This document shows positions 1-64,000 of a stretch of 64,000 bases of DNA, piece by piece. The first letter of the stretch is position 1, and each line of letters begins with the position of its first letter. This DNA comes from Flavobacterium urumqiense (lineage in GTDB: Bacteria > Bacteroidota > Bacteroidia > Flavobacteriales > Flavobacteriaceae). The DNA is taken from positions 68,162 through 132,161 of the forward strand of contig NZ_FNVP01000003.1 in assembly GCF_900108015.1 (NCBI RefSeq), written 5' to 3'. A program made the translations under genes and the position numbers. The notes under the pieces were generated by a model that saw only the letters and a list, made by a program, of their open reading frames with translations, was not told the DNA's origin and searched no databases.

Positions 1-133
1 TGCAATTCGTTGGGGTAAAAAAGAGAGTGCTAACTTTTTATTTTTTCATAAATACCCTCCAACTTAAGTTTTTTAATCGTTTCCCGCTTTTCATTTTCTA
101 AATCTCCTAAAGTGTATTGCGAATCAATATCAC
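1..133 (-). pseudogene. xseA: Fragment of exodeoxyribonuclease VII large subunit (frameshifted)
   Basis: Reading the minus strand gives DIDSQYTLGDLENEKRE and then TIKKLKLEGIYEK. After a shift of frame in an A-run it continues NKKLALSFLPQRIA up to the window edge. This matches, from memory of the family, the stretch just before the catalytic domain of Bacteroidota XseA, the large subunit of the single-strand exonuclease. No open frame continues upstream of the DIDSQY segment, so the 5' part of the gene is missing here, and the A-run appears one base short. The rest of the gene would lie outside the window. A sequencing error in the homopolymer could explain the frameshift but not the missing 5' part. 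Confidence 0.5.
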
Positions 134-271
134 TGGAATTTGCACATTACAGGCTAAACAAATCCTCTTTTTTGAGATGAATATTCTGTTTTACAAATCC
201 GCGCCTTTCAAGGTAAACACCCGAAAGGATTCGGGCGTGAGCGGGGGAGATTATAAGATCGCACAGCGGGA

Positions 272-2158
272 TTATTGATGAGAAATCATTGTTTCGCTAT
301 CTGTAAATTGAAAAAAGATGGTATTTGATCTACTTTTCATACTAAATTCTTTTGTTTTGTTGCTTATTAAATCTTGTATATTTTCTATATAAGCATCTTG
401 AATGTATTTGTGAAAATAGCCAATTGTAAAATCAATACCATGTAAATTATAAATTGATTTTTGCTTTTCACTTATTATCAAGGCCTTATCCTTGCCGGGT
501 TCTTCAGTTAAATAGTCAAATTCTTTTTTATTTTTGTTTTCAAAAGTCATTCCATTAAATTCTTCGTCTAAAATTATTTTATCGATATATGCCATTATGA
601 ATTTCATTCTTTTTTCACTTATTTCATCTAGGTCTATATCTAAAAATCTAACATCAAAATGTTTTTCTAATTTTTTAAGTTTATTAAAATAATTGAATAG
701 ATATCTTGCATCGAAGGCATCTTCATCAAATACTATTTTCTCTTTATAATTGAAAATCAATTTATTTTCCTGAAAGAATTTGAATCTTTGATTCGAAGTA
801 ATTCTAGAGAGGATACTATAAAAATTTAGTCCGCTTTTAACTGATTTTATCGCTTTGCTAGGAACTATTTCGATATGAAATTTACAATTTTTTAAATTTT
901 TAGGAAACACAATTCTTATTAGAATTTGAAAATCATTTGCCATTATTTTCATCTTGGCTTCTGATTCATTTGGATTTGCAATAAATATTTCTAAATGATA
1001 GTTATCTAATTCAAAACCATCTTCGCAAACAATATCAAATAATCCAAAAAGGGAAGGTACCTTTTTGATATAAACACTTTTGATATCATTTTGAGAATTT
1101 ATTCTAATCCCATTAAAAAAGTGATTGTACTCTTTTAATATATCCCCACTTAAACAAATGTCTTCAAAATCTTTTCCTCTTAAAGAATCAATAATTTTTT
1201 TTGTATTTTCATCTTCTCCTGCAATATTAAATTTTACTTCAGTTTTACCAATACCTTCTATAGATGAAACATTGTTAATGATGTAAGCATCGTTTGATTT
1301 ACTTAAATCTAATTTAATATTATTACCTATTGCAAAATTTAGTGCTGCATCTGCGGAGCCAATGCCTCTACTCAAACCCGGAAAGTAATTATATTTTAAA
1401 TCTTCGTCTAATTCTTTGATTAAATCTTCACTAGTAAGTTGAACATACTCAATACCTTTTTGCTGTAAAAATTTTAATTTAGCGGGCGCTATCGTTGGAG
1501 CGATAAAAAACATTTCTTTACGATTGTCCCCTAATTCAATAAGTATTTTTTCAATAATTACCATAATGTTACTGTCTTCTAAGGCATAACCACTGAAAAC
1601 GATATGGTTTTCCACTAATTTAGTTTTAATCGTATTCCAGAAAATAGAATTTTCATTATCCTTGACAAAGTAATTATTGTAATCTGAATTCGTTAGAATA
1701 ATATTTGAAGTATCTGATAAATCGCCATGAATTTTGAATAACCATTGTTTTTTTGGGTTGGCAGTAGCACAATCTGCACTTTTACGAATTACTTCTAAAT
1801 TTTTATTGGTTCTTTCAAAAAGCGTATCATAATTGGTTGTAATTATCGTTTTTATTTGAGGAAATTTTGCTAAAAGCTGATGTATTTCTGTTGTTGTTGG
1901 TGGTTTTTGAAACTCTTTTTTTAAGATTTCAATTAAGTAGTTTTTATTTCCTCCTTTTAGATAATAAATATCTTCTGCTAATTTTGGTAAGTTAGTTGTG
2001 AAGTCTAGTTCTTTTTGTAAATCGCTAGTAAGATTTTTGTAAAGTGTTTCTGCAAGTTTTGCACCTGATGGATATCCGGCATATAAAGACATACCTGCAC
2101 CCACAAACAGGGTAGCTTCTTCTTTTCTAATTAATTCAAAAATTCTTTCTTTACTCAT
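272..2158 (-). CDS. SIR2-domain protein, probable NAD-dependent anti-phage effector
   Basis: This 628-residue protein has an N-terminal SIR2-like domain (about residues 10-260). The NAD-binding motif GAGMS is at 20-24, ITTNYDTLFE has its Asn near 109, and KIHGDLSD has the candidate catalytic His near 144; FSGYALED follows. Bacterial defence proteins with this SIR2_2-type domain usually deplete NAD+ after sensing phage, which is knowledge of the family and not shown here. The C-terminal half (about 270-628) is not recognised and may be the sensor. The gene follows the AvcD-like deaminase gene by 191 bp on the same strand, with a type IIG restriction enzyme upstream, so the context is a defence island. 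Whether it shares their transcript is unclear. Confidence 0.8.
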   Translation of the reverse strand: MSKERIFELIRKEEATLFVGAGMSLYAGYPSGAKLAETLYKNLTSDLQKELDFTTNLPKLAEDIYYLKGGNKNYLIEILKKEFQKPPTTTEIHQLLAKFPQIKTIITTNYDTLFERTNKNLEVIRKSADCATANPKKQWLFKIHGDLSDTSNIILTNSDYNNYFVKDNENSIFWNTIKTKLVENHIVFSGYALEDSNIMVIIEKILIELGDNRKEMFFIAPTIAPAKLKFLQQKGIEYVQLTSEDLIKELDEDLKYNYFPGLSRGIGSADAALNFAIGNNIKLDLSKSNDAYIINNVSSIEGIGKTEVKFNIAGEDENTKKIIDSLRGKDFEDICLSGDILKEYNHFFNGIRINSQNDIKSVYIKKVPSLFGLFDIVCEDGFELDNYHLEIFIANPNESEAKMKIMANDFQILIRIVFPKNLKNCKFHIEIVPSKAIKSVKSGLNFYSILSRITSNQRFKFFQENKLIFNYKEKIVFDEDAFDARYLFNYFNKLKKLEKHFDVRFLDIDLDEISEKRMKFIMAYIDKIILDEEFNGMTFENKNKKEFDYLTEEPGKDKALIISEKQKSIYNLHGIDFTIGYFHKYIQDAYIENIQDLISNKTKEFSMKSRSNTIFFQFTDSETMISHQ

Positions 2159-2349
2159 TTTTACTTTGTATTAGAATGAAAATCTATATTACACAATCTG
2201 TCTTATTAGCAGTTATGCGTTTTGTAATTATGCTTTGTTTTATGTTGCTCCGAAGTCGTGAGACTTGGGAGAGATGGTTCCGAGATTTGAAAAGGAATAC
2301 GAAGTCAGGAGACATCGATGAGCTGGTATTTGAAAATTTATTTTCTACT

Positions 2350-4401
2350 CTATGGATTTCCAATTTCATCCTCAATATTTACAAATTTTGAAAGACCATG
2401 CTCTATAATCATCTGCACATCTTCTAAGGATTTAATGTTTTGAATCTGTTCATATTTTGGATATATTTTTTTTAGAATATTTTTAAATTGATTTATATTT
2501 ATATTTTTATTATCCATCTCTAAAGACATAGTTATTTCATCTTTAGGAGATAAATAAGGTTCATATAATTTATGATAAGAGTTTCCAATTGCTCCAGAAA
2601 AAGGAAATAAAATAGGTTTAATACGGCCACCATGAAGTATTTGATCAACCGCAATTCCCGGATAAGGGTCAATGTAAAAAATAATTCTAATACCTAATTG
2701 ATAAGCTTTTTTTGAACATAGTTCGCAAGGGCTGGCAGTAGTAAAAAGAATACCATTTTCGACTCCTAATCCACCAGATTTAGTAAGTTGTAACATAGCA
2801 TTTTCTTCAGCATGTAACGATCTTGTATGGACTTGATTTGATTCTCCTTCATAATAATTATGTATAGATTTGAAACAAAATGAACAGTTTTTACCGTTTA
2901 GCTCCTCTTTTTTAAGATCATAATCTTCTTTGAAGTAATCAATTATTGCATCTTTAAAATTTGAAACGGAACTATCTTTGTACTTGTAATCAGATGTACC
3001 AGTGATATTTCCTTTCTCAAATTCACTATAATGAACACTATTGTCAATATTACCATTAAAATAATCCTCAACATTTCTGAGATTACATGGTGTATGCCCT
3101 TTTGCTACGTCATTCCAACCTATGGACTTTGCAATAAAATTTTTATCTGTAATCACGGCACCTACTTGTCTTGAAATACATCCAGAATTTAATTTTGCAG
3201 TGTAAGCTATCTGCATATTCCTTTCACTAGCGCTAGGTGTAATTAATCCAGGCTGATAAATAAGAGCAATGAGCTTCATTAACTGTTCTTCTCTTGTTAA
3301 AAAAGTATTAGAAATTTTTTCTTTTTCATTAATGGATACTCCATGATCTTTTTCAAAAAATTGTAAAAAAGAATCTATTTGATCAACTTTAAGATTAAAA
3401 ATATGATAATCACTTTTTTGGATACAGTTTTCTACGTTTGGTGAGGTAAATATTCCTTTTGAAAAATCTTTATTTTTATATTCTGTTTCATCTAAATTAA
3501 TTAACTTTTCTATTAATTCTAAGCGTTCTGATTTGTTGGGTATTTTTTTTAAAAATCTTTCATTTAACCGATCCTTTGAATTCTCAAGAATATCTTTAGT
3601 TGCAACCATATAAAATGCAGAATAACGTTCTTTGAAAAAAGTAATTTCTAATGAGTTTCTAAGTGAATCAATAACAATTTTTGTTGATTTAGATTCCGAA
3701 ATATTAAATTTCTTTCTTGCTTTTATAATTTTATTTATTAACTCAGCAATTGTGTAAACATTATTAGGATCAGTATTGTTTTCAATACCAGATTTTTTAG
3801 ATTTTCTAATGTTACATGAAACAAAATGAAACAAACGGGTTCTTCTAAAATAGTTGCCGTCGTTTTCTAAAACATGCATAAAATCATTTGTGAATTCTAT
3901 AAATTCTTTACCAAAAAAAATCTTATTTAATGACAATAAACTTTCAGTGTTCTTTATGTTTTCAAAGCTTACTAACTGATTAATTTTTTCTAATAAAGTC
4001 TTATGTTTTTCAAAAGTTTCTTCTAAGTCGATAAACTTTTTTTTAACCAATTCTTTATTGTCTTCAGTTTTACTTTCTCTGTAATGTTTATCTAAAAGAT
4101 TTTTAATTTTCACGAAATTACTTCCGGTTTTTTTAACAATGTATAATAATAAAACTTTTTTATACTCAATAATATCGTACTGTTGCCAATTGTTTCCATG
4201 GGATAAATAATTCTTAGTAATCTCAAATTTTCTTTTAAATACTGGGTCTGAAAAACTACCAGTTTCTCTTAGTCCACTATTCAAATTATTAAAATCTTTA
4301 CTCAATAAATCTGAAATTTGTGAGCATCCCGAACCAGTTCTACCAGTAAGTCCTATTATTGTAAATTCGGTTCTATGTTTATAAAGTTCCTTTAATTTCA
4401 T
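2350..4401 (-). CDS. AvcD-like anti-phage dCTP/dCMP deaminase with N-terminal P-loop domain
   Basis: The 683-residue protein has two parts. Residues 13-30 form a P-loop-like segment, GLTGRTGSGCS, in which the Walker A lysine is replaced by Cys. The C-terminal part (about 375-610) is a cytidine/deoxycytidylate deaminase domain with the zinc motif HAEENA (His530, catalytic Glu532) and PCELC (Cys559, Cys562). This architecture is that of AvcD-type proteins, which deaminate deoxycytidine nucleotides on phage infection and starve phage DNA synthesis. It starts 9 bp after the stop of the upstream restriction-modification gene, so the two are very likely cotranscribed. The regulatory RNA AvcI is encoded next to avcD in Vibrio; no such RNA could be recognised here, and the 191-bp gap downstream is the only room. 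Confidence 0.85.
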   Translation of the reverse strand: MKLKELYKHRTEFTIIGLTGRTGSGCSQISDLLSKDFNNLNSGLRETGSFSDPVFKRKFEITKNYLSHGNNWQQYDIIEYKKVLLLYIVKKTGSNFVKIKNLLDKHYRESKTEDNKELVKKKFIDLEETFEKHKTLLEKINQLVSFENIKNTESLLSLNKIFFGKEFIEFTNDFMHVLENDGNYFRRTRLFHFVSCNIRKSKKSGIENNTDPNNVYTIAELINKIIKARKKFNISESKSTKIVIDSLRNSLEITFFKERYSAFYMVATKDILENSKDRLNERFLKKIPNKSERLELIEKLINLDETEYKNKDFSKGIFTSPNVENCIQKSDYHIFNLKVDQIDSFLQFFEKDHGVSINEKEKISNTFLTREEQLMKLIALIYQPGLITPSASERNMQIAYTAKLNSGCISRQVGAVITDKNFIAKSIGWNDVAKGHTPCNLRNVEDYFNGNIDNSVHYSEFEKGNITGTSDYKYKDSSVSNFKDAIIDYFKEDYDLKKEELNGKNCSFCFKSIHNYYEGESNQVHTRSLHAEENAMLQLTKSGGLGVENGILFTTASPCELCSKKAYQLGIRIIFYIDPYPGIAVDQILHGGRIKPILFPFSGAIGNSYHKLYEPYLSPKDEITMSLEMDNKNININQFKNILKKIYPKYEQIQNIKSLEDVQMIIEHGLSKFVNIEDEIGNP

Positions 4402-4410
4402 ATTTATTTT

Positions 4411-7400
4411 CTAATTATTTTCAATTATACTAATCTCTTCCTCACTCAAACCATATAACTCATACACCATTTTATCAATGGCTTTTTCGGTGGTTTCTAT
4501 TTGTGATTTCAGGGTTTGAGCTTTGGTTTTGTTTTCTTCAAATAGATCTAGCCATTCGAACTCGTCTTTTTTGGAGAGCGGTGTTTGTCCTGATGTTTTA
4601 ATGGCTTTATTAAGTTCCGTAATGAAATCAGCAAAGGTTAATTCGTTCCAGTTTTCAAGTTTTTTAGGCAGTTTTTCAAGTTTGTATTGTCCTGAAAAGT
4701 AATTTCCAAATTTTCTGTTTACTGCTTGCAAATCTTTATATAAAGTCAATATTTTATCGGTGTTTTCAATAAACGGAATTTGAGAATCCGGATTTATTTT
4801 TTTGATGGGAAACTTTCTCAAATCATTTAGAATGATTTTTGGAAATAATTTCCTAACCGATTTTGCTGTATTCTTCACAAAGTAATAGGACAACAATTTG
4901 CTGTTCAAAACTGCTAAGATATATTTCAAAGAAATGTTTGAGTTTGCTTTTTCTACGATAGCTATGTTACTTCTATTGTATAAATAAACAACTTCATCGT
5001 AGGTTGCGATTAAACATTTGGGATAATTTCCTGTAATTTCTCTTACGATAATTTTTTTACCATCAAACAAGTTAAATGTTCTAGGTGCAGCAAGGTGTTT
5101 GCCATATCTCAAATATGAACCTGCCCAACTTGTGAAATACCTTCCAACGTCTTTTCCGTCTAAATATTTATGTGTGTTATCATCAAATTTATAATCATAA
5201 TCATAAGGTCTATTTATAACGTCTTCAGCTGATTGCTTAGGTTCACCTTTGTCTTTTTCGTATGCTTGCAGTCCTGCCTTAATCTTCACAAGACTATCCA
5301 ATATTTCTGAATCCTTTATGATTTTTAGATTCAAATCATCGCTTTCTTCATCCAAAAAAACTTTAAATTCGAATCCTTCATTTTTAGAAAATTCCGTTTG
5401 TTTTTTGGTATGAGACAAATAGAATTCATTCCCATTGTTCAGCAATATTTGAACAGTATTTTCCTTTTTTGAACTTTCTTTTTCTGCCAATAAAATTACC
5501 GTTTCAACATTTGCTGTTTCAAATGAAAATCCTGCCAAATTGATTATTTGGTTTATTTTATTAGTTTCTAACAAAAACTTTCTCAATCCTTCGCCAGAAT
5601 ACATCATTAGCCAAGAATTTGGAATGATCAAACCATAAATTCCATTGTTTTTTATAAGATGAACTGATTTTTCAATGAATAACAAGTAAGTATTAATTTG
5701 GTATTTTGCCGAAACATATTTAGAAACAAAAAAATCCTTTTCTTCTTGACGAAAATTATCTCTTGCAAAAACATAAGGCGGATTTCCAATAATCACATCA
5801 AAACCTCCTTTGGCAAATACTTCCGGGAATTCATCTTTCCAGTTAAAGGCCTTGTCGTTGGCAATGGCTTTGCTGTCAATGAGCGAGTTGCCGCATTTGA
5901 TGTTGTTGTTTAAACTTGTCAGTTTCCGTTTGGGTTGGGCCGTGCGCAGCCATAAAGAGAGTTTTGCAATCTCAATACTTTCTTCGTTAAGGTCCACACC
6001 ATAGATGTTGTGTTCGAGGATTTGGTTTTCGATATCCGGGAAAGCAAAGCCCCCTCCAAACAATTGTTTGGTGAGTTCGTCTATATAGGCGTGTTCTCTA
6101 ATCAGGAAATCCAATGCCTGGTTTAAGAAAGCACCCGAACCACAAGCGGGGTCACAAATGGTCAGTTCCAAGAGCCATTCGCGGTATTCTTTCAGTTGCT
6201 GTTCGAGTTTGATAATTGTTGTGGCCTGACGGTTCTTGCGGCCTTTGGCGTAATCTTCGTCAAGGATGCCTAATTCCTGTTTTTTCTCGGTGCAGAGTTT
6301 ACCAACGGTATTGTCGACAATGTATTTGGTGATATATTTTGGGGTATAGAAAACGCCGTCTTTCTTACGTTTGGTTTTTTGCTTGTCGAAGTCGGTTCCC
6401 TCAATTTCGGCATTGACACTTTCGATTTCGTTTAACGAATGTTCGAAAATATGTCCTAAAATATTCACATCTACCTGACTTTCGAAATCATAGGTCGATA
6501 GTTTTTTGGTATGACGGTACAGCAATTCGCTATCAATCACAACCGCATCCAGAATGGTATCTGGCTGGAAGAGCCCACCATTATAGGCGAAAATTTCTTC
6601 TTTTTTGTCGGTACCTTTGCGCCCGGTATCGAGATAACGGAAGTATTGTTTGTAACGATCGTATAACGGCACATCCATATCCAAGTCAGCCAATGCTTTC
6701 CATTCTTTGAGAATGGTGTTGATGGAGTTGGGCGCCAATAAGCCACGGTCTTCAGCAAAAAGAATAAACAGAAAACGGTCGATCAGTTTTTGTGACTTTT
6801 TGAAAAGTGTGAGCTTGGAGGTTTTTTCGCTTAACTCCGTAAGCATTATATTATTCCTGTTTTGCTTGACCAAATCCCGGTATAACTCCCGTTTGAAAAG
6901 CGAATAATCGGCATAGAATTTTTTGGTGATATTTTCTTCTTCCACCACGGAAGCTTCTTTTATGCTGAGTGGTTTATTGGTCAGTATATTGTCTTTGGCC
7001 AGACAGAGGTAGAAGATCTCGAATTCACTGTGGGATAAGGTAAAGAGGTTGAATTCCTCGAAATCGACCGCATTGTTGATGTAGAACCTCAACTTCTCGA
7101 AGTTGGACGTAATCACATAAATACATCCGGTTTGATTGGCTTTGTAATCAAAGGCTTGTTGGCGGATGCTTTCCATGTCTTTGGTATTGGTGCCTTTGAG
7201 TTCGATAACGGCTAATGCGTTGCCGTCTTTCAAGATGGCACCATCGACTTTTTTAGAACCTTTTATATTTTTGAGTTCGGTGGTCAAGTTGAATTTTGGC
7301 GTTGGATTCAGCGTGTAGCCTAATATATCTACAAATAGCTCCCGTAGAAATCCTTCCTGGAATTGTTCTTCTTTGCTGTTGCGTATGTTTTCCTGAATGG

Positions 7401-7506
7401 CGGCATTATGAAAATACTTGCTGTATTTTTTATAAGCTTTCTGGACTTGGTCTGTATCTTGTTGGCTCAAATATTTTTTGAGCACGGAAGGCTGAAATAA
7501 TGACAT
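4411..7506 (-). CDS. Type IIG restriction-modification enzyme (Eco57I-like single polypeptide)
   Basis: One polypeptide of about 1031 residues carries nuclease, methylase and specificity parts. Near the N-terminus a PD-(D/E)xK nuclease signature is seen (VDGAI around 87-91, then AVIELKG with ELK about 102-104). The N6-adenine methyltransferase core follows, with motif I DPACGSGAFL (about 452-461) and motif IV NPPY (about 575-578). The C-terminal third resembles TaqI-type target-recognition domains with a coiled C-terminus. A longer frame starts 13 codons earlier, but MSLFQPSVLKKYL at 7506 is the usual start of this family. The enzyme should cut DNA lacking its own methylation. It is the first gene of the defence cluster and is followed by the deaminase gene after 9 bp. 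Confidence 0.88.
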   Translation of the reverse strand: MSLFQPSVLKKYLSQQDTDQVQKAYKKYSKYFHNAAIQENIRNSKEEQFQEGFLRELFVDILGYTLNPTPKFNLTTELKNIKGSKKVDGAILKDGNALAVIELKGTNTKDMESIRQQAFDYKANQTGCIYVITSNFEKLRFYINNAVDFEEFNLFTLSHSEFEIFYLCLAKDNILTNKPLSIKEASVVEEENITKKFYADYSLFKRELYRDLVKQNRNNIMLTELSEKTSKLTLFKKSQKLIDRFLFILFAEDRGLLAPNSINTILKEWKALADLDMDVPLYDRYKQYFRYLDTGRKGTDKKEEIFAYNGGLFQPDTILDAVVIDSELLYRHTKKLSTYDFESQVDVNILGHIFEHSLNEIESVNAEIEGTDFDKQKTKRKKDGVFYTPKYITKYIVDNTVGKLCTEKKQELGILDEDYAKGRKNRQATTIIKLEQQLKEYREWLLELTICDPACGSGAFLNQALDFLIREHAYIDELTKQLFGGGFAFPDIENQILEHNIYGVDLNEESIEIAKLSLWLRTAQPKRKLTSLNNNIKCGNSLIDSKAIANDKAFNWKDEFPEVFAKGGFDVIIGNPPYVFARDNFRQEEKDFFVSKYVSAKYQINTYLLFIEKSVHLIKNNGIYGLIIPNSWLMMYSGEGLRKFLLETNKINQIINLAGFSFETANVETVILLAEKESSKKENTVQILLNNGNEFYLSHTKKQTEFSKNEGFEFKVFLDEESDDLNLKIIKDSEILDSLVKIKAGLQAYEKDKGEPKQSAEDVINRPYDYDYKFDDNTHKYLDGKDVGRYFTSWAGSYLRYGKHLAAPRTFNLFDGKKIIVREITGNYPKCLIATYDEVVYLYNRSNIAIVEKANSNISLKYILAVLNSKLLSYYFVKNTAKSVRKLFPKIILNDLRKFPIKKINPDSQIPFIENTDKILTLYKDLQAVNRKFGNYFSGQYKLEKLPKKLENWNELTFADFITELNKAIKTSGQTPLSKKDEFEWLDLFEENKTKAQTLKSQIETTEKAIDKMVYELYGLSEEEISIIENN

Positions 7507-7846
7507 TGGTAACGCTTTTTTTTTTGAGAATCTAAAAATACACAATTTGAAAGTAGTGTAAGATTTTTGTTATTAACAAATTAGGTTGATAAAAACACAA
7601 ACCATACAGTTCAAATTTGTATGATTTCTTCAAAACTAAGTTGATTAAATTAATTTGTCTTACGGTTTCCCACATTTTGAGAAAACAAATATCTAATTTG
7701 AAGTTAGTATTCATTTCGTTTGAATCAAGTTATAGTGTTTTGATTGTTCAAATGTAAATGAACGGCATTTTGTTGGATTTTACTATACCCACTTTTAGTG
7801 ATATTGCTTTGCTATGTGGTATAAAAAAACTAGTGTTTTATCCAAA
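7507..7846. other. Gap upstream of the restriction-modification gene
   Basis: No gene is supported here. The region should hold the promoter of the minus-strand defence cluster, but no convincing TAnnTTTG box could be placed. A 60-codon frame on the minus strand has no start context and no recognisable product. Confidence 0.4.
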
Positions 7847-8000
7847 TCACGTTAACGTGAAATTTTTATCACTTTAACGTGATTTTTTTGTTACGTTAAC
7901 GCACTTTAACGTAATAAAGACGATGTATTCTTACAAAAATGATCTTTATTAGTGTGAAAAGCTAATCACGTCAACGTGTTTTTTTTTCACGTCAACGTGA
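7847..8000. repeat. Cluster of CACGTTAACGTG-like palindromes in helical phase
   Basis: TCACGTTAACGTGA at 7847-7860 is a perfect palindrome. Near copies are ATCACTTTAACGTGAT at 7868-7883, the pair TTACGTTAA (7891-7899) and TTAACGTAA (7906-7914), CACGTCAACGTG at 7967-7978 and TCACGTCAACGTGA at 7987-8000. Start-to-start steps of about 22, 22, 10 and 21 bp put many copies on one face of the helix. This suggests a multi-site operator or iteron-like binding region. It lies between the small HTH gene and the restriction-modification gene and could serve either. The binding protein is unknown. Confidence 0.75.
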
Positions 8001-8068
8001 TTTTTAATATTTCGTCATAAAAATGCAGGGATGAATGCTCTACAATTTTTATACAAATTTCTGTATCA

Positions 8069-8359
8069 TTAATGAAAATTATTTCTTTTGATTAACGCTT
8101 TCAAAACATCACTTTTTTTGTAACGAACCAAATTGCCTATGCGGTACGATTGAATGATATTTTTCTTTTCCCATACTCCTAATGTAACAAGTGAGACGGA
8201 AAGCATTTTCGAAGTTTCCTGCCTGGTTAGCAGTTTGTCTTCGTCAATATTTTGAATAGAAAGTAGTAGATCTTTTAATGCAAAAACAACTCCTTTAATT
8301 ATTTCATCTTTGAAATCATCTGCATTAATGTTTTCAATTTGTAAAATTTCTCTTTTCAT
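8069..8359 (-). CDS. Small helix-turn-helix protein, excisionase/MerR-like
   Basis: The 96-residue protein has a C-terminal winged-helix segment of the kind found in excisionases and MerR-like DNA-binding domains: LLTRQETSKMLSVSLVTL is the helix-turn-helix and YRIGNLVRYKKSDVLKAL the wing and third helix (residues about 43-92). The N-terminal 40 residues are a charged, probably helical region. Such proteins are common in Bacteroidota mobile elements and islands, where they act as excision factors or repressors. The phased palindrome cluster lies directly downstream, between this gene and the restriction-modification gene. Target and partner recombinase are not visible nearby. Confidence 0.65.
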   Translation of the reverse strand: MKREILQIENINADDFKDEIIKGVVFALKDLLLSIQNIDEDKLLTRQETSKMLSVSLVTLGVWEKKNIIQSYRIGNLVRYKKSDVLKALIKRNNFH

Positions 8360-8712
8360 AATGTCTAGATTTTTAAATTCAGATTGATTAGCACGTAAAA
8401 ATGATGATACTGATAAAAAGAATAAACAAGTATTTATAAGGAATTAAAAATCTAGTTGTTTTTAACTATTGTAATTTTTCAATTTGTATAAAGCAATTGA
8501 ATAAAGCTGTTTCCAGTTTAATTTGAAGTAAATATTTTATTGTAGTTTTATAGAAGACTTTTAAATTGTATTGACGATAAATAGGCAAATAAAAAGTCTT
8601 TCGTTCGTCTAATTTTGATCGAATAACAAAGGTTTTAATCATCATTTCTTCAACTTGGTTGACTAAATGTTGACTAAAACCTTTGTTAAGTCCTGTAAAC
8701 AGGCTTTAAAAG
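8360..8712. other. Gap between the HTH gene and tRNA-Leu
   Basis: I see no gene here. The sequence is very AT-rich and would carry the promoter of the HTH gene. No clear repeat of a tRNA 3' end, which would mark an island attachment site, was found. Confidence 0.4.
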
Positions 8713-8795
8713 TGACCACGGTGGGATTTGAACCCACACGCCCTTGCGAGCACCAGCCCCTCAAGCTGGCAAGTCTACCGTTTCTCCACGTGGCC
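8713..8795 (-). tRNA. tRNA-Leu (GAG)
   Basis: Read on the minus strand, a 7-bp acceptor stem pairs GGCCACG with CGTGGTC. There is a long variable arm typical of tRNA-Leu, an anticodon loop TTGAGGG giving GAG, and a T-arm GGGTTCAAATCCC. CCA is not encoded. It lies downstream of the two tRNA-Lys genes and is separated from them by a hairpin. Confidence 0.95.
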
Positions 8796-8804
8796 TTAAA
8801 AAAG

Positions 8805-8836
8805 AAAAGGTCAAGTAATAAATTACTCGACCTTTT
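8805..8836 (-). terminator. Hairpin between tRNA-Lys and tRNA-Leu
   Basis: AAAAGGTC pairs with GACCTTTT, with an inner GTAAT/ATTAC stem. On the minus strand the stem is followed by a run of T, so it probably ends or processes the tRNA-Lys transcript before tRNA-Leu. Confidence 0.6.
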
Positions 8837-8837
8837 G

Positions 8838-8910
8838 TGACCCGACTGGGGCTCGAACCCAGGACCCCATCATTAAAAGTGATGTGCTCTACCAACTGAG
8901 CTATCGAGTC
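8838..8910 (-). tRNA. tRNA-Lys (TTT), copy 2
   Basis: Cloverleaf on the minus strand: acceptor GACTCGA pairs with TCGGGTC, the anticodon loop CTTTTAA gives TTT, and the T-arm contains GGGTTCGAGCCCC. It is identical to the copy 37 bp upstream, so this is a tandem duplication. Confidence 0.96.
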
Positions 8911-8947
8911 AATGCTTCAAGGAAATTATGTGTTGATCACAAATTTG

Positions 8948-9020
8948 TGACCCGACTGGGGCTCGAACCCAGGACCCCATCATTAAAAGTGATGTGCTCT
9001 ACCAACTGAGCTATCGAGTC
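8948..9020 (-). tRNA. tRNA-Lys (TTT), copy 1
   Basis: This has the same 73-nt sequence as the neighbouring copy, with the same acceptor stem and TTT anticodon. It is the first tRNA in the direction of transcription of the Lys-Lys-Leu cluster. Confidence 0.96.
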
Positions 9021-9146
9021 ATATTCTTTCCTTGAATGCGGGTGCAAATATAAGGACTTATTTTGGAGTTTTCCAAGCAATTTTATTATAAATTTGTCTT
9101 TTTTTAACAATAAATCTTAATGCCTTAATTTATAAGGTTTTATTCC

Positions 9147-9665
9147 ATGAGAAAAATTATATTATTAGGCTATATGGGTTGTGGGAAGTCCACTATTGCT
9201 AAAACACTATCAAGAATCATCAGAACGCCGTTCGTAGATTTGGATGAATATATCGAAGAAAAAACAAATTTGTCTATAAGTGCCATTTTTGAAAAGCACG
9301 GTGAAATTTATTTTCGCAAAGTTGAACATGAGTCTTTTCTTGAATTACTAAATTCTTCGAAGGACATGATCATTGGTCTAGGTGGTGGAACACCTTGTTA
9401 CGCTAACAATCACGAGTTACTAAAAGGAGAAAATGTACTATCGATATATTTGAGCGCATCAATAGCCACTTTATTTAATAGATTGTCTGCTAATAAAAGC
9501 AAAAGACCCCTTATCGCCAACAAAAATGATGAGGAGATGAAGGAGTTTATTGCGATGCACCTTTTCGAAAGAAGTTTTTATTACAATCAGGCGCAGTATA
9601 AAGTAAATGTAGATAATAAAACCGTTGATCAGGTTGTTCTTGACATTGTTAGTTTTTTAGCTTAA
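9147..9665 (+). CDS. aroK: Shikimate kinase
   Basis: This cytoplasmic enzyme phosphorylates shikimate to shikimate-3-phosphate in the chorismate pathway. The 172-residue protein has the P-loop GYMGCGKST (8-16), the shikimate-binding VDLDEYIE, YFRKVEHE, the GGGTPC loop and the lid motif KRPLI. Length and motif order fit AroK. The last 9 bp overlap the convergent phosphoribosyltransferase gene, so the two stop codons interlock. Confidence 0.95.
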   Translation: MRKIILLGYMGCGKSTIAKTLSRIIRTPFVDLDEYIEEKTNLSISAIFEKHGEIYFRKVEHESFLELLNSSKDMIIGLGGGTPCYANNHELLKGENVLSIYLSASIATLFNRLSANKSKRPLIANKNDEEMKEFIAMHLFERSFYYNQAQYKVNVDNKTVDQVVLDIVSFLA

Positions 9666-10157
9666 ATACGCGTAGCTAGTGCCATCTTCGTCAAAAACGA
9701 CTTGGACATGCTCCAATAAGGATGTAGAAAGGGATATTCCTTTGAAATCGGCTTTTACCGGATATTTTTTGTGGTTTCTGTCGACAAGAACTGCAGTTTT
9801 GAATTTTTTCAACGGCACGTCTATAAAATGTCTTACAGCGTAGATCAAAGTAGTGCCGGAGTTTAACACATCATCAACCAGAACCAATCCTTTATTTGAA
9901 TAGTTTTCTTTTGACAAAGAGGTGTGAATAGGTAATTCTGGATTTTGTTTGTTGATTTGAACTTCGCAAAGCGATACTTTAAGCGAAGAAATGGTTTCTA
10001 AGGCTTGGGCAATTTTTTTGGCAAAAGTAAAACCGTTAGTAGCAATTCCAGCAATCACAATTTCTTCTTCATCTACAAATGTTTCGTAAATTTGGTAAGC
10101 AATTCTTTTTATTTTATGCTCAATTTCCTGATCAGTTAAGATAATATTTTTGTTCAT
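9657..10157 (-). CDS. PyrR-like phosphoribosyltransferase
   Basis: The 166-residue protein has a type I phosphoribosyltransferase fold, with the PRPP-binding loop VLVDDVLNSGTTL near residues 91-103 and a PyrR-like tail (AVLVDRNHKKYPVKADF, then LLEHVQVVF). PyrR proteins act as uracil phosphoribosyltransferases and, in some phyla, as attenuators of pyrimidine operons. Bacteroidota homologues are usually annotated simply as phosphoribosyltransferases. No pyrimidine genes are adjacent. It converges on aroK with a 9-bp overlap. Confidence 0.8.
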   Translation of the reverse strand: MNKNIILTDQEIEHKIKRIAYQIYETFVDEEEIVIAGIATNGFTFAKKIAQALETISSLKVSLCEVQINKQNPELPIHTSLSKENYSNKGLVLVDDVLNSGTTLIYAVRHFIDVPLKKFKTAVLVDRNHKKYPVKADFKGISLSTSLLEHVQVVFDEDGTSYAYLS

Positions 10158-10265
10158 TATGATATTTTTTTAAATAAAAAGACATTTGTTCTTTTCGCTG
10201 GATTTTATAATTTTAGTTTCTCTTCCTTTCGCTATTTCAAGGAGCAAGGAATCTCTTGTTTGATA

Positions 10266-10658
10266 CTAATCATTTTCTTCGTCCTCATTCACGATTTCGT
10301 TCCCAAATTCGTCGATGTCTCTTCGATCTTTTTTGGTCGGTCTACCCGTACCATTTTTTCGGTAATGTTCTTTAGACAGTTTCAAAAGTTCTAAATGTTG
10401 ATAGGTTTCGGCAGGAGTGTCATTTCTTCGATAAATATCAACGAGTTTAGCCCCGACACGATTTTCTGGAATATCTAGTACGGTAATTATTTGTGTGATT
10501 TGGTCTTTCCGGAATGTGATTTTATCTGTAGGAAAAACTTCCTTTGAAGGCTTGGCAACCAGCCCATTTACGGTTATATGGTTCTTTTTACAAGCTTCAG
10601 TAACCATATTTCTTGCCTTATAATATCGTACACACCATAAATATTTATCTATTCTCAT
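10266..10658 (-). CDS. S4-domain RNA-binding protein, Hsp15-like
   Basis: From MRIDKYLWCVRYYKAR the protein is about 130 residues. The S4 RNA-binding domain fills residues 1-65 (KNHITVNGLVAKPSKEV) and a basic tail RKNGTGRPTKKDRR follows. The arrangement is that of Hsp15/HslR, which recycles 50S subunits with stalled peptidyl-tRNA after heat stress. The frame extends 29 codons upstream, but that part runs into the divergent lipoprotein promoter and lacks S4 homology, so ATG at 10658 is preferred. The last residues are very acidic (NEDEEND). Confidence 0.85.
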   Translation of the reverse strand: MRIDKYLWCVRYYKARNMVTEACKKNHITVNGLVAKPSKEVFPTDKITFRKDQITQIITVLDIPENRVGAKLVDIYRRNDTPAETYQHLELLKLSKEHYRKNGTGRPTKKDRRDIDEFGNEIVNEDEEND

Positions 10659-10737
10659 AAATTTTCTAAAATCGGAGTTAAATAGTTTACAAAAATCAAT
10701 CAATATTGTATCTTGCGCACTTAAAAAATTAGCTATA

Positions 10738-11715
10738 ATGAACAAATTTAAGTATTATTTTATTTTAATGATTGGTGTTGTCTCTTTATTTTCATGTTCG
10801 AAGAATAATGATACACCGGAACTCACACCACCTAGAGATTATGCAGTACAATATGCTACTGATAATACCGACATTGAAGAATATTTAAAAACAAATTATA
10901 TAACGGTTGTTAGTCACCCTGGATTTATAGACGATCAAGATATTTCGATTGTAAAAATTCCTGCAGGAGGCGCTCAAAAATCAATCTGGGATCAAACTAA
11001 ATACGAGCTAAAAAGCAGAAATGTAAGTTTACACGATATTACTTATAAAATGTATTATTTAGTATTAAGAACAGGGACGGGAATTGCACCCTGTAATGCA
11101 GATGGTGTATTGACGTCATACAAAGGGGAGTATCTCCAACGTGTAACTACAGCAGGAGTTACTTCATTAATAGCAACTCCATTTGAAGAAGTTAAATATC
11201 CACAACAATTTTTTAGTTTATTTGGGGTTATCACAGGATGGAGCGAAATTTTCCCGCAATTCAAAACAGGTACTTATGCAGCAAATGTTGATGGAACAGT
11301 TGCTTACAATGATTTTGGCGCAGGTGTGATGTTTATTCCTTCAGGATTAGCCTACTATTCTGGTGGAAAGGGAACAATTCCCGCTTATGCTCCACTTGTA
11401 TTTAATTTTAAATTGTACGAAATTCAACGATTGGATCAAGATAGTGATGGTATTCTGTCTTATCTAGAGGATGTGAATGGAGACGGTTACATGAGAGTTC
11501 TAGCAACAGGTGTTGTCAATCCTGATGATACGGATGGAGACGGTATCCCTAATTTTGCTGATGTTGATGACGATGGCGATGGCTATGGTACAAAAATTGA
11601 AATCAAAAACCCTGCTACTGGATTGTCTTACCCATTTGCAGATATTCCAAGCTGCAGTGGAAATACAACGGATGCTGCAAGAGTCAAAAAGCATTTAGAT
11701 AAAAACTGTCACTAG
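10738..11715 (+). CDS. FKBP-like lipoprotein with calcium-binding Asp-rich repeats
   Basis: The 325-residue protein starts with a lipoprotein signal (lipobox SLFSC, Cys near 20), so it should be anchored in an envelope membrane. Residues about 100-235 look like an FKBP-type peptidyl-prolyl isomerase domain (YKGEYLQ, the middle segment IPSGLAYYSGGKGTIPAYAPLVF, and FKLYEI). This is followed by thrombospondin type 3-like repeats DQDSDG, DVNGDG, DTDGDG and DDDGDG that probably bind calcium. It starts 79 bp from the divergent S4-protein gene, and a TATCTTGC box lies about 25 bp upstream. It probably assists folding of exported proteins. Confidence 0.75.
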   Translation: MNKFKYYFILMIGVVSLFSCSKNNDTPELTPPRDYAVQYATDNTDIEEYLKTNYITVVSHPGFIDDQDISIVKIPAGGAQKSIWDQTKYELKSRNVSLHDITYKMYYLVLRTGTGIAPCNADGVLTSYKGEYLQRVTTAGVTSLIATPFEEVKYPQQFFSLFGVITGWSEIFPQFKTGTYAANVDGTVAYNDFGAGVMFIPSGLAYYSGGKGTIPAYAPLVFNFKLYEIQRLDQDSDGILSYLEDVNGDGYMRVLATGVVNPDDTDGDGIPNFADVDDDGDGYGTKIEIKNPATGLSYPFADIPSCSGNTTDAARVKKHLDKNCH

Positions 11716-11733
11716 TAAAAACTGACAATGCAT

Positions 11734-11773
11734 AAAAAATCCAGTTCAGTCTATAGTTGAACTGGATTTTTTT
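11734..11773 (+). terminator. Rho-independent terminator of the FKBP-like lipoprotein gene
   Basis: AATCCAGTTCA pairs with TGAACTGGATT around a 9-nt loop and is followed by a T-run. It lies just downstream of the stop codon. Confidence 0.9.
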
Positions 11774-11832
11774 GTAGTTTGAGATTATATTTAAAAGATA
11801 TGAAATTGTTTGACTCAAGCTTTGTAAATTTA

Positions 11833-11886
11833 ATTGCTTTGTTCCTCGCAAAGACTGGAAACTTGTATTGCGAGGAACAAAGCAAT
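11833..11886. repeat. 18-bp perfect inverted repeat, dispersed-repeat type
   Basis: ATTGCTTTGTTCCTCGCA at 11833-11850 is exactly complementary to TGCGAGGAACAAAGCAAT at 11869-11886, with an 18-nt spacer. The core GCGAGGAACnAAGCAATC resembles a palindromic element that I recall as dispersed in Bacteroidota genomes. There is no T-run, so it is not an ordinary terminator. It sits between two terminators that face each other. Confidence 0.7.
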
Positions 11887-11892
11887 CACACT

Positions 11893-11926
11893 AAAAAAAT
11901 CCCATTCGTTGGTACGAATGGGATTT
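11893..11926 (-). terminator. Rho-independent terminator of the transketolase operon
   Basis: AAATCCCATTCGT pairs with ACGAATGGGATTT around a 4-nt loop. On the minus strand it is followed by a T-run, just downstream of the transketolase C-terminal subunit gene. Confidence 0.9.
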
Positions 11927-11948
11927 CATATTTATTTATAAAGAAAAA

Positions 11949-12902
11949 CTACTTTCTTTTAATAACTCTTTCTACTGCTTCAACAATTGCTTGATTGTTT
12001 AGTTTGTATTTTTCCATTAATTGTTCCGGTGTTCCTGATTCTCCAAAGCTATCATTTACAGCCACAAATTCTTGTGGAGCAGGTGTGTTCAATGCTAATA
12101 CTCTAGAAACGCTTTCTCCAAGACCACCAAGAATGTTATGCTCTTCAGCAGTAACAATACATTTTGTTTTTGCCAATGATTTTAAAATCGCTTCTTCGTC
12201 AAGAGGTTTGATAGTATGAATATTGATTACTTCAGCCGAAATACCTTTTGCTTCTAATGCTTCAGCAGCAATCAAAGCTTCCCAAACCAAATGTCCTGTA
12301 GCAACAATGGTTACATCTGTACCTTCGCTTAAAAGTATTGCTTTTCCTATTACGAAAGGCTCGTCAGCTGGCATAAAGTTAGGAACAACCGGACGACCAA
12401 AACGCAAGTAAGCAGGACCATGATGATCCGCTAATGCTAGTGTAGCCGCTTTAGTTTGATTGTAATCACACGTATTGATTACTGTCATTCCAGGTAGCAT
12501 TTTCATTAGTCCTATGTCTTCAAGGATTTGGTGTGTTGCACCATCTTCACCAAGAGTTAATCCTGCATGTGATGCACAAATTTTCACATTTTTCTCAGAA
12601 TAAGCAACTGATTGACGAATTTGATCGTAAACTCTTCCAGTAGAAAAGTTAGCGAAAGTTCCAGTGAAAGGAATTTTTCCTCCAATAGTTAAACCTGCTG
12701 CGATTCCAATCATGTTTGCTTCAGCAATACCAATTTGGAAAAAACGCTCCGGATGATTTTTCTTGAAATCATCAAATTTCAATGAACCAATTAAATCCGC
12801 ACAAAGTGCCACAACATTTTCATTGGTTTGACCTAGTTCAGTCATTCCCGCTCCAAAACCCGAACGAGTATCTTTACTTCCTGTATTTGTATATTTTTTC
12901 AT
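11949..12902 (-). CDS. Transketolase, C-terminal subunit
   Basis: The 317-residue protein carries the pyrimidine-binding and C-terminal domains of transketolase: ALCADLIGSLKFDDF, FFQIGIAEANMIGIAAGL (with the Glu that activates thiamine pyrophosphate) and a C-terminal domain with VIIVATGHLV-like segments (here VTIVATGHLVWEAL). Together with the N-terminal subunit encoded 89 bp upstream it makes one active enzyme of the non-oxidative pentose phosphate pathway. Split transketolases are usual in Bacteroidota. It ends at a strong terminator. Confidence 0.93.
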   Translation of the reverse strand: MKKYTNTGSKDTRSGFGAGMTELGQTNENVVALCADLIGSLKFDDFKKNHPERFFQIGIAEANMIGIAAGLTIGGKIPFTGTFANFSTGRVYDQIRQSVAYSEKNVKICASHAGLTLGEDGATHQILEDIGLMKMLPGMTVINTCDYNQTKAATLALADHHGPAYLRFGRPVVPNFMPADEPFVIGKAILLSEGTDVTIVATGHLVWEALIAAEALEAKGISAEVINIHTIKPLDEEAILKSLAKTKCIVTAEEHNILGGLGESVSRVLALNTPAPQEFVAVNDSFGESGTPEQLMEKYKLNNQAIVEAVERVIKRK

Positions 12903-12991
12903 TTTTCAATTTAAAGATTGAAATGATTTAAGAATTTAAAAATTATGCGTTTGACCACTCATAATTTATAATTCAAAATTCATAATTATTT

Positions 12992-13846
12992 TTAGTAGTC
13001 TGAATTGCTTCCAGTATTATAATTTTGTCCTAAAGCATTGTCAAGTTGCGCATCATTTGGTGCTTTACCGTGCCAAGCGTGAGTGTTCATCATAAAATCT
13101 ACTCCGTTACCCATTTCAGTATGCAATAATACACAAACCGGTTTTCCTTTTCCAGTTCTTGATTTTGCATCTGTCATACCTGCAATAATGGCTTCAAGGT
13201 CATTTCCTTTTACAATTTCTAAAACATCCCAATCAAATGCTTCAAATTTTGCACGAATGCTCCCCATTGCTAAAACTTCATCAGTAGTTCCATCAATTTG
13301 TTTTCCGTTTAAATCGATTGTAGCAATAATATTGTCCACTTTTTTTGCAGAAGCATACATGATTGCTTCCCAGTTTTGACCTTCTTGTAATTCACCATCA
13401 CCGTGAAGCGTATAAATAATATGGTTGTCACCATTTAATTTTTTTGCTTGAGCAGCTCCAATTCCTACTGATAATCCTTGTCCAAGAGAACCAGACGCAA
13501 TTCTTACTCCGGGTAAACTGTCGTGAGTAGTTGGGTGTCCCTGTAATCTTGAATTAATCAAACGGAAAGTCGCTAATTCCGATACAGGAAAATAACCACT
13601 TCTCGCTAAAACGCTATAGAAAACTGGAGAAATATGTCCGTTTGAAAGGAAGAAAAGATCTTCTCCAATACCATCCATATCAAATCCTTCTTTGCGTTCC
13701 ATCAAATTTTGGTACAAGGTTACAAGAAATTCAGTACAACCTAGAGAACCTCCGGGATGACCTGAATTGACAGCGTGAACCATTCGAAGAATGTCTCTTC
13801 TGACTTGGATAGTTAAATCGTTTAATTGTTGTGTGTTAGGCTTCAT
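12992..13846 (-). CDS. Transketolase, N-terminal subunit
   Basis: The 284-residue protein is the thiamine-diphosphate-binding half of transketolase: HAVNSGHPGGSLGC near residue 25, and GDGELQEGQNWEAI followed by DLNGKQIDG, which form the Mg/diphosphate site. It transfers two-carbon units between sugar phosphates together with the C-terminal subunit encoded next on the same strand. Length and motifs are complete for the split form. Confidence 0.93.
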   Translation of the reverse strand: MKPNTQQLNDLTIQVRRDILRMVHAVNSGHPGGSLGCTEFLVTLYQNLMERKEGFDMDGIGEDLFFLSNGHISPVFYSVLARSGYFPVSELATFRLINSRLQGHPTTHDSLPGVRIASGSLGQGLSVGIGAAQAKKLNGDNHIIYTLHGDGELQEGQNWEAIMYASAKKVDNIIATIDLNGKQIDGTTDEVLAMGSIRAKFEAFDWDVLEIVKGNDLEAIIAGMTDAKSRTGKGKPVCVLLHTEMGNGVDFMMNTHAWHGKAPNDAQLDNALGQNYNTGSNSDY

Positions 13847-13982
13847 TTTGTGTGTAAAAGTTAAACTGCTGCAAATGTAATTTTTATTTAGGGTTACCGC
13901 AAACGTTTTTTCAATATTTAATGCACAATACGTTACAGCTTTGGATTGGTTGAATTAAGAATTTGAATGGTAAGTATCCAAA

Positions 13983-14008
13983 AAAAAGCCTGCGTAAGCA
14001 GGCTTTTT
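13983..14008. terminator. Terminator hairpin downstream of the DUF892 pseudogene
   Basis: AAAAAGCCTGC pairs with GCAGGCTTTTT around GTAA. A/T runs on both sides make it usable in either direction. In minus-strand sense it follows the DUF892 pseudogene. Confidence 0.85.
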
Positions 14009-14058
14009 AGCAAATAGAGAAGTAGTAATAAATTACGGTTCTCCAGTTAAATTTTATT

Positions 14059-14558
14059 TTAAGTATTTGAAATTGTATCCGGTTTAAAAGCCTGCTTTTT
14101 GATAGCAGATAAAGCGATTCCAGAAAATCCAACATCCGTTTTTTTTCTTCATTAAGATTCATAGCGAGCACTTCTGTCACTTTATTTTCGCCCATAGTTT
14201 TTGCAAAAGCATGTAAAGTGCTATCGGTTGTAATTTCGTAAGGTTTTACCTTTTAATCCGCTGCAATAATCCCTGAGTCACGCACCATTCCAATATCCGT
14301 TTCTTTAAACAGATTATTAGTCTGTTTTAATATACGTTGCATGGCATAGGTCTCACTTTATTGGTTTTTTAAAGAGTTAACTAATTCTGGAGATGAATCA
14401 TTTTTTACCATCTTTGTTATCGTTTTAGTCAATACTTTTTCTGCCCAATGAATGTCTTTTAATCCCACCTCAAATAAATCTATCAACCCATGTGCTGTAT
14501 TCGATTTTGCTTATGCAACTCCTTTCAAAGGTTTGTTTTTACTAGTTTCAATTCTCAT
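14059..14558 (-). pseudogene. Degenerate DUF892 (YciE/ferritin-like) gene
   Basis: The minus strand encodes a DUF892-type ferritin-like protein in pieces: MRIETSKNKPLKGVA, a stop, NTAHGLIDLFEVGLKDIHWAEK, a stop after NSLKNQ, AMQRILKQTNNLFKETDIG, a stop after GIIAAD, KVKPYEITT, then FAKTMGENKVTEVLAMNL, and after a frameshift in an A-run TDVGFSGIALSAIKKQAF to the natural stop. At least three in-frame stops and one frameshift mark it as dead. It is clearly related to the DUF892 fragment near 29.2-29.5 kb. DUF892 proteins are linked to stress responses. Confidence 0.85.
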
Positions 14559-14729
14559 GATTGTTTCTTTTAGCGATTAATTTTCGTCAGTAATTTTAAT
14601 GCTTCACCTTATAAACACATCATTTACTTTTCTACTACTACTATAGAAATAGATAAGGTATGTTTTAATCAATTGTAAATACGAATAGTATGATTTTTTT
14701 TAACCAACTCCCTTTATTGTTAGCAACTT

Positions 14730-15050
14730 TTACTTGGAAATTTTATTTTGAAGGCTGCTCCAGCCTCCACCGTTATAGACTTGAGAATAACCATTTGATT
14801 TCAAAATACTTTTAGCCGAAGCACTTCTCATTCCAGAAGCACAACAAGTAATGATCGTTTTATTTTTATCTTTTAATTGGGCTAAGTTGTTGCTTAAAAT
14901 GTCTACCGGAATGTTTAAGCTACCTTTAATATGTCCGCCAGCATATTCGCCTTTGCTACGTACATCCAGAATAATAGCACCTTGTTTTACTAAATCGGTA
15001 TAATCTGTTTTTGGTGCGAAACCAAATAATTGTTTAAGTATGTTAATCAT
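14730..15050 (-). CDS. Rhodanese-like sulfurtransferase (second of a tandem pair)
   Basis: The 106-residue single rhodanese domain shows AIILDVRSKGEYAGGHIKGS, the substrate strand NIPVD and the active-site loop CCASGMRS with the persulfide-forming Cys, then VYNGGGW. Such proteins carry sulfane sulfur for thiosulfate or thiol chemistry in the cytoplasm. It is 5 bp downstream of a second rhodanese gene, so the two form an operon. The doubled Cys in the loop is shared by both copies. Confidence 0.9.
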   Translation of the reverse strand: MINILKQLFGFAPKTDYTDLVKQGAIILDVRSKGEYAGGHIKGSLNIPVDILSNNLAQLKDKNKTIITCCASGMRSASAKSILKSNGYSQVYNGGGWSSLQNKISK

Positions 15051-15055
15051 TTTAT

Positions 15056-15340
15056 TTAACTTGTTTTTGATTGATAATAATTTACATCCAGCCAGGAACC
15101 ACCATTATAACATTCGATTCCGTGTTCTGTTAGAAAAAGTTGTGCCTGTCCACTTCTATTTCCTGATGCGCAACATAGTACGAGTGGTAATTTTAGATTT
15201 CGTAATTCTTCTACTCTTTGCGGAATCTCATTCAAAGGAATATTAATGGAATCTGCAACATGACCGCCCATAAATTCATCATGACTGCGCACATCTACAA
15301 TGGTACCTAGTTTCTCTTGTATTATTTTTTCTATTTTCAT
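15056..15340 (-). CDS. Rhodanese-like sulfurtransferase (first of a tandem pair)
   Basis: The 94-residue rhodanese domain has TIVDVRSHDEFMGGHVADS, NIPLNEIP and the active loop CCASGNRSGQA, ending in YNGGSWLDV. It shares the CCASG loop with the downstream gene but differs elsewhere, as expected for an old duplication. It is the first gene of the pair. Its regulator is not visible. Confidence 0.9.
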   Translation of the reverse strand: MKIEKIIQEKLGTIVDVRSHDEFMGGHVADSINIPLNEIPQRVEELRNLKLPLVLCCASGNRSGQAQLFLTEHGIECYNGGSWLDVNYYQSKTS

Positions 15341-15962
15341 TTGTTTTTTTTTTTAATTTAATAATTTTTGAGTAAAAAAATAAATTCTTTTGTTGAAATA
15401 TATCTTTTGTAAAATTAAGGGATTTAATTTGTACAACGCAAAAGTAATACAATCAGAAGTGCGGTACAGTAACTTTTGTTACACAGCATATTTTTATTTA
15501 AAAGCTATCAATTTCAAAGTTTTTTTAAGGAGTTCCTTTTCTGCATAGGCGGATTCAAGTCATAAATGCAACTTGACCATAATTATTTAATCAATGTATA
15601 AATATTTCGTTTGGTTCATACTTTTCACTTTTTTGCTACTTGAGCAGCAACGGGGCAGATAGGAAGATATTGAAATTTTTAACGAAAAACAATAAAATTT
15701 TAGCAAATAGAAACTGTAGTGACTTGATGTCAATCGATGAAAAAACAACCAAATTACTGCTAATTAACTTTTCATTAATCAATTGTTTCGACATTATTTA
15801 GTACATTGCCACGAGTTAGAGGGTTTTAAAATTATGAAAACTTTTATGAATTCTAAGTAATTTTAAGGATTTTAGCTTTATTTATAACGAAAAATTTATT
15901 CTTTCATAGTAGGCTTTTCGAAAATTTGATAACAATAGTATTAATAAAATAAATATAAAATA
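15341..15962. other. Long AT-rich gap, no gene seen
   Basis: About 620 bp lie between the divergent rhodanese pair and the 125-residue protein gene. I see no open frame with a recognisable product and no strong hairpin. It should contain promoters for both sides. Confidence 0.4.
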
Positions 15963-16340
15963 ATGTCAGAAAAAAACAAAAAACAATTTGGTGTTTGGAT
16001 GGATTCACATCATGCAACGATTGTAGGTAGAGAAAATGTAGATTCAGGTGAGTTTGTAATATTGGGGCACGAAAAAGTTGATGCGCAAGGCAGTAATTCT
16101 AGCGAAAAAGCAGCTAATAATGCAGAAAGAGATTTACTTCACAAATTATTCAAAAATATCACCGCTCATATGCAAAATGTTGATGAATTACATGTGACTG
16201 GGACAGGTACTGCTCAGGAGCAATTTATTAAATATTTGAATGAGACTTCACAGTATAAAAATGTTGAGGCGAAAGAGAGTACTGCTAATAAAATGAGTGA
16301 TGAAAGTTTAATTGAATATGTGGCTGCACAGTTTAACTAG
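15963..16340 (+). CDS. Small protein, possibly eRF1-like (baeRF) stress protein
   Basis: The 125-residue soluble protein has no signal peptide. It begins KKQFGVWMDSHHATIVGR, continues with a likely helical segment SEKAANNAERDLLHKLFKNI, then VDELHVTGTGTAQEQFIKYL. The pattern of a strand with Asp/His followed by a GTGxAQEQF turn recalls bacterial eRF1-like domains proposed to act on stalled ribosomes, but this is only a resemblance. It stands alone with a strong terminator directly downstream. Confidence 0.5.
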   Translation: MSEKNKKQFGVWMDSHHATIVGRENVDSGEFVILGHEKVDAQGSNSSEKAANNAERDLLHKLFKNITAHMQNVDELHVTGTGTAQEQFIKYLNETSQYKNVEAKESTANKMSDESLIEYVAAQFN

Positions 16341-16356
16341 TCGTTTATAACAAATG

Positions 16357-16392
16357 AAAAAAGCTGCTTTATTAGTGTAAAGCAGCTTTTTT
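16357..16392 (+). terminator. Rho-independent terminator
   Basis: AAAAAAGCTGCTTT pairs with AAAGCAGCTTTTTT around an 8-nt loop, directly after the 125-residue protein gene. Confidence 0.92.
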
Positions 16393-16489
16393 TATATTTA
16401 TTTTCGAAGTGAACGTTTATGCAAATTTCTAATTTTCGGAACACAGGTTGTATCACCCAACAAGTGGATCAAATTGGATCCGTAAAGTA

Positions 16490-17620
16490 TTAGACTTGAA
16501 TCGGTTTTGATTTTTTTGGCACGCTTCCAGCTTCTCGTTTCTTGATCAGAGGAACGGTAATATCAGCATCACTTTTATTGCTAGGATTTATAAATTCATT
16601 TTTTAAATCACGCCCTAACTTAATATGTTGCAATACATCGTCTTTCCGGTAATCATAAAATAGATTAAACGCTTTCTCAAAATCGGAATTTTCAGATAGA
16701 TTGGTAGCTAGTATTTTGGCATCCAGAATAGCATTTGTTGTTCCCGCACTTGTAAATGGCAAGGCCTGATGTGCAGCATCACCTATTAAGACAACATTTT
16801 TTTTATGAAACGAGGGCAATAAATCAAAGTCGCGTGTTTTCCAGATATAACTCGTTTCAAAATTATTAGAATCTAAAATAGCTTTTGCTTCCGAAGAAAA
16901 GTCAGCTAACAAATGTTTTGAAAATAATTTTAATCCATCAGGATTTGTACCGTTATAATCCGTAATCGAAATGTCATATTGAATGAACCATACATACTCA
17001 TTTTCCTCACAAGTGGGGATGAAACCAAAAGCCAGTCCTTTACCTTTATGTTGAAATTTATTAAAAGTATTAAAATAATTGGTTTCAATATCTGTGCATT
17101 TACAAACCCCTACAATTTCTAAAACTTCAACGGGTGTCGTTTCGACAGTACCAAAAACAGCTCGTCTAACCATTGAATTTCCACCATCGGCACCCACAAA
17201 TATGTCACCATATTCAATCTCTCCATTCTTGAAAACAGCAGCGGTAACGTTATCATTTTCATAAATAAAATGTGAAAAATCTCTTCCGAGTTTAATATTT
17301 TTTTTTGGGAATAAATGGTAGAGATAGTTTATGAGGTCGACTCTTTTTATACAATTCCAATTGCTTAATTTTAAATGTTTTATTTCGTCCCCATCAGGTC
17401 TTTTTAAACTAAAGGAATTAATAGATTTATGTTTTACTTCTGGATCGGAGGCTATTTTTAGTTCATTTAAAACAACGATCGCGTCACTGTGCATTAAAAA
17501 CGCATGCCCGTTGGTGGGTATCAATGTTCTTTCGGAAATTACGACTTCAATATTTTTTTTATTTAAAAAAATACCAAGGGTTAATCCCGCAATTCCTCCC
17601 CCAATAACAACTACTTTCAT
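16490..17620 (-). CDS. FAD-dependent aromatic monooxygenase-like protein
   Basis: The 376-residue flavoprotein has the Rossmann motif VVIGGGIAGLTLG at the N-terminus, DGDEIKH, the second FAD motif FVGADGGNSMVRRAV (about 140-155) and LIGDAAHQALPF (about 275-286). These are the marks of group A hydroxylases (PHBH fold) that use NAD(P)H and oxygen. The substrate is unknown. The start overlaps the stop of the upstream aminotransferase gene by 4 bp (ATGA), so translation is coupled and the two enzymes probably act on the same amino-acid-derived compound. Confidence 0.85.
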   Translation of the reverse strand: MKVVVIGGGIAGLTLGIFLNKKNIEVVISERTLIPTNGHAFLMHSDAIVVLNELKIASDPEVKHKSINSFSLKRPDGDEIKHLKLSNWNCIKRVDLINYLYHLFPKKNIKLGRDFSHFIYENDNVTAAVFKNGEIEYGDIFVGADGGNSMVRRAVFGTVETTPVEVLEIVGVCKCTDIETNYFNTFNKFQHKGKGLAFGFIPTCEENEYVWFIQYDISITDYNGTNPDGLKLFSKHLLADFSSEAKAILDSNNFETSYIWKTRDFDLLPSFHKKNVVLIGDAAHQALPFTSAGTTNAILDAKILATNLSENSDFEKAFNLFYDYRKDDVLQHIKLGRDLKNEFINPSNKSDADITVPLIKKREAGSVPKKSKPIQV

Positions 17621-18786
17621 ATCGCGTGGATTGTGTTTTTAATTCTAAAAAAAGCTTCTTTTAGTATCTCCTCAGAAGTGGCAAAACTCATTCTAATATG
17701 ACCGTTTGCACCTTCGCCAAACCATTCTTTAAGACCGGGAACTATTGCAACTTTAGCATTGTTTAATAATAAATCATGAATTTCCTGGCTTGATTTCTGA
17801 GTACCTTTAATGTCTGCAAAAGCAACATAGCAACCGTCAGGAGCAGTACATTTAAAACCAGGAGTTGTATTTATTTCAGCAACAACCAGATCTCGCATAC
17901 GGTGTAAATGAGAAATAAAATTTTGAAGCCAGTAATCACATTCATTCAAGGCAGTTGCCACTGCAACTTGCGAAATTATATTTGCACCGTGAATCGTTGC
18001 ATTGTGGAGCGAGCTATCCATTAATTTTTTGAAATGTAATGCATTAGAAGCCATTACAGTGCCTATTCTTAGTCCCGCTAAACCATAAGATTTACTATAT
18101 CCCGTTACGGTAATTGTCCGGTCTCTGATTTCCTCGTTGATGGAAGCCATACTGATAAATACTTTTGGTGCATAAACGATGTCACTCCAGATTTCATCGG
18201 ACAAAATGATAAGGTTGTATTTACAGGCTAATTGCCCAATATGATATAATTCTTCTTTGGTGAAAACTTTTCCGGTAGGGTTTAAAGGATTGCACAAACA
18301 AATCATTCGGGTTTTTGGATTAATCAATTTTTCGAATAATTCAAAATCCATATTATTAATAGTAGTTCCAATAGGAAAAGGAACCGCAACGCCACCAATC
18401 GCTTCAATTGAATACCGAAAAAGGAAATCTACTGGATCAAAAATAATGGCTTCATCACCGGTTTTAAGGAACGTTTTGCAGATTAGATAGATCCCATAAG
18501 CAGCACTATCCACTGGAATTATAAAGGCAGGATTTGCCGGTATATTTCTTTTTTTTTGAAAAAAAGCAGCGACACTTTCTTTGAATTCTGGCATTCCTTC
18601 AGGATGACCGTAACTAAAATAGCGCTCTTTCGCAAAACGAGCTATAGATTCTGCGATTTCTGGAGCGCACGGGAAATCGGGGTCAGCAGCGGTCAAGGGA
18701 ATTACGCCGTCAGGCACTGATGCCCAACGCAGGTTATGCGCTCTTTTTTTTAAAATTTCAGAATTTATAGAACTATGATTGAACAT
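17617..18786 (-). CDS. Class I/II PLP-dependent aminotransferase
   Basis: The 389-residue protein has an N-terminal segment VIPLTAADPDFPCAPEI, the Asn/Pro motif NPLNPTGKVF, LSDEIWSD with the PLP Asp, the Schiff-base lysine in YSKSYGLAGLR, and near the C-terminus an Arg in HIRMSFA for the substrate carboxylate. It fits the aspartate/aromatic aminotransferase family; substrate not predictable. It is the first gene of a two-gene operon with the FAD monooxygenase. An 8-bp inverted repeat 28 bp upstream could be an operator. Confidence 0.88.
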   Translation of the reverse strand: MFNHSSINSEILKKRAHNLRWASVPDGVIPLTAADPDFPCAPEIAESIARFAKERYFSYGHPEGMPEFKESVAAFFQKKRNIPANPAFIIPVDSAAYGIYLICKTFLKTGDEAIIFDPVDFLFRYSIEAIGGVAVPFPIGTTINNMDFELFEKLINPKTRMICLCNPLNPTGKVFTKEELYHIGQLACKYNLIILSDEIWSDIVYAPKVFISMASINEEIRDRTITVTGYSKSYGLAGLRIGTVMASNALHFKKLMDSSLHNATIHGANIISQVAVATALNECDYWLQNFISHLHRMRDLVVAEINTTPGFKCTAPDGCYVAFADIKGTQKSSQEIHDLLLNNAKVAIVPGLKEWFGEGANGHIRMSFATSEEILKEAFFRIKNTIHAI

Positions 18787-18813
18787 AGATGGTTTTTTTA
18801 GGTTAATATAGTT

Positions 18814-18836
18814 GCTTATAAATTGGGGTTATAAGC
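18814..18836. promoter_or_regulatory. Candidate operator upstream of the aminotransferase operon
   Basis: GCTTATAA and TTATAAGC form perfect arms separated by 7 bp, 28 bp upstream of the aminotransferase start. No T-run follows, so protein binding is more likely than termination. The regulator is not encoded nearby. Confidence 0.4.
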
Positions 18837-19592
18837 ATAATTGAAAGTTTTATTTAAAATATAGTCGATTGCTTTTAATTGTCGATTATGTCAATTATTT
18901 TGTTTAATTTATATTATATAAAATTACAATATTTCCTACAAATTAAATATCAAAGTAAATATAAGATTTATTGTATAGAAATGAATACTGTAAAAATAAA
19001 TTTGCTTGATTTTATATTTTTTTTAATAACGACTGTATTATTGCAGTTTTTTATTACAGTTAAAAGAATTACGGCGTAACCTACTAATGATGGGGCTAGT
19101 CATTTTAATTTAATTTTATTGATTAATAATTGGATTTAAAAAAAATGAAAAATACAATTGTCCATACATAAATGTCATTTGACTATATATAAACGACAAT
19201 TGTTTAAAAGTTGATTTTTTATTGGTCGCTGTACTTTAAATTTACAGTTCATAATTGATTATTTATTGTTATTAAAAGTATTATAAGTCCGTTAAAGGAG
19301 TGTATCTGCATGGAAAAATTATTAACAACACTGCAATTAAATTGTAGAGCTGACTTATTTTTAGATTAAATTGTTATGGGTTATTTCATACTTTGACCTA
19401 GAATAAAGCAGTTTTGACTTTCTAAAGTTGAGGCTGTTTTTAGTTAAGTTTAATTTCTTTCTGCTAGTTTTCTACAAAATGAACGAGAATGTACAATTAC
19501 CCCATTTTAGAATCATATGAGGCGAAAAGTCTACCAGATTTGATTAGACTCTCATAAACAACTACCGAACTTTAAATAAAAAAAACTGCATA
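18837..19592. other. AT-rich gap of about 750 bp
   Basis: No convincing gene is present. A 66-codon plus-strand frame at 18879 is low-complexity and Ile/Phe-rich. A 19-codon frame begins with ATG at 19310 after AGGAG, an unusually good ribosome site for this genome, and ends in TTTTTAGATTAA; it may be chance. Confidence 0.35.
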
Positions 19593-19631
19593 AAAAAACC
19601 ACGTAAATAAAGAGTATCGTCGTGGTTTTTT
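19593..19631 (-). terminator. Terminator downstream of the ligase-like gene
   Basis: AAAAAACCACG pairs with CGTGGTTTTTT around a 17-nt loop. It is symmetrical in A/T runs and lies about 90 bp after the minus-strand ligase-like gene. Confidence 0.75.
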
Positions 19632-19717
19632 ATTTGTATTATTTGTTCTCATTGTTTACGCAAAGTTGAGAAGTTTTCGAACATTTCGCAGGTTGAATTA
19701 TTCCCCCATCAATCTGT

Positions 19718-21262
19718 TTAATTCTTATAGAAAGAGCTAATTTGCTGTAAATGTTGTTCAGTTTGGTATTTGTTAAAGTTGTCCCATTTAGGAGGAAGAC
19801 TTGTTTTTTCTCCATACATAGAATCAATGCAAACGTTGTTGTCTTTGTACTTTTCATGTAAAACTTCCAAAATTTTAAAGAAAAATTCGTCTAACAATAC
19901 TATCGCTTGAAATTCGGTTTTTAACGTGTTATATTTACTGTCAGATGGATTAAGTAATTGTAACAAATCTAAAACTTCATCCTTTTCAACTTCGTTTAGT
20001 TCCGTTAAATAACCGTATTTTAAAGTTTTAAAAACTAAATTATTCCAAGCTACGCTATCATGTCCCCATTTGACATCTGGTAATTTTAGCGCATGTTCAC
20101 AAATTAGAATAATGGAAAAAAGAACATCATTTAAATACTTTGCCGGGAATTCATCAAAGCTTCTAAATTCAAAACCACTTTGATACATTTTTTCCTGATT
20201 GAAATCAAGACCCACTTCCGAAAGCAATTCATATTCCATCTCTGACTGAATTTGATCTCTCCACCAAATATTTTCTTCTTTTTCAAACTTTAACAGCTTT
20301 CTAAAATCATCGACATTGTATGTTAGAATCTTTCCTTTAGGCATCGATTTGTTATAAGTGCCTACGCCAATATAACGAGACATAGCATTTCTCATAGAAC
20401 CCAAAGTGAATTTTTTGTCTAAATCATACTTAGTACTTATCACTCCCATAATATCGGGGCTTCCTAAAGTTGCTATAAAAAAAGGTTCAAACCATTGCAG
20501 CAAATAGATGGCGTTGGCGTGTGTTTTATCAAAATCTTTATAATCTACGATCCTGCTATTTTCTGTCAGTGTAGGTAAAGTAATGTGAAAATGGTACGTC
20601 CCATTGTTAAACAAAACAAGGTTTTCCTGATTGGTCATAAACATATTAAGACCATTGTTGTAATCTGGAAAATTTAATTTTTCTTTAATAACCTTTGATT
20701 CGTTTATAGTATCTAGGAATAACTTTTTAGTCGCTTTTAACTCTTTACAAGAATCGACGATAGTTCGGTTTTCAAAGTATTTTGTTACAAATTCGATCGA
20801 ATCACCATCAAAATGTACGGAACCCATCGTTTTATTTCTTTGAGTAATCATACTTTGAATATTATAGGGTTGGTCCTCAAGAAAAAGTTCCATGATGGAC
20901 TTTCCTAAATATTCCGGATTTTCAATTGGCGGGAGAGTCTCAGCTGTAGTATCTGTGTTCTCAAATAATGGCTTTACAGCTGATAAAGTTTTGTGCTGAT
21001 AGTTTATATCTAATTTTTCTAAGGAATGACTGTTCATCATTCTGCTCACTTTATAATTTTCATTCAGGCAAAAAGCTTTTTTTAATACAGGAGCTATGCT
21101 TTCCGGTTTATAGCATTTTCTGTAATCAATACTATATTTCTCAAAACCAATTTTTTCTTGTATAAATTCACCAGATACTATTAAGGATTCTTCAAATTGC
21201 ATGTAGGTTTCGTTTTCTAATCCAATTCCCCAATAATATTTTTTTGTCTGATTTTCTTTCAT
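19718..21262 (-). CDS. Probable carboxylate-amine ligase of the glutamate-cysteine ligase superfamily
   Basis: I do not recognise this 514-residue protein by name. It shows, in order, an acidic strand GIGLENETY (Glu16, Glu18), HFHITLP (His224, His226), a helix QWFEPFFIATLGSPD (about 256-270), RNAMSRYIGVGTYN (Arg291, Arg296) and FEFRSFDEF (Glu365, Arg367). An N-terminal GIxLExE strand, a HxH strand, the (Q)WxEPxxxAxxGSP helix and a C-terminal ExR strand occur in that order in glutamate-cysteine ligases and related amidoligases, which join a carboxylate to an amine using ATP. Function is inferred from motifs only. A putative Cys/His amidase gene lies 556 bp upstream on the same strand. Confidence 0.5.
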   Translation of the reverse strand: MKENQTKKYYWGIGLENETYMQFEESLIVSGEFIQEKIGFEKYSIDYRKCYKPESIAPVLKKAFCLNENYKVSRMMNSHSLEKLDINYQHKTLSAVKPLFENTDTTAETLPPIENPEYLGKSIMELFLEDQPYNIQSMITQRNKTMGSVHFDGDSIEFVTKYFENRTIVDSCKELKATKKLFLDTINESKVIKEKLNFPDYNNGLNMFMTNQENLVLFNNGTYHFHITLPTLTENSRIVDYKDFDKTHANAIYLLQWFEPFFIATLGSPDIMGVISTKYDLDKKFTLGSMRNAMSRYIGVGTYNKSMPKGKILTYNVDDFRKLLKFEKEENIWWRDQIQSEMEYELLSEVGLDFNQEKMYQSGFEFRSFDEFPAKYLNDVLFSIILICEHALKLPDVKWGHDSVAWNNLVFKTLKYGYLTELNEVEKDEVLDLLQLLNPSDSKYNTLKTEFQAIVLLDEFFFKILEVLHEKYKDNNVCIDSMYGEKTSLPPKWDNFNKYQTEQHLQQISSFYKN

Positions 21263-21818
21263 TTATACTAATTCTTTTTTTTTAATGGTTAAGTAACTTT
21301 ATTTTTATTTTTTTATTTGTAAACAGGATTTAATCCGTTGTAAGCCGCTTAAAAACAATGTTTTAGTATTTTAAGCGTAATTGTTTGCAATCCTTAATTT
21401 TTTTTCTATCTTTTAAACGAAAGGAGTTAAATTTCGGTTTCAGAAATCGTGCATTAGTGTCAACTGAACTATTGATAAAAAGTCAAATTTTATAATGTAG
21501 TTATAAATCAGGGTTGATTTTAATTACTTTTATATCAATAATTTAAGTAGATGAATAACTTAATTCCGGTTTTTGCTATTCTCATATTTTTCAAGTTGCA
21601 AAAGTACTTAATTATTATGTCATTTCCAAGAGGTTAATGGCACTATAATTACCGAGAAAGAAGGAAGTCAATTTTAGGATTATTTGAAGTGGTACTGCAT
21701 TTATAAGACAGTTGTTATTTATATTAAAAACCTATTTTTGTCCTTTCAAATGCGTTAGTGTTAGTATAGCTCAAGAAAATGTGGTGTGTTCGATCAATCG
21801 GATTTACTGCGACCCCAT
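21263..21818. other. Gap between the putative amidase and ligase genes
   Basis: No gene is visible in about 555 bp. If the two flanking minus-strand genes work together they are not tightly coupled at transcript level. The gap probably holds a promoter of the ligase-like gene. Confidence 0.4.
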
Positions 21819-22556
21819 TTAGTCATGATAGTAAAACACGTAGGAGGAATATAGCTCATCATTCCACCAGTCTTTCTTAATTTCCGAAAAGTAGTTGTAA
21901 TTTGATTTTCCTGCTTGTGATTGTAAAGGATATACCACAACACCATTTTCTCTATAGGCACGATTCAAATCCGTTTCAGGAACAACAGGAACAATATGGC
22001 CGGAGAGTCCTTTTTCTTTCCTTTTGGCACAAATTATTCCAACTCCTCCATTGAAGTTTACTTTATTTTGAATTTCATCAACATCAAACATCCTTTTCCA
22101 ACCAAAACTAGCTCCCCATTTCAAAAACCAATCGTGTATGGCACTAGAATAAATATGATCTACGGTTTCCCCATAAATAGCTTCCACTTCTTGTCCGTCT
22201 AATACTTTTTGCAGCGCGTCATCTGTCCACCAAACAGTAGGAACATAAACTCTAGAGAAATAGCAATAATCGAAAGTGTACACATTACAATACGTATCTT
22301 CTATTGTTCTTTGGTATCGAATATTTGTAGCAACATCGAGCTTCTTTATAAGTCGAGCAATACTCTCTCGCTTGGTCATTGGGTTAGTCAAATCTCTATA
22401 TGGAATGCTGGAATCACTAATGGGTTTGCACCTCATTAGCATAGAATCTAACCGTGATGCGGGATCCGGTAAAAGATTGGCAATCTTCATTTTGGAATTC
22501 GGTATTGAATCGTCAACTATTGGCTCAAAGGGAGCCGAAACGGTATCTTTCTTCAT
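21819..22556 (-). CDS. Putative Cys/His amidase (NlpC/CHAP-like fold)
   Basis: The 245-residue protein has no signal peptide. The central part reads TYCNVYTFDYC with a candidate nucleophile Cys90, then VPTVWW, HDWFLKWGASFGW, an aspartate/glutamine segment VDEIQNKVNFNGGVGIICAKR, and GHIVPVVPE with His187 and Glu194. The order C-N-x-F/Y-x-x-D, WW, FGW, NxGG and GHI is typical of bacterial amidases or endopeptidases of the NlpC/P60-CHAP type, including T6SS-like amidases. The N-terminal 75 residues, with a Pro-rich start, are not recognised. Without a signal peptide the target could be a cytoplasmic peptide or an isopeptide bond. Confidence 0.5.
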   Translation of the reverse strand: MKKDTVSAPFEPIVDDSIPNSKMKIANLLPDPASRLDSMLMRCKPISDSSIPYRDLTNPMTKRESIARLIKKLDVATNIRYQRTIEDTYCNVYTFDYCYFSRVYVPTVWWTDDALQKVLDGQEVEAIYGETVDHIYSSAIHDWFLKWGASFGWKRMFDVDEIQNKVNFNGGVGIICAKRKEKGLSGHIVPVVPETDLNRAYRENGVVVYPLQSQAGKSNYNYFSEIKKDWWNDELYSSYVFYYHD

Positions 22557-22932
22557 TTTGACTGATTTGATTTATTAGTTTAGCGCTTTGTAACCTGAAT
22601 ATTTTTATCAAGAAGCTGTTAAACTAAGTATTTTTGTAAAAAAAAGAGCTGTTGCATAGAGAAACCCTCAAAGCATCTTTATTTATTATTATCTTTTTTA
22701 AAAAATAAATGTAATAAAAAAAACTAAAAGAGGAAATATAATTCGGTTATAAATTTAAAATATTGATAGGTGTCAATTGCTGTCATGATTAGATTATGAA
22801 GTAAAAAAAGAAAAAAAACGAGCTGAAATGAGGCTTATTGTTGTGATTCTTGGTGGTGGATTTGTTTGCGTACAATCAAAATAATATTAGTTCCATCTGT
22901 ACGTCAAATAATTAGTCTTGTTAAAAATGTTT
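22557..22932. other. AT-rich gap, no gene seen
   Basis: About 375 bp lie upstream of the putative amidase gene. I see long A-runs but no frame or hairpin worth naming. Confidence 0.35.
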
Positions 22933-23146
22933 TTATTCCTTTTCGCTTTCAACTGCTTCTTTCACTTTATGTAATACCATTTGCCAATTTTCTGTTGAAT
23001 GTTCCTTTTCTTTTTCTGTCGAAATATTATCTTAGGTAACAGCTGTGACAGTTTTGTCGTCTCGATCCGTTATTTTATATGTCACTAAATTATAATTCTT
23101 TGGCTTAACTTTTTTTCACGACATAGAACTCAAATAAGTACTTTGC
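22933..23146 (-). pseudogene. Remnant of an SRPBCC/AHSA1-like protein gene
   Basis: The minus strand reads AKYLFEFYVVKK, then after a one-base shift KPKNYNLVTYKITDRDDK and TVTAVT, a stop codon, and DNISTEKEKEHSTENWQM followed by VLHKVKEAVESEKE and the natural stop. The ending, a Trp in NWQMVLHKVKEAVE, is the C-terminal helix of SRPBCC/AHSA1 proteins. More decayed sequence continues to about 23330. One stop and one frameshift within 200 bp support loss of function. Confidence 0.55.
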
Positions 23147-23376
23147 AATATTTTTTGCGGTTTTAGTTTTTTGATTATTCCTTTGTCCTAGTGCTTTTTT
23201 TCTCACATTCATCACTAATGGTTTCGGACTTTGCTTTCGGGCGGGTTGGGAACAAGCTTCAATTTTTCACGAAAGTTTAGTAGTAACATCTCCAAGTCTC
23301 TGTGTCAGGCTGCCATATGTAAAACCCATGGTAGCGGTTCGTTGTTTTCTCAAACCGTTTCTCTGATTATTTTTTT

Positions 23377-23586
23377 TCAAAATTTAGTAAGGGCAGAACC
23401 CTTATGAGCTGCAATATGATCCGTCTTGTTGCTTTTTATTTCATATTGAGGCTCTTCTTCCGTAGCGTGGTGTGTATACCCTTTGTAATCGAAGTCTTTT
23501 GTATGTATTTTAATGATAGTTCCAGAAACTCTACCCGCTTCGGAGTTCCAGCTTACTTTGTCGCTTATTTTAAATTTTGTTTCCAT
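23377..23586 (-). CDS. DUF2945 (HVA1/TUDOR-like) small protein
   Basis: From METKFKISDKVSWNS the protein is 69 residues. The pattern KVSWNSEAGRVSGTIIKI, YTHHATEEEPQYEIKSNK and HIAAHKGSALTKF is that of the DUF2945/HVA1 family, a small Tudor-like beta barrel of unknown role often found in one copy in bacteria. A frame starting 7 codons earlier is possible, but the family begins at the chosen Met. It lies 23 bp downstream of the DUF488 gene and is probably in that operon. Confidence 0.85.
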   Translation of the reverse strand: METKFKISDKVSWNSEAGRVSGTIIKIHTKDFDYKGYTHHATEEEPQYEIKSNKTDHIAAHKGSALTKF

Positions 23587-23609
23587 AAACTGATTTTTTA
23601 ATTGCAAAT

Positions 23610-24146
23610 CTAAATTTCATCAGAATAAAATACATTGCCATCAACTATTCTTGCTGGGGAAGTGTATTTATGTTCCTGAACTTTTCCTTTTGCCATAATA
23701 TGTAATACCGCCCAACCTTTTGCTTTTAAATAGTCGGACACCATCGAACGGTGACACCTCCACCAAACCGCCTCCGAGCACATATAAGCCGTGGGCTGTT
23801 CTAAAGCTATTTGTTCCAGTTTCACAATGGCATTTGCGAATTCTATGGTTTCCATATAATCAGCATAACCTCTGAAAGAATCATTGTTCCAGCGGTTGTT
23901 TTTTGAGTCTTTTTTCATTTTCCTTCTTCCTCCCAAATCGACCAAATGTATATATTGTATTCCAGTTTTAGCTAAGGATATTTTTATGTTTTCCAAGTCA
24001 AATTGTGGGAACCTGCGTGAGCCTGGGAACCTGCGTATGTCGACAAGAATTTTAATGTCAAAAGAACAAAGCATATTTAAAAATTCATCCAGACTATGAG
24101 TCGAATGTCCTATGGAATAAATGGTATATGTTGCTAATTTATTCAT
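23610..24146 (-). CDS. DUF488 family protein
   Basis: The 178-residue protein carries the DUF488 signature: YSIGHSTHSLDEFLNML at the N-terminus, LVDIRRFPGSRRFPQF, YIHLVDLGGRR, then FRGYADYM and a C-terminal CSEAVWWRCHRSMVSDYL with conserved Cys and His. The family is widespread and its biochemical role is not settled. Its start overlaps the end of the SMUG2-like glycosylase gene by 4 bp, so it is translated with it, which hints at a link with base repair. Confidence 0.88.
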   Translation of the reverse strand: MNKLATYTIYSIGHSTHSLDEFLNMLCSFDIKILVDIRRFPGSRRFPQFDLENIKISLAKTGIQYIHLVDLGGRRKMKKDSKNNRWNNDSFRGYADYMETIEFANAIVKLEQIALEQPTAYMCSEAVWWRCHRSMVSDYLKAKGWAVLHIMAKGKVQEHKYTSPARIVDGNVFYSDEI

Positions 24147-24838
24147 TTGGGATTGTTTAAGGCCAAAATATATTTGTCGATATACAGTTGTTTTTCTTTA
24201 GATTTATATTGCTGGATATATCTTGGATGTTCAAGGATTATTAAACCTTCAAACAACTTTGCTTCTTTGTTTAGCTTTTGGATAAATGCTGCATTTTTTT
24301 TCCCCAGCACAAAAACCTCGGAAGTATCTAATCCCAAACTGATGTGTTTTTTCAAAGACAAAATCATAAAATCTTTCACCATTTCAAAAAGAATAGAATC
24401 GTCATAATAATTGGCATTAATCCATTTGCCGGTTTTTGTTTGCCGGATAATTGCTAAAGGAAAGGGAGAGTTGATATAGAAATCTTGGTAGAAATTTTTT
24501 GCTCCGCCATATTCGGCAATCATCTCATACATAAAAACAGAAGAAACTTCGTGCGTATTAGCCGATTGCATTTTGAAACCGCAAGCACTTTCCAGTCGTT
24601 TTGTATCCGTAAATGGCACACCCGTTACCCCAGCGCCGTGACGGCTCGGGTTGATACCAACAATAAATCTTCTCTGTTTTGAATCGTTATAATATTTGTG
24701 ATAAAACTGTTGCATCACTTCCATTGTTTCAGGATTATCCAAGTAAGGATTCAGCACCTGAAAACCCTCTGGTAATTTGCCTAAATAGTGTAAATGGCGG
24801 TTGAAATCAATCACTTTATCTGCAAAGGTTTTTGGCAT
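24143..24838 (-). CDS. SMUG2-like uracil-DNA glycosylase family protein (DUF4918)
   Basis: The 231-residue protein has RFIVGINPSRHGAGVTGVPF near residue 55, which is the uracil-glycosylase motif 1 region (GINPxxxGAxxTGVPFTD), and EVFVLGKKNAAFI plus LEHPRYIQQY near the end, the motif 2 region with HPR. This is the SMUG2/DUF4918 branch found in Bacteroidota, expected to remove uracil or damaged bases from DNA. It is the first gene of a three-gene minus-strand unit with DUF488 and DUF2945. Confidence 0.82.
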   Translation of the reverse strand: MPKTFADKVIDFNRHLHYLGKLPEGFQVLNPYLDNPETMEVMQQFYHKYYNDSKQRRFIVGINPSRHGAGVTGVPFTDTKRLESACGFKMQSANTHEVSSVFMYEMIAEYGGAKNFYQDFYINSPFPLAIIRQTKTGKWINANYYDDSILFEMVKDFMILSLKKHISLGLDTSEVFVLGKKNAAFIQKLNKEAKLFEGLIILEHPRYIQQYKSKEKQLYIDKYILALNNPK

Positions 24839-25072
24839 TATGATTTATTTTATTTTTGTATCCTGCAAACTCTTTCAATATATTTATCGAAGTACAAAGA
24901 TGCAAAGTTTCTATTGTAGCCTATCGGTTTTTGCTATTTGATTCCATCTTTTTAGGCTTGTCGATTGGCTACATTCAAGTATGTTGACTTACAGTGACCA
25001 ATATATTATTTTGCTGCAAGAGGTTTTTGACTAAGTTAAGATTTTCTTCTGGTTAAACACTATTAATTCAAG
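24839..25072. other. Gap at the start of the cassette-like region
   Basis: No gene seen. Together with 25127-25234 it separates the glycosylase operon from the first small accessory gene. Confidence 0.35.
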
Positions 25073-25126
25073 TACAAAACCAATTTAGTATTATTCCGAA
25101 AACCTAAATCCGGCAAAACCGCTGCT
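25073..25126. repeat. Weak third copy of the cassette-boundary repeat
   Basis: GTACAAAACCAATTTAGTAT followed by CGAAAACCTAAATCCGG resembles the second half of the repeat at 31021-31061 (TACAAAACCAACTTCAAATT, then TAAAACCCAAATTGC). Similarity is partial and the first half of the unit is not recognisable. It lies directly downstream of the 104-residue protein gene, where a cassette boundary is expected. Confidence 0.4.
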
Positions 25127-25234
25127 GTGCGTGCGTTTTTATTTTGCTCTCAAAATTCCATTTAGAATTCCATAATATAATGAGTTGTAATATTCTCTTA
25201 CTCCAGAGTAAGTTATGTATACCGCTTTACATTT

Positions 25235-25549
25235 TTAACATAGTAATTTGTCAAAAACTGGGAATCCACCGTCTATAAATTTATTAAATAATCCTATATT
25301 GTAGAATTTTTTTAATTCTTCATATAATTCATTTTCTATTTTATTAGAATGTCCAGTCCAGCAATTATCTATTTGGTTTTGATAATTTATTTTCAATATA
25401 TCATCACATTTTTTGCAATGGAATAAATAATTTTTTGAATTATTTTTCATTTCAGATGTGAAATCTGCTTTCTTTCCGATATGAGCCTTTTCAATTTCTT
25501 CAAAAATCATCTCTTGTATAATAAAATTTTCGTTTTTTGTTTTGGTCAC
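25235..25549 (-). CDS. Small CxxC-containing hypothetical protein
   Basis: I do not recognise this 104-residue protein. It has a charged N-terminal helix (NFIIQEMIFEEIEKAH), a CKKC pair around 50-53 that may bind zinc together with Cys68 (DNCWTGH), and a hydrophobic C-terminus ending in Cys. The start lies only a few bases after the end of the repeat unit at 25557-25690, and a weaker repeat follows the stop, so it looks like a gene carried in a cassette. Very low GC content fits acquired DNA. Confidence 0.6.
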   Translation of the reverse strand: MTKTKNENFIIQEMIFEEIEKAHIGKKADFTSEMKNNSKNYLFHCKKCDDILKINYQNQIDNCWTGHSNKIENELYEELKKFYNIGLFNKFIDGGFPVFDKLLC

Positions 25550-25556
25550 TCAAAAT

Positions 25557-25690
25557 GACGCATAACTTTCTGGTACCAAAGCGGGTTTGGGATTAAATTA
25601 AGCCCATTCTTCTGATTTGCCAAATCATCCCAAATACAAAACCATTTTCCCATTAAGCCAATTGCCCAAATCCGTTATAGTAGCTTTTAG
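25557..25690. repeat. Cassette-boundary repeat, copy A (about 130 bp)
   Basis: The 47 bp at 25580-25626 match 30967-31013 with only three differences (AGCGGGTTTGGGATTAAATT at the start). The unit contains the hairpin GATTTGCCAAATC and, on the minus strand, runs from GCTACTATAACGG to AGTTATGCGTCA. It lies between the GNAT gene and the 104-residue protein gene. Size, ends with CTATAAC and GTTATGC, and internal symmetry recall attC recombination sites, but the match to the classical core is imperfect. Confidence 0.65.
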
Positions 25691-25738
25691 CGGTTCGGGC
25701 TTTTGCTCTTAATATGCTTTGCTTTCTTGTTGTAAATG

Positions 25739-26266
25739 TTATTGTGCCAAAGTGAAAATATTTACGTTAGGGTTTTCTTTGTCCCTTTCTAATGATTTTA
25801 CAAAATTGAATTTTAACAGAAGATAGGTTGAATTCTGATTCTCATAGTGTGTAAAGGCGAGTATTTTTTTAAACTTTAAAGTCTGAAACACGTAGTCAAT
25901 TACTACTTGAGCCGCTTCTTTCATTATTCCTTGTCCTTGAAATTTTGTCATAAGTTCATATCCGATTTCGCAACTATTTTTTTCGTTTGAAAAGTCAAAA
26001 AGACAAATTATTCCAACAAATTTTTTTGTCCTTGTCAAGCTAATTACCCAATAAATTGAGCTGTTATTTTTAATGTTATCATTAACGTTCTTAATAAATT
26101 TTATTGCATCATCAATTGCCTTGCTTGGTTCTCTGTCAAGATATTTGTTTATTTTTATGTCTGAACGCAAAGCAAAAATATTTTGAGTGTCATCAATTGA
26201 TAATTGTCTAAGAGTTAACCTTTCAGTTGTCAAAATTGGAAAAGGGGTGAAATTTCTGTTTACCAT
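25739..26266 (-). CDS. GNAT family N-acetyltransferase (RimJ/RimL-like)
   Basis: From MVNRNFTPFPIL the protein is about 175 residues. The order TERLTLRQLSIDDTQNIF, YWVISLTRTKKFVGIICLFD, CEIGYELMTKFQGQGIMKEA (acetyl-CoA loop) and ILAFTHYENQNSTYLLLKF matches the RimJ/RimL branch of acetyltransferases. Substrate unknown; ribosomal protein N-termini or small amines are possible. The frame extends 25 codons upstream, but that part lies in a probable boundary site (GACGTTAGCGGTCA), so the internal Met is chosen. Such enzymes are common cargo of gene cassettes. Confidence 0.85.
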   Translation of the reverse strand: MVNRNFTPFPILTTERLTLRQLSIDDTQNIFALRSDIKINKYLDREPSKAIDDAIKFIKNVNDNIKNNSSIYWVISLTRTKKFVGIICLFDFSNEKNSCEIGYELMTKFQGQGIMKEAAQVVIDYVFQTLKFKKILAFTHYENQNSTYLLLKFNFVKSLERDKENPNVNIFTLAQ

Positions 26267-26473
26267 TCTGTCATATTTACTTTGTCTACGTAGTGGTGTC
26301 GTAGCCTGACCGCTAACGTCAGTTCGTCTAAAAACCTTCAAACGAACTGTATTAAGTTAATTATTAAGTAAATATATATGATTTAAGCTACAATAAAAAT
26401 TCTTTCTGAGAAAAGTCGGTTGATAATTCGTAAAATAAAACAATCCATAAAAAGCGGTGTTAGAACCCCAAAA
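26267..26473. other. Upstream boundary of the GNAT gene
   Basis: On the minus strand GACGTTAGCGGTCA lies about 45 bp upstream of the GNAT start and resembles the end AGTTATGCGTCA of repeat copy A. The rest of the repeat unit is not recognisable, and nothing else is seen. Confidence 0.35.
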
Positions 26474-26507
26474 TACTAAAACAATACTTTTAGATATTGT
26501 TTTAGTA
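26474..26507. repeat. 13-bp perfect inverted repeat
   Basis: TACTAAAACAATA and TATTGTTTTAGTA are separated by 8 nt, and the flanks CCAAAA and GGTTTTGG extend the pairing imperfectly. No T-run follows. It lies in a 527-bp gap between the GNAT and Crp/Fnr genes, of which the remainder to 26793 shows no gene. Confidence 0.6.
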
Positions 26508-26793
26508 GGTTTTGGTTAATTAGGTAATTTACATCGAATAGCAGTTTTTGACCAGCGTGGTCCGCCAGCTTCGTATATTGGCGGGAGTCAAAACGTAAAT
26601 GCCTATCAAAGTTAATTTATCGGTCAGGGAATTTGTGTTTAAAAGTGAAGGAAAACGCCTCTGATGCGCAAAGTCAGAGACATTCGCGCAGCATTAACGA
26701 GAAATATATTTATTAGAAGAACACTTTGCGGAGCGGTTTTTTTTAGCGCTATAATATATTTATTGATTCTCGAGTATTTAGTATCTTGCAACC

Positions 26794-27375
26794 ATGTTTC
26801 AACAATTATTTAAAAGCATTCAGGAAAAAGTACTACTGACTCAGGAAGAAATGGAGCTGTGTAAAACGTTTTTTATTCCTAAAAAGTTACGTAAAAAACA
26901 AACACTGTTGCAAGAAGGAGACATTTGTATCTACAATGCATTTATTGAAAAAGGAATTCTACGATCTTTTACAATGGATGAAAAAGGAAATGAACACATT
27001 GTGCAATTTGCAATTGAAGGCTGGTGGATTACGGATTTGTCCAGTTTCCTAACTAACAGCGCTTCAGTTTACACGATTGAAGCGCTCGAAGATTCTGAAT
27101 TACTTTTGTTGACAACATCGGCTAGAGAAGCGCTGATGGATAAAATTCCAATGTTTGAAAGGTACCAACGCTTGTTGTTACAAAATGCCTATATCGCCAA
27201 TCAAGCCAGAATAAATTCAGCTTTAACAGAAACTGCTGAAGAAAAATACATCAATTTAGCAAACGCCTATCCCGGAATTGTGAAACGTGTTCCCCAACAC
27301 ATGATTGCTTCTTATCTTGGACTTACACCAGAAACATTGAGTCGTGTCCGAAAGCAAATTAACAATCGCAAATAA
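26794..27375 (+). CDS. Crp/Fnr family transcriptional regulator
   Basis: The 193-residue protein has a cyclic-nucleotide-binding-like domain (about 15-120, with LLQEGDICIYNAFIEKGILR) and a C-terminal helix-turn-helix IASYLGLTPETLSRVRKQ. The recognition helix has the Glu-x-x-Ser-Arg pattern of FNR, which reads TTGAT half-sites. The N-terminal iron-sulfur cysteines of FNR are absent, so the signal is unknown. A perfect TTGAT-N4-ATCAA site lies 7 bp after its stop and upstream of the next two genes, so it probably controls them. A TATCTTGC box lies about 10 bp before the ATG. Confidence 0.9.
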   Translation: MFQQLFKSIQEKVLLTQEEMELCKTFFIPKKLRKKQTLLQEGDICIYNAFIEKGILRSFTMDEKGNEHIVQFAIEGWWITDLSSFLTNSASVYTIEALEDSELLLLTTSAREALMDKIPMFERYQRLLLQNAYIANQARINSALTETAEEKYINLANAYPGIVKRVPQHMIASYLGLTPETLSRVRKQINNRK

Positions 27376-27381
27376 TTTTAA

Positions 27382-27395
27382 TTGATTTAGATCAA
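27382..27395. promoter_or_regulatory. FNR-type box TTGAT-TTAG-ATCAA
   Basis: TTGATTTAGATCAA is a perfect match to the FNR/Crp-family consensus. It lies about 60 bp upstream of the TAAATTTG -7 element of the following gene, a plausible activator position, and directly follows the gene for a regulator with a FNR-type recognition helix. Confidence 0.65.
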
Positions 27396-27441
27396 TAGCA
27401 TTTCTTGTTTTGCATCAACAGAAACTTTTGGTTTATAGCCT

Positions 27442-27449
27442 TAAATTTG
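27442..27449 (+). promoter_or_regulatory. -7 promoter element TAAATTTG
   Basis: This matches the Bacteroidota TAnnTTTG -7 element, 18 bp upstream of the ATG of the small Rossmann-like gene. A -33 TTTG element is not clearly placed. Confidence 0.6.
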
Positions 27450-27467
27450 CCAAGTAAATAAAAGTCA

Positions 27468-27971
27468 ATGTCAAATAAAAAAACATTTGCAGTCATTAAT
27501 GTTTCAGAACCCAAGAGCCTATTTTTAGCCAAGCAAATTGCCAAAGCGAATCCGGTTTTGCTATTTGATCAAAATCCGACGACACTTTTGGAGGTTCATA
27601 CCCAAATACTTATAGAGAATCCAGAGGCAAAAGTGGAAATGATGATTTGTCCAACCAATGCAAGTTGGGAAGCAGATATCATTATACTTTCAAATTATGC
27701 TGCAACAGATATTATTCTCGCTGAAAAAATCAGAAAAGTGGCAACAGGTAAAATTGTACTTATTTTGGAAAACGAAAAGAATCCCATGCACTTCGAAAAT
27801 CCTGTAGATAAGCTTCAACAGTTATTTCCTTTTTCAAAAGTCATTCAGAGTATTGAAATACCGGAGGATTTAACGAGCTCCCTTTTTTTAAAAGGAAAGG
27901 ATGCAGATGCCTTGAAAACTATCTTGACCCTTTACACAAATATTGGATTTAAAACCAATATTTTAATTTAA
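27468..27971 (+). CDS. Small Rossmann-like hypothetical protein
   Basis: The 167-residue cytoplasmic protein alternates strands and helices: FAVINVSEPKSLFLAKQIAK, VLLFDQNPTTLLEVHTQIL, ADIIILSNYAATDIILAEKI, GKIVLILENEKNP and LQQLFPFSKVIQSIEI. This is the layout of NAD(P)-binding F420-oxidoreductase-like proteins (partition strand, then the P-phase-PxxKVV motif), but the Gly-rich NAD loop is missing, with SEPKS in its place. It is 27 bp upstream of the Old Yellow Enzyme gene and cotranscribed with it. Confidence 0.6.
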   Translation: MSNKKTFAVINVSEPKSLFLAKQIAKANPVLLFDQNPTTLLEVHTQILIENPEAKVEMMICPTNASWEADIIILSNYAATDIILAEKIRKVATGKIVLILENEKNPMHFENPVDKLQQLFPFSKVIQSIEIPEDLTSSLFLKGKDADALKTILTLYTNIGFKTNILI

Positions 27972-27998
27972 AACACAATTAATTTAAAACTATTACAA

Positions 27999-29093
27999 AT
28001 GAGTGAATCAATTTTATTACAATCGTACCAACTGGGAGATAATACCCTAAGCAACCGAATGGTTATGGCACCCATGACACGAAGTCGTTCTAATAATAAA
28101 GGAAATGTTGCCACGAGACTTACAGCACAATATTATGCACAGAGAGCCACGGCTGGTTTGATAATCACTGAAGGTACTTTTGTGAGTACAAAAGCTGTTG
28201 GATTTATAAATGTGCCCGGAATTTATAGCGAAGAACAAACGGAAGGTTGGAAACTCGTTACACAAGCAGTACACGAAAAAGGAGGAACCATATTTACACA
28301 ATTGTGGCATACCGGACGATTGTCACATCCTGATTTGCATAATGGCGATTTACCGCATGCACCATCAGCACTGAATCCTCTTGCTAAAGCCTACACAAAC
28401 GACGGTTTTGTGGATACGGTGACACCAAAAGAAATGACAATTGAAGATATTAAACAAACGGTTTTGGATTTTAAAAACGGAGCTAAAAATGCTGTTATAG
28501 CCGGTTTTGATGGAATCGAATTGCATGCTGCCAATGGCTATTTATTGCAACAATTTTTTAACGGCTATTCCAATCATCGTACCGATGAATATGGTGGTAA
28601 AATAGAAAATAAAGCCCGAATTTTATTTGATATTTTGGATGCATTAGAAGGTGTTATTGATTATGCTAAAGTGGGTGTTCGATTGAACCCAACCTTGCAC
28701 AATTCACAAGGAATGATGCTGGATGAAGATACAATTCCTACGCATGAATATATTGTAAACCGTTTGAATGATTATGGTTTAGCGTATGTGCATTTGACAG
28801 AGCCTTTTACGCCAGTTGATGATGTGCCATTCGCTGTTACTGAAGTGGCCAAACATTTCAGACCATTTTACAAAGGAACATTAATCATTAATAAAAGTTT
28901 TACTAAAGAATCAGGTGTAAATATTATTGAAAATGGGTATGCAGATCTTGTTGCTTATGGAGTTCCATTTATTGCTAATCCAGATTTAGTAGCTCGTTTT
29001 GAAGCAGATGCGCCGTTAAACACACCAGATCAAAGCACGTTTTATACCGATACCGAAAAGGGTTATATTGATTACCCGGAAATGGTTGGGTAA
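27999..29093 (+). CDS. Old Yellow Enzyme family alkene reductase (NemA-like)
   Basis: The 364-residue FMN enzyme has NRMVMAPMTRSRS (FMN and active-site region), TEGTFVSTKAVGF, QLWHTGRLSHPD, the substrate-binding HAANGYLLQQFFNGYSNHR with His/Asn pair, DEYGG, and a C-terminal phosphate-binding YGVPFIANPDLVARF. It should reduce activated C=C bonds or nitro compounds with NAD(P)H. It lies in an apparent regulated unit with the small Rossmann-like gene behind the Crp/Fnr gene, which suggests a response to electrophilic or oxidative stress. Confidence 0.93.
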   Translation: MSESILLQSYQLGDNTLSNRMVMAPMTRSRSNNKGNVATRLTAQYYAQRATAGLIITEGTFVSTKAVGFINVPGIYSEEQTEGWKLVTQAVHEKGGTIFTQLWHTGRLSHPDLHNGDLPHAPSALNPLAKAYTNDGFVDTVTPKEMTIEDIKQTVLDFKNGAKNAVIAGFDGIELHAANGYLLQQFFNGYSNHRTDEYGGKIENKARILFDILDALEGVIDYAKVGVRLNPTLHNSQGMMLDEDTIPTHEYIVNRLNDYGLAYVHLTEPFTPVDDVPFAVTEVAKHFRPFYKGTLIINKSFTKESGVNIIENGYADLVAYGVPFIANPDLVARFEADAPLNTPDQSTFYTDTEKGYIDYPEMVG

Positions 29094-29160
29094 GTTGAAA
29101 CCCACCAATACTATAAAGAATCTAAAAATTATATGTTGCGGTTATATTTTATAATTCACC

Positions 29161-29187
29161 AAAAAGCCCGCATTTTTCGGGCTTTTT
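29161..29187. terminator. Terminator of the Old Yellow Enzyme gene
   Basis: AAAAAGCCCG pairs with CGGGCTTTTT around a 7-nt loop. A/T runs on both sides allow bidirectional use; on the minus strand it follows the DUF892 fragment. Confidence 0.9.
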
Positions 29188-29227
29188 AAGTATTGGAAAA
29201 CAGCTTGTAACGTTGTCTAAATGGGAA

Positions 29228-29519
29228 TTAAGCTTTAATATTTGTGATCGTATCTGTTTTGCAAGCTTGTTTGTTGATAGTTGACATTGCAATTCCAGTT
29301 AATGTTGCATCCGTTTTTTTCTTTTTATCGACGGTCATTGCCAACAGATTGGCTGCTTTGTTTTCTCCCAATGTTTTGGCAAAAGCATGCAAAGTACCAT
29401 AGGTTGCAATTTCATAATGTTTTACTTTTTGTTCTGCAGCAATAATTCCGGCATTTCGCACGACACCGATATCTGTTTCCTTAATTAAACCATCCACCTC
29501 TTTTAATATACCCTGCAGT
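29228..29519 (-). pseudogene. DUF892 (YciE-like) gene truncated at its 5' end by an intron fragment
   Basis: Minus-strand translation gives the C-terminal part of a DUF892 ferritin-like protein: ILKEVDGLIKETDIGVV, NAGIIAAEQKVKHYEIATYG, TLHAFAKTLGENKAANLLAM, then TDATLTGIAMSTINKQACK to the stop. This part has no stops or frameshifts, unlike the related pseudogene at 14.1-14.6 kb. Upstream of about 29520 the frame runs into antisense group II intron sequence, so the start and first half of the gene are missing. The break looks recent. Confidence 0.8.
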
Positions 29520-29892
29520 TGCGCAACCGACTGCGCTACAGCATTTGGACGGACTAGAAAAAGCCCGAACGCAAAAGGAAAAAGCTGATGCGACCAAGGA
29601 TTGACAAAGACCATGCTTATGCTTGGGAGCAGAACCAGTAATGCTCTGCATTCACGAATACCAAAAAGAAAACTAAAAAGCGCGAGTAAAAGGAGGCTGG
29701 CGAATCGCTCAAAGTCCAATTCTAACCACTACAATTAGCGTACTACGGCTCAAGAAAAAAGGCTATCAATGCATGTTGGGGATTTACATGGAACTCAACC
29801 CATCACTTTGTGAACCGCAGTAAACGAGACCCGCAAGTACGGCGGTGTGAGAGGCGCACTCCGTCGGTTTCTGGCGGAGCCGTCTACTCGAT
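29520..29892 (+). mobile_element. 5'-truncated group II intron copy
   Basis: The sequence from about 29525 (ACCGACTGCG, then GCATTTGGACGGACT) to CTACTCGAT at 29892 closely matches the 3' end of the full intron at 32611-32928: the end of the maturase gene, domain V and domain VI. Everything 5' of that is absent. One extra segment of about 47 bp (from TAATGCTCTGC to AAGCGCGAG, near 29637-29684) interrupts the match. The junction lies inside a DUF892 gene on the opposite strand. Loss of the 5' part fits incomplete reverse transcription during retrohoming, or later deletion. Confidence 0.8.
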
Positions 29893-29907
29893 TAGGGGTA
29901 GTTTTTT

Positions 29908-30378
29908 TTATTTCTGTTTAAACCTATTGTCAAATTGTAATTTTTGTGTGGAAATTACTTTGATTTTTGCTGAGTCAGGATGATTTGGATTGATTAAATA
30001 ATTAAATTCAGGAGGAACTATACTACTAGGAACTTTTAATACAGCAGCATCTTTTTGTGAAACAAAATCATCGCCAATGTATTGTGTTTCAAGAATTGGG
30101 GGTTTGGAATTCCAATTCTCAGGTAATTCGTCTATAGATAATTCTAATATTTCGATATCGTCTGGTATATCAATTTCGACGTAGAATCTATCTTTTGGTA
30201 AATCTTCTGAAAAGTCTAAATGTACAGAAATTTCAAGAGTTGCAAGAGCACGAGATTCAGCTGTATAAACGAGAGATGTATTTAAACTATTCCATCTATA
30301 TCCTTCAGTTGAAGCAGCTCCAACCCCTTGTAATGCAGTATCTAAATATTTTTCTCTTTCAATTCTATATACTATCAT
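29908..30378 (-). CDS. RES-domain toxin
   Basis: The 156-residue RES domain starts MIVYRIEREKYLD with the conserved Arg, then GYRWNS, TAESRALATLEISVHL with the conserved Glu, and VPSSIVPPEFNYLINPNHP with the conserved Ser. RES toxins degrade NAD+ or ADP-ribosylate targets and are held by an Xre-type antitoxin. Here the antitoxin gene is directly upstream with a TAATG stop-start overlap. The reading frame is intact, so the pair is probably functional. Confidence 0.92.
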   Translation of the reverse strand: MIVYRIEREKYLDTALQGVGAASTEGYRWNSLNTSLVYTAESRALATLEISVHLDFSEDLPKDRFYVEIDIPDDIEILELSIDELPENWNSKPPILETQYIGDDFVSQKDAAVLKVPSSIVPPEFNYLINPNHPDSAKIKVISTQKLQFDNRFKQK

Positions 30379-30878
30379 TAAGCTAGATTTCCATATTCAA
30401 TTCTATTTAAACAATTTTTTACTTCTTGTATTCCTGTAATAGAATCCAATAGACTTTCTGGTGAATTACCCCCTAAAGAAATGTTTTGTTTTTTCATCCA
30501 GCGTTGAAATTTTTCTTCTTCATTATTAAAAACTTCTATTCCAAAATCAACTAGTTCAGTAAGAAGTAATATAATTTCACTGTCCCTACCATTTAACAAT
30601 GATTTTTCTCTTCTTTTTTTATTATATGTTGTCTGTGGTAACCCGAAAATGTGTAAAACATCTTTTACGGGAACATTAATTCTTTTACTTATAACGTCAA
30701 TCGTGGCATAAGGAATACCTGCTCTTATAATACCTACTCTTTCAAGTTTTGATGCCCAACTGTATTCATGCCCTTCTGATTCTAATCTCCATTTTGATGA
30801 CGATATTCTAGCAGTTTTAGCTCGTTCAATACTTTCTTTTGGATCAAATGTTTTCCGTGTTCTAATTCCTTTTTTCAT
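30378..30878 (-). CDS. Xre/MbcA/ParS-type antitoxin of the RES toxin
   Basis: From MKKGIRTRKTFDPKES the protein is about 166 residues. It has an N-terminal DNA-binding part (ATIDVISKRINVPVKDVLHIFGLPQTTYNKKRR) and a C-terminal DUF2384-like toxin-binding domain (LLLTELVDFGIEVF, then FQRWMKKQNISLGGNSPESLL). The LGGxxPxxLL pattern is the mark of this antitoxin family. A 20-bp-arm palindrome begins 2 bp upstream of the start and is very likely its own operator. Confidence 0.92.
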   Translation of the reverse strand: MKKGIRTRKTFDPKESIERAKTARISSSKWRLESEGHEYSWASKLERVGIIRAGIPYATIDVISKRINVPVKDVLHIFGLPQTTYNKKRREKSLLNGRDSEIILLLTELVDFGIEVFNNEEEKFQRWMKKQNISLGGNSPESLLDSITGIQEVKNCLNRIEYGNLA

Positions 30879-30879
30879 A

Positions 30880-30923
30880 TTTACAGCATAATTGTTGTAA
30901 ATATACAACAATTATGCTGTAAA
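30880..30923. promoter_or_regulatory. Perfect 20-bp-arm palindrome, operator of the Xre-RES operon
   Basis: TTTACAGCATAATTGTTGTA at 30880-30899 and its exact complement at 30904-30923 are separated by 4 bp, directly upstream of the antitoxin start. This is a typical position for an autoregulatory site. The arms contain ACAATTAT/ATAATTGT subrepeats. No T-run follows. Confidence 0.75.
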
Positions 30924-30950
30924 ATACAAATGCTGTCTAAAATAAGTGCT

Positions 30951-31067
30951 AATGTCTTGATACTACAGCGGGTTTGGTATTAAATTAAGCCCATTATTCG
31001 GATTTGCCAAATCTCCTTGATACAAAACCAACTTCAAATTAGGCCTAAAACCCAAATTGCTTGTAGC
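30951..31067. repeat. Cassette-boundary repeat, copy B, cut by a group II intron
   Basis: Positions 30967-31013 match copy A (25580-25626) in 44 of 47 bases, including the small hairpin GATTTGCCAAATC. The following TACAAAACCAACTT and CCCAAATTGC keep the layout of copy A, and TTGTAGC aligns with its end TAGTAGC. The intron begins immediately after TTGTAGC. The unit lies upstream of the Xre-RES pair and downstream of the HigBA-like pair. Confidence 0.65.
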
Positions 31068-31073
31068 GTGTGT

Positions 31074-32928
31074 GTGTGCCTTGCATGCACTTCCAATTTC
31101 TCAAAAGTAGGAATTTTATCTAGAGGGTGCAAGTCCCTTATCGGCAAGTTGTTGATTTATATTGAGCCGATTAGCACGTGGCAAGCTGGTTTGGGGCGAC
31201 CCATGCAGTGAAGGAAGCCAAACGGCAAAAGTCTGTACCGAGGAACACAAAGCGCATAAAAGGCTAACTAAATTGGGTAAGCATGCACAGCAATGCGAAG
31301 CCTTGAGACAACAGGTTTAGTTAGTAGATGCGTCGGGGATAGACGGAAAGAGGAAGTGCTTACCGAGGGAGGTCTTCATAACCACGAGTGGTTGGGTGAA
31401 GAAGTCAGCAGAAGTCATAGTACTTGGGGCAACGAGTTACCAATAGAAAGGTATAGGACTCACAAACAAGGAAGGACTGAACGCAAGTGGTTCTTAATTT
31501 CTAACGGAATGGCGTAAGTCATAGCCCTAGAAAAGCGGAACAGGAAGAATTTAATGTAAAACACCAAGCATGATTGCACAAGTAACACATCCTTACAATC
31601 TCCAAAAGGCGCTACGCCAAGTAGTGGTCAATAAAGGCAGTGCGGGTGTTGATGGCTTAAAAACCACTCAACTGGCGGATTATTTCCGTGAACACAAGCC
31701 TGTATTACTGGAAGATATAAAGAATGATCGTTACTTGCCGCAACCCATTCTTGGAGTGGAGATTCCAAAAGGAAATGGTAAAACAAGACTTTTAGGAATC
31801 CCAACAGTGGTTGACCGGCTACTTCAACAAGCCGTATCGCAAGCGATGATGCCAAGATTCGAAAAGGATTTTAGTGTGAACAGCTTCAAATTTCGACCCA
31901 ACAAAAATGCCCGCCAAGCGGTAGGCAAAGCCCTGGGAAACATCCACGAAGGCTACAGTTATATTGTAGATATTGACCTAAAGACCTTCTTTGACCAAGT
32001 GGATCATTGCTTGCTGATGAACCTAATTTACCAAAAGGTAAAATGCCCAACGACTTTGCGATTAATCCGCAAATGGTTGCGAGTGCCAATACTCATCAAA
32101 GGAAAACTGGTCAAACGACGAAAAGGTGTTCCTCAGGGAAGCCCGATAAGTCCGCTTTTGTCAAATATTTTACTCCACGAATTGGATAAAGAACTGACAC
32201 GAAAAGGCTTGAAGTTTGTCCGTTATGCCGATGACTTTAGTATCTACACCAAATCGAAAACCCAAGCCAAAACGGTTGGTAACGCGATCTTTCTGTTTTT
32301 GAGAGATAAGTTGAAACTGACCATAAATCTGGAAAAAAGCGGGATTAGAAAACCGATTCAGTTCACAATATTGGGATTTTCGTTTGCATCGACTTATCAA
32401 AAACGAGTAAAAGGCAGGTATCAGTTAACCGTAGGGGACAAAGCTTGGGCAAAACTCAAGCAGAGTTTAAAAGAAGTGACACGCAAAACCGCACCGAGAA
32501 GTTTCGAGGAACGCATCCGTAAAATCAATGAAATCCAGCGAGGATGGTTAAACTATTTTCGGGGGACGAGTATTCAAGGGAAGTTACGAGATATTGATGG
32601 ATGGTTGCGAAACCGACTGCGTTATTGCATTTGGACGGACTGGAAAAAGCCCGAACGCAAAAGGAAAAACCTGATGCGACTAGGAATTGACAAAGACCAT
32701 GCTTACGCTTGGAGCAGAACCAGAAAAGGAGGCTGGCGAATCGCTCAGAGTCCAATTCTTACCACTACAATTACCCTACTGCGGCTCAATAAGAAAGGCT
32801 ATCAATCAATGTTGGAAATTTACATGAAACTCAACCCATCACTTTGCGAACCGCCGTATACGAGACCCTTACGTACGGTGGTGTGAGAGGCGCACTCCGT
32901 CAGTTTCTGGCGGAGCCGTCTACTCGAT
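31074..32928 (+). mobile_element. Group II intron with intron-encoded protein
   Basis: The 5' end lies in a GTGTGTGTGCC stretch (start uncertain by a few bases, 31068-31074), matching the GUGYG rule. The ribozyme 5' domains fill about 500 bp, with AGGGTGCAAGTCCC and GGCAAGTTG-type motifs. The maturase gene sits in domain IV, and domains V and VI follow it, ending CTACTCGAT at 32928. The element is inserted exactly at a cassette-repeat boundary. A shortened copy lies at 29.5-29.9 kb. It appears complete. Confidence 0.88.
31570..32886 (+). CDS. ltrA: Group II intron reverse transcriptase/maturase
   Basis: The 438-residue protein has the reverse-transcriptase blocks KNDRYLPQPILGVEIPKGNG, RLLGIPTVVDRLLQQA, VDIDLKTFFDQVDH (133-146), GVPQGSPISPLLSN (186-199) and the catalytic FVRYADDF (YADD 219-222), then a maturase (X) domain and the GIIM-like end RRGWLNYFRG-type region (QRGWLNYFRGT). 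No HNH endonuclease follows, so mobility would depend on other ways of priming. It promotes splicing and retrohoming of its host intron. Confidence 0.95.
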   Translation: MIAQVTHPYNLQKALRQVVVNKGSAGVDGLKTTQLADYFREHKPVLLEDIKNDRYLPQPILGVEIPKGNGKTRLLGIPTVVDRLLQQAVSQAMMPRFEKDFSVNSFKFRPNKNARQAVGKALGNIHEGYSYIVDIDLKTFFDQVDHCLLMNLIYQKVKCPTTLRLIRKWLRVPILIKGKLVKRRKGVPQGSPISPLLSNILLHELDKELTRKGLKFVRYADDFSIYTKSKTQAKTVGNAIFLFLRDKLKLTINLEKSGIRKPIQFTILGFSFASTYQKRVKGRYQLTVGDKAWAKLKQSLKEVTRKTAPRSFEERIRKINEIQRGWLNYFRGTSIQGKLRDIDGWLRNRLRYCIWTDWKKPERKRKNLMRLGIDKDHAYAWSRTRKGGWRIAQSPILTTTITLLRLNKKGYQSMLEIYMKLNPSLCEPPYTRPLRTVV

Positions 32929-32944
32929 TGGGCAATCGGCAATT

Positions 32945-33256
32945 TTAGTGTATTGCTACATTCTGATTTAATAATTCTACATTAAAATTAATTTTCGCAT
33001 TTAAAGCTCTAAAAACTTTAATAACCGTATCGAATCTTGCGTCAGTTAAGCTATTTTCAATTTTTGAAATTTGAGCTTTTTTCACGCCAACTAACTCTCC
33101 TAATTGTTCTTGTGTCAAATTTCGTTCTTTACGAATTTGTTTAATTGTTTGACCAATCAAATCAATTTTCAATTCATTTTCAAAATTTTCTCTATTTATT
33201 GTTCCTTTTTCTCCAACGAATTTATCTGTTACTTCTTCTAAACTATATGTTTTCAT
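32945..33256 (-). CDS. XRE-family antitoxin, HigA-like
   Basis: The 103-residue protein has a helix-turn-helix of the Cro/CI type: LIGQTIKQIRKERNLTQEQL, GVKKAQISKIENSL, FDTVIKVFRALNAKI. The N-terminal 30 residues probably bind the toxin. It lies 4 bp downstream of a RelE/HigB-like toxin gene, the toxin-first order of HigBA. Its 3' end is 17 bp from the group II intron. Confidence 0.92.
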   Translation of the reverse strand: MKTYSLEEVTDKFVGEKGTINRENFENELKIDLIGQTIKQIRKERNLTQEQLGELVGVKKAQISKIENSLTDARFDTVIKVFRALNAKINFNVELLNQNVAIH

Positions 33257-33260
33257 AATC

Positions 33261-33599
33261 TTATTTCTTTTCGTTAAAATATTTCACTCTTAATGATTCT
33301 GCTCTTTCAATTTCTACTTTCGGGGTTTTGTCTGTTTTCTTTATAATGCCGTGAGTAGAAATCACTACTGTATCTTTTTTATCTGATTTATCCCAAAAAG
33401 CAAAAAGTCTCAAATATTGTTTGTTGTATAAAGTTCTAAATTCCCAAATCTCGCCATCGAGTTTTTTGAATAGTTCATTATCGTTTATGCTTCTCGATTT
33501 CCAAATATTATAAAGTATTTTTTCTCTAGATTTCGGGTCTAGATTTTCTAAAAACTCTATAACTGGTTCAAGAAATTCAACTTTAAATTTATAATCCAT
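33261..33599 (-). CDS. RelE/HigB-like toxin (phage Gp49-like)
   Basis: The 112-residue protein fits the HigB/Gp49 branch of RelE toxins: VEFLEPVIEFLENLDPKSRE, LFKKLDGEIWEFRTLYNKQY, RLFAFWDKSDKKDTVVISTHGIIKK and a C-terminal helix ERAESLRVKYF. Such toxins cut mRNA on the ribosome. It is the first gene of the toxin-antitoxin operon. Both frames are intact. Confidence 0.9.
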   Translation of the reverse strand: MDYKFKVEFLEPVIEFLENLDPKSREKILYNIWKSRSINDNELFKKLDGEIWEFRTLYNKQYLRLFAFWDKSDKKDTVVISTHGIIKKTDKTPKVEIERAESLRVKYFNEKK

Positions 33600-33699
33600 T
33601 TTTCAGTAATCTTAATTTTCTGTAAAGATATAAGTTTCCTTTTTAAGAAACAAATGTTGTTGATTTTTCGGATTTTCGTTGCTGTTGCCCAACTTGTAT

Positions 33700-33765
33700 A
33701 TAGGTCTGATAAAATCAGACCTATCACCCCAAATTTAGAGAGATAGGTCTGACAGCGGTCAGACT
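33700..33765. repeat. Repeated AGGTCTGA hairpins
   Basis: ATAGGTCTGAT (33700-33710) pairs with ATCAGACCTAT (33714-33724) around three A. A further GATAGGTCTGA at 33742-33752 pairs over 6 bp with TCAGAC at 33759-33764. The hairpins lie between the recombinase pseudogene and the HigBA-like operon. A role as a recombination site or terminator is possible; no T-run follows. Confidence 0.65.
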
Positions 33766-33795
33766 TTATTTCAAATCAAATGTATAAATATTTTT

Positions 33796-34763
33796 TTACA
33801 AATCATCAAATGGACTTTTTATTTGTTGAATACTTTTCGTACTTACGTGGGTATAAATTTCAGTAGTTTTACTGCTACTATGCCCTAATAATTCTTGTAT
33901 ATATCTAAGATCGGTGCCGCTTTCTAGAAAATGAGTAGCGAAACTGTGTCTCAACCAATGTAAAGTTACGGGCTTATTTATACCTGTTTTTTGTAGTGCT
34001 TGTTTTAAAATACTTTGCAGACTTTTTTCAGAATAAGGCATGCCAGCAAATTGTCCTTCAAAAAGCCAAGTTTTAGGTTTGTAACCGCTATAATATTCTT
34101 TAAGCATGACTAATATTTTTGATGATAAAGGTGTAATTCTGTCTTTCTTACCTTTACTTTATCTAATGATAACAATCCCTCTCTTTAAATCGATATCATT
34201 AGCCTTTAATTTTAAAAGTTCGCTCCGCCATAAGCCACAACTATAAATCAGACTTAACATCATTTTATGTTTAATATTAATGTGGGCTTAACTTCAATTT
34301 TTGTTTCTCTGACTGTCATAAAATACAGTTTTATCGCATTAACGGTTTGATTCTGGTACGAAGCCGAAAGATTATTCTTTAGAATATACTCGTTGTTATA
34401 GATAATCACGTCCTCATTATTGATTTCTACAACTGATTTTTCTCGATAGAAAATCAGGAAAGATTTTAAGGCTTCGCTATAAGTACTAATGGTGCTTTCG
34501 CTATAGCGTTTAGAACGAAGCCATTGTTTGAATTTCTCTATTTGAAGAATTCCCTCAGCGGAAGGGAGCGAATTTGCCAAGGGCTCTATCTTGAAACGTT
34601 CTCTATTTTCGATTGTATCTGGTATGTGCCATACCGTTTTTTGCTGGCTCCATCGTGCTCCTGCTATTTGTTTGATACGTGCGATCAGGTCTTGATTTTT
34701 TTCAAAATAGATGGCAATTCTATTTTCGCTATTGTTTTTTATCAATCTTGCTGACCAAGCCAT
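33796..34763 (-). pseudogene. Inactivated tyrosine recombinase (XerC/IntI-related)
   Basis: The gene reads in three pieces. The N-terminal piece (34260-34763, start MAWSARLIKN) contains an arm-like domain with ARWSQQKTVWHIPDT and a core-binding domain with RYSESTISTYSEALKSFL. After a frameshift and an apparent deletion comes NIKHKMMLSLIYSCGLWRSE, in which the catalytic Arg of GLRxSE has become Trp, followed by VIIR, a stop, and [11 protein letters not shown]. The last piece (from 34107) has intact [23 protein letters not shown] and IYTHVS catalytic motifs, ending IKSPFDDL. The IntI-specific insert is absent. Confidence 0.85.
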
Positions 34764-35096
34764 ATTGTGTTGATTTTGTGAGTGAAAGATACTGATTTTT
34801 TTTACAAATGCTGTTTTATTCCAGTAAATGGTTCTTACGGCACGGATGCTTTTTTTTGCGTAAGGGATAGCAGTGAAAATCCTTTTGTGAAGCGAAGCAG
34901 AATAAAAGATTGCAACGGATAGCCCGACCTTGTTGCTGTAAAAAATAGGATTTGTAGACATACTTTCTGCAACAAGGTCACGCCCAAATTATCAAGATTC
35001 GGAAGCTGATTGATGTTGGTTTCGAAATAATTTTAAACAAAAAAGGTAGTGTATTTTGCGAAAAACTTTGCGAACTTTGCGACAAAAGTAAAGAAT

Positions 35097-35537
35097 ATGA
35101 AAATCAACTTAAAAAACGGAATCGATAAGCTCCTTTTCGGAATGAAACAGAATGATGTTACCGCTGTTTACGGTAAGCCGGACCGGAATTATAAAGACGA
35201 AGACAACAATGTGATTTTTGCATATAATGCATTGAAAGTGCGTTTGACGTTCTATGTTGAAGAAGAATTGAAATTAGGTTATATTGTAGCTTCGAGTCCG
35301 GACTTGGAATTATTTGGGACTAAAATTATCAATAAAAAAATCAGTGAAGTCAAAAAAGAATTGGCTCCAAAAGGACTGATTAAATTCACACAAGAAGAAT
35401 TTGATACTTTTGAAAACTATTTTAACGAAGACAACTGGATTATTTTTCAGACGGAATTTGATGAGGTGGTAAAGTTTGAGATTGGTGCGATTATCAATCA
35501 AAAAGATGAATTCGACTGGAAATTTGGGAAGAAGTAA
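35097..35537 (+). CDS. Hypothetical protein
   Basis: From MKINLKNGIDKLLFGM the protein is 146 residues, cytoplasmic and without membrane segments. LLFGMKQNDVTAVYGKPDRN at the N-terminus resembles the helical start of small BamE-like or immunity-like folds; the rest (FAYNALKVRLTFYVEEELKLGYI and ENYFNEDNWIIFQTEFDEVVKFE) alternates strands. No family can be named. A frame starting 16 codons earlier exists but is Lys/Asn-rich without family support. It is followed by a bidirectional terminator. Confidence 0.65.
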   Translation: MKINLKNGIDKLLFGMKQNDVTAVYGKPDRNYKDEDNNVIFAYNALKVRLTFYVEEELKLGYIVASSPDLELFGTKIINKKISEVKKELAPKGLIKFTQEEFDTFENYFNEDNWIIFQTEFDEVVKFEIGAIINQKDEFDWKFGKK

Positions 35538-35669
35538 TAGTACTGATTTATGCCTTACAGCGAACAGTTCCTGCAAAAAAAACGAATTTTTAAAATGTTT
35601 TTTTAATCTGTCTTATCTATGTGTTGAATTTTTGATTAATTAAGTTTTACTGAAATAGATTGAAATGAT

Positions 35670-35707
35670 AAACCCGACAATTTTCACCAAAGTGAATTGT
35701 CGGGTTT
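35670..35707. terminator. Bidirectional terminator between convergent genes
   Basis: AAACCCGACAATT pairs with AATTGTCGGGTTT, with a further CAC/GTG pair inside. It lies between the hypothetical gene on the plus strand and the isomerase operon on the minus strand. Confidence 0.9.
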
Positions 35708-35730
35708 ATTTATTTTATACTTTTTGAAAT

Positions 35731-36948
35731 TTACTGTTTTGCTACAGGTTGTTTTTCAAACATTTCCAACTCAAAAACAAGGTTAGTATTTGGTGGGATA
35801 ACTCCTCCAGCGCCTCTTTCTCCATACGCTAATTTAGAGGGGATAAAAATCACCGCTTTGTCTCCATATGACATTAGTGCTAATGCTTCCATAAATCCTG
35901 GAATCATACCTTCTTTTTTACCTGCTACAAAAGGAAAAGCCTGGTATCCGTTTTGCGCGGCTCTGTTGGCATCGTATTTTCCATAGACTTTAGAAACGTC
36001 TTCATAACTGCTGTCAAATAAGGTTCCGTCTTCAAAATATCCTGCATAATGAAAGTAGAAAGTCGATCCATCAACAGGTTTTACTCCATTTCCTTTTTGA
36101 ACTATTTTATACGCTAAACCAGAAGCTGTTGTAGTTGCGCCTGCTTTTGCAGTTGCTAGGGAAGCTACTTTTGCAGCAATAACGGGAGCATATTGTTGCG
36201 TGTATGCTTTTTTGCTTTCTGCTTGAATCTCAGTTTGCTTTTTTTGATTTTCAGCGTCAATCAATGCTTGTTTTTTAGCGTCTTCGGCTTTGTTGCCATA
36301 GTAGTCTGCGAATACTTTTGGAGCATCAAATTTTTTAGCCAAAAGTCCTTTTCTGATGATTGTGATTTTAGTGATTATATCATTTTGAGCAATCCCGTTC
36401 ACAATTTTCATTCCTTGGGTAACATGACCAAAAATAGTGTGTTTTCCGTTTAACCAAGGCGTTTCTTTATGGGTAATAAAAAATTGGCTGCCATTAGTTA
36501 AAGGTCCAGAATTAGCCATTGCCAAAATTCCACCCTTATCAAATTTCAAATCTGTAAATTCATCTTTGAACGCATAACCGGGTCCACCAGATCCATTTCC
36601 TGAAGGATCACCACCCTGAATCATAAAATCCTTGATGACTCTCTGAAATTTTAAACCGTCAAAAAAAGGTTTGCCTTTTAATTTATCGTCTAAAATAAAA
36701 GTGTTTGTTCCTTCAGCAAGAGCAATAAAGTTCGCTACGGTTACCGGTGTTTTTGCATACTCCAATTGAACTACAATATCTCCTTTTGTAGTTGAAATTG
36801 TTGCAAAAATCCCTTCGGTTGAGACAGGAATTTTTGGAGTTACCTTAACTGCAGTTATTGGTTTTTTACCTGTAACTGGTTTCTTTTTAACTTGGGCTTG
36901 CATGTTGAGTACGCCCAAAAATAATAAAAGTAGAATTTTAGATTTCAT
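35731..36948 (-). CDS. Exported cyclophilin-FKBP fusion peptidyl-prolyl isomerase
   Basis: The 405-residue protein has a signal peptide ([16 protein letters not shown]), a cyclophilin domain at about 46-200 ([47 protein letters not shown]), an Ala/Gln-rich helical linker at about 215-265 and a C-terminal FKBP domain ([53 protein letters not shown]). Both isomerase types in one chain are unusual. It is the last of four genes in a minus-strand operon with a paralogue and a gldI-like gene, so it probably helps fold envelope proteins. Confidence 0.9.
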
Positions 36949-36995
36949 TTTCTTAATAATTTAAGTCTGACAAATTTTTGAATTTTTATAAAATG

Positions 36996-38120
36996 CTATT
37001 GGGGCATCGATTCTAATAATTCGATTTCGAAAATAATATTGGCGTTTGGAGGAATTACTCCGCCAGCGCCTGCTGCTCCATAACCTAATCTTGAAGGGAT
37101 AAAAAGTACTGCTTTATCTCCAAAAGACAATTGCTCCAATCCCTCAATGAAACCAGGAATCATGCCATCTTTTTTCCCTGCCTGAAAAGGGATTGGTTGG
37201 TATCCGTTTTGTGCCGCTCTATTTTCGTCGTATTTTCCAAAAGTTTTAGCTACGTCTGCAATACTTGCGTCAAATAATTCTCCATCTTCCAGAAAACCTG
37301 CATAATGAATAAATACATTGGCGCCATTAGCTGGTTTTTTTCCACCGCCTTTTTTTATTATAACGTATTTTAAACCAGTGGGAGTTATTGTTGCTTTTGC
37401 TTTTAAATCAGCAAAATAAGCTATTTTTTGATTGCGTACATCTTTGTATTTTGTGTCATACACTCTTTTGTTTTCGGCATCAATAGCCAATTTTTTCTTT
37501 TGGTTTTCTGATTCTACGGCAAAATAATCATGAAATGTTTTTACGGCATCAAACTTTTTTGCCGCTTCGCCATTTCTGATAATGGTTACTTTATTCATGT
37601 AGTCATTTTGTTCGATTTTGTTGACTACTTCCATTCCTTTATCGACAACATGGCCAAAAATAGTGTGTTTGCCATCTAACCAAGGAGTTGCAACGTGAGT
37701 AATGAAAAACTGACTGCTGTTAGTCGTTGGACCATTATTGGCCATAGCCAAAACACCAGCTTTGTCAAATCTCAAATCAGAAAATTCATCTTTAAATTTA
37801 TATCCTGTATCACCAGATCCCGTTCCTAATGGATCTCCACCTTGAACCATAAAATCTTTTATTACTCTGTGGAATTTTAATCCGTCAAAAAATGGTCTGT
37901 TTTTAAGATTTTCATTGGTGACAAATTCATTTTTTCCTTCGGCCAAAGTCACAAAGTTTGCCACTGTGATAGGCGCTTTTTCAAAATCTAATTGTACAAT
38001 AATTTCTCCTTTATTGGTTTCAATTTTTGCATACAAACCATCAGGAAGATTGTTGTGTTCTTCTTTACAAGAATAAAATGAGGCAATTACGAGGAATACG
38101 AGAAGGATGCTTTTTTTCAT
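36996..38120 (-). CDS. Lipoprotein cyclophilin-FKBP fusion isomerase
   Basis: The 374-residue protein is a paralogue of the downstream gene with the same order: cyclophilin ([40 protein letters not shown]), a helical linker and FKBP ([54 protein letters not shown]). Unlike the paralogue it has a lipobox (ASFYSCK), so it should be membrane-anchored. The pair arose by duplication; one became soluble. It is 20 bp downstream of the gldI-like gene. Confidence 0.9.
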   Translation of the reverse strand: MKKSILLVFLVIASFYSCKEEHNNLPDGLYAKIETNKGEIIVQLDFEKAPITVANFVTLAEGKNEFVTNENLKNRPFFDGLKFHRVIKDFMVQGGDPLGTGSGDTGYKFKDEFSDLRFDKAGVLAMANNGPTTNSSQFFITHVATPWLDGKHTIFGHVVDKGMEVVNKIEQNDYMNKVTIIRNGEAAKKFDAVKTFHDYFAVESENQKKKLAIDAENKRVYDTKYKDVRNQKIAYFADLKAKATITPTGLKYVIIKKGGGKKPANGANVFIHYAGFLEDGELFDASIADVAKTFGKYDENRAAQNGYQPIPFQAGKKDGMIPGFIEGLEQLSFGDKAVLFIPSRLGYGAAGAGGVIPPNANIIFEIELLESMPQ

Positions 38121-38140
38121 ATTAAGTTATATTTGTTTTT

Positions 38141-38797
38141 TTATTGTGTTAAAGTATCTTTTATTGGGGTTTCAGTTAGAACTTCTGGTTTTACAGCAGG
38201 AGCAGGAGTCGGAGCTGTTCTTTTAATTTCATTTTTTTTATTATAGACTGCTTCCGGCATAAAATCACGCAAAGTTACGATACAAAGTAAAGGTTGATTA
38301 ACGCCAATTTTCTTGTTGTCACCATGATAACCAAAGCCCATGTGAGAAGTGAAAAGGAAATTTACTTTCTCTTTTTTATGCATTAGTTTTATCCCATCTC
38401 TCAAACCCATCATGATATTTTGTTTGTCAACATAATATATTTGAGGTCTCAATTCTACTTCAGAATAAATGACATTTCCTTTTAAATCTTTTATTTCATA
38501 ATCAAAGAATGCTACATCTCCTTTTTTTGGAGTTAGTGTATCCAATTCGTTTTTTGTAATATAGGAGTACCAATATCCTTTTGTCGAAGCGATAAATTTT
38601 ACGTTTGAATTTCTTTTGATTACAGCATCAATTTGTGCTTCTTCGCCTGAAATTAATTTTTTATTTCGCTCGATCGACTTCTTCATAAAACTTCCCGAAG
38701 CTTGTGAAATAGGTCTTCTGGCTTCCTGGTGTTGTTTGCAACTGGAAACTAATAGAGCTAAAAACAATACAATTGCAAGTGCATGGCTATTTTTCAT
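38141..38797 (-). CDS. gldI: Gliding-motility lipoprotein GldI, FKBP-type isomerase
   Basis: The 218-residue lipoprotein has lipobox LLVSSC (Cys near 20) and one FKBP-like domain: GYWYSYITKNELDTLTPKKG, FFDYEIKDLKGNVIYS, IMMGLRDGIKLMHKKEKVNF and LFTSHMGFGYHG. Flavobacterium GldI is a peptidyl-prolyl isomerase needed for gliding and type IX secretion, probably for folding of the machinery. The match is by family features and context: it sits in an operon with a DHH phosphoesterase 6 bp upstream and two isomerases downstream. The tail is Pro/Ala/Thr-rich. Confidence 0.85.
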   Translation of the reverse strand: MKNSHALAIVLFLALLVSSCKQHQEARRPISQASGSFMKKSIERNKKLISGEEAQIDAVIKRNSNVKFIASTKGYWYSYITKNELDTLTPKKGDVAFFDYEIKDLKGNVIYSEVELRPQIYYVDKQNIMMGLRDGIKLMHKKEKVNFLFTSHMGFGYHGDNKKIGVNQPLLCIVTLRDFMPEAVYNKKNEIKRTAPTPAPAVKPEVLTETPIKDTLTQ

Positions 38798-38803
38798 GAT
38801 GTA

Positions 38804-39808
38804 TTATAGGGTTAGTTTTTGTACTAAATCTTCAAATTTATTTACTGTTTCCTCCATGGAAAGTTCTGATTTTCCACCTGCAGCATTGCGGTGTCCGCCA
38901 CCGTTGAAATAATCTCTTGCAAATTGATTGACATCAAAATCACCTTGCGAACGAAACGAAATTTTGATTATTTTTTCTTCTCTATTTTCGATAAAAATAG
39001 CGGTAAAATTAATTCCTTTTATACTCAATCCGTAATTTACAATTCCTTCCGTATCCCCTTTTAGATAATCAAAAGAGTGCAATTCGTCTTGTGTCAGTGT
39101 TGTATACGCCGTTTTGTGTTCCGGGATCACTTTCATGTTTTGTAGTGCTCTACCCAATAATTGTAAACGCCCATAAGAACTGTTGTCAAAAAGCAAAGTT
39201 GGGATCTCCGTATTTTCGACACCTAAATCTATTAATTCTGCAATAATTCGATGCGTAGTTCCAGTTGTTTTTGGAAACCGAAAAGACCCTGAATCCGTCA
39301 GAATTCCGGTATAAATGCAAGTTCCAATAGTTTTGTCAATGTCTGCTTTTTTGCCAAGAAGACAAATGAAGTTGTACAACATTTCGCAAGTGGATCCAAA
39401 AGAGGTGTCAGAATACGTAAATGCGGCGTAATCATCTGGTTTTTGATGATGATCAATCATTATGAACGTTGATTTTAGGGTGTTCAAAACGTTTTCCATT
39501 TCACCTACGCGGTGCAAAGCATTGAAATCTAATGTGAAAATAAGCTCTGCTTCCTTAAGAATTTTGGTGCAGTTTTCTTTGTCTTTTTCGTATATTTTAA
39601 CAGTTTCTGATCCTGGCATCCAAGCCAAGAAATCAGGAAATTCATTTGGTGAAACTACAACTGGATGGTGGTGATTTTTTAATAAAAAATGATACAATCC
39701 TAAAGTAGAACCCATAGCATCGCCATCAGGACCTCGGTGTGGGATTATGGCAATTTTTTTTGGAGTTGATAACAACAACTGTAGCGCTTGAATGTCTTGT
39801 ATTTTCAT
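38804..39808 (-). CDS. nrnA: DHH-family phosphoesterase, NrnA-like (nanoRNase/pAp phosphatase)
   Basis: The 334-residue enzyme has IIPHRGPDGDAMGSTLGLYH (motif I, here RGPDGDA), LDFNALHRVGEM, the DHH motif IDHHQKPDD, GSTCEMLY, GILTDSGSFRF and the DHHA1 signature GGGHRNAAGGKSE at the C-terminus. This is the NrnA family, which degrades short RNAs and pAp with Mn2+. It is the first gene of the gldI operon. Length and motifs are complete. Confidence 0.9.
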   Translation of the reverse strand: MKIQDIQALQLLLSTPKKIAIIPHRGPDGDAMGSTLGLYHFLLKNHHHPVVVSPNEFPDFLAWMPGSETVKIYEKDKENCTKILKEAELIFTLDFNALHRVGEMENVLNTLKSTFIMIDHHQKPDDYAAFTYSDTSFGSTCEMLYNFICLLGKKADIDKTIGTCIYTGILTDSGSFRFPKTTGTTHRIIAELIDLGVENTEIPTLLFDNSSYGRLQLLGRALQNMKVIPEHKTAYTTLTQDELHSFDYLKGDTEGIVNYGLSIKGINFTAIFIENREEKIIKISFRSQGDFDVNQFARDYFNGGGHRNAAGGKSELSMEETVNKFEDLVQKLTL

Positions 39809-39868
39809 AGAGTGCGAAATTACATTTTTTTAATGTAAAGTTGAAATCATTAACATGATTTTCACCTA

Positions 39869-41125
39869 TTATAGGAGTTCAAGATCTTTATTTTTCATTT
39901 TTTGATATAAACGGTATTTTGGGCCTTTTACAATCTGGGCTTGATAAATCCCGACAGATCCTGAAGAAAAATAAGCGATTAAACAGGCGGTGCCAATGAA
40001 AATCCCACTTTCTACTCCAAAAAGTTCCATTCCCATGACCGTGCAGGCAATAGGAGTATGGGTGGCTCCCGAAAATACAGCAACAAATCCCATTCCAGCC
40101 AAAAGAGCGATAGGCAAAGGAACAACAACGGATAAAGCACTCCCTAAAGTGGCTCCAACAAAGAATAAAGGTGTTACTTCTCCGCCTTTAAAACCGGCCC
40201 CAAGTGTAAAACCGGTAAATAGTATTTTGATTAGAAAATCATAAGAATTATTTGGAGTCGAAAAAGCATCAACAATTGTAGGAATTCCTATACCGATATA
40301 TTTTGTAGTTCCAATAAAATAGATGGTAATCGCAAGTATAATTCCGCCAATAAAAGGGCGAAGCGGAGGAAATGGTATCGTTTTCAAAAATAAAGTTTGC
40401 CAAAAATGGGTGCTTCGAGAAAATAACATGGCTGCTAAGCCAAATAACAAACTTACTAGAATTGTCCAAAGTAAGTTGATCAAAGTAATTTCTGGAACAA
40501 TGGGAATAATGTAATGAGTATGTTTTACTCGACAAAGTTCCACTGTAAAGTACGCTGCATAGGCTGTAAAAAAAGATAATACAGTACTTTTAAAATTAAT
40601 TTTACTGAAATATAAAACTTCCAAAGCAAATAAGGCTCCCGCCAATGGTGTTCCGAAAATGGAGGCAAAACCAGCACTGATTCCTAAAATTAAGATTGTC
40701 TTTCTTTCTGAATTGTCAAGTTTAAAAAGGTTGGTAAATTGATCTGCAATAGCACCTCCCATTTGAACTGCAGTTCCTTCTCGTCCTGCTGAACCTCCAA
40801 AAAGATGGGTGATTAATGTTCCTATAAGCACTAAAGGCGCCATTTTTAGTGGAATGGTATGTTGCGGGTTTTCGTATTCTTCTAATAACAGATTATTGCC
40901 TTTTACCACTTCTTGTCCTAAATAGTAATAGCCTAGTCCTATTATAAGACCGCCTATTGGCAAAAGCCAAATAATCCAATTATTGTGTTCTCGAATTAGT
41001 GTAACCCATTCTAAAGCAACCAGAAAAAATGCTGAAGCTGTGCCAGAAAAAAGCCCGATCAATGTGCAAATGATAATCCATTTGACGGCAAGAAACATGA
41101 TTTTTTTTATTTTTTCTAAATTCAT
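39869..41125 (-). CDS. ClC-family chloride channel or transporter
   Basis: The 418-residue membrane protein has about ten hydrophobic segments and the ClC hallmarks: GREGTAVQMGGAIAD (GREGP region with the gating Glu), GTPLAGALFALEV and GFKGGEVTPLFFVGATLG (GxFxP-like region with a Val-Thr change). The GREGT and GGEVTP variants belong to a branch related to EriC-like proteins of Bacteroidota; anion choice, chloride or fluoride, cannot be decided. A TTG three codons earlier is an alternative start; ATG at 41125 is preferred. Confidence 0.88.
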   Translation of the reverse strand: MNLEKIKKIMFLAVKWIIICTLIGLFSGTASAFFLVALEWVTLIREHNNWIIWLLPIGGLIIGLGYYYLGQEVVKGNNLLLEEYENPQHTIPLKMAPLVLIGTLITHLFGGSAGREGTAVQMGGAIADQFTNLFKLDNSERKTILILGISAGFASIFGTPLAGALFALEVLYFSKINFKSTVLSFFTAYAAYFTVELCRVKHTHYIIPIVPEITLINLLWTILVSLLFGLAAMLFSRSTHFWQTLFLKTIPFPPLRPFIGGIILAITIYFIGTTKYIGIGIPTIVDAFSTPNNSYDFLIKILFTGFTLGAGFKGGEVTPLFFVGATLGSALSVVVPLPIALLAGMGFVAVFSGATHTPIACTVMGMELFGVESGIFIGTACLIAYFSSGSVGIYQAQIVKGPKYRLYQKMKNKDLELL

Positions 41126-41170
41126 TAAATTCAAAACTAGAATTGACTCGGCGTTTTTTTTGCTAAAGTA

Positions 41171-41581
41171 TTACAATCCTTCTTGAATTAATGGTTTTTC
41201 GGTGGCTATGGCTGTAAATTCTATTTCTACCAGATATTCAGGGCCCACCAATTTGCTGATTTCATAAAAGCCAGTTGTTGGTTTTATGTCTTTAAAAAAT
41301 TTGGAATGAGCAGAAGCTACAGCTTCAAAGTTGTTAATGTCAGTAGTAAAGATCCGAGTCCGAATAACATCTTTCATTCCTACATTAAGGTCCTCAAGTA
41401 CTTTTTCTACTCTTGTAAGAATGTTTAGTGTTTGAGCATATGCATCATGTGCTTTTACCACTTCGCCATCAACAATTGCAACTGTTCCGGAAACTTCAAT
41501 TATATTTCCGATGCGGACTGCCCGACAATAGCCCATTTTATCTTCCCATGGAGAACCCGTCAATATATTTTCTCTTTTCAT
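41171..41581 (-). CDS. RidA family deaminase
   Basis: The 136-residue protein has GYCRAVRIGNIIEVSGTVAI at the N-terminus, YAQTLNILTRVEKVLEDLNV, the conserved Arg in VIRTRIFTTDI, and EYLVEIEFTAIA at the end. It belongs to the RidA/YjgF superfamily, which hydrolyses reactive enamine/imine intermediates. The branch with MGYCRAVR is not the canonical RidA, so its exact substrate is open. It is 45 bp upstream of the ClC gene on the same strand. Confidence 0.85.
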   Translation of the reverse strand: MKRENILTGSPWEDKMGYCRAVRIGNIIEVSGTVAIVDGEVVKAHDAYAQTLNILTRVEKVLEDLNVGMKDVIRTRIFTTDINNFEAVASAHSKFFKDIKPTTGFYEISKLVGPEYLVEIEFTAIATEKPLIQEGL

Positions 41582-41876
41582 TTTTACTTATTTAGAAGGT
41601 TAATAGTGTATGCTTTTTAAGTTTTAAAATTGAATTTCAATTTTTGGTATATTTTTTGCAATTTATAAAAAATAATAAAATAAAAAATACTGGTTTTTAA
41701 TTAAAAAGTTCAATTTTTAGAAAGGAATTTTAGAAAATTAAATGATCATAAATGTAATAAAATTGAAAATTGAATGTTATAAATGAAAGTTAAATTACAC
41801 CCCGTTTGTGATTTAATGGCCTCAGTTTTTTTATTTTTAAAAAAATATAAGCAGTAAATAAATTAATATATAAGTT

Positions 41877-42542
41877 ATGAAGAGGATTCTATTTTTAATA
41901 ATGATAGTTGGTATGTCTTTGCATGGATATGCGCAAAATGAGTTTAACACTAAGTTTAAGGCTATTCCGCCTATAAATAAAAGTCCAAAAATAAAAAAAA
42001 TAATTCCACCAGAATCGGCTTTACCTCCTATAACGACACCAAATGTTTTCAAAAGTCCGGATCTTATTAAGCCAAAGCCCAGTCCTGTCCTTTCCGGTAC
42101 GCCGAGCAATTTCTCAATGTTAACTAAAAATGATTTTATTAATCCTGGAGATATTTACAGAGATAAATTAAATAAAAAAGATGATAAAGAAGAGGGTGCA
42201 TTTTATAGAAAAAATCAAAATTTAGGTGATTTCAAAACTGCTTCGGTTACGGCTAAAGTACTTTATCGAGATGCAGCTTATGTTGATGGCGATGAGATCC
42301 GAGTATATCTGAATGATAAAGTGATTCAATACCAAGTGAATTTGGATAGTGATTATAAAGGTTTCGAAATAGTATTGGAAAAAGGATTTAATAAAATAGA
42401 TTTTGAAGCATTAAATCAAGGGAGTTCTGGGCCCAATACTGCACAATTTCAAGTATTTGATGATAAAGGGACGCTGATTTCTTCGAGTCAGTGGAATCTT
42501 GGAACTGGTTTCAAAGCGACAATTATCCTTGTGAAGGAATAA
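41877..42542 (+). CDS. Secreted hypothetical protein
   Basis: The 221-residue protein has a signal peptide (ILFLIMIVGMSLHGYAQ). A Pro/Lys-rich segment (30-75) is followed by NPGDIYRDKLNKKDDKEEG and a C-terminal Ig-like beta domain (VLYRDAAYVDGDEIRVYLND, IVLEKGFNKIDFEALNQG, FQVFDDKGTLISSSQW). Periplasmic or surface location is likely. No family name is known to me. It ends at a bidirectional terminator. Confidence 0.7.
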   Translation: MKRILFLIMIVGMSLHGYAQNEFNTKFKAIPPINKSPKIKKIIPPESALPPITTPNVFKSPDLIKPKPSPVLSGTPSNFSMLTKNDFINPGDIYRDKLNKKDDKEEGAFYRKNQNLGDFKTASVTAKVLYRDAAYVDGDEIRVYLNDKVIQYQVNLDSDYKGFEIVLEKGFNKIDFEALNQGSSGPNTAQFQVFDDKGTLISSSQWNLGTGFKATIILVKE

Positions 42543-42566
42543 AAATGTCCTTGTAAAGAATAAAAA

Positions 42567-42595
42567 AAACCGTTGGATGTTATATCCAACGGTTT
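42567..42595. terminator. Bidirectional terminator
   Basis: AAACCGTTGGAT pairs with ATCCAACGGTTT around a 5-nt loop, between the convergent secreted-protein and lipoprotein genes. Confidence 0.92.
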
Positions 42596-42617
42596 ATTAT
42601 TGTAAAAACAGTTTTTT

Positions 42618-43145
42618 CTAAAACGGATCGGCCGTAACTCTAAATTTCATTTCAGCTTTTACTGTTATATCTTTGGTTAGGGTTTCTTTAATTACTGCTT
42701 TCGTTCGTATCTTATAACTGGAAGCTTTTATGTATTTATCTAATTTTGAATCTGTTACAGTTAAATTTAAAACGTTCGTGGTAGAATTAATGTTATCTAA
42801 ATAAGCTAATTCGATCTCATCAGTTGCATCCGTAGAGATGTATAAATGGATTGATTTTAAGAAGCTGAATGTTTTGTCAGTCGGGTTAGTTATGGATACT
42901 TTTAATTCTTTCAATTTTGCATCCTTTACTAAATTTGCATTAGTGTTGTTATTCTGAAATTCGGCACTCGAATTTGTTGTGACATCTGGCGTAATTATTT
43001 CAGAAGCGGTGTTAAGTGGAAATCCGCTTGCAATAGTAAAAGAAGTTTCATTAGAAACAGTGAAGGTTAGAAGTTGATCTACCACGCTGCAGGAAGCTAG
43101 AAATAGAATTACTAGTGTAATTAGGGCGTACGTTTTTGTTTTCAT
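42618..43145 (-). CDS. Hypothetical lipoprotein, possibly LEA/Ig-like
   Basis: The 175-residue lipoprotein has lipobox LFLASC (Cys near 19). The mature part is Thr/Asn-rich and beta-type: LTFTVSNETSFTIASG, ELKVSITNPTDKTFSFLKSI, HLYISTDATDEIELAYLD and KAEMKFRVTADPF. The alternating hydrophobic pattern with NPT turns is like late-embryogenesis or adhesin Ig folds. No close family recognised. It stands alone upstream of guaA. Confidence 0.7.
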   Translation of the reverse strand: MKTKTYALITLVILFLASCSVVDQLLTFTVSNETSFTIASGFPLNTASEIITPDVTTNSSAEFQNNNTNANLVKDAKLKELKVSITNPTDKTFSFLKSIHLYISTDATDEIELAYLDNINSTTNVLNLTVTDSKLDKYIKASSYKIRTKAVIKETLTKDITVKAEMKFRVTADPF

Positions 43146-43340
43146 TTAAATTATTTTATAGGTGTAAAAATTAGTCTTTACTGTAATTATGTCACAAAGG
43201 TATTATTATATACGTTATAATAACTCATTGGGTTTTTATATATTGTCCTGTTAAAAGGATTAAAAACAATTAAAATGACCAAAGAGTAAAATAAATTAAA
43301 GATTTTCAAAATTCAATTTTTCAATTCAAAATATAAAAAG

Positions 43341-43348
43341 TATTTTTG
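43341..43348 (+). promoter_or_regulatory. -7 element TATTTTTG of guaA
   Basis: This is a perfect TAnnTTTG element that ends 3 bp before the guaA ATG. Transcription would then start at or within a few bases of the start codon, so the message would be leaderless or nearly so. Confidence 0.6.
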
Positions 43349-43351
43349 CGC

Positions 43352-44881
43352 ATGCAACACAACGTACTTATTTTAGATTTTGGATCGCAATATACTCAGC
43401 TTATTGCGCGTAGAGTTCGCGAATTAAATATATTCTGCGAAATTTTCCCATACAATCATTTTCCGAGTGATTTATCATCTTATAAAGCAGTAATTCTTGG
43501 CGGAAGCCCATTTTCTGTTAGAGGAGAAGATGCGCCACATCCTGATTTATCTCAAATTAGAGGAAAGCTTCCAATATTGGCTGTTTGTTACGGCGCACAA
43601 TATTTATCCCATTTTAGTGGTGGTGAAGTTGCGGCTTCAAACACTAGAGAATATGGTAGAGCTAATTTATCTTATATAAAGGAAGATGAAATTTTCTTTG
43701 AAGGAGTTTCTGAAAACAGTCAGGTTTGGATGAGTCATAGTGATAGTATTAAAGCTTTGCCAACTAACGGAATAAAGCTGGCAAGTACTCATGATGTAGA
43801 ATTTGCAGCTTATAAAATTGAGGGTGAAACTACCTATGCTATTCAATATCACCCAGAGGTTTTTCACTCAACAGATGGGTCAAAAATGCTGGAAAATTTT
43901 TTAGTAAAAATAGCAGAAGTTCCTCAGAATTTTACACCAAATGCTTTCGTTGAAGAAATGGTAGCAGAGTTAAAAGAGAAATTACAGGACGATAAAGTGG
44001 TTCTTGGACTTTCTGGCGGAGTAGATTCTACCGTAGCGGCAGTTTTATTGCATCAGGCAATTGGAAAAAACTTATATTGTATTTTTGTAAATAATGGACT
44101 GCTTCGTAAGAACGAATTCCAAAATGTATTAGACCAATATAAAGGGATGGGTTTAAACGTGAAAGGAGTAGACTCAGGGGATCGTTTTTTATCTGAATTA
44201 GCAGGTGTAAGTGACCCGGAAACCAAACGTAAAATTATCGGACGTGTATTTATCGAAGTTTTTGATGATGAATCACACCTTATAAAAGATGTAAAATGGT
44301 TGGCACAGGGAACCATTTATCCCGATGTTATTGAGTCGGTTTCTGTAAAAGGACCATCGGCAACGATCAAATCGCATCATAATGTTGGTGGTTTGCCGGA
44401 TTACATGAAATTAAAAATTGTAGAACCGTTACGTATGCTTTTTAAAGATGAAGTGCGTAGAGTAGGAGCTTCATTAGGAATAGATCCAGAATTATTAGGA
44501 AGACACCCTTTTCCAGGACCAGGATTGTCAATTAGAATTTTAGGAGATATTACTCCGGAAAAAGTAAGGATTCTACAAGAAGTAGATGCAGTTTTTATAG
44601 ATGGTTTAAAATCTTGGGGATTGTATGACAAGGTATGGCAAGCAGGAGCGATTTTGCTTCCAGTAAACAGCGTAGGAGTTATGGGTGATGAACGTACCTA
44701 TGAAAAAGTAATTGCGCTTCGTGCTGTTGAGTCAACGGATGGTATGACTGCTGATTGGGTTCATTTACCGTATGATTTCTTGATGAAAGTGTCTAATGAC
44801 ATTATTAATAAGGTAAAAGGCGTAAATAGAGTGGTTTATGATATTAGTTCAAAACCACCAGCAACAATTGAATGGGAATAA
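43352..44881 (+). CDS. guaA: GMP synthase (glutamine-hydrolysing)
   Basis: The enzyme converts XMP to GMP with glutamine. The N-terminal glutamine amidotransferase has [17 protein letters not shown] with catalytic Cys and YHPEVFHS with catalytic His; the ATP pyrophosphatase has [12 protein letters not shown] near residue 220; the C-terminal dimerisation domain has [16 protein letters not shown]. The protein is 509 residues from the ATG; a TTG two codons earlier is less likely. A TAnnTTTG box abuts the start. Confidence 0.97.
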
Positions 44882-44940
44882 ACGTTGAAATATAATTTAT
44901 TTTCTTCTGAGAGTAATTATTTTTTAATGTGATTTAGATA

Positions 44941-44977
44941 AACGGTATCAGATTTTGGAATAAAATTTGATACCGTT
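44941..44977. terminator. Hairpin downstream of guaA
   Basis: AACGGTATCA at 44941-44950 pairs exactly with TGATACCGTT at 44968-44977 around a 17-nt loop. A weak T-rich stretch follows. It probably ends the guaA transcript. Confidence 0.6.
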
Positions 44978-45016
44978 CTGTTATTAATTAGTGAATAATT
45001 TTTATAAATAAAAAGA

Positions 45017-47002
45017 ATGAAGTATTTTATTACAGTTTGTTTGGCTTGTTTGTTTTTTACGTTCAGTGTTTCCTCACAAGAAAAAAACAGTACACATAAG
45101 GTCGAAAAAGGAGAAACAATCACTCAGATTGCACAAAAATATAAAGTTACTCCATATGATATTTATCAATTAAATCCTGATGCACAAAGTGGTTTAAAAC
45201 CAAACAGTGTTTTGTTGATTCCAAAAAGTTCAACAAAGAAAACTACAACTGCTCCAGCTAAAACGAATTTACAAGCCAAAACTCATTTGGTAATAGCTAA
45301 AGAGACACTCTATGGAATTGAGAAAAAATATGGAGTCTCTGATGAGGCATTGAAAAAAGCGAACCCTTTTCTTGAAAATGATGGATTGCAAATAGGTCAG
45401 ATGCTGATAATTCCTTCAAATACTCCTACAAAGACTTCAATTGCAACTGTAAAATCTTCTATTACAACGGTAAAACCTTCAGTTGTAAAAAAAGAATTAA
45501 TTGTTTATCACGAAGTTCTTGCTAAGGAAACGAAATATTCCATTGCTAAAAAATATGGAATTACCATTGCAGAACTTGAGAAAAAAAATCCTGAAGTTGT
45601 TTCCAATTTGCCTGTTGGATATAAATTGATAATTAAAGGGAATGCTCCAAAAGCAGATAAAATGGTTGCTGTGATTGAATCGAAAAAAGAAACGGCAAAA
45701 CCTAATCCGGTAAAAGTAGCTGCGCCAATCAATTATTTGAATTATGAAGTAAAATCTAAAGAGACACTTTATAGTTTGTCAAAAATGTTTGGGATAAGTC
45801 AAGAGGAATTGATTACTTTAAATCCTGCTTTAGCTTATGGAGCCACTGAAGGAATGGTTCTGAAAATACCATCAACAATTGCAATACCGCAAGAAAGTAA
45901 AAAAGTATACAGTAGTTTGTCTAAAAAAAGCGGGGATAACGATCGAAAAAAAATAGTGCTGTTGATGCCTTTTAATATGAATACTATTGAAGGTGATACG
46001 ATCAATACCACTGCTATGCGCTTGAAAAAAGATAAATTTTTAAACATGACTTTGGATTTTTATGCGGGAGCAATGTCAGCTATAGATTCTGTTAAACAAC
46101 TAGGGCTTAATATTGATGTAAGTGTTTTCGATTCTCAAGAAACAAAAAACGCATCAAACGTCGCTGCTATTATTAAAGAAAATAATCTAGAAAATGCAGA
46201 TGCAATAATTGGTCCTTTTTATCAAAATAATGTGGAAAAAACGGCGGAGTTACTGACTCTTAATCAAGTTCCTGTTATTTCACCTTTGTCAAAAGACATG
46301 GCAAAATCATATACCAATTTATACCAAACAATCCCAACGGCCACAGCTATAAAAAATGCAATGTTTGATTTCATGAGATTAAAAAATGGCAATATTATAG
46401 CTGTAGTTGATAAGAAAAAAGAATCAGTTATTCAGTATATCAAAGAAAATCAGAAAGACGTACGATTCTCAATACTTAATGCAAATGGAACTTTATCAGC
46501 TGAAAATTTGAAGAGTTTGTTTGTTAAAGACAAAATAAATTACGTAGTAATGGAAACTGGAAATACCAGTATGATAAAATCAATTATTACGACCATGATG
46601 AGTGCTATGGCAACTTACAAAGTACAATTGGTTATTTTAGAGCCAAATGAAACATTGGACACGGATGAAATTAATTTTGTGAATCTGACAAAATTAAAAA
46701 TGATGTATCCATCAATGACGCGTGACAATGAATCAGCAGAAGCTCTTCAATTTGAAAATAGTTTTAAAAAAATAAATAAGATTTTCCCCAGCACCTTTGC
46801 AACGCGTGGTTTTGATATAACTTTTGATACCATAATGCGATTAGCACAAGGTAAAACATATCAGGAAACGGCCGATGCTGTAGCAACGGAGCAAGTAGAT
46901 AATAAATTTGAATATTATAGAAATCCAGATGGAGGATACACGAATAAAGGCGTTTACATCTTGTATTACGACACTGATTTAACCATAAAAGAAGCTAAAT
47001 AA
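45017..47002 (+). CDS. LysM and periplasmic-binding-protein fusion
   Basis: The 661-residue exported protein has a signal peptide (to about 24) and four LysM-like repeats separated by Thr/Lys-rich linkers: KVEKGETITQIAQKYKVTPY, IAKETLYGIEKKYGVSDEAL, VLAKETKYSIAKKYGITIAE and VKSKETLYSLSKMFGISQEE. A type 1 periplasmic-binding domain follows (about 315-655; IVLLMPFNMN, FYAGAMSAIDSVKQLGLNI, IIGPFYQNNVEKTAELL). It should bind peptidoglycan and an unknown ligand or partner in the periplasm. It follows guaA by 135 bp. Confidence 0.85.
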   Translation: MKYFITVCLACLFFTFSVSSQEKNSTHKVEKGETITQIAQKYKVTPYDIYQLNPDAQSGLKPNSVLLIPKSSTKKTTTAPAKTNLQAKTHLVIAKETLYGIEKKYGVSDEALKKANPFLENDGLQIGQMLIIPSNTPTKTSIATVKSSITTVKPSVVKKELIVYHEVLAKETKYSIAKKYGITIAELEKKNPEVVSNLPVGYKLIIKGNAPKADKMVAVIESKKETAKPNPVKVAAPINYLNYEVKSKETLYSLSKMFGISQEELITLNPALAYGATEGMVLKIPSTIAIPQESKKVYSSLSKKSGDNDRKKIVLLMPFNMNTIEGDTINTTAMRLKKDKFLNMTLDFYAGAMSAIDSVKQLGLNIDVSVFDSQETKNASNVAAIIKENNLENADAIIGPFYQNNVEKTAELLTLNQVPVISPLSKDMAKSYTNLYQTIPTATAIKNAMFDFMRLKNGNIIAVVDKKKESVIQYIKENQKDVRFSILNANGTLSAENLKSLFVKDKINYVVMETGNTSMIKSIITTMMSAMATYKVQLVILEPNETLDTDEINFVNLTKLKMMYPSMTRDNESAEALQFENSFKKINKIFPSTFATRGFDITFDTIMRLAQGKTYQETADAVATEQVDNKFEYYRNPDGGYTNKGVYILYYDTDLTIKEAK

Positions 47003-47047
47003 AAAGTGTTCAGTAATTAGTCTGGCTGTAGAGTAAAATATTAAATT

Positions 47048-47449
47048 ATGACATCAAAAGTAACTTACTTAGGCGATTTAAGAACGTCATCAATACATAT
47101 GCAATCCCAAAATGAAATCATATCAGATGCTCCTTTGGATAATAATGGAAAAGGCGAGGCTTTCTCTCCCACTGATACTGTTGCAAATGCTTTGGCAAGT
47201 TGTATGATGACAGTTATGGGAATAAAAGCTCGTGATCTGAATGTTGATTTGAAAGGATCTACCGCAGCCGTAACAAAAATCATGAATGCCGAACCAAGAC
47301 GAATTGGAGTAATCGAAATCACTTTTGAAATGGCAGGGACAGAGGATCAAAAGAATATTACTATTCTAGAGAGGACTGCAATGACCTGCCCTGTTTTCTT
47401 GAGCTTGAACACAGAAATAGAAAAAAAAATTACTTTCAACTGGAAATAA
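47048..47449 (+). CDS. OsmC family protein
   Basis: The 133-residue protein has the two conserved cysteines of OsmC/Ohr peroxidases: ALASCMMTVMGIKARD and MTCPVFLSLNTEIE. The N-terminal strand segment SPTDTVANA is also typical. It should reduce organic hydroperoxides with thiols. It lies 45 bp downstream of the LysM gene and may be cotranscribed. Confidence 0.92.
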   Translation: MTSKVTYLGDLRTSSIHMQSQNEIISDAPLDNNGKGEAFSPTDTVANALASCMMTVMGIKARDLNVDLKGSTAAVTKIMNAEPRRIGVIEITFEMAGTEDQKNITILERTAMTCPVFLSLNTEIEKKITFNWK

Positions 47450-47530
47450 ATAGAGCTTGGAAACAAGAGGCAATAACAAGAAAGAGTATTCTCTCTAATT
47501 CTGGTCTCTCGCTTCTTTTTTATTAAAAAA

Positions 47531-47764
47531 ATGGATCAAAACCAAAAAAAGCTCATTAAACTCGCTCATACTAAAATGCCTTTTGGTAAATATGAAGGCA
47601 AGTTTCTCATCGATTTACCAGAATATTACGTAGTTTGGTATAGCAATAAAGGATTTCCAAAAGGGGAGTTAGGCGAGCAGCTACAATTAATTTATGAATT
47701 AAAACTCAATGGACTTGAAGAGTTAATTCGAAATATTAAAAAACGGTACCCAAAACCGATTTAA
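47531..47764 (+). CDS. DUF3820 family protein
   Basis: The 77-residue protein reads MPFGKYEGKFLIDLPEYYVV and WYSNKGFPKGELGEQLQLIYE, the DUF3820 signature (PFGKYxGxxLxDLPxxYLxW). The family is small, often next to exonuclease domains in proteobacteria, and resembles a nucleic-acid-binding fold; its role is unknown. It lies 82 bp upstream of pyrG. Confidence 0.88.
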   Translation: MDQNQKKLIKLAHTKMPFGKYEGKFLIDLPEYYVVWYSNKGFPKGELGEQLQLIYELKLNGLEELIRNIKKRYPKPI

Positions 47765-47779
47765 TTTTTAAATTGATAA

Positions 47780-49459
<1,680 letters not shown>

Positions 49460-49524
49460 TTATTGTTTTTCGAAACAATTTATCAAACTTTATACTAATA
49501 GATTAAACTTTTTTAAATATAATA

Positions 49525-51429
49525 ATGAAAGAAAAAAAATTAGACCTCAATTCAATTATTGGTTTTGTATTGATTTTTGGAATTTTGCTTTGGATAATGT
49601 ACCAAAACAAACCAGATGAAAAAGCTATTGCTGCAGAAAAAGCGCAAAAAGAATTAGTAATCAAAGAGGCTAAAGCCAAAGAATTATCTGATAAAACTGT
49701 AGCAACAGCGACTGTTGCCGTTGCAGCTACCGGGGATTCTACTCAACTGGCTCAATTGCAAAAATCATTAGGAAATTTTGCTTATTCCGCTACACTTCCT
49801 TCTGCTAAAGCTACTTACACTACTATCGAAAATGAATTTGTAAAATTAAAAATTGCAAATAAAGGAGGTTATATTGTTGAAGCAACTTTGAAAAATTTCG
49901 AAAAATTTAAAAAGGGCTCCCATCAATTAGTAGAATTAATTAAAGAAAACAATGCAGATTTAAATGTTCAATTGTTGACAAGTGATAACCGTACTTTAAA
50001 TACCAAAGATTTGTATTTTGAACCGACACTTACAAAAGTAGGAGCGGATCAAATACTTTCTATGAAGTTGAAGGCGGGTGCAAATGAATTTCTGGAATAC
50101 AAATACATTTTGAAACCAAACGATTATATGGTTGGTTTTGATATTCGTTCACAAGGATTGAATAAAGTTTTGAATACTGCTAAACCTTTGGATTTAGAAT
50201 GGAATTTGAAAACTTTCAGAACGGAAAAAAGTATTGCTTACGAAGATCGTTACACTTTATTAAATTATGAATATGGTGACGAGAAATTCAACTATGTAGG
50301 AGATGGAAAAGATAAAGAAGAAACACCTGAAAATGTAAAATTTATTGCTTTCAAACAGCATTTTTTCAGTACTATACTATTGACTGATAAACCGTTTGCA
50401 AAATCTACGATGAAATCGCACAAATTAGTTGTTGATGAGAAAGTAGATACTACATTTATTAAACAATTTAATGCAAAAGTGCCTTTAGCATTTACAAATG
50501 GTGAGATAGATTATAAAATGAGTTGGTATTTTGGACCATCAGATTATAAAACATTAAAGGCATACGATAAAAATTTAGAGAAAATTATTCCTTTGGGTTG
50601 GGGTATTTTCGGATGGATTAACAAATTTGTGTTTATTCCATTATTCGGATTTTTAAGTTCTTACATTGCTTATGGTATTGCGATAATTATTTTTACAATT
50701 ATCATCAAAATTGCGATGTCGCCTATTACTTATAAATCATTTTTGTCTCAGGCCAAAATGAAAGTTTTGCGACCTGAAATTACGGAGTTGGGAGACAAAT
50801 TCAAAAAAGACCCAATGAAAAAGCAACAGGAAACAATGAAATTGTACAATAAAGCTGGGGTGAACCCAATGGCAGGATGTATTCCGGCTTTGATTCAGCT
50901 TCCTTTTATGTATGCTTCGTTTCAGTTTTTCCCATCTGCTTTCGAGTTAAGACAAAAAAGCTTCCTTTGGGCAGACGATTTATCTTCTTTTGATCAAGTT
51001 GCAAAATTACCTTTTACTATTCCTATGTATGGGAGCCATATTAGTTTGTTTCCAATTCTTGCAGCAATAGCCATTTTCTTTTACATGAAAATGACTTCTG
51101 GAGATCAACAAATGGCTGCTCCACAACAGGAAGGAATGCCGGATATGGCAAAAATGATGAAGTATATGATTTATATTTCGCCAATTATGATGTTGATTTT
51201 CTTCAATAGTTACGGTGCCGGATTAAGTTTGTATAACTTTATTTCCAATTTGATTACAATAGGAATCATGTTTGTGATTAAAAACTACATTGTTGATAGT
51301 GACAGAATACATGCGCAAATTCAACAAAATAAATTGAAAGAGCCCAAAAAACAAGGTAAGTTCCAACAAAAACTTCAACAAGTTATGGAGCAAGCTGAAG
51401 CTCAAAAAGCAAAAGACAAAAAGAAATAA
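49525..51429 (+). CDS. yidC: Membrane protein insertase YidC
   Basis: The 634-residue protein has an N-terminal signal-anchor (IIGFVLIFGILLWIMY), a coiled Ala/Lys/Thr linker, a large P1 periplasmic domain (about 90-370) and the conserved C-terminal membrane core with the SP-type segments GWGIFGWINKFVFIPLFGFL, SYIAYGIAIIIFTIIIKIAM, KLYNKAGVNPMAGCIPALIQ and GLSLYNFISN. A basic tail follows. It inserts proteins into the inner membrane with or without SecYEG. It lies 65 bp downstream of pyrG. Confidence 0.95.
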   Translation: MKEKKLDLNSIIGFVLIFGILLWIMYQNKPDEKAIAAEKAQKELVIKEAKAKELSDKTVATATVAVAATGDSTQLAQLQKSLGNFAYSATLPSAKATYTTIENEFVKLKIANKGGYIVEATLKNFEKFKKGSHQLVELIKENNADLNVQLLTSDNRTLNTKDLYFEPTLTKVGADQILSMKLKAGANEFLEYKYILKPNDYMVGFDIRSQGLNKVLNTAKPLDLEWNLKTFRTEKSIAYEDRYTLLNYEYGDEKFNYVGDGKDKEETPENVKFIAFKQHFFSTILLTDKPFAKSTMKSHKLVVDEKVDTTFIKQFNAKVPLAFTNGEIDYKMSWYFGPSDYKTLKAYDKNLEKIIPLGWGIFGWINKFVFIPLFGFLSSYIAYGIAIIIFTIIIKIAMSPITYKSFLSQAKMKVLRPEITELGDKFKKDPMKKQQETMKLYNKAGVNPMAGCIPALIQLPFMYASFQFFPSAFELRQKSFLWADDLSSFDQVAKLPFTIPMYGSHISLFPILAAIAIFFYMKMTSGDQQMAAPQQEGMPDMAKMMKYMIYISPIMMLIFFNSYGAGLSLYNFISNLITIGIMFVIKNYIVDSDRIHAQIQQNKLKEPKKQGKFQQKLQQVMEQAEAQKAKDKKK

Positions 51430-51435
51430 AAATAT

Positions 51436-51467
51436 AAAAAAATCTCGATATGTTTCGAGATTTTTTT
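51436..51467 (+). terminator. Terminator of yidC
   Basis: AAAAATCTCGA pairs with TCGAGATTTTT around a 6-nt loop and is followed by a T-run. Confidence 0.92.
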
Positions 51468-51609
51468 ATTTAAATGTAATTTAAGCCATCCAAATTCGTT
51501 AAGATAAAAAGGTAATTATGAAATGATCATCATCGTAATTAAGTTGCAAACACTAATGATGATATGCGAATTACATAATATGATCGATAAAAACAATAAA
51601 TGTCAACAC

Positions 51610-52323
51610 ATGAAAACATTTTGTAAAAAAGGAATATTTGTTTTGTTTTTTTTAAATATGTTTTGTCTTCAGGCACAAACAGATTTCAATAAATTAGATG
51701 AAAAAGGAAAAAAACACGGATTGTGGAAAGGGTTTTATGAAGAATCAAAAAGACCAAAATATGAAGGGACTTTTGTGCATGGTAAAGAGGTTGGAGTTTT
51801 TAATTTTTATGATGATACCAAAGCAAAATCCATAATTGCCACGAGAGAATTCAATGCCAAAGATAATTCTGCTTCTACTATATTCTATGATCAGGATAAA
51901 AATAAAGTAAGCGAGGGCAAAGTGATAAATAAACTATTCGATGGTCCTTGGAAATATTACCATCAGGCTTCTAAGAAAATTATGGCAACCGAGAACTATA
52001 AACTAGGAAAGCTGGAAGGTCTGAGAAGTGTTTATTATCCTAATGCTAAGATTGCAGAACAAATCAATTATAAAAACAATTTGAAAGAAGGGGTTTATAA
52101 AAAATATACTGAAAATGGAATTGTCCTTGAAGAATCTATTTATAAGAATAACGAGTACAATGGATTGGCAGTTTTCAAAGATACAGATGGGAATATTGTT
52201 TCAAAAGGTAAATTTGTAAATGGAAAAAAATCAGGTGCTTGGCAGTTTTTCGAAAAAGGAAAACCAGTCAAAACAATCAATATGAGCAACCCCGAAAATG
52301 CAACAAAATCCAAAAACAATTAA
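51610..52323 (+). CDS. Exported MORN-repeat (YwqK-like) protein
   Basis: From MKTFCKKGIFVLF the protein is about 237 residues. It has a signal peptide (VLFFLNMFCLQAQ) and a series of MORN-like repeats: GLWKGFYEESKRPKYEGTF, GPWKYYHQASKKIMATENYK, GLRSVYYPNAKIAEQINYK, GVYKKYTENGIVLEESIYK, GLAVFKDTDGNIVSKGKF and GAWQFFEKGKPVKTINM. YwqK-family proteins with such repeats are often listed as antitoxins, but no toxin is adjacent. A frame starting 29 codons earlier lacks a signal peptide. Confidence 0.85.
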   Translation: MKTFCKKGIFVLFFLNMFCLQAQTDFNKLDEKGKKHGLWKGFYEESKRPKYEGTFVHGKEVGVFNFYDDTKAKSIIATREFNAKDNSASTIFYDQDKNKVSEGKVINKLFDGPWKYYHQASKKIMATENYKLGKLEGLRSVYYPNAKIAEQINYKNNLKEGVYKKYTENGIVLEESIYKNNEYNGLAVFKDTDGNIVSKGKFVNGKKSGAWQFFEKGKPVKTINMSNPENATKSKNN

Positions 52324-52346
52324 CTTTAAACTTAATAAATCTTTTG

Positions 52347-52354
52347 TAACTTTG
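52347..52354 (+). promoter_or_regulatory. -7 element TAACTTTG of mnmA
   Basis: It matches TAnnTTTG and lies 29 bp upstream of the mnmA ATG. Confidence 0.65.
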
Positions 52355-52383
52355 CACCCTTATAAAATTATAATTTTTTGAAG

Positions 52384-53571
52384 ATGAAGCGTGTTGTTGT
52401 AGGACTTTCCGGAGGAGTAGATTCAAGTGTTGCTGCTTATTTGTTGCAACAACAAGGATTTGAGGTTATAGGTCTTTTTATGAAAAATTGGCACGATGAC
52501 TCAGTGACTATTTCTAATGAATGTCCATGGCTGGAAGATAGTAATGATGCACTTTTAGTAGCGGAAAAATTAGGAATTCCTTTTCAAACGGTAGATTTAA
52601 GTGAACAATACCAAGAGAAAATCGTTGATTATATGTTCAGCGAATATGAAAAAGGGCGAACTCCAAATCCGGATGTACTTTGTAATCGCGAAATAAAATT
52701 TGAAGTTTTTATGAAAATTGCAATGAGTCTTGGTGCTGATTATGTGGCAACAGGTCATTATTGCAAGAAAAGTGAAATTGAAGTTCACGGAGAACCCGTT
52801 TATCAATTGTTAGCCGGAGCAGATAATAACAAAGATCAATCTTATTTCCTTTGTCAGTTATCACAAGAGCAATTGGCAAAATCGTTGTTTCCAATTGGTG
52901 AGTTAACGAAACCAGAAGTCCGTAAAATTGCGGCTCAAATGGATTTAGTTACTGCCGAAAAGAAAGATTCTCAAGGATTATGTTTTATCGGGAAAGTACG
53001 TTTACCAGAATTTTTACAACAGAAATTGCAACCCAAAGAAGGATTAATTATTCAAATCGATAAAAATAGTCCTGTTTACAATTTAGATATTCCACAAGGA
53101 TTGACTATTGAAGATGAATTAGTGCTTGAGGCAAAAAAGATAGATTATATTCCAGAAATGGGAAAAGTTGTAGGAAAGCACCAAGGTGCTCATTATTTTA
53201 CAACAGGTCAGCGAAAAGGATTGAATGTAGGAGGGACAACAGATCCTTTATTTATAATTTCCACAAATGTTGCCACCAATACTATTTATACTGGATTGAG
53301 CAATCAGCATCCAGGATTGTTTAAAAAAGCATTGTTTGTTGAAAAATCGGAAGTACATTGGATTCGAAAGGATTTGGCTTTAGCCAATGGAGAAACAATG
53401 GATGTAATGGCAAGAATTCGTTACAGACAACCTTTGCAAAAAGCCACTTTGCATCAGTTTGAAAACGGAATGTATGTTTCGTTTGAAGAACCACAATCTG
53501 CGATAACTGAAGGACAGTTTGTAGCTTGGTATTTAGGCGATGAATTAGTTGGTTCCGGAGTTATTTCTTAG
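52384..53571 (+). CDS. mnmA: tRNA-specific 2-thiouridylase MnmA
   Basis: The 395-residue enzyme makes 2-thiouridine at position 34 of Lys, Glu and Gln tRNAs. It has the PP-loop [12 protein letters not shown] at the N-terminus, the first catalytic Cys in [33 protein letters not shown] and the second Cys in [10 protein letters not shown], then the tRNA-binding barrel. Two TTT-anticodon tRNA-Lys substrates are encoded in this window. A TTG two codons upstream is an alternative start. Confidence 0.96.
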
Positions 53572-53700
53572 TTTAGTACTTTAGTTGTAAAAAGCAATAA
53601 ATCATAGCTTTCTTAAATTAAAATCATAACATCGATTCCAAAATAATAGAGTGCGTTTAAAAGAAACAAAGTTTTTTTTTGGCACAATAACAAACTAAAT

Positions 53701-55311
53701 ATGAAAAAACTCTGTATATTTCTTTTATTATTTACAAGTGCAACTGTTTTTTCTCAAGTACAAGATGCTTGGGTTTACTTTAATGCAAAGCCTAATGCTC
53801 AGTTTTATATTGATACCCCATCGGAAATGCTTTCACAAAGAGCTTTGGATCGAAGAACTACTCAAAAGATAGTTATAGATTCTAAAGATATCCCTTTAGA
53901 GAAATCCTACGTTAATCAAGTTAAAACTGTTTCGGGAATTTCTGTTATGGCTAAATCAAAATGGCTGAACAGTATTCATGTGCGTGGTACACAAGCAGTA
54001 ATAAATTCATTAAAAACATTTTCATTTGTCGATAAAATAGATTTTGCAGACAAATCGCTGAATATAGCTGGAAAAATTGCAAAGGTAAAAAAGATTAGGA
54101 CCTCCGATAAGAGTAACAAAACTAAAATTGATTATGCCTATGGAACCTCGGCTAATCAAATTCAGATGTTGAATGGACAACAATTGCACCAGCAGAATTA
54201 TACGGGTTCAGGTAAAATAATAGCAGTTTTAGATGCCGGTTTTCCGGGAGTAAATACCGTACAACCTTTTCAAAGATTAAGAGATAACAAAAAAATTTTA
54301 GGAGGATATAATTTTGTATTGAGAAACCCCGATTTTTACACCGGAGTTTCACACGGAACATCCGTTCTTTCAACCATGGGTGGTTATAAAGAAGGTTCAT
54401 TAGTAGGAACAGCACCAGACGCTGCTTATTATTTATTTGTTACAGAAGATGATACTTCTGAAAATCCGGTTGAAGAATCACTTTGGGTAGAGGCTGCAGA
54501 AAAAGCAGATAGTTTGGGAGTTGATATTATAAATACCTCTTTAGGTTATTTTGATTACGATAATGCGGCTTATAGTCACAAGTATAGTGAAATGAATGGT
54601 GTAACTGCTTACATGTCCCGAGGAGCTGAAATTGCGTTTAGCAGAGGGATGATTATTGTAACGTCAGCGGGCAATTCTGGGAATTCAGCAAATCCATATA
54701 TTGCAGTACCTGCTGATGCGGTTTCTGTAATTGCTGTTGGAGCTGTAAATTCTGCAAAATCATTGGCTTCATTTAGTTCAATAGGACCTTCAAGTGACAA
54801 TCGAATAAAACCGGATGTTATGGCACAAGGACAATCGGATGTTTTGTCTGATGCATTAGGTAATATTGTGACAGCAAACGGGACTTCATTTTCCAGTCCA
54901 ATTATGGCAGGAATGATCGCTTGTTTATGGCAGGCTTTTCCTCTAAAAACAAATAAGGAGATTAGAGATTTAATTATAAAATCTAGCGATCGATACACAA
55001 CGCCTAACAATCAATATGGTTTTGGTATTCCAAATTTTAGTTTGGCATTGACACTTTCGGTAGACGCTTTCTCAAAAAATGACTTCATACTTTACCCAAA
55101 TCCAGTTAGCGATTACATGTCGGTTTCTCTTCCAGAGGGCCATGATAAAGGATCATTTTTAATTTATAATGTTTTGGGTCAAATAATATCAGATGATCTT
55201 CTTACTAGCCAGACATCGAATATTTCTTTGAAATCACTTGACAAAGGAATCTATGTTTATAAATTAGAATCGGGTGTTTTTTCTAAAAAGGGAAAAATAA
55301 TAAAGCAATAA
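53701..55311 (+). CDS. Secreted S8 subtilase with type IX secretion tail
   Basis: The 536-residue protein has a signal peptide (LCIFLLLFTSATVFSQ), a propeptide-like region (about 25-155), a subtilase domain with the triad Asp in IIAVLDAGFPGV, His in VSHGTSVLSTMGG and Ser in NGTSFSSPIMAGM, and a C-terminal Por-type sorting domain (ILYPNPVSDYMSVSLPEG, then KSLDKGIYVYKL) of about 75 residues. It should be exported by Sec and carried over the outer membrane by the T9SS, which shares components with gliding. Confidence 0.93.
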   Translation: MKKLCIFLLLFTSATVFSQVQDAWVYFNAKPNAQFYIDTPSEMLSQRALDRRTTQKIVIDSKDIPLEKSYVNQVKTVSGISVMAKSKWLNSIHVRGTQAVINSLKTFSFVDKIDFADKSLNIAGKIAKVKKIRTSDKSNKTKIDYAYGTSANQIQMLNGQQLHQQNYTGSGKIIAVLDAGFPGVNTVQPFQRLRDNKKILGGYNFVLRNPDFYTGVSHGTSVLSTMGGYKEGSLVGTAPDAAYYLFVTEDDTSENPVEESLWVEAAEKADSLGVDIINTSLGYFDYDNAAYSHKYSEMNGVTAYMSRGAEIAFSRGMIIVTSAGNSGNSANPYIAVPADAVSVIAVGAVNSAKSLASFSSIGPSSDNRIKPDVMAQGQSDVLSDALGNIVTANGTSFSSPIMAGMIACLWQAFPLKTNKEIRDLIIKSSDRYTTPNNQYGFGIPNFSLALTLSVDAFSKNDFILYPNPVSDYMSVSLPEGHDKGSFLIYNVLGQIISDDLLTSQTSNISLKSLDKGIYVYKLESGVFSKKGKIIKQ

Positions 55312-55325
55312 ATTAAAGTAAAATA

Positions 55326-56270
55326 ATGAATAGAATTACAGAGCTCTTCAAAATTAGATATCCTATTATCCAAGCGGGAATGATTTGGAATAGTGGTTAT
55401 AAATTAGCGAGCGCAGTAAGTAATGCCGGTGGTTTGGGTATAATAGGTGCAGGTTCTATGTATCCAGAAGTTTTACGCGAACATATTCAGAAATGCAAAA
55501 AAGCGACTCAAAAACCTTTTGGTGTTAATGTCCCAATGTTATACCCCAATGTCGAAGAAATAATGAAAATTATAGTCGATGAAGGTGTGAAGATTGTTTT
55601 TACATCGGCTGGAAACCCAAAAACATGGACTTCTTTTTTGAAAGAAAATGGCATAACAGTTGTACATGTTGTTAGTAGTTCTGTTTTTGCATTAAAAGCA
55701 GAAGCAGCAGGTGTTGATGCCGTAGTTGCTGAAGGATTTGAAGCTGGAGGACACAACGGAAGAGATGAAACGACAACTTTTACATTGATTCCAATGGTAA
55801 AAGAATATATCAAAATTCCTTTGATTGCTGCCGGAGGTATTGCAACGGGTCGCGGAATGTTAGCAGCAATGGTTTTAGGTGCTGACGGCGTTCAGGTTGG
55901 CAGTAGATTTGTGGCTTCGGAAGAATCTTCAGCACATGAAAATTTTAAGAAGACGATTATAAATGTTAAAGAAGGTGATACGCAATTGACTTTAAAAGAA
56001 TTGGCTCCAGTTCGATTGATTAAAAATAAATTTTATCAGGATCTTCAGGAATTGTATGCGAAATGTCCAACAAAGGAAGAGTTGTCTCAGTTTTTGGGAA
56101 GAGCGAGGGCAAAAAGAGGTATGTTTGAAGGGGATTTAATCGAAGGAGAATTAGAAATAGGTCAAGTTGCGGGATTAATTCACGAAATAAAACCAGCGGC
56201 AGAAATACTTTTGGAAATAATGAATGATTTTGAAGATGCTAGAAAAGAGGTAACTAAATTCGACTTTTAA
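55326..56270 (+). CDS. Nitronate monooxygenase / FabK-like FMN enzyme
   Basis: The 314-residue TIM-barrel flavoprotein starts with RYPIIQAGMIWNSGYKLASAVSNAGGLGIIG, has VVAEGFEAGGHNGRDETTT with the His-Asn-Gly FMN and substrate motif, then LIAAGGIATGRGMLAAMVLG and GVQVGSRFVAS for phosphate binding. Members oxidise nitronates or reduce enoyl-ACP; which one applies here cannot be told. It lies 14 bp after the subtilase gene and is probably cotranscribed. Confidence 0.88.
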   Translation: MNRITELFKIRYPIIQAGMIWNSGYKLASAVSNAGGLGIIGAGSMYPEVLREHIQKCKKATQKPFGVNVPMLYPNVEEIMKIIVDEGVKIVFTSAGNPKTWTSFLKENGITVVHVVSSSVFALKAEAAGVDAVVAEGFEAGGHNGRDETTTFTLIPMVKEYIKIPLIAAGGIATGRGMLAAMVLGADGVQVGSRFVASEESSAHENFKKTIINVKEGDTQLTLKELAPVRLIKNKFYQDLQELYAKCPTKEELSQFLGRARAKRGMFEGDLIEGELEIGQVAGLIHEIKPAAEILLEIMNDFEDARKEVTKFDF

Positions 56271-56280
56271 TTAATACACA

Positions 56281-56691
56281 ATGACTAAAACAAAATTATA
56301 TATTATACTGTTTTTTTTGGGGTTAGGATTGCAACAGTCTTATAGTCAAAATTATAAATTTAAAACATCAGGCTTTAGTGTTTTAGAAAAAAATGAAAAA
56401 GGCAAGTGGGGAAAATGGTCTGATTTGGATTTGGTCAATATTTTAATATCATTAGACACTAATAAAGATAGAATTGTAATATATTCTCAAATCATCCAAT
56501 TGTTTGAAATTATCGATTATCAGGCAACAGAAGAAAATGATACCGATATAGTTTATTCGTTTACTTGTAAAGATAATAATGGAGAGGATTGCACAGTTTC
56601 AATTATTACAAGAAAGAAGCAGGATAATAGGAAGCAACTTTATGTCAATTATGAGAACAGGATTATAGTTTATAATATTTTCAACATGTAA
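56281..56691 (+). CDS. Small exported hypothetical protein
   Basis: The 136-residue protein has a signal peptide (IILFFLGLGLQQSYSQ) and a beta-rich mature part: FKTSGFSVLEKNEKGKWGKW, DLVNILISLDTNKDRIVIYS, FTCKDNNGEDCTVSIITRK. Two cysteines could form a disulfide. The family is common in Flavobacteriia but unnamed to my knowledge. It follows the FabK-like gene by 10 bp and a terminator follows it. Confidence 0.75.
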   Translation: MTKTKLYIILFFLGLGLQQSYSQNYKFKTSGFSVLEKNEKGKWGKWSDLDLVNILISLDTNKDRIVIYSQIIQLFEIIDYQATEENDTDIVYSFTCKDNNGEDCTVSIITRKKQDNRKQLYVNYENRIIVYNIFNM

Positions 56692-56700
56692 TAATAAAAG

Positions 56701-56724
56701 AAGTCGCTACTAGTGACTTTTTTT
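56701..56724 (+). terminator. Terminator of the subtilase operon
   Basis: AAGTCGCTA pairs with TAGTGACTT (one G-T pair) with a 1-2-nt turn and is followed by a T-run. Confidence 0.65.
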
Positions 56725-56768
56725 ATTAAATTACAGCGCTAAAAAAAATTAGTTTTTGATAGCAATAG

Positions 56769-57203
56769 TTAGTCAATATCCTTAATAAACTCATCGTATT
56801 CTTTGTAAAAAAGCTCTAAAGAATTCATTTTCTCATTGTAAAAGTCAAAGATTTCATCCCAATATTTTCGATTACTAACGCTTACTTCTAATTTTTCAAT
56901 CCAAATTCGACTAATCGTTTTGCCGTTCTCAAGAATAAATTCTTTTTCAAAAACTAAATCTTTGATAAATTCTTCTTCAAGTATATTTTTCAGTGCTTCT
57001 ATTTTCTCAAAATAAGCAATTCGTTTTTCGTCGCTTCGATGCTCAATATCAATTAAGACAAGTGCCTTTTTATTGTCAACATAAAATTTAAAAGAAAAAT
57101 CTTTAATTTTTGTATCATAAAGCATCCATTTTCGGGGATATTTATCTGCGAATGTCACCCAGAATTCTCGCTTTAATTTTTGAGTTTCTTCTTTACTATA
57201 CAT
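56769..57203 (-). CDS. DUF4268 domain protein
   Basis: The 144-residue protein has the DUF4268 layout: REFWVTFADKYPRKWMLYDT, KDFSFKFYVDNKKALVLIDI, RIAYFEKIEALKNILEEEF, ISRIWIEKLEVSVSNRKYW and FYNEKMNSLELFYKEYDEFI. The domain is related to restriction-like nuclease C-terminal parts but lacks the nuclease residues when alone. The role is unknown. It is a single gene. Confidence 0.85.
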   Translation of the reverse strand: MYSKEETQKLKREFWVTFADKYPRKWMLYDTKIKDFSFKFYVDNKKALVLIDIEHRSDEKRIAYFEKIEALKNILEEEFIKDLVFEKEFILENGKTISRIWIEKLEVSVSNRKYWDEIFDFYNEKMNSLELFYKEYDEFIKDID

Positions 57204-57294
57204 TTTAATGGCTTTTAATATAGAAAATTAGCATTGCGTTATTTTCTAAACTATATTTATATTATCTTTTATGGTGCAAAAATAGACTTTGATT

Positions 57295-57939
57295 ATGGAT
57301 TTTCAAGAATTTTTAGAATATGTTCCTAAATTAATGACAGCGGAGCTTCCTGCTGAAATCTCGCATATCAAAATGGCACCATTGGAGAGAATTGAAAGTT
57401 TAAAAAATTTTGAAATTGGAATAAAAAAACCAAAAATTGCTGCCGTTATGATGTTGTTTTATCCCAAAAATGGAATAACGCATTTGGTGCTTATTGTCCG
57501 AAATTCTTATAAGGGCGTGCATTCTGCTCAAATTGCATTTCCAGGTGGTAAATATGAAGCACATGATGAAATTTTTGAAAATACTGCGCTGCGGGAAACC
57601 CATGAAGAAGTTGGAATTCATCCCAATAGTATGGAAATTATCAAGACTTTTACGCCCATGTATATTCCACCGAGTGATTTTATGGTTCATCCTTTTTTAG
57701 CTATTTGCAAGGAAGAAATTGTTTTTATTCCCGATACTAAGGAGGTTGCAAACATAATTGAATTGCCTCTAACAGTTTTTTTGAGTGATACAATTATTAC
57801 TGATGCAAAGCTGAATACATCTTACGCAAATGATATAACTGTTCCAGCTTTTAAAATTGAAGAGCACATCGTCTGGGGAGCTACAGCCATGATGTTGAGC
57901 GAGTTGAAAGATGTTTTAAAAGATGTTTTAAATTCCTGA
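57295..57939 (+). CDS. CoA pyrophosphatase-type NUDIX hydrolase
   Basis: From MDFQEFLEYVPKL the protein is 214 residues. The NUDIX helix is FPGGKYEAHDEIFENTALRE and THEEVGI, preceded by LIVRNSYKGVHSAQIAFPGG, the extra motif of the NudL/CoA pyrophosphatase branch. It should cut CoA and related nucleotides into 4'-phosphopantetheine and 3',5'-ADP. It is transcribed towards the acyltransferase gene, 94 bp downstream. Confidence 0.92.
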   Translation: MDFQEFLEYVPKLMTAELPAEISHIKMAPLERIESLKNFEIGIKKPKIAAVMMLFYPKNGITHLVLIVRNSYKGVHSAQIAFPGGKYEAHDEIFENTALRETHEEVGIHPNSMEIIKTFTPMYIPPSDFMVHPFLAICKEEIVFIPDTKEVANIIELPLTVFLSDTIITDAKLNTSYANDITVPAFKIEEHIVWGATAMMLSELKDVLKDVLNS

Positions 57940-58033
57940 TTTTGATTTTTTTGTAGAATTGAAATTGATACGGAAGTACAAAAATAAATTTCGTATTATT
58001 GCAGACCTAATTCATAGAAAAATATACAAATTT

Positions 58034-58843
58034 ATGGGATTGTTTAAGAGAAATCCTTTTGGTCATATACTATTTATAAAGAAATTCTTAATTCGTGTTT
58101 TTGGAGTTATTACTCACAGACGTTATAGGGGATTTAATGAATTACAGATTGAAGGATCCGAGATAATACGAAATTTACCTGATGCGAATGTTCTTTTTAT
58201 ATCCAATCACCAAACCTATTTTGCCGACGTCGTTGCCATGTTTCATGTTTTTAATGCAAGTTTGAGCGGACGTGACGATACCATCAAAAATGTTTGTTAC
58301 ATGTGGCAGCCCAAAATGAATATTTATTACGTTGCGGCCAAAGAAACAATGCAGGCAGGTTTGTTACCAAGAATTATGGCTTATGCAGGGGCAATTTCTG
58401 TAGAACGAACTTGGCGAGCAAAAGGAGTTGATGTGCAAGAGAAGAAAAATATTAATCCGGATGATACCGAAAATATTAGAATAGCGCTAAAAGACGGTTG
58501 GGTAATAACTTTCCCTCAAGGAACCACTAAATCTTTTAAACCAGTTCGAAAAGGCACGGCTCATATTATCAAACAGCACAGACCCATTGTTGTCCCCATA
58601 GTTATTGATGGTTTTCGACGCTCTTTTGACAAAAAAGGATTGCGCATGAAAAAGAAAGGAATTTTGCAGTCGTTCATTATCAAGGAACCTTTAGATATTG
58701 ATTATGATAATGATACCATCGATGAAATAGTTGAAAAAGTAGAATATGCCATCGAGCAACATGCGTCTTTCCTGAAAGTAATTCCTTGCGAAATTATAAG
58801 AGAACAAGAAGAGCTAAATAAATTCCGAAAATGGGAATATTAA
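58034..58843 (+). CDS. 1-acyl-sn-glycerol-3-phosphate acyltransferase
   Basis: From MGLFKRNPFGHILF the protein is about 269 residues. It carries the PlsC motifs: LFISNHQTYFADVVAMFHVF with the HX4D dyad, LPRIMAYAGAISVERTW, a TFPQGTTKSFKPVRKGTAHI (FPEGTxS-like) and VVPIVIDGFRRSF. It adds the second acyl chain in phospholipid synthesis. A TTG start 25 codons upstream is possible; the chosen ATG follows a TATTATTG stretch. Confidence 0.88.
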   Translation: MGLFKRNPFGHILFIKKFLIRVFGVITHRRYRGFNELQIEGSEIIRNLPDANVLFISNHQTYFADVVAMFHVFNASLSGRDDTIKNVCYMWQPKMNIYYVAAKETMQAGLLPRIMAYAGAISVERTWRAKGVDVQEKKNINPDDTENIRIALKDGWVITFPQGTTKSFKPVRKGTAHIIKQHRPIVVPIVIDGFRRSFDKKGLRMKKKGILQSFIIKEPLDIDYDNDTIDEIVEKVEYAIEQHASFLKVIPCEIIREQEELNKFRKWEY

Positions 58844-58848
58844 AAAAT

Positions 58849-58874
58849 AAAGAGGCCTAAAAGCCTCTTTTTTT
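58849..58874 (+). terminator. Terminator of the acyltransferase gene
   Basis: AAAGAGGC pairs with GCCTCTTT around CTAAAA and is followed by a T-run that reaches the stop of the convergent membrane-protein gene. Confidence 0.9.
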
Positions 58875-59484
58875 ATAAATCGATTTTCTTTAGTTCCGTA
58901 TAGTTTTCTGTAAGTTTACTCAAGAATCTACCATATAATAATTTGTAAAACAGCCAGATTAAACCCATTATTAATAATGCCACAAAAAACAAAGTAATAT
59001 AATTTACTTCCATAAGCTCTTTTGCATTTTTGGAATTACCAGAGTTGTATCCTTCATTAAACCCTTCTATTCCGCTCAAAGCTCCCGTAAAACCTCCAAT
59101 AAAAATATTCCAATAAATATAGTAAGTTACAATTTTTCTGGTTTTCAGAATGTGTTTTATGAGTGTTCTTGAAGATTGAAGTACTGAAATTGTTTTGTAG
59201 TTTCTATAAAAACAATAGATAAATACGATAATTACCAAATAATTAAATTTTTCTAAAAAGTTGATAAACGGATGCAAACGCAAAAACTCATCATAGGTTT
59301 TATCATTCAGAGCAAATGCAATTCCATTTAATACAATAAATTCTAAGATGCTTACAATCAAAATCCACTTCACAATCGAAGATGATTTTTTATGTATCAT
59401 TTTGTAAATCTCATTTTCCGAAACCTGTTCAAAAGAATCCGTGTTCTTTTGCCAATCTTTTTTCAATAAATCCAGCTCTTTCAT
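58873..59484 (-). CDS. Membrane protein, probable partner of the ECF sigma factor
   Basis: The 203-residue protein has a cytoplasmic N-terminus (MKELDLLKKDWQKNTDSFEQ) and four hydrophobic segments (about 38-60, 80-95, 118-135 and 162-182). A soluble N-terminal part followed by membrane helices fits a transmembrane anti-sigma factor, but the zinc-binding HxxxCxxC motif of ZAS proteins is absent. It overlaps the sigma factor gene by 4 bp. Confidence 0.7.
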   Translation of the reverse strand: MKELDLLKKDWQKNTDSFEQVSENEIYKMIHKKSSSIVKWILIVSILEFIVLNGIAFALNDKTYDEFLRLHPFINFLEKFNYLVIIVFIYCFYRNYKTISVLQSSRTLIKHILKTRKIVTYYIYWNIFIGGFTGALSGIEGFNEGYNSGNSKNAKELMEVNYITLFFVALLIMGLIWLFYKLLYGRFLSKLTENYTELKKIDL

Positions 59485-59984
59485 ATTCCTAATGGATTTA
59501 ATATTTTTTTTAATTTCCCTTTTATTCTGTTCATTTTCACCCGGGCATTCACTTCACTAATCCCTAATGTTACGGCTATTTCCTGATAATCTTTATCTTC
59601 AAGATACATAAAAATCAATGCCTTTTCGATATCATTCAATTGATAAACCGCCTTGTACATTAGCTTAATCTGTTCTTCTTCTTCATAATTATACTCCACA
59701 TCATTCAAGAAATGCTGACGTCCTTCAAACTCAATAGTTGCTATTGAGCGCTTACTTTTTCTATATAAAGTGATTGCCGTGTTCAACGCCACACGATAGG
59801 CCCAAGTAGAAAACTTGCTGTCTCCTCTAAATTTAGGGAACGCTTTCCACAACTGAATCGTGATTTCCTGAAACAAATCCTTGTGTGCATCATCACCATT
59901 AGTATACAACCTACAAATCTTGTGGATTATATTCTGATTTTCCTGCAACTGCTTAACAAAAGACTGTTCTAGATTGTCACTCAT
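59481..59984 (-). CDS. ECF-type RNA polymerase sigma factor
   Basis: The 167-residue sigma-70 family protein has region 2 (DLFQEITIQLWKAFPKF, FSTWAYRVALNTAITLYRK) and region 4 (LNDIEKALIFMYLEDKDYQE, LGISEVNARVKMNRIKGKL). Length fits the ECF group. The downstream membrane protein gene overlaps by 4 bp and probably controls it. Targets cannot be seen. Confidence 0.93.
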   Translation of the reverse strand: MSDNLEQSFVKQLQENQNIIHKICRLYTNGDDAHKDLFQEITIQLWKAFPKFRGDSKFSTWAYRVALNTAITLYRKSKRSIATIEFEGRQHFLNDVEYNYEEEEQIKLMYKAVYQLNDIEKALIFMYLEDKDYQEIAVTLGISEVNARVKMNRIKGKLKKILNPLGI

Positions 59985-60232
59985 ACATACATTAGTAACC
60001 TAAAGGTAGGTTTTGTTACAATATTAATAATTTTTAGGAGCAGAAACACTTCAATCCATAATTATTAATCGTCCCGCTGTACATTTCAATCTTTATTTTC
60101 TGAAAAAATCAGAAAAATAAAGGATTTCCATTTCCATCAGGGCTAATTTACACGAATATTTTTCTTAAAACCCTTTCAAAAAAAACAAAAATTTCGATAC
60201 TTTTTGATGAAATTCAACATTAAAAAACATTG

Positions 60233-60240
60233 TATCTTTG
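60233..60240 (+). promoter_or_regulatory. -7 element TATCTTTG of the NDH-2 gene
   Basis: It matches TAnnTTTG and lies 29 bp upstream of the ATG; TTTTTGATG about 26 bp further up could be part of a -33 element. Confidence 0.65.
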
Positions 60241-60269
60241 AGTTTTAACAAATCAGAATTTTTTTAAAC

Positions 60270-61574
60270 ATGAATATTCCAAAGTCAGTAAATCCCAGAA
60301 TAGTCATTATAGGTGGAGGTTTTGCTGGTATTGCATTGGCCAGAAAATTAAAAAATAAAAACGTGCAAGTCGTACTTTTAGATAAACACAACTACCATAA
60401 TTTTCAACCTTTACTGTATCAAGTCGCCACTGGCGGTTTAGAGGCAGGTTCTATTGCTTACCCAATTAGGAAAGTCATTCAGGAATATAATGACTTCTAC
60501 TTCCGACTCACTTCAGTTGAAGAAATAGATACTAAAAACCAAAAAGTCATTGCTGAAATTGGCGAATTAAGTTATGATTATCTGATTATTGCCACAGGAT
60601 CTAAAACGAATTATTTTGGCAACAAAGAAATAGAACGCAACAGTATGGGGATGAAAACCATACCGCAGTCATTAAACATTCGCAGTCTTATTCTCGAAAA
60701 TTTTGAACAAGCGGTTCTTACCACTGATGTAGCAGAGCGCAACAGCCTTATTAATTTTGTGCTTGTAGGTGGTGGGCCAACAGGAGTAGAGCTTGCCGGT
60801 GCTTTGGCCGAAATGAAAAAAGCCATTCTGCAAAAAGATTATCCCGATTTGGATATTGATAAAATGGAGATCAATCTCATTCAAAGCGGGGATAGAATTT
60901 TAAATACGATGAGTGAAAAATCTTCCATCGCAGCTGAAAAATTTCTGGATAATTTGGGCGTCAAAATATGGAAAAATGTTCGGGTAACTAATTATGATGG
61001 ACGAACTATAATCACCAATTCTGATTTGACATTTGAAACCGCAACCGTAATTTGGACTGCTGGCGTTCAAGGAGCCTTAGTCGCAGGATTAGACGCCAAA
61101 TCTTTGGTAGCAAGAGTAGAGCGTATTCGTGTCAATCAATATTGTCAAGTAGTAGGGTATGACAATATTTTTGCAGTAGGTGACATATCTGCCATGGTAA
61201 CGGAAAGCTTTCCCGAAGGACATCCTATGATGGCTCAGCCTGCCATGCAGCAAGGTAAATTACTGGGTGAAAACATCATAAAATTAATTAGAAAACAGCC
61301 TATGGAAGCCTTCAAATACAACGACAAAGGTTCAATGGCTACGATAGGAAGAAATAAAGCCGTAGTTGATTTGCCCAAATACCATTTTAGTGGCGTTTTT
61401 GCCTGGTTCGTGTGGATGTTTGTGCATTTATTCTCCTTGATAGGATTCAAAAATAGAGCGGTAGTTTTCTTGAATTGGGTATACAACTACATTCGTTTTG
61501 ACCGGGAGGGACGATTGATTATCCGACCGTTCAAAAAGAAAAGTTTTACTACGTTTACCAGTGATGAAGTGTAA
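60270..61574 (+). CDS. Type II NADH dehydrogenase (NDH-2)
   Basis: The 434-residue flavoprotein has FAD-binding IVIIGGGFAGIALARKL, QPLLYQVATGGLE, the NADH-binding FVLVGGGPTGVELAGALAE, IFAVGDISAMV and AQPAMQQGKLLGENI for the FAD, and a C-terminal membrane-attached part (FAWFVWMFVHLFSLIGFKNR). It should pass electrons from NADH to quinone without pumping protons. It is a single gene with its own promoter. Confidence 0.92.
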   Translation: MNIPKSVNPRIVIIGGGFAGIALARKLKNKNVQVVLLDKHNYHNFQPLLYQVATGGLEAGSIAYPIRKVIQEYNDFYFRLTSVEEIDTKNQKVIAEIGELSYDYLIIATGSKTNYFGNKEIERNSMGMKTIPQSLNIRSLILENFEQAVLTTDVAERNSLINFVLVGGGPTGVELAGALAEMKKAILQKDYPDLDIDKMEINLIQSGDRILNTMSEKSSIAAEKFLDNLGVKIWKNVRVTNYDGRTIITNSDLTFETATVIWTAGVQGALVAGLDAKSLVARVERIRVNQYCQVVGYDNIFAVGDISAMVTESFPEGHPMMAQPAMQQGKLLGENIIKLIRKQPMEAFKYNDKGSMATIGRNKAVVDLPKYHFSGVFAWFVWMFVHLFSLIGFKNRAVVFLNWVYNYIRFDREGRLIIRPFKKKSFTTFTSDEV

Positions 61575-61812
61575 AAAATCGGACTTATTATCGCTGTAAT
61601 TGCATTCTTACATCGTTGATAATCAGCGTTTAACGGTGTGTGATATCATTCTTACAATATGTTGATTTACAATATTTTAACAAAACTATGTGATTTGTAA
61701 GTATCTGAAAATGAATTGTTTAGGTTATTTTGAATTTAATTTTTATTTAACTTGTTTTTATAAATAATGTTATGCATTAATTTTGTGGAATTCACACAAA
61801 TTTTTAACGTTA

Positions 61813-63033
61813 ATGAAAAGCATTATTATTTCTAATTTCAAGCCTATTTTGGTAGGGAAATTAATCGATCAACAAAAACTTAACCAATACACAAAGTTTT
61901 TATACAATCATTTTCAAACCAAGCCAAGCCTAGTTGGTTCGGGCGAAGAAGAAATTATTGAAGAATCAAATAGTTTTGAGATTATCTCAGACCAGGTTGA
62001 TAAATATTCCGTTCCTGCTGAAAATATTAATAAAAGACAAATTTTAATTTTTGAAGAAGTAGAACATTTTATTGAAAATGAAATGGAGGAGACTTTACCT
62101 TCTGAATATCAATTTCCGGCTAGTTTAACATCCGGCAGAGGAGATATATTTGGGCCGAAAATTGGAATCCGTATGCAGTGGTTTAAAGAAAAAATGGGAT
62201 ATGTTTTTGATGAATTTTATTCAAAAACAAATACTGCTCCGGAAAACTTGGTTCATGTCACCTGTTCGGGATATTCCTCTCCAAGTGTTGCACAAGAAGC
62301 TGTAATAAATAGAAAATGGGAAACAACGCAGGTTACTCATTCTTACCAGATGGGATGTTATGGGGCTTTTCCTGCTATACGAACTGCCAGTCATTTGATA
62401 AGTGGTAGTAGAAATCATGGAAGAGTAGATGTGGTTCATACAGAGTTATTATCGGCACATTTAAATTTAACCGAATTCTCTGTTGCAAACACGATGATTT
62501 GCTCTCTTTTCGCAGATGGTTTTATTGGATATTCTTTATATGAAGAAGATACTTTCATGAATGATGATTCAATTGAAGATAAAAAAGGGCTTAGAATTTT
62601 AGCTTCTCATGAGGTTATTATTCCGGATTCATTAGATGATATGTCTTGGGAAATAGGAGAGTATAATTTTTTAATGACGCTTTCTAAAAGGGTTCCCGTT
62701 TTTATTCGTAAAAACATAAAATCCTTTTTGACGACCCTTTGTAGTAAAGTTGATATAGATCTTGAATCTGAGAAATCTAAAATGCATTTTGCAATCCATC
62801 CCGGAGGACCAAAAATTATTGATTATGTAGTGGAAGCAGTTGGAATTTCAAAAGATCAGGCACGTTGGTCTTATGAAATATTACGTCAACAAGGAAATAT
62901 GTCTTCAGCTACTGTTCCTCATATCTTTAATGAAATTATTAATGATGACAACATTTTATCAGGAACTAAAATTGTAGCAATGGCATTTGGTCCGGGTCTT
63001 ACAGCTACTGGATTATTGCTTGAGAAAATATAA
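61813..63033 (+). CDS. Type III polyketide synthase-like enzyme
   Basis: From MKSIIISNFKPILVG the protein is about 406 residues with a chalcone/stilbene synthase-like thiolase fold. The catalytic triad is visible: Cys182 in QMGCYGAFPAIRTA, His329 in HFAIHPGGPKII and Asn362 in QGNMSSATVPHIF. CSGYSSPSVAQEA is the usual strand before the active site. Product unknown; alkyl-resorcinol or pyrone-type lipids are made by related bacterial enzymes. No other biosynthetic gene is visible next to it, and its downstream neighbour is convergent. Confidence 0.85.
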   Translation: MKSIIISNFKPILVGKLIDQQKLNQYTKFLYNHFQTKPSLVGSGEEEIIEESNSFEIISDQVDKYSVPAENINKRQILIFEEVEHFIENEMEETLPSEYQFPASLTSGRGDIFGPKIGIRMQWFKEKMGYVFDEFYSKTNTAPENLVHVTCSGYSSPSVAQEAVINRKWETTQVTHSYQMGCYGAFPAIRTASHLISGSRNHGRVDVVHTELLSAHLNLTEFSVANTMICSLFADGFIGYSLYEEDTFMNDDSIEDKKGLRILASHEVIIPDSLDDMSWEIGEYNFLMTLSKRVPVFIRKNIKSFLTTLCSKVDIDLESEKSKMHFAIHPGGPKIIDYVVEAVGISKDQARWSYEILRQQGNMSSATVPHIFNEIINDDNILSGTKIVAMAFGPGLTATGLLLEKI

Positions 63034-63115
63034 TTTTATAAAAAGTCAATTCTCTAAGGAGACGAGCGGTTTAAATACGATGAGTTATGAGTTTGGAAAT
63101 GGAAACATTTAGAAC

Positions 63116-64000
63116 TTATAACTCATTTTTTTTATAATAATTCACCATCAAATTCACAAACTTACTGTAACTGTCCATGCCGTCTTTTTGCTTATTTAAT
63201 TTCAGGAAACTGTCATAAAAAGCATGAAAACCCGTTTCAATTGGTGTTTCATATTGTTTCCAGAAATGGTCACTTTCTTTGTAGTTTTTCAAAATTCCCG
63301 GATGAACAGTTTTTAGTAATTGTTTGAATATTTTTTTATCGCGAACTTGCCAATTGGCCAAACAATAGCGCAAAGCCATGCTATAACCTGAATATTTAAA
63401 GTACAAATTATCATTTTTTACAGATGCTAAAAAGCCAATAAAGTTGCATTCACTTTCGCTAGCATAACCCATTTGGTGCGCCATTTCATGATTAGTTGTC
63501 ATTGGGAAACTATACATTGGTCCAAGATCATTTACTTGTGCCTCATTAGTAAACGGATTTAAATAGCCGCCAAATCCCATAAAAGTTAACGGCAGACTGA
63601 AGAGCGATTTTTTTGTACTTAAATTGGTAAATCTAAAATAAGGATATTTCGTTGACAGGTTTTGGTAACCATTTAAATTCATATTGAAAACCTGTTCTTG
63701 AGAATAAGGAAAAACTACTTTCAAACTGTCATTTTTTGTAATCTGACCTTGAATAGCGTTAGTTTTAGCGATTAATTTTTTGGTAAAAACTAATAAATCA
63801 TTATTTGAATACTCTTTTTTAATATCCATTTTTTCAAAAAGCGGTTCGCGGTAATAGTTCATCGCCCAAAGTAAATGAAAGGAAAAATAGAATACGGATA
63901 TAAAGCCCACTATAACAAGGATGTTGTTTTTCCATTCTGTCATCCAAGATTTCCTTTTTTTCCAAAGCCAAACCAATACAGATAAAATGGTAATAAAGTA
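63116..64000 (-). CDS. DUF3810 zinc-peptidase-like membrane protein, 5' part outside the window
   Basis: At least 295 residues are encoded. The frame stays open to the window edge (YFITILSVLVWLWKKRKS), so the N-terminus lies beyond 64000. Visible are a membrane segment (ILVIVGFISVFYFSFHLLWA), a soluble part with FTNEAQVNDLGPMYSFPMTT and the zinc-binding NHEMAHQMGYASESECNF (HExxH), typical of DUF3810. Function unknown; the HExxH suggests a membrane protease. Confidence 0.88.
   Translation of the reverse strand, partial: YFITILSVLVWLWKKRKSWMTEWKNNILVIVGFISVFYFSFHLLWAMNYYREPLFEKMDIKKEYSNNDLLVFTKKLIAKTNAIQGQITKNDSLKVVFPYSQEQVFNMNLNGYQNLSTKYPYFRFTNLSTKKSLFSLPLTFMGFGGYLNPFTNEAQVNDLGPMYSFPMTTNHEMAHQMGYASESECNFIGFLASVKNDNLYFKYSGYSMALRYCLANWQVRDKKIFKQLLKTVHPGILKNYKESDHFWKQYETPIETGFHAFYDSFLKLNKQKDGMDSYSKFVNLMVNYYKKNEL

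Follow-up and report, generated by a model that had tools for sequence, protein, structure and literature searches.

A co-inherited ligase-like and amidase-like gene pair in Flavobacterium and a proposed make-and-break amide module

Flavobacterium urumqiense carries, side by side, genes for a 514-residue protein resembling carboxylate-amine ligases and a 245-residue protein resembling papain-fold amidases, and the two genes are almost certainly functionally coupled. This is the best-supported claim of our analysis, because the genes co-occur, adjoin each other in many genomic contexts, have evolved in parallel, and are both retained where they are convergent or unlinked. In the window (the whole 64,000-nucleotide stretch of DNA that was analyzed, from a 3.4-Mb genome), both open reading frames are intact and are co-directional neighbors separated by a gap of 556 bp. 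The features are as follows.

19718..21262, minus strand: carboxylate-amine (GCS/GS-type) ligase-like protein, 514 aa, assigned by its motif signature and without a database family
21263..21818, minus strand: intergenic region with the predicted ligase promoter and a long 5' leader, a block conserved in relatives
21599..21629, minus strand: promoter-like site of the Bacteroidota type, TTG-N20-TACTTTTG, preceding the ligase gene with a leader of ~335 nt
21819..22556, minus strand: putative papain-like (NlpC/P60-type) amidase, 245 aa, Cys90/His187, of an unnamed phage-endolysin-like family

No Pfam or NCBIfam model matched the ligase-like protein, and its PHROGs match was at chance level (E 0.06); the amidase-like protein had no Pfam or NCBIfam match at E ≤ 1 and a chance-level PHROGs match. 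PADLOC matched neither protein, and a known defense system was rejected on that ground. Upstream of the amidase gene, a DUF488 gene overlaps a uracil-DNA glycosylase superfamily gene (23610-24838, minus strand), and these two genes are not kept with the pair at other loci. The window also holds a RES-domain toxin gene with an Xre/MbcA-type antitoxin gene (29908-30911, minus strand), group II intron RNA domains (31190-31477, plus strand) followed by a reverse-transcriptase-like ORF that was assigned by eye, and two Flavo-1 RNAs (34853-34933, plus strand; 60066-60148, minus strand).

Co-inheritance and genomic contexts of the pair

The unit is present in approximately one-quarter to one-third of the sampled Flavobacterium species. 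When the ligase and the amidase were searched independently, both were found in the same 9 of 60 relatives' genomes (hypergeometric p ~7e-11; ~8e-9 within the genus). Among 296 genomes sampled across the phylum, six possessed the ligase and the same six possessed the Flavobacterium-type amidase; three additional amidase matches were distant relatives (~32-35% identical) lying within larger proteins. The order sample of 396 genomes contained 12 true ligases, all with an adjoining amidase gene, and a 564-aa transporter match at locus L195 in that ligase search was judged spurious. Over all samples, which overlap, 20 of 20 ligase-positive genomes had the amidase, and no Flavobacterium-type amidase without the ligase was found in the 60- or 296-genome scans. 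Tight co-occurrence is thus supported. The sequence-only reading had named differing predicted folds or a lack of co-occurrence in other genomes as results that would speak against it, and neither was encountered.

The best 80 ligase loci were then collected from 84,980 scanned species genomes. The amidase gene lies directly upstream of the ligase gene on the same strand in 79 of them, and at the remaining locus the contig ends 247 bp before the ligase start. The surroundings vary widely, with 60 distinct neighbor combinations among the 73 loci that have both flanks; no third gene family is conserved near the pair across the 80 loci, and a larger operon was rejected for this reason. The evolution of ligase and amidase is correlated (r = 0.86; highest null value 0.36). 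A divergent clade, in which the ligase is 34-36% identical to the window protein and the amidase has an SH3b domain, keeps both genes in convergent orientation, and one genome (G036; loci L122 and L123) retains both at a distance of ~335 kb. In this genome the amidase gene occupies the site that houses both genes in the divergent clade, next to the same GNAT neighbor.

Carriage as plasmid or phage cargo was rejected, since the ligase is absent from the plasmid, phage, and IMG/VR collections. The pair is also present in a sequence titled Glaciecola amylolytica (L086, CP034120.1), which is probably mislabeled; transfer out of Bacteroidota was rejected because its flanks, judged by reading the sequences, look like those of Bacteroidota.

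The region between the genes has conserved features of its own. Of 79 loci, 61 have the promoter-like site there, where shuffling predicts 1.5, and 77 of 78 lack it upstream of the amidase gene; it is also missing from loci with intergenic gaps of 38-59 bp. The ligase leader is nearly constant in length (~335 nt) in most loci with the site, and it is AT-rich and partly conserved; in the window it spans 21263-21604. The intergenic region contains only very short, differing frames, and a structured RNA was rejected there because no Rfam match was found. The ligase gene is therefore predicted to have its own promoter, and the pair would not simply be one transcript.

Motifs, folds, and relatives of the two proteins

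According to Iyer et al. 2008 (PMC2588565), the signature of the carboxylate-amine ligase superfamily combines GhExE in strand 1, acidic residues in strands 2-3, [HD]x[NH] in strand 4, and a pair of arginines that precede Ex[RK]x2D in strand 6. The ligase-like protein contains, in order, GLENE (14-18), FDGDxxE (151-157), HxH (224-226), WxEP...GSP (257-269), and ExRxxD (365-370). GhExE corresponds to G14-L15-E16-N17-E18, the acidic residues to D152, D154, and E157, [HD]x[NH] to H224-F-H226 (N at 226 in the divergent clade), Ex[RK]x2D to E365-F-R367-S-F-D370, and the two preceding arginines to R291 and R296. Eleven of these residues (E16, E18, D152, D154, E157, H224, R291, R296, E365, R367, and D370) are identical in 84 of 84 aligned ligases. 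The superfamily motif pattern matched 80 of 80 family members as well as the GshA (12/12) and GCS2 (13/13) controls and 0 of 329 other ORFs with a length of 250 aa or more, a result that is strong but not blind, as the spacing limits were chosen with knowledge of both families. None of 20,000 column shuffles satisfied a relaxed pattern of conserved columns. The ordered acidic, HxH, WxEP-GSP, and ExR motifs noticed in the sequence-only reading are thus present, beyond what chance would give.

A forced alignment places the ligase and Escherichia coli GshA in register at E157/E67, H224/H150, R291/R235, E365/E328, R367/R330, and WN406/WN377, and the GshA E67 block is matched best by the segment around E157. 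In hhalign, the ligase profile scored best against GshA (E 0.07), followed by Amidoligase_2 (0.2-0.29) and GCS2 (0.35-0.52), none of which is significant; among the controls, GshA versus GCS2 was detected (E 4e-6), and GCS2 versus Amidoligase_2 was also weak. Our own profile alignment with shuffles again ranked GshA at the top without significance (Z 2.4), and a comparison of invariant pairs was uninformative. For the window ligase, Pfam yielded nothing at E ≤ 10, and the matches of 17 members included no GCS family. In searches of this genome with the family models, PF04262 had no match and PF04107 matched only another locus; as modeled by these profiles, the ligase is outside both families.

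The superfamily has a GS-type six-stranded saddle fold. The AlphaFold model of the ligase is poor (pLDDT 47), and its structural matches are weak evidence for that reason. Structural comparison (VIA) of this model ranked YbdK (1r8g), a carboxylate-amine ligase, first (Z 6.1, 193 residues, rmsd 5.1), and the next match was an unrelated protein at Z 4.1; Foldseek returned only chance matches, with GshA and GCS2 chains not listed. Of the ligase class assigned in the sequence-only reading, the motif signature stands and the YbdK match lends it some weight, but profile-profile similarity does not reach significance. Membership in the GCS/glutamine-synthetase carboxylate-amine ligase superfamily is accordingly very probable, that is, strongly indicated but not proven, given the non-significant profile-profile scores and the poor structure model.

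The amidase model is of better quality (pLDDT 71.5), and its structural matches are Tse1/Tae1 (Z 8.8, 134 residues), the CHAP lysin Ly7917 (6.1), Tae3 (5.7), and the E. coli Gsp amidase (4.6). In this predicted model, C90 starts a helix (89-100) and H187 starts a strand (187-191), an arrangement shared with Tse1, and both residues are identical in 81 of 81 aligned amidases. In Tse1, Cys30 and His91 cleave the γ-D-Glu-mDAP amide (PMC3391265). The 245-aa protein is thus modeled as a papain/NlpC-fold cysteine amidase with Cys90 as the putative nucleophile and His187 as the putative base, in line with the Cys-His amidase pattern first noticed in the sequence. The claimed lack of a signal peptide also held: of the three amidases that were scored, none showed a hydrophobic one.

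Relatives of the amidase include 17 viral loci (29-41% identity) that share the catalytic motifs, one of which (L127) adjoins a phage tail sheath gene, as well as SH3b proteins and one GH19-SH3b fusion. Most copies of the amidase are without SH3b. The amidase belongs to an unnamed family resembling phage endolysins and SH3b lysins. Members of this endolysin-like family, including the GH19/SH3b fusions, were located at L116:7653-9212, L117:3141-5006, L099:4819-6606, L100, and L124-L140, and no catalytic model for the family was found in Pfam, NCBIfam, or PHROG.

Proposed function and alternatives

We tentatively favor the reading that the pair is a cytosolic, stand-alone two-enzyme module that makes and breaks an amide, and it may well be right. 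The ligase would use ATP to form an amide bond. The papain-fold amidase (Cys90/His187), a relative of the lysin family mostly retained without the wall-binding SH3b domain, would act in the cytosol and hydrolyze an amide that is chemically of the same type. As substrate we consider a small peptide likely, or a molecule resembling a muropeptide, that carries a γ-glutamyl-type bond, because Tse1, the nearest fold, cuts γ-D-Glu-mDAP and GCS enzymes make γ-glutamyl amides. Our data show the pairing, the conserved catalytic residues, and, in a predicted model, the amidase fold, whereas we infer the shared substrate, the γ-glutamyl bond, and the cytosolic action. The absence of an export signal and, usually, of SH3b speaks for this reading over its main rival; the non-significant ligase profile scores, the poor ligase model, and the ligase's own promoter count against it. 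The wall-lysin-like relatives of the amidase would point to a peptidoglycan-type or γ-glutamyl amide bond over a protein tag; they also suggest a polymer substrate, which speaks against make-and-break on a small molecule. In a more specific and more doubtful form, a new GS-fold ligase family and a domesticated phage-type wall amidase, with neither a signal peptide nor a dedicated transporter, would write and erase a so far undescribed γ-glutamyl-type modification in Flavobacteriales, its carrier being a muropeptide, a wall precursor, or a peptide metabolite.

The main rival, which we consider unlikely, is that the amidase serves as a weapon or autolysin directed at peptidoglycan and that the ligase alters the producer's own muropeptide so that its wall resists. 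The ligase might then, by analogy with the FemABX-type ligases of lysostaphin/Lif-Epr and zoocin A/Zif, add or amidate a residue, an equally unlikely step for which lysostaphin and zoocin immunity through cross-bridge modification is the precedent (PMC6461655). The phage-encoded or SH3b/GH19-fused relatives of the amidase are lysin-like, as this explanation expects, and the divergent clade retains the SH3b wall-binding domain, although that domain is missing from most copies and none of the three scored amidases showed a signal peptide. Immunity would also be consistent with a Flavobacterium-type amidase that never occurs without the ligase and with a conserved promoter dedicated to the ligase, such as an immunity gene could have; the ligase, however, never occurs alone as a resistance gene. 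No known export route was found: TssO, the T6SS-iii marker, passed its threshold in just one of the nine genomes with the pair and is absent from the present one, and a T6SS effector-immunity pair was rejected on the same count.

Strict tagging and untagging of proteins or peptides in the manner of PafA/Dop, in which the ligase would conjugate proteins with a moiety for the amidase to remove, appears very unlikely. PafA is in the same ligase superfamily and the make/break pairing would fit, but clustering of ORFs of at least 80 aa turned up neither a small Pup-like frame nor any other gene that recurs beside the pair at the 80 loci, and the homologs of the amidase are lysin-like. A Pup-like small ORF between the genes was rejected because the intergenic frames are very short and differ from locus to locus. 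Nothing in these results points specifically to protein tagging. An anti-phage or abortive module, in which the ligase restrains the endolysin-like amidase until infection releases it for cell lysis, might account for the phage-encoded amidase relatives and for the patchy distribution in many contexts; with no PADLOC match, no conserved defense genes nearby, and no conserved holin-like partner, we hold it to be highly improbable.

Comparison with known systems

As a kind, an amide ligase together with a papain-fold amidase is already known; both families and their combination are unnamed in the protein-family and defense databases searched. Amide make/break pairs have previously been proposed from comparative genomics, with amidoligases reportedly the subject of Iyer et al. 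2009, and to our knowledge clear, strictly co-inherited pairs are few. The pair had appeared undescribed at first reading, and a full-text literature search, which did not take in the 2009 amidoligase paper, found no description of it. Two families without database names are here coupled in dozens of sequenced, cultured species and in three arrangements, so that deletion combined with metabolite comparison could reveal the molecule directly. If the proposal is true, the GCS/PafA ligases gain one family and the pair illustrates a phage-type lysin domain turned into a housekeeping or immunity enzyme.

In Gss and in Rv2566-type fusions, a papain-fold enzyme is likewise fused to, or encoded next to, an amide ligase. 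Glutathionylspermidine synthetase/amidase (Gss), which combines a CHAP amidase and an ATP-grasp synthetase in one protein, is a precedent in kind: as here, an amidase of papain fold stays together with a ligase that forms amides at the expense of ATP, and one activity makes the bond that the other breaks, a likeness that we propose for the present pair. By contrast, the two activities are encoded here by separate genes, the ligase is of GS/GCS type, and the amidase resembles Tse1 (Z 8.8) more than it does the Gsp amidase (Z 4.6). Tse1/Tae1, a T6SS effector of the NlpC/P60 type, is likewise a single Cys-His catalytic domain without a signal peptide; the present amidase has no T6SS link or immunity-protein partner, and its partner is ligase-like. 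In the lysostaphin/Lif-Epr and zoocin A/Zif systems, an SH3b-type wall hydrolase also stands beside a peptide ligase, but the hydrolase is M23, the ligase is FemABX, and the systems are exported. The γ-glutamylcysteine ligases GshA and GCS2 (YbdK) have the ordered GhExE, HxN/H, Arg, and ExRxxD in common with our ligase, whereas length and inserts differ and sequence and profile similarity are not significant. GCS/PafA-type ligases with papain-fold or GATase-type thiol-peptidase partners, for which peptide metabolite synthesis has been proposed (Iyer et al. 2008, PMC2588565), share both the superfamily motifs and the association with a thiol peptidase; the pair described here differs from them in a ligase that no Pfam or NCBIfam model matches and in a partner that is an endolysin-like amidase instead of a transglutaminase or GATase.
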